From an uncultured Candidatus Saccharibacteria bacterium (lineage in GTDB: Bacteria; Patescibacteriota; Saccharimonadia; Saccharimonadales; Saccharimonadaceae), in assembly GCA_947304135.1 (NCBI GenBank), contig CAMYZZ010000009.1, positions 1 through 33,188 of the forward strand: 33,188 bases of DNA, given 5' to 3'. This document shows, piece by piece, positions 1 through 33,188 of this stretch (position 1 is its first letter; each line of letters begins with the position of its first letter). A model generated the notes under the pieces. That model made no database searches. It was not told the DNA's origin and was given only the letters and a program-made list of their open reading frames with translations. Made by a program: the position numbers and the translations under genes.

Positions 1-2021
1 AGGAAGCGGTAGACGCCGCCGACGGATTTTGGATCCCAAGCAGCATCTTGGTCGTATGGACCGATGAACATTTCGTAGGTACGGAGCGTGTCGGCGCCGT
101 AGCCCTGGTCAATAATATCGAGTGGGTCAATCACGTTGCCTTTACTCTTGCTCATCTTTTTGCCATCTGGGGCGTTGATATAGCCATTATAAAGCAAGGT
201 CTTGACAGGCTCGCGGAATGGCAAATAGCCCTGGTCGGCAAAGAATTTACACCAAAAACGGATATACAACAGATGGGCGACAGCGTGGTCGGCACCAACA
301 TAAACATCGGTTGGAGCCCAATATTTAATCGCTTCTTCGTCCCAGGCATGGTTTTTGTCGTGTGGGGAGACATAACGCCAGAGATACCAAGATGAACAGG
401 CGTAGCCATCGAGTGTGTCAGTCTCTCTGGTCATGTGCTTTATCACTTTTTTGCCATCCTCTTCTACTTCCATGTCAAAATGGAGCCAATCCGTAGCCTT
501 GGCCAAGGCAGAGCGGCCAGTATTGTCTGGCTTGTAGTCTTCTACTTCTGGAATAATTACTGGAAGCTGGTCTTCTGGGATAGGATATTCGTTGCCATCC
601 TCATCGTATGCAATAGGGATTGGGCAGCCCCAATAGCGCTGGCGGGAAATCAGCCAGTCGCGCATCTTGTAAGTCACTTTCTTTCTGCCGATGCCCTGCT
701 CCTCGAGCCAAGAAACTATCAGTTCGCGGGCGTCGCTAGATTGCTTGCCATCAAAATTCTCGGAGTTGATTAGAACACCGTCGCCATGATAGCAGCGGTC
801 GCTATCGGTGGAGTTTTCTGGTTTTTCTATCACCTCTTTGACAGGCAAATCAAATTTCTCCGCAAAGGCCAGGTCGCGCTCGTCGTGCGCTGGCACTGCC
901 ATAATTGCACCCTCGCCATAGCCCATCAAAACATAGTCAGAAACCCAGATAGGAATTTTCTCGCCCGTGGCCGGGTTGATGGCATAGGCACCGGTAAACA
1001 CGCCGGTTTTTTCTTTGTTCTCTTGGCGTTCGATCTCGGATTTTTTGAGAGTCTCCGTGCGGTATTGGTCAATCTTTTGAATCACGTTCTTATCAGCGAT
1101 TTTTGGGATGATTGGATGTTCGGGAGCTAAGACCAGGAAGGTGGCGCCAAAGAGGGTGTCTGGTCTTGTGGTAAAGACACGAATGAAAAGCTTCTCTCGT
1201 TCGCTTGCTTGCTCGCTCCCGTCGTTACGGGGCTCGCTGCGCAAAGACGCTCCCGTTGTCGCTAGATGCTCACTCGAGAACATTTCATTCGTGTCTACCT
1301 CAAACTCAATCTCTGCGCCTTCACTGCGGCCGATCCAGTTTTTCTGCATGGTTTTGATCTTTTCTGGCCAGTCGAGAGCGTCGACGTCCTGCAACAGCTC
1401 ATCGGCGTAGTCTGTGATTTTGAAGAACCACTGTTTCATCTTCTTTTTCTCGACTTCGTGACCACAGCGCCAGCAGCAACCGTTCTCTACCTGCTCGTTG
1501 GCGAGCACTGTCTGGTCTACTGGGCACCACCACTGGTAAGATTCTTTTCTATAGGCGAGGCCTTTCTTATATAGCTGCAAGAAGCACCACTGAGTCCAGC
1601 GGTAGTACTCTGGGTCGGAAGTATTAATCTCACGGGACCAATCGACATAATTGCCCAAGCGTTTCATCTGTTTGCGGAAATTGGCAATATTGATCCTCGT
1701 CGCTTCTTTCGGAGAGGTACCAGTCTTGATGGCGTAATTTTCTGCGGGGAGGCCAAAGGTATCATAGCCAAACGGACGGAGGACATTCATCTGTTGCTGG
1801 CTATAAAACCTGGCAAGTACATCGACAATCGTAAAATTCCTGACATGGCCGACATGGAGGCCGGCGCCAGAAGGATATGGAAACATCTCTGCAATAAAAA
1901 CCTTAGGCGTATCCAAGTTTTCTGGGAGGTTTTTATCTCCTTTTGCGGCGGAAAAAGTATGCTCCTTTTCCCATTTTTCTTGCCATTTTTGTTCAATTTT
2001 CTGTGGGTTGTACCTATCCAT
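1..2021 (-). CDS. leuS: Leucyl-tRNA synthetase (3' end outside window)
   Basis: Class I aminoacyl-tRNA synthetase that charges tRNA-Leu in the cytoplasm. About 673 N-terminal residues are visible. The HIGH-type signature is HVGH at residues 52-55 (PSGAGLHVGHVRN). A four-cysteine zinc cluster follows (CPVD...CCWRCGHE). The editing-domain motif TTRPDT lies near residue 286, and the KMSKS loop (KMSKSKGNVIDP) is near residue 622. The C-terminal anticodon-binding part lies beyond position 1. The start is the ATG at 2021, preceded by a purine-rich AAGAGGA. Residues about 243-283, between the motif IEFEVD and VFTTRPDT, come from an inserted palindromic repeat that ordinary LeuRS lacks. Its own promoter overlaps that of the divergent gene at 2121. 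Identity is certain from the motifs. Confidence 0.97.
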   Translation of the reverse strand, partial: MDRYNPQKIEQKWQEKWEKEHTFSAAKGDKNLPENLDTPKVFIAEMFPYPSGAGLHVGHVRNFTIVDVLARFYSQQQMNVLRPFGYDTFGLPAENYAIKTGTSPKEATRINIANFRKQMKRLGNYVDWSREINTSDPEYYRWTQWCFLQLYKKGLAYRKESYQWWCPVDQTVLANEQVENGCCWRCGHEVEKKKMKQWFFKITDYADELLQDVDALDWPEKIKTMQKNWIGRSEGAEIEFEVDTNEMFSSEHLATTGASLRSEPRNDGSEQASEREKLFIRVFTTRPDTLFGATFLVLAPEHPIIPKIADKNVIQKIDQYRTETLKKSEIERQENKEKTGVFTGAYAINPATGEKIPIWVSDYVLMGYGEGAIMAVPAHDERDLAFAEKFDLPVKEVIEKPENSTDSDRCYHGDGVLINSENFDGKQSSDARELIVSWLEEQGIGRKKVTYKMRDWLISRQRYWGCPIPIAYDEDGNEYPIPEDQLPVIIPEVEDYKPDNTGRSALAKATDWLHFDMEVEEDGKKVIKHMTRETDTLDGYACSSWYLWRYVSPHDKNHAWDEEAIKYWAPTDVYVGADHAVAHLLYIRFWCKFFADQGYLPFREPVKTLLYNGYINAPDGKKMSKSKGNVIDPLDIIDQGYGADTLRTYEMFIGPYDQDAAWDPKSVGGVYRF
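1175..1296. repeat. Palindromic repeat, copy A, in-frame inside leuS
   Basis: A 122-bp palindrome sits within the leuS reading frame. The outer arms match perfectly for 14 bp (agacacgaatgaaa at 1175 and its complement ending at 1296), then imperfectly. Inside is a small hairpin with stem cccg/cggg and loop tcgtta (1218-1231). Thirty bases after the hairpin start comes the core cgctcccgttgtcgc (1248-1262). Copy B in the DegT-2 gene has the same size, loop, core and spacing. The repeat adds roughly 35-40 residues just before the LeuRS editing motif. Confidence 0.85.
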
Positions 2022-2046
2022 CAAAAAAGTCCTCTTATTCCCTGTT

Positions 2047-2075
2047 ATTTTAGCATAACTTGATTTTTTTGGCAA
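2047..2075 (-). promoter_or_regulatory. Promoter of leuS
   Basis: On the minus strand TTGCCA, a 17-bp spacer ending in ATGC, and TAAAAT. The -35 lies inside the spacer of the divergent plus-strand promoter at 2060-2088, so the two polymerases cannot bind together. Confidence 0.6.
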
Positions 2076-2088
2076 AGTATGCTATAAT
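2060..2088 (+). promoter_or_regulatory. Promoter of the 2121 gene
   Basis: TTGATT, a 17-bp spacer ending in TATGC, and TATAAT. The block from the -35 to the start codon is almost identical to the one before the paralogous gene at 3816. Confidence 0.75.
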
Positions 2089-2120
2089 AGTAATATTGAA
2101 GCATAGAAAGGGGTGGAAAT

Positions 2121-2651
2121 ATGCAGAACATTAAATTATTTATCGATGCCGGCGTAAAATTCGACAAGGAATTTATGGAAATAATAGATAGAGCAGACCG
2201 CACGGAGATGTGCAAATATCGCAACGCCATCATTGACGAGCGCAAGCGCCGCCAAAATTCATGGCAAAAACTCAAGACAGAGACGCACCGCGGGGATCGT
2301 AAAGATTTCTGGATGGCCATTCTCTGGCTAATTATGTCTGGATTGATGATGTTTTGTGCAGTGCTCGACATACGCAGAGCAATAACTTATGCTGGCTCTG
2401 AACGCCTAGTATGTGCACTTTTCGCATTTTTGTTTGCGATTCTATTTTTCAAGAATCTAGGCAACGCCGCTAGAAGCTATCTAGCGTATCGCGGCATTGA
2501 GATAACATTGGTTACAGCTGAGCAAATGAAAGCCGAAATGGCAGAGTCTGCTGCAGCGGAGGCAGGCACGAAATACGCTGCGCTCCGCAAGGACTCTGAT
2601 GAGGTTCTAGCAGCCAAACAACATCGGCTCGATTCTATGCTCGGCATGTAA
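2121..2651 (+). CDS. Small two-helix membrane protein, paralogue 1
   Basis: A 176-residue protein of a family I do not recognise. The N-terminal about 60 residues are charged and soluble, with the run DERKRRQNSWQKLKT. Two hydrophobic segments (roughly residues 73-92 and 97-113) suggest a membrane hairpin. The C-terminal about 65 residues are alanine/glutamate-rich and probably helical (YRGIEITLVTAEQMKAEMAE). A good ribosome binding site (aaaggggtgg) lies four bases before ATG. Its nearest relative is the gene at 3816: both ends are almost identical at the DNA level, while the membrane part and linker have diverged strongly. A hairpin terminator follows immediately. Function unknown. Confidence 0.85.
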   Translation: MQNIKLFIDAGVKFDKEFMEIIDRADRTEMCKYRNAIIDERKRRQNSWQKLKTETHRGDRKDFWMAILWLIMSGLMMFCAVLDIRRAITYAGSERLVCALFAFLFAILFFKNLGNAARSYLAYRGIEITLVTAEQMKAEMAESAAAEAGTKYAALRKDSDEVLAAKQHRLDSMLGM

Positions 2652-2654
2652 GTA

Positions 2655-2682
2655 AAGCCCGCAATTTTCGCGGGCTTTTTTA
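2655..2682 (+). terminator. Rho-independent terminator of the 2121 gene
   Basis: Stem AAGCCCGC/GCGGGCTT with a T-run, a few bases after the stop codon. Confidence 0.9.
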
Positions 2683-2693
2683 TTCCTTTAGAT

Positions 2694-2744
2694 AAAAACC
2701 GGAGCCTGGCTAGACACGAATTATGTCTATGCCACCCGGTTTTT
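2694..2744 (-). terminator. Terminator overlapping the end of the ORF6N gene
   Basis: On the minus strand, ACCGG...CCGGT arms with inner pairs TAGACA/TGTCTA are followed by five T. The left half of the hairpin lies within the last codons of the ORF6N gene. The 14-mer gccacccggttttt recurs at 4413-4426 downstream of the surface-protein gene. Confidence 0.65.
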
Positions 2745-3632
2745 GAGATAATTGCCGGTCCTGTCTAGCAGGGTTATTATAACATCATTGTCATTAATCT
2801 TATTGATAGAGAACGTTTTATGGCCAATACGATTAATACTAGCGCCGCAATGATAGATAGTTTTATTATCTAGGATAAAATACCGGTCATGGAAAGTATT
2901 GTCGTAAAATACGGCTAGATTATCGTATTGTTTGTTGTATTTTTCTATATCTTGGGAAGATAGGTGTGCGTCCGTTGTTATGAGTACGATTTTAGATTTT
3001 AATCTTCTTGTAATATCTAGCAGTGTTTTGTCGGCGTAAGCGTCAATGATAATCAGGTTCTTTTTGGCTTTGTTGAAAATGCCTAGAATTGTGGAATAAG
3101 CGTCATAAAACTGGCCGTTGAAGAAAATTGCATCGTCTTTGCTTCGTTTCCTGAAGCTATCAAGAGATTTTTGTAGAAGCTTTATCTCCCTGTCATGTCT
3201 TACTGTCATATCGTTGTAGTATTTTTGCTCAAGCAAACTATTGTTTATATAATGACGCATAGCAACAAAGGCGTCCATAATTTTGACGCTCATTTCCTCG
3301 GCAACTTCAGTTCTTAGGACCGTCGCAAGCATAGCTACGCCTTGCTCCGTGAAAACGTGTGGCTTGTTAAATTTTCCGCCACGAGCCTCAATCTTGCTAT
3401 TTTTAGTTTCAAGTTGAAACCAAAGAAGCTTACTTTCTGCATCTGTCAGCTGGAACATAAACCTCTCCGGAAAACGTTTTATGTGACGTCTCACGGCTAG
3501 GTTGATGGTTTTGGTTCCGTTTTTGCATTGATATAATTTGGCTAAATCCGAGTCGAGCATCACCTGTTTACCGCGGATTTCGTAGATTAGATTTTTGATT
3601 TCTGGCCCACCACTTTTTGTAATTTCATTCAT
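2727..3632 (-). CDS. ORF6N-domain protein with PLD-like C-terminal domain
   Basis: A 301-residue protein. Residues about 10-125 match the ORF6N (KilA-N-associated) DNA-binding domain of phage antirepressors: IYEIRGKQVMLDSDLAKLYQ, then FPERFMFQLT, then a conserved FTEQGVAMLATVLR. The C-terminal half (from about residue 165) resembles a phospholipase D-like fold, with FHDRYFILD (H-x-R-x4-D in place of the HKD motif H-x-K-x4-D) followed by CGASIN. Because arginine replaces the usual lysine, catalysis is uncertain; it may only bind nucleic acid. The family is known from phages and mobile islands. Here it lies between two copies of a duplicated gene, on the opposite strand. The ATG at 3632 fits the domain start, though the ribosome site (gaaaggtg) is rather far upstream. 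Confidence 0.88.
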   Translation of the reverse strand: MNEITKSGGPEIKNLIYEIRGKQVMLDSDLAKLYQCKNGTKTINLAVRRHIKRFPERFMFQLTDAESKLLWFQLETKNSKIEARGGKFNKPHVFTEQGVAMLATVLRTEVAEEMSVKIMDAFVAMRHYINNSLLEQKYYNDMTVRHDREIKLLQKSLDSFRKRSKDDAIFFNGQFYDAYSTILGIFNKAKKNLIIIDAYADKTLLDITRRLKSKIVLITTDAHLSSQDIEKYNKQYDNLAVFYDNTFHDRYFILDNKTIYHCGASINRIGHKTFSINKINDNDVIITLLDRTGNYLKNRVA

Positions 3633-3754
3633 GTTGAGAGCACCTTTCTGTTAAATTAATGTATGAAATTTTAGTGGATTTGTTTTTGGATTTTTATATT
3701 TTTAACTCTAGCGTAGCAAAGCCCGCGCTAAATTGAAAGCTTAAGCGTTTTATA

Positions 3755-3783
3755 TTGATTTTTTTGGTAAAGTATGCTATAAT
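3755..3783 (+). promoter_or_regulatory. Promoter of the 3816 gene
   Basis: TTGATT, a 17-bp spacer ending in TATGC, and TATAAT. Near-identical copy of the promoter at 2060-2088. Confidence 0.75.
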
Positions 3784-3815
3784 ATTAATATTGTAGCATA
3801 GAAAGGGGTGGAAAT

Positions 3816-4328
3816 ATGCAGAACATTAAATTATTTATCGCTGATACCAATATCAGGTTTGATGAGGAGTTTAAGGAAATAACAGATAGAGCGGACCGCG
3901 CAGAGATGTGCGAATACCGCAACGCCGTCATTGACGAGCGCAAACGCCGCCAAAATTCATGGCAAAAACTCAAGACAGAGAAACGCCGTGGGAATCAAAG
4001 AGATTTCAGGATATCGATCTCTGAAATCGTCGCGGCAGTTTTCTACATTGTCTTGGCTATCATGCTTTTTAGAGATGGTGAACTAATTGCAATCTTACCA
4101 GGGATTATATTTATCCTTCTCGCGATTCTTGCGATTAAGGAAGCGGCCTATTATTATCTAAGGTATCGCGGTATCGAGATTACGTTAATTACAGCTGAGC
4201 AAATGAAAGCCGAAATGGCAGAGTCTGCTGCGGCGGAGGCAGGCACGAAATACGCTGCGCTCCGCAAGGACTCTGATGAGGTTCTAGCAGCCAAACAAAA
4301 TCGGCTCGATTCACTACTTGGACTGTGA
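3816..4328 (+). CDS. Small two-helix membrane protein, paralogue 2
   Basis: A 170-residue paralogue of the gene at 2121. The N-terminal about 60 and C-terminal about 65 residues are almost identical (ending RLDSLLGL versus RLDSMLGM), while the central membrane hairpin (roughly residues 70-110) is unrelated in detail. The leader and ribosome site (aaaggggtgg) are also duplicated. The pattern of conserved ends and diverged middle suggests duplication followed by gene conversion at the ends, or selection for change in the membrane part. Function unknown. A terminator follows at 4339. Confidence 0.85.
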   Translation: MQNIKLFIADTNIRFDEEFKEITDRADRAEMCEYRNAVIDERKRRQNSWQKLKTEKRRGNQRDFRISISEIVAAVFYIVLAIMLFRDGELIAILPGIIFILLAILAIKEAAYYYLRYRGIEITLITAEQMKAEMAESAAAEAGTKYAALRKDSDEVLAAKQNRLDSLLGL

Positions 4329-4338
4329 TATACACGTC

Positions 4339-4384
4339 AAGCCCGCTTCAATGCAGATTCTGCGCATGGCGGGCTTTTTCTTTT
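4339..4384 (+). terminator. Terminator of the 3816 gene
   Basis: Stem AAGCCCGC/GCGGGCTT with a 22-base partly paired loop, followed by a T-rich tract. The stem is the same as that of the terminator at 2655, so it was probably part of the duplicated unit. Confidence 0.85.
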
Positions 4385-4511
4385 TGGGGAATACTTGCAA
4401 TTTTTATGTTTGGCCACCCGGTTTTTAGCCCATATCAATCCTCCCTCCTCGGGGAGAAAACTTGACATTCTCCAGGAGACGAGGCTAGGACGAAGGAAGC
4501 CTAAACAGAGG

Positions 4512-7500
4512 CTACCGAGCCACACACCTAACGGGAAACCCGAAGTACTTACCATAGCTGTCCGCAGGGCTGACAGACGAGCTAGTGAGGTACAGGTCGC
4601 GCGCGTTGTCAGAACTTCTCGCCGTACTAGACCAGTAGCAGCCGGTGTAACGCTGACTGCCGGTAGTGCTGCCGTACCGGTTGCCAGACAGGACAAAGTT
4701 GACTGGGGAGCTCATCATAGCGGAGGCAGAGCCGTAATGTCCATATAGGGTCTGGAATTCTCCACTAGAGCCACCTGTTGGAAGGCGCCAGCCACGCGGG
4801 CAGATGGAGTTAGATGCATCACCGGAGGATGTCTCATATTTGCCGGTTCCAGCTGTAGCGGCATACCAGTTGTAGTATGTACCATAGCTTGTATTGCCAG
4901 AATATAGAACCATAGATTTATTATCGCAGGTGCTATCGCTAGTAGTGCACCAAGTTCCACTATCCGAGGCTGTAAGAGAAAAACCCGAGGAAGGGACGTC
5001 GGAGTCAGAAGTTGTTAGATTCTTTGGGCCGACTAGGCGTAGATTCTGGGTCATCCAGCATTTGCCATCAGCGAGCTTTGCAACCGTATATTTTTCTCCG
5101 TCTCTGGAATCATAGAGGTTATATGTTGTGCCGGTAGCGGCATTTTTACATGTATTGATAGCTGTTTGGCTTTGCAATGTTGGTAGGACTTGTGCGGTCA
5201 TAGACCCAGTCCACATGCTACCACTTGTTCCCACAACATTTATAGCTATTGTGCCAGTCTGCCCTGGGGTGCCACCATTACAGGAATACCCTTGTCCGCA
5301 ATTTCCAATTTGATCAAACGCATAACCACTGTCGGTCTTTACATAGAAGGTCTTAGAGGCGTCGCTATTCTTGAATGTGCGTGTTATTGAGCTAGTCCAT
5401 GGCCCACCTTGACCCGTACTGACAGTTGCACCAGTACTTGCGTTGACGGTAATTGTATATGTTTGCTCCTCCCAAATCGCATAGAGGTTGTCGGTGACCG
5501 GGAAGCCCGCAGAGGTAGGAGTACTGGAGGCACTGGAGGAATATAGCGTATATGAGGTAACATAGCTTGTGCCAGATGAAGTTGTGGCCCAACCTTTGAA
5601 GATGTATCCAGTCCTGCTTGGTGCATAAGTATTAAGACTGGTGAACTGGTGCGAGGTGTCTGTTGTGCCACCAGAAGATGGGTAGTTAAGGATTTGTTTG
5701 TTGGTGGTGCCATCGTTGGTATTGAGGTTCAAGGTGTAGGTATATTTCTTGGTCCACTTGGCATAGAGCTGTTTTGTAGTGCCGTGAGTGCCGCACCAGC
5801 TAGCGGCTTGGGCGGCAGTGATACTACCACCGCTGGTGGTGATGATAGCTGCTCCATCGGCAGATTCTGCCCAGCCGGACCATTGGTAGCCGGTGGCAGA
5901 GAAACCGTTGGCCCTAGTAGCGGTAGCCACGCCGTAGTCAAAGCTGGAGTCGGCGGTGGAGCCAGAAGAGGTAGTACCGCTTGGCGTATTGACATTGTAG
6001 TGAATAGAGCAGGTATTGATGGCGCCATTGGCAGTGACGGAGACATCGTTATCTGGCATGATGAAGGAGTCATTAGAAATGGTTACTCCACCAGAGTTGA
6101 CAGTCCATTTTGGATTGGCAAAGTGATAGCCAGCAGAGAGAGTGGCGCCGATGGCTACATTAGTACCATAGTCGTGGCTACCAGAGCCAGTAGTGGACGC
6201 AATACCTGTGCCTGCAGTGACAGTGACGTTGTGAGAGTTAGCAGTACAGACAGCGAAGAATTCTGTGTTTGAGGTAATGGTAACACCAGTCTCGCCACTG
6301 GCGTGTGAAGTACCAGAAGCAGAGCCTTCGTGCCAGGTGCAGGTATGGCCAGTCTTGGTGATGGTTGGGAGAGTGAAGGTGTTTGAAGTCTCGTTATATG
6401 TAGCAGTCAAAGTGCCGTTCTGGGTGCCGAAGGTGTAGGTGGAAGTGGCTGGGTCGAAGGAGCCTGGACCAGCAGCGCGAGTAGCTTCGAGACTCCACTC
6501 GGAGAAGCTTCTTTCTGCGCTGGTTGGGGATGGAGTGAAGGATACGCCTTGAGAGTTGTCATTATAGGAGATGGTATATGTAGCATTGGCGGATGGTAGG
6601 TCAATGTGTTTGGTAGTGCCATAGTCTTGTTCAAAGGTTTGAGCAGAGGAGCTACCACTCCAGGTGCCACCATCTGGGTCTACAGTGAGGGTTGGGCGGA
6701 TAATTGACCACTTGGCATTAAGAGTTTTTGTGCCAGAGATGACAGATGCGGTTGGGTCGGCTACAACCGTGACATCGTCTCCTGGGAGATATGGGTTAGT
6801 ACTACTTCCCTTTCCCCCTTCTTCTGCTTCTGGGTCTATGTAATTGCCAAAAGCGTAACCTTCTAGAGTTGGAGCGGTATCTGGAATGGTGAAGGTGTAG
6901 GATGTGGCGCTAGACGAGGCGGTTTGGTTGACTGGGAAGTTCTCAATATCTGATGGATCTACGCCGGAAGGAGCGTTTTTGTCAAAGTAGAGAGTGTAGT
7001 CAATGGATTCTGCGTTAGCGATAGCAGTGAAGAGAAGTTGGTTGGTGTAGGAACCGGAAGTGATAGTAGTATCTACACCTACGTTAATATCTACGTTAGC
7101 CTTAGTAGAAGTGGTTGGTGACATGAGCATGCCAATCTGGTCTGGGTTGCCATGGGCTGGGACTGCGGTAGCAGTAGAGGTAGCAGGGTTGACATAGTTC
7201 CAGAAGTTCTTGTTGCTGGCTGTGGATGTACTGGTTGGGATGACATGAGAATCCGCAGTGTCTCCTTGGACGAGGTCTGTGGTGTATTGGTTATTATGGT
7301 CTTTGCCATTAGCCTCTACATAGAGTTTGTAGCCGGTGATGTTACTGGTAGATACATCCACGATGGCGCGCTTGGTGGAGGTGACACCGGCGGCGGTTGG
7401 GGTGAGGTCGAAAGAGAGGAGGGAGAGGTCTGAGGTGGCGGTGGAATCCAAGATGCGGACGGAAATGGAGTTACCGAGAGTGAGGTTAATGTCTAGGGAT

Positions 7501-7703
7501 TTGCTGGTTTGGTCGGCGAAGGCGGGGGTGGAGAGGGTGGCTAGAATGGCGATGGATAGAGTGGCGGCGGTGCCGAGGCCCAGTATGCCCTTGATACTAA
7601 TCATGCCAAAGGAGGAAATACCGCAAAAAGATAAAATAATTGTTGCTAAACATCGACATAGGGTTCTATGTGCGCTTTTTGCTAGCTCCTTGAAGCTTGG
7701 CAT
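4512..7703 (-). CDS. Secreted FISUMP / Listeria-Bacteroides-repeat surface protein
   Basis: A 1063-residue exported protein. I chose ATG 7703 because AAAGGAGG lies four bases before it; the frame stays open 32 codons further up without a ribosome site. The first 63 residues hold hydrophobic segments and end in a signal-peptidase-like AFA. Next comes a beta-rich domain (LTLGNSISVRILD...), then several InlB-type Listeria-Bacteroides repeats with the typical GYxFxGW...Y...LYAIW pattern (for example GYIFKGWATT and NLYAIWEEQ). The last about 200 residues are a FISUMP domain (Fib_succ_major, C-type-lectin-like): CWMTQNLRL, YYNWYAATAG, CPRGWRLPT, CYWSST and a final GFPVRCVAR. It is likely an adhesin or host-contact protein. 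No sortase or other C-terminal anchor is visible, so attachment could be via an uncleaved N-terminus or non-covalent. Confidence 0.93.
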   Translation of the reverse strand: MPSFKELAKSAHRTLCRCLATIILSFCGISSFGMISIKGILGLGTAATLSIAILATLSTPAFADQTSKSLDINLTLGNSISVRILDSTATSDLSLLSFDLTPTAAGVTSTKRAIVDVSTSNITGYKLYVEANGKDHNNQYTTDLVQGDTADSHVIPTSTSTASNKNFWNYVNPATSTATAVPAHGNPDQIGMLMSPTTSTKANVDINVGVDTTITSGSYTNQLLFTAIANAESIDYTLYFDKNAPSGVDPSDIENFPVNQTASSSATSYTFTIPDTAPTLEGYAFGNYIDPEAEEGGKGSSTNPYLPGDDVTVVADPTASVISGTKTLNAKWSIIRPTLTVDPDGGTWSGSSSAQTFEQDYGTTKHIDLPSANATYTISYNDNSQGVSFTPSPTSAERSFSEWSLEATRAAGPGSFDPATSTYTFGTQNGTLTATYNETSNTFTLPTITKTGHTCTWHEGSASGTSHASGETGVTITSNTEFFAVCTANSHNVTVTAGTGIASTTGSGSHDYGTNVAIGATLSAGYHFANPKWTVNSGGVTISNDSFIMPDNDVSVTANGAINTCSIHYNVNTPSGTTSSGSTADSSFDYGVATATRANGFSATGYQWSGWAESADGAAIITTSGGSITAAQAASWCGTHGTTKQLYAKWTKKYTYTLNLNTNDGTTNKQILNYPSSGGTTDTSHQFTSLNTYAPSRTGYIFKGWATTSSGTSYVTSYTLYSSSASSTPTSAGFPVTDNLYAIWEEQTYTITVNASTGATVSTGQGGPWTSSITRTFKNSDASKTFYVKTDSGYAFDQIGNCGQGYSCNGGTPGQTGTIAINVVGTSGSMWTGSMTAQVLPTLQSQTAINTCKNAATGTTYNLYDSRDGEKYTVAKLADGKCWMTQNLRLVGPKNLTTSDSDVPSSGFSLTASDSGTWCTTSDSTCDNKSMVLYSGNTSYGTYYNWYAATAGTGKYETSSGDASNSICPRGWRLPTGGSSGEFQTLYGHYGSASAMMSSPVNFVLSGNRYGSTTGSQRYTGCYWSSTARSSDNARDLYLTSSSVSPADSYGKYFGFPVRCVAR

Positions 7704-7808
7704 TTGACCTCCTTTAGTATGATTAGTAAGATAGAGGTCGCACAACCCCGCCAGGAGTATCGCTATAAGTCTCTTTTCTATAACGAAAAATGCGACCATC
7801 TACTAGTC

Positions 7809-7918
7809 GCAAAACCTTTTAATCCACTCCCTTCACATGAAGTAGACCAAGTAAATGGCCGCATTTCGCGCTCATATGAAGGGAATGCATGGAAATATAG
7901 TGGATTGTTAGGTTTTGC
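7809..7918 (-). promoter_or_regulatory. Long palindromic 5' leader of the surface-protein gene
   Basis: Between the promoter and ATG 7703 the transcript has about 215 untranslated bases. Three nested complementary blocks pair: gcaaaacct (7809-7817) with 7910-7918, aatccact (7821-7828) with 7899-7906, and tcccttcacatga (7828-7840) with 7872-7884 (one mismatch). A smaller hairpin gcgac/gtcgc lies just downstream. This could be a regulatory or mRNA-stabilising structure, or a relic of a palindromic element. Confidence 0.6.
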
Positions 7919-7924
7919 CCTTTC

Positions 7925-7953
7925 ATTATAGCGCGTAAAAATTTTTAGCGCAA
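7925..7953 (-). promoter_or_regulatory. Promoter of the surface-protein gene with palindromic spacer
   Basis: TTGCGC, a 17-bp spacer, and TATAAT. The spacer is part of a near-perfect palindrome (7931-7951, gcgcgtaaaaatttttagcgc read as two half-sites), which could be a repressor operator or a weak terminator for the gene ending at 7964. Confidence 0.7.
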
Positions 7954-7963
7954 GGGCTTTCGT

Positions 7964-8140
7964 TTAGAGTTTTACGATTCGGTGCTTTGATTTTTGACGG
8001 GCGGAGATTTCCCACTCCTTCTTTTTTAGCGCCGCGTCTAGGCCGCCGAGTGCGGCGTATGGCGCAAATTGCTTGGCGCGCTGACTCTGCAGCATGCATG
8101 GGTGACCTGCTCCCCAGGTTTTTCTGGTTTTATTTTCCAC
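7964..8140 (-). CDS. YolD-like small protein linked to the Y-family polymerase
   Basis: A 58-residue protein starting at GTG 8140, which has GGGGGG seven bases upstream and overlaps the polymerase gene's end by 11 bases. A longer start at 8173 is possible but has no ribosome site. The segment SQRAKQFAPYAALGGLDAAL matches the conserved core of the YolD-like small proteins encoded beside Y-family polymerases in Firmicutes. The exact role in those families is not settled; a regulatory or accessory role in translesion synthesis is proposed. Context supports this: it is directly coupled to the polymerase. The C-terminus is very basic (ARQKSKHRIVKL). Confidence 0.78.
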   Translation of the reverse strand: MENKTRKTWGAGHPCMLQSQRAKQFAPYAALGGLDAALKKKEWEISARQKSKHRIVKL

Positions 8141-9371
8141 TTTTGTGCCCCCCAATCTGAAGGTTGCGCTCACGCGTGGTGGCGGCGTCCTCTAGGTCTT
8201 CGCCGCGGAAAATTGCGTTCTTGCCAAATTTGCTCTTGATATCTATAATCGCGGATTGAATTTTTTGGTTGGATTCTTGCTTTTTGACATTATCAAATAG
8301 CGACATCTGGCGTGGGGTAGAGTCTTTTTCTATATCGTTAAAACTAATCCCAATCCGACGATAGACCGATTCCCTATCGGCGATTCTATGAAACAGCTCA
8401 TCGGCTGCGGTGGTGATTACTTGGTCAACGCTTGTAGGAGTGAGAAAACGGTGCGTGCCACGGAATAGACCGGTATATAGCGTGATAGAGCTGACAAGCT
8501 CGTGGTTTCTTACTATTTTCAGACAGAGCTCGCGCGTCATCTCGCGGACGATTAGCGCGGCTTCGTCAAAATTATAATTTCTATGTAAGACTTGGGTGGA
8601 GCTGTAGCTAGTAGAGCCTGCAGTATAGTTTTTGATATCTTTAATAGTGGTCGGTTCACGGCCCCAGGCATGGTCAATTAAGAGCTCAGCATCGATACCA
8701 AAAATTTTGTAGAGAATCTCCGGGTCGGCCTTGGTGATATCGCCCATGGTAAACATGCAGTGGTCGGATAAGCGTTTGGCCGTGCCCTTGCCGATGCGCC
8801 AAAAATCTGTGATTGGGCGGTGGCTCCATAGTTTTTCTCTGTAAGATTTTTCGTCGAGCTCACCGATAAAATCTGGCGCGTGTTTGGCGATAATATCTAG
8901 GGCGATTTTGGCCAAATACAGATTTGTACCTACACCGGCGGTGGCGCGCACGCCCACTTTTTTATAAACCTCATCCATCAAAAATTTGGCCATTTCGCGC
9001 GGGGTCTTTTTATAAAGCTTGAGATAATCTGTTACGTCTAGGAAGGCCTCGTCGATAGAATAGACATGGATGTCTTCTGAACTGATATATTCCAGATAAA
9101 CCCCATAGATGCGCATGGCGTAATCAATATATTTTTGCATGCGTGGCGGCGCCATGATGTATTTGAGATTTTTGGGGATTTCAAAAACACGGCAGCGGTT
9201 TTTGACGCCTTTTTCTTTGAGCGACGGCGAGACTGCCAGGCAAATTGTCTTTTCTGTCCTGGTGGGGTCGGCCACAACCAAGTCTGTCGTCATCGGGTCT
9301 AGGCCACGCTCGACGCATTCCACCGAGGCATAAAAAGATTTAAGGTCAATACAAAGATAGTGGCGCTCCAT
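8130..9371 (-). CDS. Y-family DNA polymerase (UmuC/DinB type)
   Basis: A 413-residue translesion polymerase. Near the N-terminus CIDLKSFYASVEC carries the first metal-binding Asp, and VYSIDEAFLDVT the second catalytic DE pair. The palm, thumb and little-finger regions are complete. A beta-clamp-binding peptide QMSLF is present near residue 355. It lacks extra C-terminal domains. The closest match in style is the UmuC/UvrX group (IDEAFLDVTDY, RIGKGTAKRL) rather than classical Pol IV. It begins two bases after the methyltransferase stop and overlaps the YolD-like gene, so the three form one transcript. Expected role: DNA damage tolerance and mutagenesis. No LexA-like operator was recognised upstream. 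Confidence 0.93.
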   Translation of the reverse strand: MERHYLCIDLKSFYASVECVERGLDPMTTDLVVADPTRTEKTICLAVSPSLKEKGVKNRCRVFEIPKNLKYIMAPPRMQKYIDYAMRIYGVYLEYISSEDIHVYSIDEAFLDVTDYLKLYKKTPREMAKFLMDEVYKKVGVRATAGVGTNLYLAKIALDIIAKHAPDFIGELDEKSYREKLWSHRPITDFWRIGKGTAKRLSDHCMFTMGDITKADPEILYKIFGIDAELLIDHAWGREPTTIKDIKNYTAGSTSYSSTQVLHRNYNFDEAALIVREMTRELCLKIVRNHELVSSITLYTGLFRGTHRFLTPTSVDQVITTAADELFHRIADRESVYRRIGISFNDIEKDSTPRQMSLFDNVKKQESNQKIQSAIIDIKSKFGKNAIFRGEDLEDAATTRERNLQIGGHKSGK

Positions 9372-9373
9372 AG

Positions 9374-9883
9374 TTAGACCGCCGTTTTGAGAGCAAATAG
9401 GGCGATACCGGCGGCCACAGAAACATTGAACGATTCTTTCTGGCCGACCATCGGAATTTCTATAAAGAGATCAATATAATCATAAAGGGATTTGTCTATA
9501 CCATAGACTTCTTCGCCGAGGATGAGCACAGCTTTTTGGCGGAGACGAGAGAGGAGAGCTGGCGAGCCCAGAGTAAACTTGCGGCCGTCGTTGATACGGT
9601 TTTCTAGGCCGATAATCTGGTAGCCTTCGGCTTTTAACTGTGGCAAAACGCGGCGGATATCATCAACATAGGATATAGGGATGTATTTTTCGGCGCCGAG
9701 CGAGGTTTTTTCTATCTGGCGGGCGAGTTTATCAGTCTGGTGCGGCAAGAGATTTGGGTTTTTGTCGCACGGGGTATAGCCAGAGCAGATTACCTGTTCC
9801 ACGCCCAAACCTTCGGCCGTCCGAAGAATTGCACCCACGTTGTAAGTTGATCTGATATTGTGCATCGACAATATGATTTCCAT
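9374..9883 (-). CDS. SpoU/TrmH-family RNA 2'-O-methyltransferase
   Basis: A 169-residue SPOUT-fold methyltransferase using S-adenosylmethionine. The three SpoU motifs are visible: motif 1 NIRSTYNVGAILRTAEGLG near residue 10, motif 2 LILGEEVYGID near 120, and motif 3 IEIPMVGQKESFNVSVAAG near 140. It has no N-terminal substrate-binding extension. The short length fits the TrmH/TrmL-like group acting on tRNA or rRNA, but the target base cannot be told. It is first in an operon with the Y-family polymerase. The ATG lies exactly six bases after a TATAAT box and has no ribosome site, so the mRNA is probably leaderless. Confidence 0.93.
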   Translation of the reverse strand: MEIILSMHNIRSTYNVGAILRTAEGLGVEQVICSGYTPCDKNPNLLPHQTDKLARQIEKTSLGAEKYIPISYVDDIRRVLPQLKAEGYQIIGLENRINDGRKFTLGSPALLSRLRQKAVLILGEEVYGIDKSLYDYIDLFIEIPMVGQKESFNVSVAAGIALFALKTAV

Positions 9884-9889
9884 GACTTT

Positions 9890-9918
9890 ATTATAGCATG
9901 GTTTGTAGGGTTTTACAA
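9890..9918 (-). promoter_or_regulatory. Promoter giving a probable leaderless mRNA (SpoU operon)
   Basis: TTGTAA, a 17-bp spacer ending in ATGC, and TATAAT, then AAAGTC and the ATG at 9883. Transcription would start at or within a base of the start codon. Confidence 0.75.
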
Positions 9919-9951
9919 TTTTTGACAGTTTTGGCCTTTTTGAACGATAGA

Positions 9952-12900
9952 TTAGACAACTTTGACGCAGTCTGCGGTCAAGAGGTCTGAGAGTGGCTTG
10001 GTTAGCTCGTCGGAGGCATCTACGCGGAACGGCAAGCGGACCGGTTTTTTGTCTTCACCATCTTGCAAAACCAGGATAATCTCTTGGAAGCCGGGGTGGT
10101 CTTTGCAGAGCTCGCGGATGCGGGTCAAGGTATCAGTATTATCTGGGTCTTTGATTAGGCAGAAGAGGCGCTTTTTTCTGTCGTCTTCTGGAGGAGTAAC
10201 AGGCGCGTGAGGCTCGCTAACCGGGGTGGATTTTGCCGAGGTTTTGCCGGCAGAATCGCCGTATTTGACGCTTTCCTGGCCGCCAGAGGCCTTGGTGGCC
10301 CAAGCCTTGCTACCACGGCCGCCGCGGCCATTACCCCCCTTGGCTGCCACAGGAGGGGCAATTTTGGCCCCTGTAGACTGATAGTTCTCTAGGACCTCAT
10401 CAGAGATGACCTCTATAGTCTCTGCCAAAACTTTGACTTCTGGGGTAAAATTGCCGTTTTTATCCTTGGCGTTAACCTTGCCGACTACCTTGATAACATT
10501 ATCTTGGACGATTTTGGCGCCATATTGCTCAAAAACTGATGGAAAAACGATAATTTCTTGCTCGCTGGTCTTGTTCTCTATCTTGACAAAGGCCATTTTG
10601 CTGTTGCTCTTGGTCAAAATTGTGCGGACGCTAGTGATAATACCGCCAATGGTGACGATTTTATTGTCGTTTTCTTGAGAGACGATGGAATATGGATGGG
10701 TTTGCTCCTCAAAATAGGTATCGTATTTATCTAGCGGATGCGCAGAGAGATAAAGGCCGAGGAGATCACGTTCCCAGAGTAGCTGCTCTTTTTCTGAGAA
10801 CTTGGTTGGAGCGGGTTTGATCACTGGCTCTGGCACCGCGCCGGCCGCACCAAAGGCGCCAAAGAGATCGGTCTGCCCCGATGCTACGTCTTTTTGGCAT
10901 TTTTGGCCATAGGCCTGGATTTGCTCTAGGTTAAACAACAGATCAGAGCGCTCTCCAAAACGGTCAAACGCGCCGGTTTTGATGGCCGCCTCCCACGAAC
11001 GCTTATTGAACTTGGTGGCGTTCACGCGCTTAGAGAAGTCTGCTACAGACTTGAACGGGCCGTTTCTGTCGCGCTCAGGGATAACCTCTTCTTCTACCAG
11101 CGCTTTGCCCATACTCTTGATACCAGAGAGGCCAAAGCGGATGGTATTTTTGTCTTTGACAATAGCAAAATCACCATAAGACTCGTTAATATCTGGACCT
11201 AGGACTTTTAGACCCATGCGCTTACACTCGGTCATCTCAATCGTAAGACGGTCAGTCCAGCGCATATCAGAGGTCATCAGTGCCGCCATAAAGGCATCTG
11301 GGTAGTGTGCTTTGAGATAGGCCGTCCAATAAGCAACAAGAGCATAACACGCGGCGTGAGATTTGTTAAAACAGTAGTTAGCGAAATCTAGGAGCTGCGC
11401 CCAGAAGGTCTCGGCGATTTCTTCGGTGGCACCACCAATCTCGACCGCACCTTTGATAAACTCTGGCTTAACCTTTTTCATCAGGTCAATCTTTTTCTTA
11501 CCCACAGCCTTACGCAAGGTATCGGCCTGACCACCAGTAAATCCACACCATTCCTTGGAAATCTGCATGAACTGCTCTTGGTAGATCATGATGCCATAGG
11601 TGGATTTGAGTGAGTTTTCTAGGCCGGGGTGGAGGTAGGTGATTTTTTCTTGACCGTGTTTGCGGCGGATAAATGATTCAATAAACTGCATCGGGCCCGG
11701 GCGGTATAGTGCCACCATAGCGATGATATCTTCAAAACTGGAGGCCTTGAGGTCTTTGAGATAGCGTTTCATACCAGCAGATTCAAGCTGGAAAACACCG
11801 GTGGTTTCTGCGCGCTGGAGGAGCTTGTAGGTTTCTTCGTCGTCTAGTGGGACAGAGTACATGTCTAGATCCACGCCATAGACTTTGCGAATCATGCGGA
11901 GGGCGTTATTAATCACAGAGAGGTTGGAAAGACCAAGAAAGTCCATCTTGAGAAGCCCTAGTTCTTCTACCTGACTCATTGGGAATTGGGCTGAGAGAAC
12001 ATCTTCGCCGCTGGCACCTTTCTTCTTGGCGACTTCTAGCGGGAGGAATTTAACTAGATCATCTGGGGCAATAATCACACCACATGCGTGGACGCCGTGA
12101 GAGCGGATAGTCCCCTCTAGTTTACTGGCAAAATCAATCACCTCTTTGGCGGTAGGGTTGCTTTCGTACTCAGCCTTGAGGTCTGGGACATCTTTGATTG
12201 CGTCAGCCAAGTGGACGTGGTGGCCCATCACTGGGTCCGGGACTAGTTTGGCTATGCGGTCAGATTCCGCATACGGCACCTCCAGCACACGCGCCACATC
12301 GCGCACGGCGTTTTTGGCCATCATCTTGCCGAAGGTGACGATATTAGAGACGCGGCCACGACCATATTTCTCTGTACAATACTGAATCACCTCGTCGCGG
12401 CGGGTATCTTGGATGTCGGTATCAATATCTGGCATGGAAATACGGTCTGGGTTCAAGAAACGCTCAAAGAGCAGATCGTATTTGAGCGGGTCTAGCTCGG
12501 TAATACGGAGGGCGTAGGCCAGAAGCGAACCAGCAGCAGAGCCACGACCTGGGCCATAGACAATCCTCTGACGTTTGCCCCAGTTGATGAAATCCTGGAC
12601 AATCAAGAAGTAACCGTTGTAACCCATGTGGTCTACCACGCCGAGCTCATAATCGATGCGCTCTAGGACATCTTTTCTGTCGGCAGCCTCTAGGAGCTTG
12701 CGACATTCTTCTACGGAAAGGTCTTTGGCCTCCTCCTCGGTCTTGCCGGCGTAGCGAAATACCAGGCCACGAAACACCAGTTTGTCAAGATAAGATTTTT
12801 CATCATCCCCATCTGGGATGCCTGGGAATTTTGGAATCAGGATGCGGCCGAGCTGGAGGTCTACGTCACACATATCGGCAATTTTGCGGGTGTTTCTGAC

Positions 12901-13752
12901 AGCATCCGGATGAGTCTTTCCCCAGCGATCTAGAATATCTTGTGGCGGGATGACATGGAGCTCAAAATCTTTGAGGCTCATGCGGTTTGGATCAGACAGA
13001 TTGGAGGCAGTACCGACGCAAAGCAAGATTTCGTGCGCGTCACGGTCTTCGTGTTTTAGGTAGTGGCCATCGCAAGTGATAACCATTGGCAAGCCGGTTT
13101 CTTTAGCAATTTCCTGCAAGCCTTCGTTGATTTTGTTCTGAACCTCCCAGTGAGTCGGAGAATCTGGGTGGCCATGGTCCTGCATCTCTAGATAGAAGCG
13201 GTCTTTGAAAACGTTTCTATACCATTCTACTAGCTCGCGGGCGCCTTTTTTGTCGCCGTTTTTGAGTTTGACGGAAATCTCGGAGCTGGCGCAACCAGAG
13301 AGACAGATGACACCCTCGTTGTATTTTTCCATCACCTCGTGGTCGATACGGGGTTTATAATACATACCCTCGGTCTCGGCGATTGTGATCATGCGGCAGA
13401 GGTTTTCGTAGCCTTTATTGTTCATCGCGAGCAGGGTAATGTGGAAACGCTCTTTGTCGTGGCTTGGATCCTTGTCGGTCAATTTCCTGGCGGCGACATA
13501 GGCCTCTACGCCAAGGACCGGATGGATGCCAGCATCGTGACAGGTTTTGTAGAGCTCCACCAGGCCACACATGGTGCCATGGTCTGTCACAGCGACGGCT
13601 TCCATGCCGGTGGACTTTACAAAATCAACTAGGTCTGGAATCTTGGTGAGACCATCTAGAACAGAGTAGTGGGTGTGATTATGGAGGTGCACAAAATCTG
13701 CCACCGTCAAGGCACCAGAATTAGGGCTTTTTTCGTTAACCTCCTTTGTCAT
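9952..13752 (-). CDS. dnaE: DNA polymerase III subunit alpha
   Basis: The replicative polymerase catalytic subunit, 1266 residues, of the usual DnaE length. The N-terminal PHP domain starts with HLHNHTHYSVLDG. The catalytic palm carries PDIDTDIQDTRRDE with the metal-binding aspartates. Finger motifs such as FQLESAGMKRYLKDL and ALYRPGPMQFI follow. QTDLF resembles the internal clamp-binding site. An OB fold (VTIGGIITSVRTI) and a low-complexity Gly/Ala/Lys linker precede a C-terminal domain. The ATG is six bases after TATAAT, so translation is probably leaderless. An AAAGGAGG lies inside the first codons with no start codon at a useful distance after it. No clear terminator was seen downstream. 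Confidence 0.98.
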   Translation of the reverse strand: MTKEVNEKSPNSGALTVADFVHLHNHTHYSVLDGLTKIPDLVDFVKSTGMEAVAVTDHGTMCGLVELYKTCHDAGIHPVLGVEAYVAARKLTDKDPSHDKERFHITLLAMNNKGYENLCRMITIAETEGMYYKPRIDHEVMEKYNEGVICLSGCASSEISVKLKNGDKKGARELVEWYRNVFKDRFYLEMQDHGHPDSPTHWEVQNKINEGLQEIAKETGLPMVITCDGHYLKHEDRDAHEILLCVGTASNLSDPNRMSLKDFELHVIPPQDILDRWGKTHPDAVRNTRKIADMCDVDLQLGRILIPKFPGIPDGDDEKSYLDKLVFRGLVFRYAGKTEEEAKDLSVEECRKLLEAADRKDVLERIDYELGVVDHMGYNGYFLIVQDFINWGKRQRIVYGPGRGSAAGSLLAYALRITELDPLKYDLLFERFLNPDRISMPDIDTDIQDTRRDEVIQYCTEKYGRGRVSNIVTFGKMMAKNAVRDVARVLEVPYAESDRIAKLVPDPVMGHHVHLADAIKDVPDLKAEYESNPTAKEVIDFASKLEGTIRSHGVHACGVIIAPDDLVKFLPLEVAKKKGASGEDVLSAQFPMSQVEELGLLKMDFLGLSNLSVINNALRMIRKVYGVDLDMYSVPLDDEETYKLLQRAETTGVFQLESAGMKRYLKDLKASSFEDIIAMVALYRPGPMQFIESFIRRKHGQEKITYLHPGLENSLKSTYGIMIYQEQFMQISKEWCGFTGGQADTLRKAVGKKKIDLMKKVKPEFIKGAVEIGGATEEIAETFWAQLLDFANYCFNKSHAACYALVAYWTAYLKAHYPDAFMAALMTSDMRWTDRLTIEMTECKRMGLKVLGPDINESYGDFAIVKDKNTIRFGLSGIKSMGKALVEEEVIPERDRNGPFKSVADFSKRVNATKFNKRSWEAAIKTGAFDRFGERSDLLFNLEQIQAYGQKCQKDVASGQTDLFGAFGAAGAVPEPVIKPAPTKFSEKEQLLWERDLLGLYLSAHPLDKYDTYFEEQTHPYSIVSQENDNKIVTIGGIITSVRTILTKSNSKMAFVKIENKTSEQEIIVFPSVFEQYGAKIVQDNVIKVVGKVNAKDKNGNFTPEVKVLAETIEVISDEVLENYQSTGAKIAPPVAAKGGNGRGGRGSKAWATKASGGQESVKYGDSAGKTSAKSTPVSEPHAPVTPPEDDRKKRLFCLIKDPDNTDTLTRIRELCKDHPGFQEIILVLQDGEDKKPVRLPFRVDASDELTKPLSDLLTADCVKVV

Positions 13753-13758
13753 ATGGAT

Positions 13759-13767
13759 ATTATAGCA
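13759..13767 (-). promoter_or_regulatory. Extended -10 of dnaE (leaderless)
   Basis: TGCTATAAT on the minus strand, then ATCCAT and the ATG at 13752. No good -35 is present at 17 bp, where the upstream gene's terminator hairpin lies. Confidence 0.65.
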
Positions 13768-13770
13768 TAG

Positions 13771-13803
13771 AAAAGCCGCGGAACTTTGGGTTCTGCGGCT
13801 TTT
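13771..13803 (-). terminator. Terminator of the galU operon
   Basis: AGCCGC-A-GAAC/GTTC-C-GCGGCT stem followed by TTTTC, a few bases after the YtxH-like gene and directly before the dnaE -10. Confidence 0.85.
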
Positions 13804-13809
13804 GTTCGG

Positions 13810-14121
13810 CTATTTGCGAAGCTTCTTGGCAGTCTTCTCTAGCTGGCGTGCAGTCTTACGCTTGGCAGTGTTTGCCGTCTTGGTTGCCTTTCTTACCACG
13901 CGCTTACCTTCGCGCGAAACGTTTTTGGCTGCCTGACGACCTTGACGTTCATACTTTTTGGCCGTGCGCCTAGCTGATGCCACGGCTTTTTTACCACTGC
14001 GTTCTATTTCTTTTCTAGTCTTAGCACCAGATTGTGGCGCAGCTAAAAGCCCTGCTGCAGCCCCGGCGATGCCACCGAGAATTGCTCCGAGGATAAATCC
14101 TCCGCCTCTACCTTTCGTCAT
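13810..14121 (-). CDS. YtxH-like protein with very basic tail
   Basis: A 103-residue protein starting at ATG 14121, inside the last codons of the preceding gene (14-base overlap). The N-terminus (GGGFILGAILGGIAGAAAGLLAAPQSGAKTR, described here in outline) has the glycine/alanine membrane segment and the following APxSGxxTR signature of YtxH-domain proteins. The remainder is rich in Lys, Arg and Ala, resembling a histone-H1-like tail, and probably binds nucleic acid or acidic polymers. It is the last gene of the galU operon. YtxH proteins are stress-associated in Firmicutes, without a clear biochemical role. Confidence 0.8.
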   Translation of the reverse strand: MTKGRGGGFILGAILGGIAGAAAGLLAAPQSGAKTRKEIERSGKKAVASARRTAKKYERQGRQAAKNVSREGKRVVRKATKTANTAKRKTARQLEKTAKKLRK

Positions 14122-14392
14122 CCTCTTTCCCACCTTTCTTTGACTTACTATTACCCTTATTATACTTACTGATAAAGGTATTCGCAAGGCCACTGACGAC
14201 AGAGGCGCCAAGGCCCTTAAATTTGTCGGCGACGTCATTGGCCTTGTCGGCTAAATCTACGCCAGACTGAGCGAGACGATTGAGTTTATTGATGAGTTTG
14301 ATGGATTTAATAAGGAAGATAATTCCAATAATCAGGAAGATGAAAAGTGTGCCGGCGAGAATGCCAACAATAATCCACTCTGCAACGTTCAT
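14108..14392 (-). CDS. Small membrane protein with coiled region (DUF948-like)
   Basis: A 94-residue protein with one N-terminal transmembrane helix (about residues 7-30, WIIVGILAGTLFIFLIIGII) followed by an amphipathic helical stretch (LADKANDVADKFKG) and a charged Lys-rich end. This layout resembles DUF948/YtxG-type proteins, which are often paired with YtxH-domain genes, as here. Its start shares one base with the galU stop (TAATG), so translation is coupled. Function unknown; probably an envelope-associated pair with the next gene. Confidence 0.75.
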   Translation of the reverse strand: MNVAEWIIVGILAGTLFIFLIIGIIFLIKSIKLINKLNRLAQSGVDLADKANDVADKFKGLGASVVSGLANTFISKYNKGNSKSKKGGKEDDER

Positions 14393-15261
14393 TAGTTCTC
14401 CTCCACGAAGGTTTTGACGTCGGCGTAATAATCTTCGTAATCCTTAACATAGCGGAGATGAGCCATGAAGTAGTTCTTTGGATCGCCGGTAGTCATCCAG
14501 GTGCCTTCGGTCTCTTTGACATAGACTCGGCCGGTTGGAATGAGGCGTGCGATTGCATCCGCAGTCCAGAGCTCACCATCTAGGCCAGTGTTTGCTGGGT
14601 TGAGGTGTTCAAATACTTCTGGGGTAAGTAGATAGCGACCATAGGAGGCAAGGTCGGATGGAGCTTCGGCTGGATCTGGTTTTTCTACGAGACCAACGAG
14701 CTTGTCACCGTCCATAGAGATGGAGGCGTATTTTTTAATTTCTTCGTGCTTGACTGGCTGACCGGCAATGATAGCGGCGGCATCTGGATGCTCTTTGAAA
14801 GAATCGATCAAATCTTTGACTGCACTCTGGCCAAAGACGACGTCGTCGGAATACGCCACAATGAAGGCCTCGTCGTCATTGATAAACTCACGTACAGAGG
14901 CAATTGGCGAGCCGTTGCCATAAGGCAAACTCTGGTCTTGCTGAATAATAGTAACTTTTGGGAAATTCAAAACTTTTTTGACTGGCTCAAAACGATCGGA
15001 CTTGCCTTGGGAAGCAAGCTGCTTTTCGATCTTTGGCACGGCGTTATGGAAGTAATCTTCGTAAATCTTGACACCATCTGGAGTAGCAACGATGATAATT
15101 TCTTCGATGCCGGCGTCGATACACTCCTCAACGACGAGCTGCATGATTGGTCTATTGCCAAGTGGAAGCATCGCTTTTGGAACGGTCTTCGTGATCGGCA
15201 AGTAGCGGCTAGCAAAACCCGCGTCGGTGATGATAGCCTTGGTAGGTTGTTTATAGTTCAT
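14392..15261 (-). CDS. galU: UTP-glucose-1-phosphate uridylyltransferase-like
   Basis: A 289-residue nucleotidyltransferase that would make UDP-glucose for glycan or lipid synthesis in the cytoplasm. I chose ATG 15261 because AAGGAG lies six bases before it; the 16 codons upstream overlap the promoter. Fold landmarks are present: an N-terminal nucleotide loop, TKTVPKAMLPLGNRPIMQ, a central YSDDVVFG (the metal-binding D), EKPDPAEAPS and TGDPKNYF. The loop reads DAGFASRYLP where GalU normally has AGxGTRFLP, so the second glycine and the threonine are changed while the arginine is kept. Specificity for glucose-1-phosphate is therefore likely but unproven. Confidence 0.9.
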   Translation of the reverse strand: MNYKQPTKAIITDAGFASRYLPITKTVPKAMLPLGNRPIMQLVVEECIDAGIEEIIIVATPDGVKIYEDYFHNAVPKIEKQLASQGKSDRFEPVKKVLNFPKVTIIQQDQSLPYGNGSPIASVREFINDDEAFIVAYSDDVVFGQSAVKDLIDSFKEHPDAAAIIAGQPVKHEEIKKYASISMDGDKLVGLVEKPDPAEAPSDLASYGRYLLTPEVFEHLNPANTGLDGELWTADAIARLIPTGRVYVKETEGTWMTTGDPKNYFMAHLRYVKDYEDYYADVKTFVEEN

Positions 15262-15280
15262 AAGTTCTCCTTGAAACCTC

Positions 15281-15309
15281 ATTATAGTATACTTATTATT
15301 TCTTGACAA
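15281..15309 (-). promoter_or_regulatory. Promoter of the galU operon
   Basis: TTGTCA, a 17-bp spacer, and TATAAT on the minus strand, 19 bases before the galU ATG. Confidence 0.75.
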
Positions 15310-15333
15310 CTTTTCCCAAAATTTTAGCCTAAT

Positions 15334-16365
15334 TTAGGTGTGGCGGATTTTTTTGCGAACTTCTTCTATCAACTTGGTCTTTTGGTATTCTAGAGGTTTC
15401 AAGACCATATCATGGGCTGGCAAATATTTTAGCTCATCGCCGCCAAATCCACGCTTAAAGAAGGACACCCCATAGAAGCGGTGGTTCTTCTCATCTTCGC
15501 CAACAATTCCCCACAGATTGTAGCGTTTGATACCGCGTGCTCTGGCATCTTTCATCGCCTCAACATGAAGAATTGGCGAACCAGATAGTTTGGTGCCAAG
15601 GGCGGTTGAAGCAGCATAATGATATGATGCCTCATTGCCGTAGAAAATCATAAAATTCTGGGCAAGGATTTCGCCATCATATTTGGCGGTATAGAGAACT
15701 GCTTCGCCATTTTTAGCAAATGCGGCAAACTGTTTGGTGAGATAATCCTCAGAGAACTCTACAAAACTCTGGCGCTTGGCGGTCTGACTCTGAATCTGGT
15801 AGAAGGTATGAATATCTTTTGGATCGGTGGATTTTTCAATCGTGAAACCTTTGTTTCTGGCATTATTGACGGCATAGCGAATGCGGCGGTGCATATTCTT
15901 CAAAATTTCTTCTTCTGACTTGTTTAAGTCCAGTACAGCAGCATACTCTACGGAGAGAAAGGTTGGCGCAGGCTTCAAACCGTTATCTTTGAAAATTTTG
16001 TAGGCCTTCTCTGTACGCTCAAGCTGTGGGCGGACGCGGACAAAAACGCAATTATTGGCTTTGCCCTGCTCTCTGATATCCTCAAAAATAGCTTTGACTA
16101 ACTTTTTGTCGGAATAATCCATAATCGGTCCGCCAGCAATAGCTAGGTGACGACCACGTTTTGCGGTTTCTACAACGCCGGCGTAGGCAGCAAGAATTTT
16201 GGGAGATTTTTTAGCTGGGTCATCCACGGCAATACGTCGCACGACTTTTTTGCCACGGCTTTTGTGAAATTCGTAAAAATCCCAGGACTGTAAAAAGTTT
16301 GCTTCGGGATGAGAAGCGACAAACTTGTCCCATTTTTCCCTGTTTTCTGCATCAATTATTTTCAT
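15334..16365 (-). CDS. FemAB/FemX-like aminoacyl transferase 2
   Basis: A 343-residue protein of the Fem family (two GNAT-like folds), whose members add amino acids from aminoacyl-tRNA to the peptidoglycan stem peptide to form cross-bridges. Visible marks are FLQSWDFYEFHKSRGKK at the N-terminus, RYAVNNARNKGFTI in the middle and GIKRYNLWGI...FYGVSFFKRGFGG near the C-terminus. It is homologous to the preceding gene, sharing the LSKL/RYNLWGI and FKxGFGGE signature regions. The ATG overlaps the previous stop as ATGA. It is the last gene of a six-gene operon. The amino acid donated cannot be read from sequence. Confidence 0.92.
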   Translation of the reverse strand: MKIIDAENREKWDKFVASHPEANFLQSWDFYEFHKSRGKKVVRRIAVDDPAKKSPKILAAYAGVVETAKRGRHLAIAGGPIMDYSDKKLVKAIFEDIREQGKANNCVFVRVRPQLERTEKAYKIFKDNGLKPAPTFLSVEYAAVLDLNKSEEEILKNMHRRIRYAVNNARNKGFTIEKSTDPKDIHTFYQIQSQTAKRQSFVEFSEDYLTKQFAAFAKNGEAVLYTAKYDGEILAQNFMIFYGNEASYHYAASTALGTKLSGSPILHVEAMKDARARGIKRYNLWGIVGEDEKNHRFYGVSFFKRGFGGDELKYLPAHDMVLKPLEYQKTKLIEEVRKKIRHT

Positions 16366-17315
16366 AGGTGCCTCCTCTTTTTACGTAGTGACTCAATTAC
16401 GAAATCTGGTGCGTAACGAAGTTTAGACAGGATAATGTCATGCGCCGGAACATAGGTGACGATTTCGCCGCCAAAGCCAGTTTTGAAGGTAGTAACACCT
16501 GCATAGCGGTGGTGCGGCTGATTTGGTGGAGCGATGCCCCAGAGGTTGTAGCGCTTGATTCCTTTTTCCTTCAAATCTTTCATAACTTGCCACTGAATAG
16601 CGTAGGCGCCCGGCAGTTTATGATTTAGTTCAGTGCTAGCAGCCTCGTAATACTCGCCCTCAGCTCCGCTGACTAGGATTAGGCCATAAGCAATAGGCTG
16701 ACCATCTTCGGTCTTTGCGACATAGATTCTAGCATTGTCGCCAAAGGCTTCTTTTTCGGCTAGCAAGGTCTTTTTGTCTGGTGGAACAAAATGTTGACGT
16801 TCGGCGGTAATTACCTGGACTCTATGGAACTCGTCAAAAAGTTCTTCGCTATTGCCGCTTTCCACCTTGATTCCGAGCTTGCCAGCACGGCGAACTTCAT
16901 ACCTGGTCTGACGCCGCATATTAGCTAGGAGCTCATCTTCGCTTTTTGTTAGATCTATAATAACTGTATGCTCTGCAGCTAGGTGCATCGGGGATTTTTT
17001 AGCGCCGATGTTGGCCAGAATAGTACGGTTATCTGGAGTGTCCAGGAGCTGTGGGCGAAATCTGATAAACGCGGCGTTATGACGCTTGGCGGCTTGCCAC
17101 ATCAAGGCTCTAGCCTCTTTGATTTCCGACTTGTTTTGCCAGTCAATCAGCGGGCCGCCCGGAATTTCTAGATAGCGACCGCGCTTGGCGCATTTTACAA
17201 TCATAATCAGATTATTGCGGTTATCCAACTTTTCTTCAACCACTTTGTGACCAATTAGTTTGTTGGTCTTGGCCCAGACTTTGCTCTGGAGGAAATTTTT
17301 GTCCTCTAGTTTCAT
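16362..17315 (-). CDS. FemAB/FemX-like aminoacyl transferase 1
   Basis: A 317-residue Fem-family protein. It contains FLQSKVWAKTNK at the start, RRQTRYEVRRAGKLGIKV centrally, and GIKRYNLWGIAPPNQPHHRYAGVTTFKTGFGGE (given in outline) near the end. It is a paralogue of the next gene, about 25 residues shorter. Paired Fem proteins usually add successive residues of a branch (as MurM/MurN or FemA/FemB do), so a two-residue or mixed bridge is a reasonable inference. Start overlaps the DegT-1 stop as ATGA. Confidence 0.92.
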   Translation of the reverse strand: MKLEDKNFLQSKVWAKTNKLIGHKVVEEKLDNRNNLIMIVKCAKRGRYLEIPGGPLIDWQNKSEIKEARALMWQAAKRHNAAFIRFRPQLLDTPDNRTILANIGAKKSPMHLAAEHTVIIDLTKSEDELLANMRRQTRYEVRRAGKLGIKVESGNSEELFDEFHRVQVITAERQHFVPPDKKTLLAEKEAFGDNARIYVAKTEDGQPIAYGLILVSGAEGEYYEAASTELNHKLPGAYAIQWQVMKDLKEKGIKRYNLWGIAPPNQPHHRYAGVTTFKTGFGGEIVTYVPAHDIILSKLRYAPDFVIESLRKKRRHL

Positions 17316-18406
17316 TTTTCGTACTCCTCAATAATCTTAAAAGCTCTTTCTAGTTGGTCGGCCGGGTAGTAGGTCGGGATATTAACGATTTCTGACGCCA
17401 CTTTGGTCGCAACTGGACATTCTTTTTCTGGGAAACCTAGACTTTTGTAATACCTAACCGGCGAGACTGGTACGTCGTACCATATTTCTTTAAAATTGTA
17501 GCCGTTTTGGTCTAGCTTATTAATACAGCTCTTACGGTTTTTGACAAGACGGTGAGTGCGAATCGGCATAGCTCCATGCTCGTCATTTTTAATCATTTGT
17601 TTTGTGATTAATTTGGCTTGCCAGTGAGCCGGGCGACGAGCCAGATCCAGCTTAGCATCTACAGCGCGTTCAATAAAATGCAGCTTAATCAGTGGGCCAT
17701 ACCAGAATTTTTCTAAATGGATTTTGGAGAATAGGCGGCCAATTGCGCCAAGGAGCGGATACCATCTAGCGCGCAGTGTGTCAGGCAGTCTTGGGTGCTT
17801 GTTTTCAAAATGAAAGGTTTTGTCTTTTAAGATGAGTGCCCCGCCAGTGATAGCATCTAGAGATTTGCCTTTGCCAAAGGAGAGCGCGGCAGCATCGCCG
17901 ACAGAGCCAACCTCGCGGCCATCCATATAAGAGAAGCCAGCACAGTGAGCCAAATCTTCTATCAGCTTGAGGCCATGGCGCTTGGCAAAGGTTTCTATTT
18001 CTTCTATATTTACTGTAATACCAAGGGTGTTTTGGACAATAATCGCCCTGGCCTCTGGGTGACTTTTGAGAGCTTTTTCCAAAGTCTTAGTGTCAAAATT
18101 CAGAGTTTTTTCGTTGATATCAGCGTAAATTGGGGTACAGCCAGCATATTCTACTGCTTGCAAAACTGCATAGCAGGTGAAGCCATTGATAATCACTCCA
18201 CCACCATCTGGCAGAAGGGTTTTTAGGGCAGCAGCAATAGCACTGCGACCATTATTCATCAGATAAACCGACTTTGCACTGTAGCGTTTTTTTAGACTAG
18301 CCACAAGAATATCAGACCATTTCTTTGACGCTATGGCAAATGTATGGCATAGCACATCTTTGGCCTTGTAGTTTGAAGCCTGTCCCAAAAACAGCTTAGA
18401 TGACAC
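17312..18406 (-). CDS. DegT/DnrJ/EryC1/StrS-type PLP protein 1
   Basis: A 364-residue fold-type I PLP enzyme of the DegT/StrS group. It has EDLAHCAG (residues 150-157, the usual E-D-x-A-H site near the cofactor ring) and SFGKGKSLDAITGGA, where K181 holds the Schiff-base position of the family pattern SFxxxK. The start is GTG 18406, overlapping the DegT-2 stop by 11 bases. The alignment of SKLFLGQASNYKAKDVLCHTF with KRYFLGLCSHYEPMDIVRHTF of the neighbour supports this start. Members usually transfer an amino group to keto-sugars. Beside Fem and Mur proteins, the substrate here may be a cell-envelope sugar or peptide precursor, but that is inference. Confidence 0.9.
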   Translation of the reverse strand: MSSKLFLGQASNYKAKDVLCHTFAIASKKWSDILVASLKKRYSAKSVYLMNNGRSAIAAALKTLLPDGGGVIINGFTCYAVLQAVEYAGCTPIYADINEKTLNFDTKTLEKALKSHPEARAIIVQNTLGITVNIEEIETFAKRHGLKLIEDLAHCAGFSYMDGREVGSVGDAAALSFGKGKSLDAITGGALILKDKTFHFENKHPRLPDTLRARWYPLLGAIGRLFSKIHLEKFWYGPLIKLHFIERAVDAKLDLARRPAHWQAKLITKQMIKNDEHGAMPIRTHRLVKNRKSCINKLDQNGYNFKEIWYDVPVSPVRYYKSLGFPEKECPVATKVASEIVNIPTYYPADQLERAFKIIEEYEK

Positions 18407-20015
18407 TTGGGCCGCCTTTCTTACCGCTTTCTAGTTCTAGCTTCAACTTTTCTCTATCGGTTAGCTTTTTTGGAGCTTGCTTCATGATAGCGTTACCCTT
18501 AGCTTCCTTCTTGGAGCTATCGCTCACCAAGTCTCCTCGGACACCGGTCGCACGGCCTGTCGTTACAGGCGTGCTCCCTATCGTTCGCTCCCGTTGTCGC
18601 GAAGATTCCTCGGAGTCTTGGTTCGTGCTAGCTCCTTCAGTCTTCTTCGGTTCTACTTTCTTAGCCGGTTTCTCCTTAGACCTCTCAGAAGCATGGTTCG
18701 CATCGAGCTTCTTTGCCTTCTCGGATTCTCCGGCCTTCTCAGTTTTCTTAGTCTCGTCGGTTTTCTTCGAACCCTCCTTGGCTTTTTTAGCTTTTTTGGC
18801 GGCTTTCTTTTCTTTTTTGCGGGCGGCTTTTTCGGCTTTGATTTTGGCTTTTTTCTCTGACGGAGTCATAATACCGTTAAACTCGGCCTCGGCGAGCTCT
18901 GGATCTAGTGCATAATCTTTGATAATCTTGAGGGCTGGTTTGAGGTCGGACTTGTCGTACCAGGTTGGCAGGTTAATAATCCCCCTGGCTAGCTCGGTAG
19001 CGACCGGGCAGGATTCTGGATGGAAATCGGCTTTTTTAAAATACCTCTCTGGGGCGACCGGAGTAGTATACCACACATCATCAAAGAAATAACCCTCTTT
19101 CTCTAGTTTGTTTAGCAAAGTCTCGCGGTCGTGCACTAGATAGAATTCGCGAATTGGCCCACGACCCTGATGCGGCAGGGCTTGGAGCTGGCCAAGAGCA
19201 AGCTTGCACTGCCAATAAGTCATCCTCTGTCTAGTATTGACATCACCGTCCGCTGAGCGTTTAATAGCATGCATGTTGATTAGCCCTGCGGTGAAGGCTT
19301 TGCCGACTTTTGGATGGATATAGTACAGAGCACGGATTATCACAGTGAACAGTGGATAAAAACGAGCGCGGAAGACATCGGCTTTCTTTGGAAGCTCGGT
19401 TGGTTGCTCTATTGGCGTATCCAGAGCATCCGTAAAAACTACCGCACCACCGGTGATAGTATCGATGGATTTGCCCTTGCCAAAAGAGAGGACAGCGGCA
19501 CGGCCAACCGTACCAGCCTCGCGGCCATCGGCATATTTGATTCCGGCGCAGTGAGCAAGGTCTTCAATAATGACAAGCTTGTGCGCCTTGGCAACTTCTT
19601 CGATGGATGTTATATCGGCAGGAATGCCCAGATTGTTTTGGACGATGATGGCTTGGACATCTTTTTCGCCTTTGATAGCCTCTTCTAGCTCTTTACCGCC
19701 AAAATGAAGCGTCTTTTTGTCAACATCAGCAAAAATAGGGGTCATACCGGCAGATTTGACTGCCTGGACAACCGCATAGCAGGTGAGGCTAGTGACGACT
19801 ACCTTGCCGCCGCGTTTGGCGAGAGCCTTCAAAGCGACACTTAGTGCTGTACGGCCATTATTATAAACTGCAACGTGGTCAACCGTGGCGCCATAGTGCG
19901 CGGCCAGATAAGCACGGAGCCCGGACATACTAAACTCGTCACCAGACGTAAAAGTGTGACGCACAATATCCATTGGCTCGTAATGAGAACAAAGTCCTAA
20001 GAAATATCTTTTCAT
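18396..20015 (-). CDS. DegT/StrS-type PLP protein 2 with long disordered tail
   Basis: A 539-residue paralogue of the neighbouring DegT protein. Residues 1-375 form the enzyme: NNGRTALS for the cofactor phosphate region, EDLAHCAG (151-158), and SFGKGKSIDTITGGA with K182 as Schiff-base lysine. From about residue 375 a 165-residue tail begins, rich in Lys, Glu, Ala and Ser (EKKAKIKAEKAARKKEKKAA and similar), which looks disordered or coiled and has no counterpart in DegT-1. A palindromic repeat (copy B) sits inside the tail without breaking the frame. The start overlaps the hydrolase stop as ATGA. The tail might tether the enzyme to an acidic surface or partner. Confidence 0.9.
   Translation of the reverse strand: MKRYFLGLCSHYEPMDIVRHTFTSGDEFSMSGLRAYLAAHYGATVDHVAVYNNGRTALSVALKALAKRGGKVVVTSLTCYAVVQAVKSAGMTPIFADVDKKTLHFGGKELEEAIKGEKDVQAIIVQNNLGIPADITSIEEVAKAHKLVIIEDLAHCAGIKYADGREAGTVGRAAVLSFGKGKSIDTITGGAVVFTDALDTPIEQPTELPKKADVFRARFYPLFTVIIRALYYIHPKVGKAFTAGLINMHAIKRSADGDVNTRQRMTYWQCKLALGQLQALPHQGRGPIREFYLVHDRETLLNKLEKEGYFFDDVWYTTPVAPERYFKKADFHPESCPVATELARGIINLPTWYDKSDLKPALKIIKDYALDPELAEAEFNGIMTPSEKKAKIKAEKAARKKEKKAAKKAKKAKEGSKKTDETKKTEKAGESEKAKKLDANHASERSKEKPAKKVEPKKTEGASTNQDSEESSRQRERTIGSTPVTTGRATGVRGDLVSDSSKKEAKGNAIMKQAPKKLTDREKLKLELESGKKGGPSVI
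18513..18635. repeat. Palindromic repeat, copy B, in the DegT-2 tail
   Basis: A 123-bp palindrome: outer arms 18513-18536 and 18612-18635 pair at 19 of 24 positions. The inner hairpin has stem cctg/cagg with loop tcgtta (18556-18569). The core cgctcccgttgtcgc (18586-18600) is 15/15 identical to copy A and lies 30 bases from the hairpin start, as in copy A. It is translated in a different frame from copy A (here the core gives SRQRER; in leuS it gives ATTGAS). Confidence 0.85.
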
Positions 20016-20689
20016 CTTCCACCTCCTAGTGTGTCATAAATAGCGTGAGCGAGACCTTCTGGGTCGCAAATATATGGTGCGTGAGTCCAACCATCGAACA
20101 TCTTGAGCGTGCTGTTTTTGAGCAGGCTATGCATTTTGATGGCTTGACGCGGCGGAGTGACAGTGTCTGCCTTGCCCCAGAGAATAGTTGCAGGAGTGGT
20201 GATGGTCGAAAAATCTAGGCTTTTGTCGCTATCCAGCATGTTTGCCAAGGTCTTTTTCATGTTTTCTGGAGCGCGGTCATAATCTGCAGCGCCAAGCAAC
20301 TTATGATAGACTTTTCTAAGTGGCTTAATGGACTTTAGAGGGGACATCACCTTGGAAACTTTGCGGGAAACATCGCGTTTTTTGGAATCTTCGTAGATAC
20401 CAGCGGCGTCTAGCAAAATCACATGCTCCAGCTTACCTGGCTTTTTGCTAAGTAGGTTTAGGAGGATGCGACCACCGTTACTATGACCCAATGCAACTGC
20501 CCCATCTGGGATATTTTGGTCGGCCCAGGCGGCGTAATCTTCTACTGTCCAAACCTTGTCGGATGGCGATGTTAGACCTGGAACGAGCAACATTTTGATT
20601 TCGATGCCGTGTTCTTTTAGGATTTTGATGGTGTTTTCCCAGGGAGCGACTGTATAAGTCCACCCATGAATAACGTATAACGTTTTCAT
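20012..20689 (-). CDS. Alpha/beta hydrolase
   Basis: A 225-residue cytoplasmic alpha/beta hydrolase. Visible marks are HGW near residue 8 for the oxyanion region, the nucleophile elbow GHSNGG (S70), and an acid at D175 (WGKADTVTPP). The histidine is H203 (DGWTHAPY). The set forms a complete Ser-Asp-His triad. The family covers esterases, thioesterases and related enzymes; the substrate is unknown. Its start shares one base with the Mur ligase stop (TAATG) and its end overlaps DegT-2 (ATGA), so it is a fixed part of the envelope operon, perhaps removing an ester or thioester from an intermediate. Confidence 0.88.
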   Translation of the reverse strand: MKTLYVIHGWTYTVAPWENTIKILKEHGIEIKMLLVPGLTSPSDKVWTVEDYAAWADQNIPDGAVALGHSNGGRILLNLLSKKPGKLEHVILLDAAGIYEDSKKRDVSRKVSKVMSPLKSIKPLRKVYHKLLGAADYDRAPENMKKTLANMLDSDKSLDFSTITTPATILWGKADTVTPPRQAIKMHSLLKNSTLKMFDGWTHAPYICDPEGLAHAIYDTLGGGR

Positions 20690-21978
20690 TATTTTAGTCC
20701 TCTTTTTTCCCTTCTTTTTACATAAACTGGTTCACGGCGGGCAAGCTTTGCGGCGTCTTCTGGGTTTTTGAGTAGCTTTTCTACGAGCCACTCTAGGTAT
20801 TGGCTGCCCTTAAAGACCAATACTTCTTCGCCAGTGGTGTTTTCTTCGATGTATTTTAGCGCCTCCTTGACATTGTCTAGCGCCACGGCTTTAACCTTTT
20901 TCTTCTTTAATATAGGATAGGTATATTTTTTGGTGCGGCGACCAACGAGAATGACCCTGGCCGGCTCGGCCTCTATAATAGCCTGGGCAAGGCGCTCGTG
21001 CTGTTCGCCCTCTATCTTACCCTGTTCGATCATGTCACCAATCACAAGCCAGAGGTTGCGGGATTTCATCTGGGCGGCCATCTCTAGGATAGACTTGACG
21101 CTGATAAGATGGGCGTTGTAGCTGCTATCGATCAGGGTGAGACCGTTTTTACCTTCAAAATAGGAGCTGCGGCCAGGTGGAAGTGGCATACCAGAAAAGT
21201 CGGTCTTGGGTTTGATTCTGAGGTAGCCACAGAGTTTTTTGAGCATGACGAGCTGGATTGCCAGTGCGCGGGGTTGTGGCGACGAGAAATGAAAGGTAGT
21301 GTCGCCGACGATATAATCTGTAGATGTTGGCGTAATGACATAGCCGCTGAGGTCGGATTTGTAGCATTCTACCACTTTGGCTTTGATATTGTGGTGGAGC
21401 TTAATCTTCTCCAGAGCCTTGGTCATGAGGTAAATATCGCCATCAATATAAATCTGTTTTTTGGTATACTGCGGAAGCATGGCAAACTCGTGGGTGATAG
21501 CACGGTCGATATCTCTAAACTCGCCATTTTCTACCTGACGTTCAAACTGGACAGCATGCGAGCGGCCAAGAGAGATCCAGAGTGTAACCTCTGGGCGAAG
21601 CCACTTTGCCAAGAACTCGGTCTCGTGCGGGCGCTCGCCATCGATTTCTACCACATAGAACTCGCCGTGACGGCGATAAAAAATCGATTTAATAGGAACT
21701 AAGAAGAAGAGCCAGAGCCAGCGAAGCTTGCTGCCGGAAACACCATGTGTGCCAACCAGGTCAAATGAGATGCCAAAGGCGGAGTTGGCTCCATGGGAAT
21801 AGTGGGCCTTGTCACCGAGCTGATATTCTAGCATGTGAAGCATGGTTGTCTTGCCGACCGAACCAGTAATTGCAATAATGCGCGGATTCCAGCGGCGCAA
21901 GGAAAAATTGGCGAAAAACCGAAAATATCCGGCCGCAATAAAGTAAAAACGCTTCTTAAATCGCGTTACATAACTCAT
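20689..21978 (-). CDS. Mur ligase-like protein lacking the N-terminal substrate domain
   Basis: A 429-residue ATP-dependent ligase related to MurF. The P-loop GSVGKTT is at residues 39-45, whereas in MurF it comes after a UDP-MurNAc-peptide binding domain of about 100 residues, which is missing here. The central domain has EIDGERPHETEFL and SLGRSHAVQFE where MurF has the GAxxxGEI and NIGxAHLE motifs. The C-terminal domain has IDSSYNAH and VIGDMIEQG...EGEQHERLA, then VLVFKGSQYLEWLVEKLL. The N-terminus (residues 1-30) is basic and hydrophobic and may touch the membrane. Relatives without the first Mur domain include CapB/PgsB, MurT and cyanophycin-type ligases, so the substrate may not be a UDP-sugar. 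First gene of the operon; probably leaderless. Confidence 0.88.
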   Translation of the reverse strand: MSYVTRFKKRFYFIAAGYFRFFANFSLRRWNPRIIAITGSVGKTTMLHMLEYQLGDKAHYSHGANSAFGISFDLVGTHGVSGSKLRWLWLFFLVPIKSIFYRRHGEFYVVEIDGERPHETEFLAKWLRPEVTLWISLGRSHAVQFERQVENGEFRDIDRAITHEFAMLPQYTKKQIYIDGDIYLMTKALEKIKLHHNIKAKVVECYKSDLSGYVITPTSTDYIVGDTTFHFSSPQPRALAIQLVMLKKLCGYLRIKPKTDFSGMPLPPGRSSYFEGKNGLTLIDSSYNAHLISVKSILEMAAQMKSRNLWLVIGDMIEQGKIEGEQHERLAQAIIEAEPARVILVGRRTKKYTYPILKKKKVKAVALDNVKEALKYIEENTTGEEVLVFKGSQYLEWLVEKLLKNPEDAAKLARREPVYVKRREKRGLK

Positions 21979-21984
21979 ACATCC

Positions 21985-21993
21985 ATTATACCA
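21985..21993 (-). promoter_or_regulatory. Extended -10 of the envelope operon (leaderless)
   Basis: TGGTATAAT on the minus strand, then GGATGT and the ATG at 21978. The -35 region falls against the left arm of the palindrome at 22004-22025; no clear -35 hexamer is present at 17 bp. Confidence 0.65.
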
Positions 21994-22003
21994 TACGTTG
22001 ATA

Positions 22004-22173
22004 AAATCAAGATGTAATCCAGTTTCTCGCAGCAGTTTTTCTCAAGGCAAAAACAAAATAACCTACTTAGTCAAGTCTGCGCCCGGACATCACTGCCGGT
22101 GCTCGACATTGTAAGTAGGTTATTTTGTTTTGTTTCGAAAAGAGCTGCTTAAAACTGGATTACATCTTGATTT
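22004..22173. repeat. Nested 170-bp palindrome containing the rpsJ stop codon
   Basis: The outer arms (22004-22025 and 22152-22173) are a perfect 22-bp inverted repeat. The right arm holds the last codons and stop of rpsJ. The inner arms (22050-22069 and 22112-22131) are a perfect 20-bp inverted repeat. Between the outer and inner arms the sequences are also partly complementary (gcagcag against the complement of agctgctt). The central 42 bases are GC-rich, unlike the A/T-rich inner arms, with CCGG blocks able to pair. On the minus strand the inner stem ends in ATTTTGTTTTT, so it can terminate rpsJ transcription. Confidence 0.9.
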
Positions 22174-22510
22174 CTGCGTCAACGCCAGCTGGGAGAGAAA
22201 GATTCTGGAGAGAATCGATTGTCTTTGGGGTAGCGTTTAGGATGTCGATGAGGCGCTTGTGAACTTTCATCTCGAATGCTTCACCACCGGTCTTGTAGAC
22301 GTGTGGGGATTTGACAACGGTGAAAGTGCTGCGCTTGGTTGGCAAAGGTACTGGGCCAGATACTCTAGCGCCGGTACGGATAGCGGTGTCAACGATTTGT
22401 TTGGCACTCTGGTCGATCACGCGGTGATCGTAGGCTTTGAGGCGGATGCGAATTTTGAGGCCCTCATCCTTCACGGCCTTGGTGGTTTTAGCAGTTTTTG
22501 CTTCTGCCAT
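22160..22510 (-). CDS. rpsJ: 30S ribosomal protein S10
   Basis: A 116-residue S10, also the NusE antitermination factor in other bacteria. The core from [18 protein letters not shown] to the end is complete, with [21 protein letters not shown] (in outline) and the conserved C-terminal VDAEIKM. The first 17 residues are an Ala/Lys extension. AAAGGA lies six bases before the ATG. Downstream there is no rplC or rplD, so this gene is detached from the usual S10 operon. It lies 3' of tuf in the ancestral order, but separated by about 2.7 kb. The gene ends inside a palindrome. Confidence 0.98.
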
Positions 22511-22525
22511 GATATCCTTTCTACT

Positions 22526-22579
22526 AGCCCTATAACCTCAGATTGCAGATAGACTCGCAGTCCATGAGTTTTTAGGGCT
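22526..22579 (-). promoter_or_regulatory. Structured leader of rpsJ
   Basis: The rpsJ mRNA starts near 22594, giving a leader of about 85 bases. A closing stem AGCCCTA/TAGGGCT encloses a second stem ACTCA/TGAGGT and a hairpin GACT-GCG-AGTC. It ends about ten bases before the ribosome site, a typical place for ribosomal-protein autoregulation; that role is inferred. Confidence 0.55.
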
Positions 22580-22600
22580 CATTTTTATAGTTATGTATTT

Positions 22601-22629
22601 ATATTACACCATTTTTGCAATTTTGTCAA
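22601..22629 (-). promoter_or_regulatory. Promoter of rpsJ
   Basis: TTGACA, a 17-bp spacer, and TAATAT on the minus strand, directly after the terminator of the upstream gene. Confidence 0.8.
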
Positions 22630-22630
22630 A

Positions 22631-22656
22631 GAAAATCCCCCGCAATATGCGGGGGT
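22631..22656 (-). terminator. Terminator of the 22728 gene
   Basis: Stem CCCCCGCA/TGCGGGGG then ATTTTC on the minus strand. Two further small hairpins lie between it and the stop codon. Confidence 0.85.
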
Positions 22657-22727
22657 GTCCGGCTAAAAGCCGAGTTTGCGGTCTATACCGCGTTTACGAC
22701 CTAAAGCCGGGTTCAATACGAGTTTAA

Positions 22728-23597
22728 TTACGAACTCCACCAATGTTTGCCATTCTCAAGTTGCTCCATGCGTTTTCTTCTGCGAGCACAAAACTCATCT
22801 AGCTTATCTGGGTGAACCCAGCGGTTGAAGATTGCAGACGAGGTTTTGATCGGTGTGCTCGCTGTAAGCGGGCTGCTTGATTGCAAGCCTGGATCTACGT
22901 CTAGAGTCTTGTCTGGGTCTGAATTCTTACCGGTGTTTGACGCTAGATTTCGGCTTTTTGCCGGATGACGTTTGCCATCTGCAGCTTTGATGTTTTTCTT
23001 CTTCTCTTTTTTGAGCTTTTCTCGTGCGGTTTTCATGGCGGCTTTTCTGACTTCCAGCATATCCTCCTCTTCTGTAACCTTAGCAACTTCTGCCTTTTCG
23101 GTCGCCCAGATTTTCTCGGAGCGCTCAGCCGCTTGATGCTGGCCTATCGCCTCTACTTGCCCTACTTGGTTTGCGACACCTTTGACTTGGTCGCTGGACT
23201 TCTTGATTTCTTCGGATATTTTGACCATAATCCGAATCGTCAAAGCGTTGTACCAAGAGCGAAGTTCTTCTTCGTCGGGCGCGCACCTCTCGTGAAAGAG
23301 TTTTGGATATTTTTCATAGAGCTCTGCGGCGGATAATGGGACGTTTGTGTCAATGCCATAGTAGTCTCGGAGGTACTCATACGCGTTGTATCCCTTATCT
23401 GGAGAAATATAAGTGAGGTCTGACCATTTGTCTAGAGCTAGACCTTCTTCTTTGCAAGATATCACCAGGTTCATGGTTGCTAGCTCTTGCTCTAGAGGCA
23501 GTTTGGATTCTGCTTCTACGTGATTGACGTATTTGATAATTAGGTCAATCTTTTTATCTCTCGCCGCTTCTCGTATTGAACTAACTGTAATTTGCAT
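22728..23597 (-). CDS. Hypothetical protein, charged, probably cytoplasmic
   Basis: A 289-residue protein of no family I recognise. It has no signal peptide or membrane helix. The first about 130 residues look folded (mixed, with aromatic-rich DKGYNAYEYLRDYYGID and LRSWYNALTIRIMVKISEE). Residues about 130-205 are charged and probably a coiled coil (KAAMKTAREKLKKEKKKN). Next comes a Ser/Thr/Pro/Asp-rich low-complexity linker, then a conserved-looking end with FNRWVHPDKLDEFCARRRKR. The ribosome site GGGGGTGAT is five bases before ATG. It has its own promoter and terminator and lies between tuf and rpsJ. Confidence 0.82.
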   Translation of the reverse strand: MQITVSSIREAARDKKIDLIIKYVNHVEAESKLPLEQELATMNLVISCKEEGLALDKWSDLTYISPDKGYNAYEYLRDYYGIDTNVPLSAAELYEKYPKLFHERCAPDEEELRSWYNALTIRIMVKISEEIKKSSDQVKGVANQVGQVEAIGQHQAAERSEKIWATEKAEVAKVTEEEDMLEVRKAAMKTAREKLKKEKKKNIKAADGKRHPAKSRNLASNTGKNSDPDKTLDVDPGLQSSSPLTASTPIKTSSAIFNRWVHPDKLDEFCARRRKRMEQLENGKHWWSS

Positions 23598-23632
23598 GCA
23601 GTATCACCCCCTTGTCATTCTGCAACCTTACC

Positions 23633-23661
23633 ATTTTAGCATCTTTTTTCAGTTTTTGCAA
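23633..23661 (-). promoter_or_regulatory. Promoter of the 22728-23597 gene
   Basis: TTGCAA, a 17-bp spacer ending in ATGC, and TAAAAT on the minus strand. Confidence 0.7.
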
Positions 23662-23692
23662 GCATTATAGGCCATTTTTTTGCCTCTTTTAA

Positions 23693-23721
23693 TTGACTTT
23701 CTCTCTATTCTATGCTATAAT
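23693..23721 (+). promoter_or_regulatory. Promoter of the 23764 gene
   Basis: TTGACT, a 17-bp spacer ending in ATGC, and TATAAT. Promoter and ribosome site resemble those of the paralogue at 27967. Confidence 0.85.
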
Positions 23722-23763
23722 ATATAGATGGTGAGAGTACTTTAAAAATTAGGAGGTATTTTG

Positions 23764-25065
23764 ATGAAAATGACAAAAAGAAGGGGTGCCATTATCTTAT
23801 TGTGCTTTGCAATAATTGTTCTAATCTTTCTGATAATAGCAGGAAATGCTCGTAGAACAGCTAATAATGACGCCATTAAGGACGCTCCGGCGGTTAAAAC
23901 TGAGGCCGTCGCAGAGCAGGAAATTCCAGAAGATGCGGCTCTTCAGGCTGCAGCTGAGTCTGAGATGGAGAAGTACGCCGATTATCGACGTCTCGACGAG
24001 AAATTTATGGATATTGACGAAGACTACGTTTGGACTTCGGGATATCTGAATAACTATCTTGGTCGAGCTGACGACGAAAGGCTAATTAGGATTTCAGGCG
24101 AGGAGCTTAAAAACGCCAAACCTGGCACAGTTCTTGCTGAGGGAAACTATCTCGGTAAAGAGAGTCATCTCCAAGACTACGTCATAAGCGTCCCAGTAAT
24201 TGGATGCGGCGGTCAAGAGACCAGGCTATTTAAAGATTACGGAACTGTCCAGATTTTCTCGTACTATGAAGTAGCCGGAGAAGATACTTGCTACCGCGCA
24301 AGTTGTGAGCTTTATCTCTATAATAAGAAGTTTTTTGATGAGGACCACGACTTACTAATTGATACGAAGTATGCAGAGTTATACTCCAGTCCGGTCGTTA
24401 TAGGCCCTGCTCCATTCTTCTCTATCGATGTTTCGTCAAATGATTTTATGGAGCAAGAGGAACTGTTTTCTCAGAAAACTTATGACGGCGAGTGGGCTCA
24501 TTCGTACTGCGGAGACGACTATTATAGCTACGAATTTTCAGAAAATAGTAGAAATGTTACTTTTTCTAAGACTTCAATCGACTTTGGTTCTTCAATTTTA
24601 AGCGATTTCGCTGAGAAGGCTGAGGTTTGTGGCGTACTTTCTAGGTATACTCCAGCAGAACTCTATAGTAAGGACGGGCTGGAATTTGACCTAAAGACTC
24701 TGCTTAACTCGAGTCTTGGCGCGCTTAATGGCAAGTACGAATTTCAATCTGGCTATAATGGCTATCTCTTTATTAGACCACACGATGGCGTAGTTATCGC
24801 CGTTAAGGAAGATGAGATATTGGTCGGAGCTTCGGCAAGACCACTTTATTCAAAGTCTGAATTGAGTCAGAATGTAGAGACCGATAAACTATTTATCGGC
24901 CAATACTATAAGGACAGAACAAAGAATCCCGATAAGATTCAAATCAAAGATGAGTATATTGCTTTGACGCAAGATACTCTAAATCAACTATTATACCTCC
25001 TAATGGACAGCGGCACTCGTTGGAATGATTATACTTTTATTCCGGATGCTGATGGTCCGTATTAA
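23764..25065 (+). CDS. Membrane-anchored extracytoplasmic protein, paralogue 1
   Basis: A 433-residue protein of unknown family. The ATG at 23764 is seven bases from AGGAGG, whereas the in-frame TTG just before it is too close. Basic residues (KMTKRR) precede one transmembrane helix (about residues 9-28), so the rest should face outward. An acidic low-complexity stretch follows, then a large Tyr/Asp-rich domain with a few cysteines. The end YKDRTKNPDKIQIKDE...LTQDTLNQLLYLLMDSGTRW closely matches the gene at 26534-27967, as does CELYLYNKK in the middle. Both may sense or bind something outside the cell; function unknown. Confidence 0.85.
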   Translation: MKMTKRRGAIILLCFAIIVLIFLIIAGNARRTANNDAIKDAPAVKTEAVAEQEIPEDAALQAAAESEMEKYADYRRLDEKFMDIDEDYVWTSGYLNNYLGRADDERLIRISGEELKNAKPGTVLAEGNYLGKESHLQDYVISVPVIGCGGQETRLFKDYGTVQIFSYYEVAGEDTCYRASCELYLYNKKFFDEDHDLLIDTKYAELYSSPVVIGPAPFFSIDVSSNDFMEQEELFSQKTYDGEWAHSYCGDDYYSYEFSENSRNVTFSKTSIDFGSSILSDFAEKAEVCGVLSRYTPAELYSKDGLEFDLKTLLNSSLGALNGKYEFQSGYNGYLFIRPHDGVVIAVKEDEILVGASARPLYSKSELSQNVETDKLFIGQYYKDRTKNPDKIQIKDEYIALTQDTLNQLLYLLMDSGTRWNDYTFIPDADGPY

Positions 25066-25077
25066 ATATAGGGGGGC

Positions 25078-25106
25078 AAAATCCTCGGAATTTCCGAGGA
25101 TTTTTT
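25078..25106 (+). terminator. Terminator of the 23764 gene
   Basis: Stem ATCCTCGGA/TCCGAGGAT followed by a T-run. Confidence 0.9.
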
Positions 25107-25113
25107 CTTGATC

Positions 25114-25143
25114 AAAAAATAAGCCCCGCGGGGGGCTTATTTC
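25114..25143 (-). terminator. Terminator of tuf
   Basis: Stem AATAAGCCCC/GGGGCTTATT with T-rich flank on the minus strand, facing the terminator at 25078 between convergent genes. Confidence 0.8.
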
Positions 25144-25171
25144 TTTTGCTTCAATTAGAATGAAGCACTGA

Positions 25172-26356
25172 TTATTTGATGATCTTGGTGATAACACCAG
25201 AACCAACAGTCTTGCCACCTTCGCGGATAGCGAAGCGGTCGTTGTTGTTCATAGCGACAGGAGCAAGAAGCTTCACATTGAAGGTTACCTGATCGCCTGG
25301 CATTACGATTTCCTTGTCAGCTGGGAGTTCAACCTCACCAGTAACATCCGTAGTACGGAAGTAGAACTGTGGCTTGTAACCCTTGGAGAATGGAGTGTGG
25401 CGGCCGCCTTCCTCTTTCTTCAAGATGTAAACTTCGCCTTCAAACTCGGTGTGTGGAGTGATGGTGCCTGGTTTGGCAATCACCTGACCACGCTCGATCT
25501 GCTCGCGCTCAATACCGCGGAGAAGAAGACCAGCGTTGTCGCCTGCCTGACCCTGATCAAGAGTCTTGTGGAAGGCCTCGATACCGGTGACGACAGATTT
25601 CTGAGTGTCACGGAGACCAACGATTTCAACTTCGTCGTTGAGTTTGATAACGCCCTGCTCGATACGACCAGTAGCAACAGTACCACGGCCTTTGATAGAG
25701 AAGACGTCCTCGATAGGCATGAGGAATGGCTTGTCAAGATCGTGCTCTGGGATATCGAAGTATTCGTCCATAGCGTGGACGAGATCCATGATAGCCTGCT
25801 CGTTCTCTGGGTCGCCCTCGAGAGCTTTAGCAGCAGAACCCTTGATGATAGGAGCGTTGTCGCCATCGAATCCGTACTTGTTGAGAAGTTCACGGACATC
25901 CATCTCGACGAGCTCAACTAGCTCTGGGTCGGCAAGATCCATCTTGTTCAAAAAGACGATGATCTTTGGAACGTTCACCTGGTGAGCCAAGAGAACGTGC
26001 TCACGAGTCTGTGGAAGTGGACCGTCGTTAGCAGCAACGACAAGAATAGCACCATCGATCTGAGCAGCACCGGTAATCATGTTCTTGATGTAGTCGGCGT
26101 GGCCTGGCATATCGACGTGAGCATAGTGACGTTTCTCAGATTCGTATTCCTGGTGAGAGGTAGCGATGGTGATACCACGAGCTTTCTCTTCTGGAGCGTT
26201 GTCGATCTGATCGTAAGCAACTGGTTTGTTAACTTCGGAAGGAAGTTTCTTTGCTAGAACTGCGGTAATAGCAGCGGTAAGAGTGGTTTTACCATGGTCA
26301 ACGTGACCCATGGTACCTACGTTAATGTGAGGTTTGGAACGGTCAAAATTTGCCAT
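25172..26356 (-). CDS. tuf: Elongation factor Tu
   Basis: A 394-residue EF-Tu, of the normal length, which delivers aminoacyl-tRNA to the ribosome. The G motifs are intact: GHVDHGKT (G1), RGITI (G2), DMPGHADY (G3, with Met where Cys is usual), NKMD (G4) and GSAAKALEG (G5). Domains 2 and 3 are complete, ending in [21 protein letters not shown] (described in outline). AAAGGAG lies about ten bases before ATG. It stands alone between its own promoter and terminator, though the order fusA-tuf-rpsJ is kept at a distance. The intact G motifs contrast with those of EF-G in this window. Confidence 0.99.
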
Positions 26357-26426
26357 TCTTTATTATCTCCTTTGTTATTAATTTGTCTGAAGCACTAATA
26401 AAAACCAGCTCCAGACACTTATCACT

Positions 26427-26455
26427 ATTTTATACGATTTTTGGTGAGTTGTAAA
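26427..26455 (-). promoter_or_regulatory. Promoter of tuf
   Basis: TTTACA, a 17-bp spacer, and TAAAAT on the minus strand, leaving a leader of about 65 bases. Confidence 0.65.
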
Positions 26456-26502
26456 GGGGTTTTATAGAGAATTTTTGACGGGCGTGCTGATTTTTTGCAC
26501 AT

Positions 26503-26528
26503 AAAAAGCCCCCGGAAATCCGAGGGCT
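26503..26528 (-). terminator. Terminator of the 26534-27967 gene
   Basis: Stem AGCCCTCGG/CCGGGGGCT with a short loop, then TTTTTAT on the minus strand. Confidence 0.85.
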
Positions 26529-26533
26529 ACCCC

Positions 26534-27967
26534 CTAATCTATCAGGTTTACTGACTGAGCGCTGAGCGCCCACCAGTTTGTCCCTGAGTCTTCTAGGAGG
26601 TATATGAGATGATCTAAAGTATCACGGGTTAGGGTGAGGTCCGTGCCCTTTATCTTGACCATCTCTGGATTCTTGGTCTTGTCCTCGAAATAAAGGCCAT
26701 TATAGAGTCTGTCTTCGCCGAGGTTCAGATAAGAGCAGGCGCCTACGCCTACGATAATCTTGTCAGATTGAAGCGTGATAACATAGTTGCTAGGCATTCC
26801 ACCTTCGATGTAATAGGTTTCATCATCCAGCTTGAAAAGATTCTTGTCTATGACATAGCCTTCTTCTGGGTCAATCCAAGTAAGCATATCAAACTCGGTT
26901 TTATCCTTGTTAAATAGCTTGCTTGCCTCATGCGCGCTGCGAGCGTGCAGCTCGTCGTAGGCATAGTCTAGAAAATCTTTTGCCACCGCTTTGGTGAGGT
27001 TGATACTGTGGTTGGTGAACTCGATGCCAGCGATTTCGGAATCGCTATATCCGGCATCAGCCCAACCGAATCCGCCTCTACTAACATGCTTAGCAGTATA
27101 CCTATATGGGTCATTTTTGTAATCACTAGAGAGTAGATATAGGTTGACCATGTCCAAAGTTGGGCCAGTGATTCGCACTGAGCCATCGTCCATGAACATA
27201 TAGGTTAACGGATGGTTGCCAGAGCTGACAGTGCTTTTGTTGTAGATGTAAAGCTCTGCGGCGGTATACTTGCGAGAGCCGTCTTTCTCGGCATTCGTAA
27301 CAAGTAAAACACCCCACCCGCCAAACATCGTGGTAAGTTTACCGTCAACCGTGATAGCTGGCACATAGACAGTCGTGCACATGCCGTCAGAATCTTTCCA
27401 GGTATCCAGCGGAATATCTGTATCTTCTAGATCTTCCGCAGAAAAAGTATGCTTGAAACCTAGATTTGGGCCACTGCCGTCAAGATCAGCCTTGACGCTC
27501 TTCCATTCATATTTTGAATCAATGGTGGTGAGCTTTTTTGCTAATCTCTCTTTGTCTTTTGATGCAACCTCTGGGACTTCTCCACTCTCATCAAATTCGA
27601 TGTCGTGATATACATCATCGCGATAGTCGTCATCATGATAATCATAATTAGGATGGAATTCCCAATCGCTTGTGTCGACCTCTGTTTCGCTGGTGGAAAA
27701 TTCTGATGGAATGTCATTTATTGCATCCGCACCTTCGATTTCTACGCCAGCCTCCAAAGTTGCAACCGCGTCTTCGCGGCGCAATAGTTCTTGCTCTTCT
27801 TGACTTAGAGCAACTTCATCTTTACAAGCAGCACTAGCCACTTCTTCGGATGTGGCTTTTGGGAATACTCTTGGCCAGACTACTTCTACAAGAAGCACAC
27901 AGGCCATGAATCCTGCGCCAAAAGCCATTAAAACCGGCGCGATGCCGTTTTCCTTTATAAATTTCAT
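26534..27967 (-). CDS. Membrane-anchored extracytoplasmic protein, paralogue 2
   Basis: A 477-residue paralogue of the protein at 23764-25065, on the other side of tuf and on the opposite strand. The ATG at 27967 is seven bases after AGGAGG. One transmembrane helix (about residues 12-30) is followed by a strongly acidic, Asp/His/Tyr-rich segment (PNYDYHDDDYRDDVYHDIEF) that could bind metal. Then come the shared domain (AELYIYNKS) and the shared end FEDKTKNPEMVKIKG...LTRDTLDHLIYLLEDSGTNWW. It has its own promoter and terminator. The function is unknown. The acidic His/Asp run is absent from paralogue 1. Confidence 0.85.
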   Translation of the reverse strand: MKFIKENGIAPVLMAFGAGFMACVLLVEVVWPRVFPKATSEEVASAACKDEVALSQEEQELLRREDAVATLEAGVEIEGADAINDIPSEFSTSETEVDTSDWEFHPNYDYHDDDYRDDVYHDIEFDESGEVPEVASKDKERLAKKLTTIDSKYEWKSVKADLDGSGPNLGFKHTFSAEDLEDTDIPLDTWKDSDGMCTTVYVPAITVDGKLTTMFGGWGVLLVTNAEKDGSRKYTAAELYIYNKSTVSSGNHPLTYMFMDDGSVRITGPTLDMVNLYLLSSDYKNDPYRYTAKHVSRGGFGWADAGYSDSEIAGIEFTNHSINLTKAVAKDFLDYAYDELHARSAHEASKLFNKDKTEFDMLTWIDPEEGYVIDKNLFKLDDETYYIEGGMPSNYVITLQSDKIIVGVGACSYLNLGEDRLYNGLYFEDKTKNPEMVKIKGTDLTLTRDTLDHLIYLLEDSGTNWWALSAQSVNLID

Positions 27968-28011
27968 CAAAATACCTCCTAATTGTTAATCTACTGCCAC
28001 CCTATCTGTAT

Positions 28012-28040
28012 ATTATAGCACAGATTGGGCTAAAAGTCAA
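28012..28040 (-). promoter_or_regulatory. Promoter of the 26534-27967 gene
   Basis: TTGACT, a 17-bp spacer ending in GTGC, and TATAAT. The segment CCAATCTGTGCTATAATA is also seen at 29629-29646, apart from one G/T difference at its upstream edge. Confidence 0.85.
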
Positions 28041-28081
28041 TGTAGATAAGGGGTGAGAAGGTTTTGCGCGGCCGCTTCCTA

Positions 28082-28110
28082 TTGACAGTTTGTGTGATTT
28101 ATTATAGAAT
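28082..28110 (+). promoter_or_regulatory. Promoter of the 28149 gene
   Basis: TTGACA, a 17-bp spacer, and TAGAAT, divergent from the promoter at 28012-28040. Confidence 0.7.
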
Positions 28111-28148
28111 AGAATCTGGGTGGCGAACATTAAAAGGGAGGTGGTTTT

Positions 28149-28610
28149 ATGGAGAAAAGAAGGGCTAGCATGTCGCCAGAGCAAAAGCTTTTTAATTTCA
28201 TGATAGTCGTCAGATTCTTTATGCTAGTCTTAGTTGCGGTGATTCTAGGAGGATTAGATTTTACTTCTGTTTTCCCTTCTGGGGAGACGGTTTCAGTAGT
28301 AAATCTGAGCTTAAGAACCCCCTGGATAATTCTAGCGATTATAGCCGTAGTGACGGTAGTAAAGTATGTCCTTTTTCACATTCTTCAGGGACTAGTAGAA
28401 AATGACGGCCCAACTATGCTAGTCTATAGTATTCTTGTAGTCTTGCAACTGATTAAAATGGTTCTTTGGATACTAATGCTTGTTTATGTACTTTATGGCT
28501 ATTTCATTGACACAAGAAAATGGGGGCTTTTAGCAACCCCATTAATGCTCTATCTGTTTTTAGAAGCATTTTATACTTGCGCGATTATTCGCAGTGAAGA
28601 GACAGAATAA
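28149..28610 (+). CDS. Four-helix integral membrane protein
   Basis: A 153-residue protein with about four hydrophobic helices (near residues 18-35, 57-75, 88-115 and 128-145) and short loops; both ends are charged. Strong ribosome site GGGAGGTGG four bases before ATG. No family recognised. It lies between fusA and tuf, transcribed opposite to both, with its own promoter and a terminator shared with the convergent gene at 28656. Confidence 0.82.
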   Translation: MEKRRASMSPEQKLFNFMIVVRFFMLVLVAVILGGLDFTSVFPSGETVSVVNLSLRTPWIILAIIAVVTVVKYVLFHILQGLVENDGPTMLVYSILVVLQLIKMVLWILMLVYVLYGYFIDTRKWGLLATPLMLYLFLEAFYTCAIIRSEETE

Positions 28611-28624
28611 TATCCACCCCAAAC

Positions 28625-28657
28625 AAAAACCCCGGAAATTCCGGGGTTTATTTTTTT
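28625..28657. terminator. Bidirectional terminator between convergent genes
   Basis: Stem AACCCCGGAA/TTCCGGGGTT with a T-run on the plus side and an A-run (T on the minus strand) on the other. It reaches the stop codon of the minus-strand gene at 28656. Confidence 0.85.
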
Positions 28658-29555
28658 AGTTCAATAGTCTTCTGATATAGTCTTTTTGGTGTTTTTCTCT
28701 GACATCGAGCTCATAGAGTGCTTTGTTGTATCTAGCAAAATACTTATCGTCGTAGGTTGCGGCGTGCGTAGCCTGAATTAGGAGCGCTGCTTTTGGAGCA
28801 ACGGTAATGTTGCGAGGATCAAAACAGCGCATCACAGCAACTCCGTCAACGATAGTATCCGCATCGCTTAAAATGATGTTGGTTTTGTATGACATGGTTG
28901 GTACGATATTGTTATTGATGGATATCTCCCAAAGCTCGTCTGCGAATAGTGCCGGCGAGATGCGAAGTCCGCCAAATCTCTTGTCTAACTCATCATCAGA
29001 TGGATAGCCAGGAATAAACTTGGAGTGTCCAAGGTTGATGATCGGCAAAACAGATATCCAACCGGTCGCAAGACAAAGCGTCCTCATGAGGCGAGCGGCC
29101 GCAGGCAAGATTTTTTGATGCTCGTAGTGTAGACACATCGGGCTCGTGCAAGGATTGATTGCGAAAATATCTTTGATATAGACCTCTTCGATCTGACGAA
29201 CCACTTTGTCGCCCACCGAAATCGTATAGACTTCGATGTCGTGGCAATCGGTTTTTCTAAAAAGCTTTTTGAGCTGGCGCGCGGTAGTTTTTGAGCTCCA
29301 ACCGAAGTTAGAATACTCAACTAGAACAGCGTAGTCTGCCCTTTTGGCTTTCCTTGTAATATGATCCAAGCGATGAAAATAGAGCTCTGGTCCGGCAAAG
29401 AGTCCTGGCAGCATCACCACCATGGAGTTTTTGCGGCCATAAGCCGTTGGCTTGCTCGGAATCTTGATATTTGCTTTTCCCCTCCAGATGAGTCTCCGGA
29501 AAATCCAGCAAGATAGACTGTTGAACAGTAAAATTGATAAAAGTATTATAGACAT
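28656..29555 (-). CDS. Membrane-anchored alpha/beta-hydrolase-like protein
   Basis: A 299-residue protein with a hydrophobic N-terminal helix (residues 2-19). The remainder resembles an alpha/beta hydrolase: VVMLPGLFAGPELYF for the first strand and oxyanion loop, YTISVGDKV in the place of the nucleophile elbow (TxSxG rather than GxSxG), an acid in ILSDADTIVDG, and a late histidine in QATHAATYDD. The change at the elbow lowers certainty that it is an active lipase or esterase. AAAGGGGTGGG lies just before ATG. The transcript would begin with a hairpin (29595-29628). Confidence 0.7.
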   Translation of the reverse strand: MSIILLSILLFNSLSCWIFRRLIWRGKANIKIPSKPTAYGRKNSMVVMLPGLFAGPELYFHRLDHITRKAKRADYAVLVEYSNFGWSSKTTARQLKKLFRKTDCHDIEVYTISVGDKVVRQIEEVYIKDIFAINPCTSPMCLHYEHQKILPAAARLMRTLCLATGWISVLPIINLGHSKFIPGYPSDDELDKRFGGLRISPALFADELWEISINNNIVPTMSYKTNIILSDADTIVDGVAVMRCFDPRNITVAPKAALLIQATHAATYDDKYFARYNKALYELDVREKHQKDYIRRLLN

Positions 29556-29594
29556 TTCCCACCCCTTTCTAAAGTCTATAAAGTTTTAAGGTAC

Positions 29595-29628
29595 AAAAAA
29601 GATAGGAATTTTGAAATTCCTATCTTTT
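29595..29628 (-). terminator. Terminator of fusA, also at the start of the next transcript
   Basis: Stem GATAGGAATTT/AAATTCCTATC followed by TTTTTT on the minus strand. Because the promoter at 29629-29657 fires directly into it, the new mRNA begins with this hairpin. Confidence 0.8.
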
Positions 29629-29657
29629 ATTATAGCACAGATTGGACTATGCGTCAA
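29629..29657 (-). promoter_or_regulatory. Promoter of the 28656-29555 gene
   Basis: TTGACG, a 17-bp spacer ending in GTGC, and TATAAT on the minus strand, ten bases after the fusA stop codon. Confidence 0.8.
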
Positions 29658-29666
29658 TCTTGTGGG

Positions 29667-31766
29667 CTATTTAGCTGCGCGAGCGTCGATGATTTCTTGT
29701 GCGACGTTTGGTGGTACTTCTTCGTAGGCGTAGAGCTCCATTGTAGAGGCAGCACGACCCTGGGTCATACCACGGAGGTCACCAGTGTAACCAAAGAGGT
29801 TGCCAAGTGGACAGAAGGCGCGAATAAGTTTGGCGCCGCCAACAAGATCTTCCATCTCGTCGACACGACCACGGCGAGAGTTGATGTCGCCGATGACATC
29901 ACCCATGAACTCTTCTGGGGTGGTGATTTCCATTTTCATGACAGGCTCAAGCAGAACTGGGTTGGCTTTCTTGATACCTTCGCGGGTAGCAAGAGCACCT
30001 GCTAGGGAGAAGGCAAGCTCGGAGGAGTCGACATCGTGGTAGGAACCATCATAGAGAGTGGCCTTAACATCGACTACTGGGTAACCAGCAATAACACCGC
30101 CAGCGAGAGTCTCTTCGACACCTTTCTGGACAGGTTTGCGGTATTCTTGAGGGACGACACCGCCTTTGATCTGGTCGATAAACTCAAAGCCTTTGCCTGG
30201 CTCGTTTGGCTCAAACTTGATCCAAACATCACCATACTGACCACGACCACCAGACTGTTTGATGTGCTTACCCTGAGCCTCGGCTGTGCCACGAATAGTT
30301 TCGCGGTAGGCAACTTGAGGAGCGCCAGTGTTGGCCTCGACACCGTGCTCTTTGTTCAAACGATCGATAATAATCTCGAGGTGAAGCTCACCCATACCAG
30401 AGATGATAGTCTGGCCGGTTTCTTCGTCAGTGTGGACGCGGAAAGTTGGGTCTTCTTCGGCGAGCTTGGAAAGGCCAAGGGCCATTTTTTCTTGGTCGGA
30501 TTTGGTCTTTGGCTCGACAGCGATAGAGACAGGTGGATCTGGGAACTCGATAGACTCGAGCAAAATTGGATGGGCTGGGTCACAGAGTGTGGTACCAGTG
30601 GTACAATCTTTGAGACCAACCACAGCAGCGATATCGCCAGCGGTAATCTCGGCGATTTCTTCGCGCTTGTCGGCGAACATGCGGACGATACGACCAACAC
30701 GCTCTTTGTTGCCGGTAGTGGCGTTGTAGACGTAGCTACCAGAGGTGAGGCGGCCTGCGTAGACGCGGATAAAGATGAGTTTACCAACGAATGGATCGGT
30801 GGCAATCTTGAAGGCAAGAGCGGTCAATGGCTCGTCGTTGGAGGCTTTTCTGATGATCTGGTCGCCGGTCTTTGGATCAGTACCAACGGTCTGGCCCTGG
30901 TCACGGTCGAGTGGGGATGGGAGGTAGTCGGTCATGAGGTCGAGAACTTTTTCGACAATCACACCACGACCATCACCACCGGTGACGAGGAAGAAGTCGC
31001 CATCGAGAACGCGCTTGCGCAATGCGGCCTTGAGCTCGTCGACAGTGATAGCATCTTCGCCTTCGCTGAAGTATTTTTCCATCAAAGCTTCGTCGGCCTG
31101 AACAGCTTCTTCTACGAGCATAGAACGAGCGTTCTTGGCTTTCTCAACCATATCTTCTGGGATTTCGCCAACGGTAAGCTCGTGATCTGCGTAATCTTTG
31201 TAAGTGTAAGCTTTCATATCGACAAGATCGACTACGCCGCAGATATCCTTCTCAAAACCAATTGGAAGGTGGATAGCCACAGCATTCTTAGAAAGACGCT
31301 TGTGGATAGAATCTAGAGATTTGTAGAAATCGCCACCGATCTGGTTGATTTTATTAACAAAACAGATACGAGGGATGCCGTATTTAGTAGCCTGGCGCCA
31401 GACAGTCTCGGACTGAGCCTCGACACCCATCTTGCCATCAAAGACCACGACAGCACCGTCGAGAACGCGAAGTGAGCGCTCTACTTCTGCGGTGAAATCG
31501 ATGTGGCCCGGTGTATCGATGATGTTGATCTGGTGACCTTTCCAGTGGGCGGTAACAGCAGCAGAAGTGATAGTGATACCACGGTCTTTTTCCTGCTCCA
31601 TCCAGTCGGTGGTAGCACCGCCGGTGTCACCTTTGACTAGGTCGATTTTGTGTTTGAGGCCGGTACGATAAAGAATAGCCTCAGAGGTTGTAGTTTTTCC
31701 TGCATCGATGTGCGCGATAATACCAATGTTACGCAACTTCGAGAGGTCGGTTAGCTTGTCAGCCAT
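29667..31766 (-). CDS. fusA: Elongation factor G with altered G4 and G5 motifs
   Basis: A 699-residue translocation GTPase with all five domains and the normal length. G1 AHIDAGKTT, G2 RGITIT and G3 DTPGHIDFT are standard, and the later domains (GMGELHLEI, SGGRGQYGDV) are well kept. Two motifs differ. G4 reads NKIN (residues 138-141, DNA 31344-31355) where EF-G has NKXD. In G5, the usual GSAFKN before YLPSP is replaced by TGGDGRG (near residues 262-267). These two motifs recognise the guanine base. GGAG lies four bases before ATG, with its own promoter at 31817. If this is the only EF-G, nucleotide recognition has shifted or is compensated; a second fusA elsewhere cannot be excluded. Confidence 0.97.
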   Translation of the reverse strand: MADKLTDLSKLRNIGIIAHIDAGKTTTSEAILYRTGLKHKIDLVKGDTGGATTDWMEQEKDRGITITSAAVTAHWKGHQINIIDTPGHIDFTAEVERSLRVLDGAVVVFDGKMGVEAQSETVWRQATKYGIPRICFVNKINQIGGDFYKSLDSIHKRLSKNAVAIHLPIGFEKDICGVVDLVDMKAYTYKDYADHELTVGEIPEDMVEKAKNARSMLVEEAVQADEALMEKYFSEGEDAITVDELKAALRKRVLDGDFFLVTGGDGRGVIVEKVLDLMTDYLPSPLDRDQGQTVGTDPKTGDQIIRKASNDEPLTALAFKIATDPFVGKLIFIRVYAGRLTSGSYVYNATTGNKERVGRIVRMFADKREEIAEITAGDIAAVVGLKDCTTGTTLCDPAHPILLESIEFPDPPVSIAVEPKTKSDQEKMALGLSKLAEEDPTFRVHTDEETGQTIISGMGELHLEIIIDRLNKEHGVEANTGAPQVAYRETIRGTAEAQGKHIKQSGGRGQYGDVWIKFEPNEPGKGFEFIDQIKGGVVPQEYRKPVQKGVEETLAGGVIAGYPVVDVKATLYDGSYHDVDSSELAFSLAGALATREGIKKANPVLLEPVMKMEITTPEEFMGDVIGDINSRRGRVDEMEDLVGGAKLIRAFCPLGNLFGYTGDLRGMTQGRAASTMELYAYEEVPPNVAQEIIDARAAK

Positions 31767-31816
31767 TTTACTCCTTTTATTAAAATTTTATTGCAATAAA
31801 AATAAGCTCTCCATAA

Positions 31817-31845
31817 ATTTTAGCATAATTTCCTCTGGTCGGCAA
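31817..31845 (-). promoter_or_regulatory. Promoter of fusA
   Basis: TTGCCG, a 17-bp spacer ending in ATGC, and TAAAAT on the minus strand, downstream of the terminator at 31882, so fusA is transcribed independently of the RNA upstream. Confidence 0.75.
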
Positions 31846-31881
31846 GGGTAAATTGGCCCCTTTTTGGGCGCTTTTTGAGAC

Positions 31882-31909
31882 AAAAAAAGGGCCCGCTAAA
31901 AGCGGGCCC
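31882..31909 (-). terminator. Strong terminator of the structured RNA
   Basis: A perfect GC-rich stem GGGCCCGCT/AGCGGGCCC, loop of three, then TTTTTTT on the minus strand. Confidence 0.95.
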
Positions 31910-32184
31910 GAAGGTGGAACGTCTAGCCTGTATTTAATAGACGGCCAAGCTAGATCTATATAGAAAACGAGATGCGCGAAGGAATATGTTGCAATTCTTA
32001 CTCCTTGCAACAGGGGTGGTGTGCGCAGGTGACTAAACAAAAGCCTGCGCGGTAATTAATAAATCGAAGAGGCGCGGGATTTTGTTGGGGATCCACGCCG
32101 TAATTGTTTTAGCATTTTAGTAGTTATGAAATATCATAGAGAACAGGTTTCTCTAAAACTCATCGCGCAAGATCTCGTTCCTAC
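31882..32184 (-). ncRNA. Candidate multi-hairpin non-coding RNA, family unknown
   Basis: This 423-base gap between fusA and the gene at 32190 has no credible ORF but dense pairing. A long-range stem (32164-32179 with 31966-31978, AACGAGAT and GCGCG blocks) encloses four hairpins: 32137-32155, 32071-32099, 32023-32050 and 31988-32011. Downstream are two mutually exclusive helices: tctagc (31922-31927) with 31949-31954, or cgtcta (31920-31925) with 31938-31943. A strong terminator closes the RNA. It has no T-arm or CCA end of tmRNA, no RNase P core and no SRP helix 8, so I cannot name it. It may share the promoter at 32516 or have its own. Confidence 0.5.
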
Positions 32185-32189
32185 CAGGG

Positions 32190-32414
32190 TTAATTAGGGT
32201 TTCTGATGTATCTAAACATCTCAAACTCTACTTCTTCAAGCATGTGCATGTTTGAGGCTTCTACGTCTTCAAAAATGATGAGAGCATTGTCGCCAACATT
32301 CTTGAATTTAAAGCCCAACTGGCCGTATTTGTCTCTTAAATAATGTCTGCCCTCTTTTGTAATGTGGGCAACCTTATAGACGATTCGACCACCGATACTA
32401 CGATCTGGCACCAT
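32190..32414 (-). CDS. Small hypothetical protein
   Basis: A 74-residue protein if it starts at ATG 32414, which has AAAGGAGG about eleven bases upstream. The frame is open to an ATG at 32492 (100 residues), but that one lies in a leader hairpin and has no ribosome site. The protein is soluble and mixed in character (GGRIVYKVAHITKEGRHYLR, then KNVGDNALIIFEDVE). No family recognised. A very strong promoter precedes it, with a leader of about 95 bases, and the structured RNA candidate follows its stop after five bases. Confidence 0.7.
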   Translation of the reverse strand: MVPDRSIGGRIVYKVAHITKEGRHYLRDKYGQLGFKFKNVGDNALIIFEDVEASNMHMLEEVEFEMFRYIRNPN

Positions 32415-32515
32415 ACGTTTTCTTTCCTCCTTTTTAAAGTACTTTATAAAATCTCCCAATTTTATAACAACCCTATAAGGGTAGGTGAGCATTAAAATTG
32501 ATGCTCAATACGTTT

Positions 32516-32544
32516 ATTATAGCATACATGGGAAATAATGTCAA
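32516..32544 (-). promoter_or_regulatory. Consensus promoter of the small gene and possibly the RNA
   Basis: TTGACA, a 17-bp spacer ending in TATGC, and TATAAT: the best consensus match in the window. The leader begins with the hairpin TGAGCAT/ATGCTCA. Confidence 0.88.
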
Positions 32545-32583
32545 TACTATTTATGTATTTTTGTGCTCGCGTCAAAAGTGTGA

Positions 32584-33188
32584 TTATTCGGCCAGTTTTT
32601 TGCGAAGAATTTTCTGGGCGGCGGCTGGGTTGGCTTTGCCCTGGCTCTTTTTCATGACCTGGCCGACCAAGAAACCAATCACCTTTTCGGAGCCAGCCTT
32701 AAAATCGGCTACAGCCTGGGCACAGGCAGGGTCGGCAATCACCTCGTCGACGATTTTCTCGATTGCGCCGGTGTCGTTCTCTTGGATGAGGTTGAGTTCT
32801 TTGGCAATGGTGCGGGCATCTTTTGTTTTCATCTGAGGATCAAAGAAGCGCAAAAAGACTTCTTTTACCGCAGTGGAGCTAAGCTCGCCCTTTTCTTTCA
32901 TCTCGGTTAAATCGGTTAGTTGTTTGGCGGTTGGTAAGTCGTTTAGCATTTCGGCTGATTTTTCTTCGGCTAGCAGGACTGAAGCAAATAGATTTGAAAC
33001 CGTTTTTACGGCGACGGGTCCTGCTACGTTCTCATTCCCATCGCCACGTTCGCTTTCGCGAACCGTGTCGCTGGGAGCCCTTTCGAACGTATCACCCGTC
33101 GCCTCGGTCTTTGCCACCCTTTCGAACGTATCACCCGTCGCCTTGTCTCCCGTTGTTGCGAAAGATCCCTCACAACAAAAAGCCAACT
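32584..33188 (-). CDS. gatB: Asp/Glu-tRNA(Asn/Gln) amidotransferase subunit B (5' part outside window)
   Basis: The C-terminal about 200 residues of GatB, which helps convert mischarged Glu-tRNA-Gln or Asp-tRNA-Asn. The YqeY-like tail is clear: FLVGQVMKKSQGKANPAAAQ near the end, and DARTIAKELNLIQENDTGAIEKIVDEVI (in outline) before it. The segment KTVSNLFASVLLAEE corresponds to the helical region that normally reads K-x-x-x-N-W-I. Upstream of that, the visible residues are not GatB-like: a degenerate palindromic repeat encodes a 13-residue duplication (ATGDTFERVAKTE / ATGDTFERAPSDT). No terminator was clear after the stop. Confidence 0.93.
   Translation of the reverse strand, partial: LAFCCEGSFATTGDKATGDTFERVAKTEATGDTFERAPSDTVRESERGDGNENVAGPVAVKTVSNLFASVLLAEEKSAEMLNDLPTAKQLTDLTEMKEKGELSSTAVKEVFLRFFDPQMKTKDARTIAKELNLIQENDTGAIEKIVDEVIADPACAQAVADFKAGSEKVIGFLVGQVMKKSQGKANPAAAQKILRKKLAE
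33010..33173. repeat. Palindromic repeat, copy C (degenerate, partly tandem) in gatB
   Basis: It carries the family core as gtctcccgttgttgc (33145-33159) followed by gaaagatccctc, matching gaagattcctc of copy B. It also has two direct repeats of 27 bp at 33078-33104 and 33117-33143 (period 39 bp, 13 codons), an inverted pair ggcgacgggt (33010-33019) with acccgtcgcc (33094-33103 and 33133-33142), and a hairpin gttcgc/gcgaac near 33049. The other outer arm probably lies beyond the window. Confidence 0.7.

Follow-up and report, generated by a model that had tools for sequence, protein, structure and literature searches.

The window analysed here, a stretch of 33,188 nt that makes up one entire contig of a 711-kb Candidatus Saccharibacteria genome (its own assembly 96.7% complete), carries six open reading frames on the minus strand between positions 21978 and 15334, encoding a Mur ligase, an alpha/beta hydrolase, two DegT-type PLP proteins and two FemAB proteins. 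All six proteins matched Pfam families above the curated cut-offs (PF02875, PF00561, PF01041 twice and PF02388 twice). A preliminary description of the locus had reported overlaps of 1-11 bases between the six genes, and this was borne out: successive genes overlap by 1 (TAATG), 4, 11, 4 and 4 bases, and for most operon-internal genes a Shine-Dalgarno-like GAGG or AGGAGG lies inside the preceding gene. The features of the locus, in the direction of transcription, are the following:

21985..21993, minus strand: predicted operon promoter, an extended -10 element, TGGTATAAT, which ends 6 nt before the ATG of W
20689..21978, minus strand: MurF-like ligase, referred to here as W, 429 aa (PF02875; AF2 model; fold match to MurF)
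20012..20689, minus strand: alpha/beta hydrolase, 225 aa (PF00561 above cut-off; triad S70-D175-H203)
18396..20015, minus strand: DegT-type PLP enzyme 1, 539 aa (PF01041; D152 and K182 conserved)
17312..18406, minus strand: DegT-type PLP enzyme 2, 364 aa (PF01041; paralogue of enzyme 1, 45% identical)
16362..17315, minus strand: Fem1, FemAB-type transferase, 317 aa (PF02388)
15334..16365, minus strand: Fem2, FemX-type transferase, 343 aa (PF02388; FemX-like profile matches)
15281..15309, minus strand: promoter-like site of the next gene, TTGTCA-17-TATAAT (11/12 consensus matches, the best in the region)
14392..15261, minus strand: GalU-like nucleotidyltransferase, the neighbour gene (the listed start at 15309 is a TTG; the ATG at 15261 has a Shine-Dalgarno sequence)

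Both ends of the unit can be predicted. No Shine-Dalgarno sequence was found upstream of the W ATG, and across the genus 29 of 30 genomes have a TATAAT-type box, usually of the form TGnTATAAT, 6-8 nt (mostly exactly 6) before the W start, these starts likewise having no Shine-Dalgarno sequence. Such a box at this distance, together with the missing Shine-Dalgarno sequence, points to a leaderless-type transcript on which W is the first gene, and the W mRNA is thus probably leaderless. At the other end, the predicted promoter of the GalU-like gene means that the operon most likely ends at Fem2. Since it has its own promoter-like site and is absent from some of the loci, the GalU-like gene was rejected as a seventh operon gene and probably stands outside the unit.

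The cassette recurs well beyond this genome. W occurs in almost every genome of the window's genus and sporadically in other families, and the named contigs with close relatives are all Candidatus Saccharibacteria (among the matches listed, with at least four W loci). In about 22 of 25 W loci the hydrolase gene directly follows W, and in 19 of those a PLP gene comes next; in three loci (G054, G130 and L082) the PLP gene after the hydrolase is missing, with W, hydrolase and Fem retained. The order W-hydrolase-PLP-Fem is found in families f1, f9, f31 and f37, in quite different surroundings, and partly, where a contig ends, in family f13. Within the several families of the one Saccharibacteria order that keep the cassette, it carries one or two FemX-like transferases, Fem2 being the most widely kept of them. 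Conservation of gene order across Saccharibacteria had been proposed as a check on the suggestion that the six genes serve one pathway, and the order did prove to be conserved; the outcome named beforehand as refuting the suggestion, a lack of co-conservation in relatives, did not occur. The PLP genes occur as a pair in four genomes (G000, G029, G031 and G032) and as a single copy in most others; the pair arose by a local duplication, and the conserved unit therefore comprises five genes, Mur-Hyd-PLP-Fem1-Fem2, rather than the six-gene set with two PLP enzymes first described. The idea of one pathway thus holds insofar as the genes are co-conserved and, as predicted from their sequences, very likely act on the cell wall through MurF-type ligation and FemX-type transfer; the six-gene unit as such does not hold.

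W shares with MurF its central and C-terminal domains, P-loop, catalytic Glu and His and YNA motif, the retained residues being the P-loop TGSxGKTT, E111, H141, R270, D284, N288 and K390. Its score against the MurF model TIGR01143 is 98.3 bits, below the curated cut-off of 288.6, and the top fold match of its AlphaFold2 model (pLDDT 90, pTM 0.88) is MurF 3zl8 (Z 31.6 over 341 residues at 2.6 A; Foldseek, VIA-align), in an alignment that begins at MurF residue 62. Unlike MurF, W comes from a genome without detectable Ddl and has no UDP-MurNAc-binding N-domain: the model begins with a single N-terminal helix (residues 3-30, 28 residues), contains an additional hydrophobic helix (84-100), and the open frames leave no space for such a domain. 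The carbamylated-Lys site, occupied by K in 12/12 canonical MurF proteins, is F, Y or L in W, mostly adjoined by an acidic residue, and the N-P motif that follows YNA in MurF is gone. With both of these elements lost, the activity of W and its donor may differ from those of MurF.

The preliminary description had taken the UDP-domain-less ligase as the mark of a special pathway. This did not survive comparison with relatives, whose other MurF-like ligases lack the domain as well, as does MurE wherever a complete gene was found. MurE of the window's own genome (406 bits, above cut-off) is matched only from profile position ~70, and in a survey of 60 relatives, a few of which gave merely weak or split matches, the match starts at ~58-78 in nearly all genomes with a whole gene; in two relatives it starts at 39 and 46, still within the missing domain and probably by chance extension. 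In several relatives the MurE open frames, of 414-420 codons, leave no room for a UDP domain. Of the other MurF-like groups of the order, MurS (about 420 aa) is also without the domain, and MurL (about 475 aa) has transmembrane helices where it would be. In a quick tree W, MurS and MurL fell on one side and canonical MurF on the other (SH-aLRT 94), with two S-labelled long-branch rows placed elsewhere, and W formed a single clade (support 100). The carbamylated Lys is lost in all three groups, with an acidic residue mostly at or next to the site. MurE- and MurF-like ligases throughout the order thus have no N-domain; its loss is no operon trait, and we rejected it as the distinguishing feature of the operon.

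The strongest clue to the function of the operon is its Ddl-free setting, which the preliminary description had missed. Profile searches of the window's own genome gave no match for Ddl (PF07478), Alr, MurI (patchy in the genus) or L,D-transpeptidase; the absence of PF07478 could conceal a diverged or unrelated ligase. Five Mur-ligase proteins are encoded in the genome: MurC, MurD, MurE, W and a MurE-like piece of 247 aa. Only W among them resembles MurF, which makes it the sole MurF candidate. Also encoded are one class B-like and one class A PBP, with the SxxK, SxN and KTG motifs intact in both.

Among 295 genomes of the order, mostly fragmented, W and Ddl proved almost mutually exclusive. 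With cut-offs of E<1e-100 for W and E<1e-15 for Ddl, 87 genomes had W only, 181 Ddl only, 2 both and 25 neither, so that a strong Ddl match (PF07478) is missing in 87/89 W genomes. The corresponding Fisher value (7e-49) ignores relatedness and is not readable as a probability. The useful, informative part of this count is the switch inside genera. Genus g32 contains 12 genomes with W and without Ddl, and two (G155 and G161) with Ddl and without W; in genus g38, one genome (G172) has W without Ddl, two (G179 and G235) have Ddl without W, and three have neither. In one of the two exceptional genomes (G061), W and a hydrolase-MurL-Ddl locus lie on separate contigs of a fragmented assembly, and in the other (G182) W is accompanied by a weaker Ddl-like match (1.4e-17). 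The 25 genomes with neither gene imply that Ddl loss does not need W, and a strict one-to-one replacement of Ddl by W was rejected on these grounds.

The partners of W were examined for what they might contribute. The hydrolase, whose S70-D175-H203 triad is conserved in 23 sequences, is nearest to esterases and lipases. In other families of the same order, a UDP-domain-less MurF-like ligase likewise stands beside an alpha/beta hydrolase, in a Hyd-MurL-Ddl locus that differs in that MurL has transmembrane helices and lies near Ddl, with no PLP or Fem genes seen alongside. Since the hydrolase adjoins MurF-type ligases in both settings, it probably serves that ligation step. PLP enzyme 1 consists of a catalytic domain (aa 1-375) followed by a Lys/Glu-rich tail, and the PLP Asp and Lys (D152 and K182) are present in the operon's PLP proteins. 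Their closest solved structures are sugar aminotransferases (QdtB, 1e-33), and they share the fold and the PLP Lys and Asp with the DegT/DnrJ/EryC1/StrS group (QdtB, perosamine synthase, ArnB); however, their best scores against the NCBIfam sugar-aminotransferase equivalogs, 84-92 bits, are far below the cut-offs of 375-650, and no sugar pathway lies alongside. A weak structural model (pLDDT 72, three sequences) gives the sugar-aminotransferase fold class only, and in the window's genus the enzyme lacks part of its small domain. Absent from three W loci, the PLP gene is taken to be accessory; the PLP enzyme and the hydrolase probably prepare or trim the added group. The two Fem proteins (130 and 149 bits against PF02388, above cut-off) are members of the FemX/FmhB/FemAB group, from which they differ in sharing one operon with a Mur ligase. 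Fem2 is closest to the S. aureus lipid II:glycine glycyltransferase (6snr, E 1e-31) and also matches FemX (1ne9, E 4e-19).

On balance, we favor a model in which the cassette finishes the stem peptide in a clade without Ddl and canonical MurF, substituting for both, and adds a side-chain bridge. The presence of the cassette instead of Ddl and a standard MurF, with PBPs kept, seems to indicate a non-standard completion of the peptide. By elimination and by fold, W quite likely performs the MurF step, an addition at the carboxyl end of residue 3; using ATP, it would extend the MurE-made tripeptide at its carboxyl end by an amino acid or a dipeptide. A more tentative element of the model, drawn by analogy and held at somewhat short of even confidence, is that W and MurE act on lipid-linked precursors. 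As both are without the UDP-binding domain, their likely substrate would be a lipid-linked muramyl peptide, as for MurT, a Mur ligase that like W has no UDP domain and that works on lipid II; the MurT authors argue that the domain would be superfluous there and would collide with the membrane (PMC6113224). W itself would be held at the membrane by its N-terminal helix (3-30) and its hydrophobic helix (84-100). Fem2 (FmhB/FemX-like) and Fem1 would then take one or two residues from aminoacyl-tRNA and attach them to the residue-3 side chain, forming a cross-bridge, and the two intact PBPs would cross-link the product.

With intact PBPs, the stem should end in a form that suits a D,D-transpeptidase, but the searches found no enzyme that would make D-Ala or D-Ala-D-Ala. 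The terminal residues might be a D,D-dipeptide, imported or otherwise made, or a different ending; a D-Ala-D-Ala dipeptide may be imported or be the product of an unrecognised enzyme. Chlamydia sets a precedent for closing a racemase gap, with GlyA, a PLP enzyme, taking over from Alr there in making D-Ala (PMC3935232). By analogy, it is possible that the operon's PLP enzyme supplies D-amino acids; such a role is less favored in view of the three W loci that lack the enzyme and of its kinship with sugar enzymes. Several points count against the favored model. About 25 genomes have neither W nor Ddl and two have both, the altered motifs of W may mean another activity or donor, and a diverged or unrelated ligase could escape the PF07478 search; an enzyme of sugar-aminotransferase type would be out of place in a plain stem-peptide pathway, and the genomes in the W-Ddl comparison are related and are no independent samples.

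A simpler explanation, which we regard as unlikely, is that W is a plain MurF joining imported host D-Ala-D-Ala to UDP-MurNAc-tripeptide, that the Fem proteins make an ordinary bridge, and that the remainder reflects Ddl loss and drift. The lack of detected Alr, MurI and Ddl in this genome, presumably that of an epibiont, the MurF-type C-domain retained by W, and the 25 relatives that have neither Ddl nor W are all consistent with such scavenging, which nevertheless leaves unexplained why W rather than MurS or MurL marks the Ddl-free genomes, why the hydrolase and PLP partners are there, and why the UDP domain was lost in both MurE and MurF types. Slightly less likely still is an assembly route for a surface polymer or amino sugar, the second option of the preliminary description, in which the PLP enzyme would make an amino sugar, Fem would aminoacylate it and W would add a peptide to a non-murein glycan. 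This route fits the findings that QdtB, perosamine synthase and other sugar aminotransferases are nearest to the PLP enzymes, that the Fem proteins have the GNAT fold known from N-acyltransferases, and that GalU adjoins the unit in several genomes; yet W, hydrolase and Fem stay where the PLP gene is absent, the unit contains no dehydratase or glycosyltransferase, GalU seems to have its own promoter, and the genome would be left without any MurF.

We consider it improbable that the hydrolase and W form a recycling pair (compare Mpl) that cleaves and re-joins host-derived muropeptides or dipeptides: the pairing of the hydrolase with a MurF-type ligase in W and MurL-Ddl loci alike and the undetected D-amino acid synthesis genes would suit salvage of this kind, but the hydrolase is nearest to esterases rather than peptidases, Mpl is MurC-like and has a UDP domain, and the unit contains no transporter. 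Finally, a MurT-like modification, in which W and a partner would amidate or decorate a finished lipid-linked stem and not complete it, is most improbable despite the domain loss and related fold common to W and MurT, as the genome would have no remaining MurF, W matches MurF models and none for MurT (NCBIfam matches up to E 0.001), and no GatD glutamine amidotransferase gene is among the six operon genes, for which reason membership of W in MurT/GatD was rejected.

The operon is real and conserved. Its products probably finish the peptidoglycan precursor in a variant manner linked to the loss of Ddl. Searches of open-licence papers on Saccharibacteria, Patescibacteria and CPR turned up no account of the operon or of lost Ddl. 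In the textbook route, MurC to MurF act in order on a soluble UDP precursor, which is closed by the D-Ala-D-Ala made by Ddl; several antibiotics are based on this route. A large clade that keeps its PBPs without detectable Ddl, Alr or canonical MurF would break this constant, as would the order-wide loss of the UDP domain in MurE and MurF types. Saccharibacteria are genome-reduced, tiny, probably parasitic and hard to study, and the operon makes the question of how they build their wall testable.

The operons of three stretches, L066, L169 and L170, each from a single member of a different family (f9, f37 and f31, respectively), were very alike, with Fem proteins 68-70% identical. Finding such similar operons in lone members of these families suggests that the cassette of W, the MurF-like ligase lacking the UDP-MurNAc domain, was transferred as one unit. 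In genus g32, the PLP gene can be missing from the operon and a TMEM43-like gene can sit within it (L161); downstream lie DUF308 and then a Mur-ligase-like protein of 316-318 aa, as well as a ParA/MinD-type ATPase (checked in L161). In Ddl-bearing relatives, transmembrane helices replace the UDP domain of the MurF-like ligase MurL, whose gene adjoins an alpha/beta hydrolase gene, with Ddl nearby.

g32 operon stretches: L161:9476-13803; L082:10285-12629
MurL loci: L070, L071, L073, L077, L173, L175
Window 18396-18890: Lys/Glu-rich tail of PLP1, ~160 residues
L044:8452-9195 (G000, the window's genome, C1): MurE-like protein, ~250 aa, central domain only
Window 22728-23597: 289-aa protein
Window 22160-22510: small gene, adjoining the 289-aa protein gene

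The PLP1 tail is present in a small clade carrying the duplicated PLP gene, and other proteins of the window's genome bear similar tails. The short MurE-like protein, perhaps a relic with a regulatory or scaffold role, is retained in much of the window's genus, its gene often adjoining murE in divergent orientation. Pfam and NCBIfam searches gave no match for the 289-aa protein, and the small gene looks like ribosomal protein S10.

Three window genes are preceded by a TGnTATAAT box followed, after exactly 6 nt, by ATG, with no Shine-Dalgarno sequence:

21985-21993, minus strand: box of W
Upstream of 13752, minus strand: box of dnaE
Upstream of 9883, minus strand: box of the gene at that position

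Since the same layout precedes all three, this Saccharibacteria lineage may commonly use leaderless promoters.
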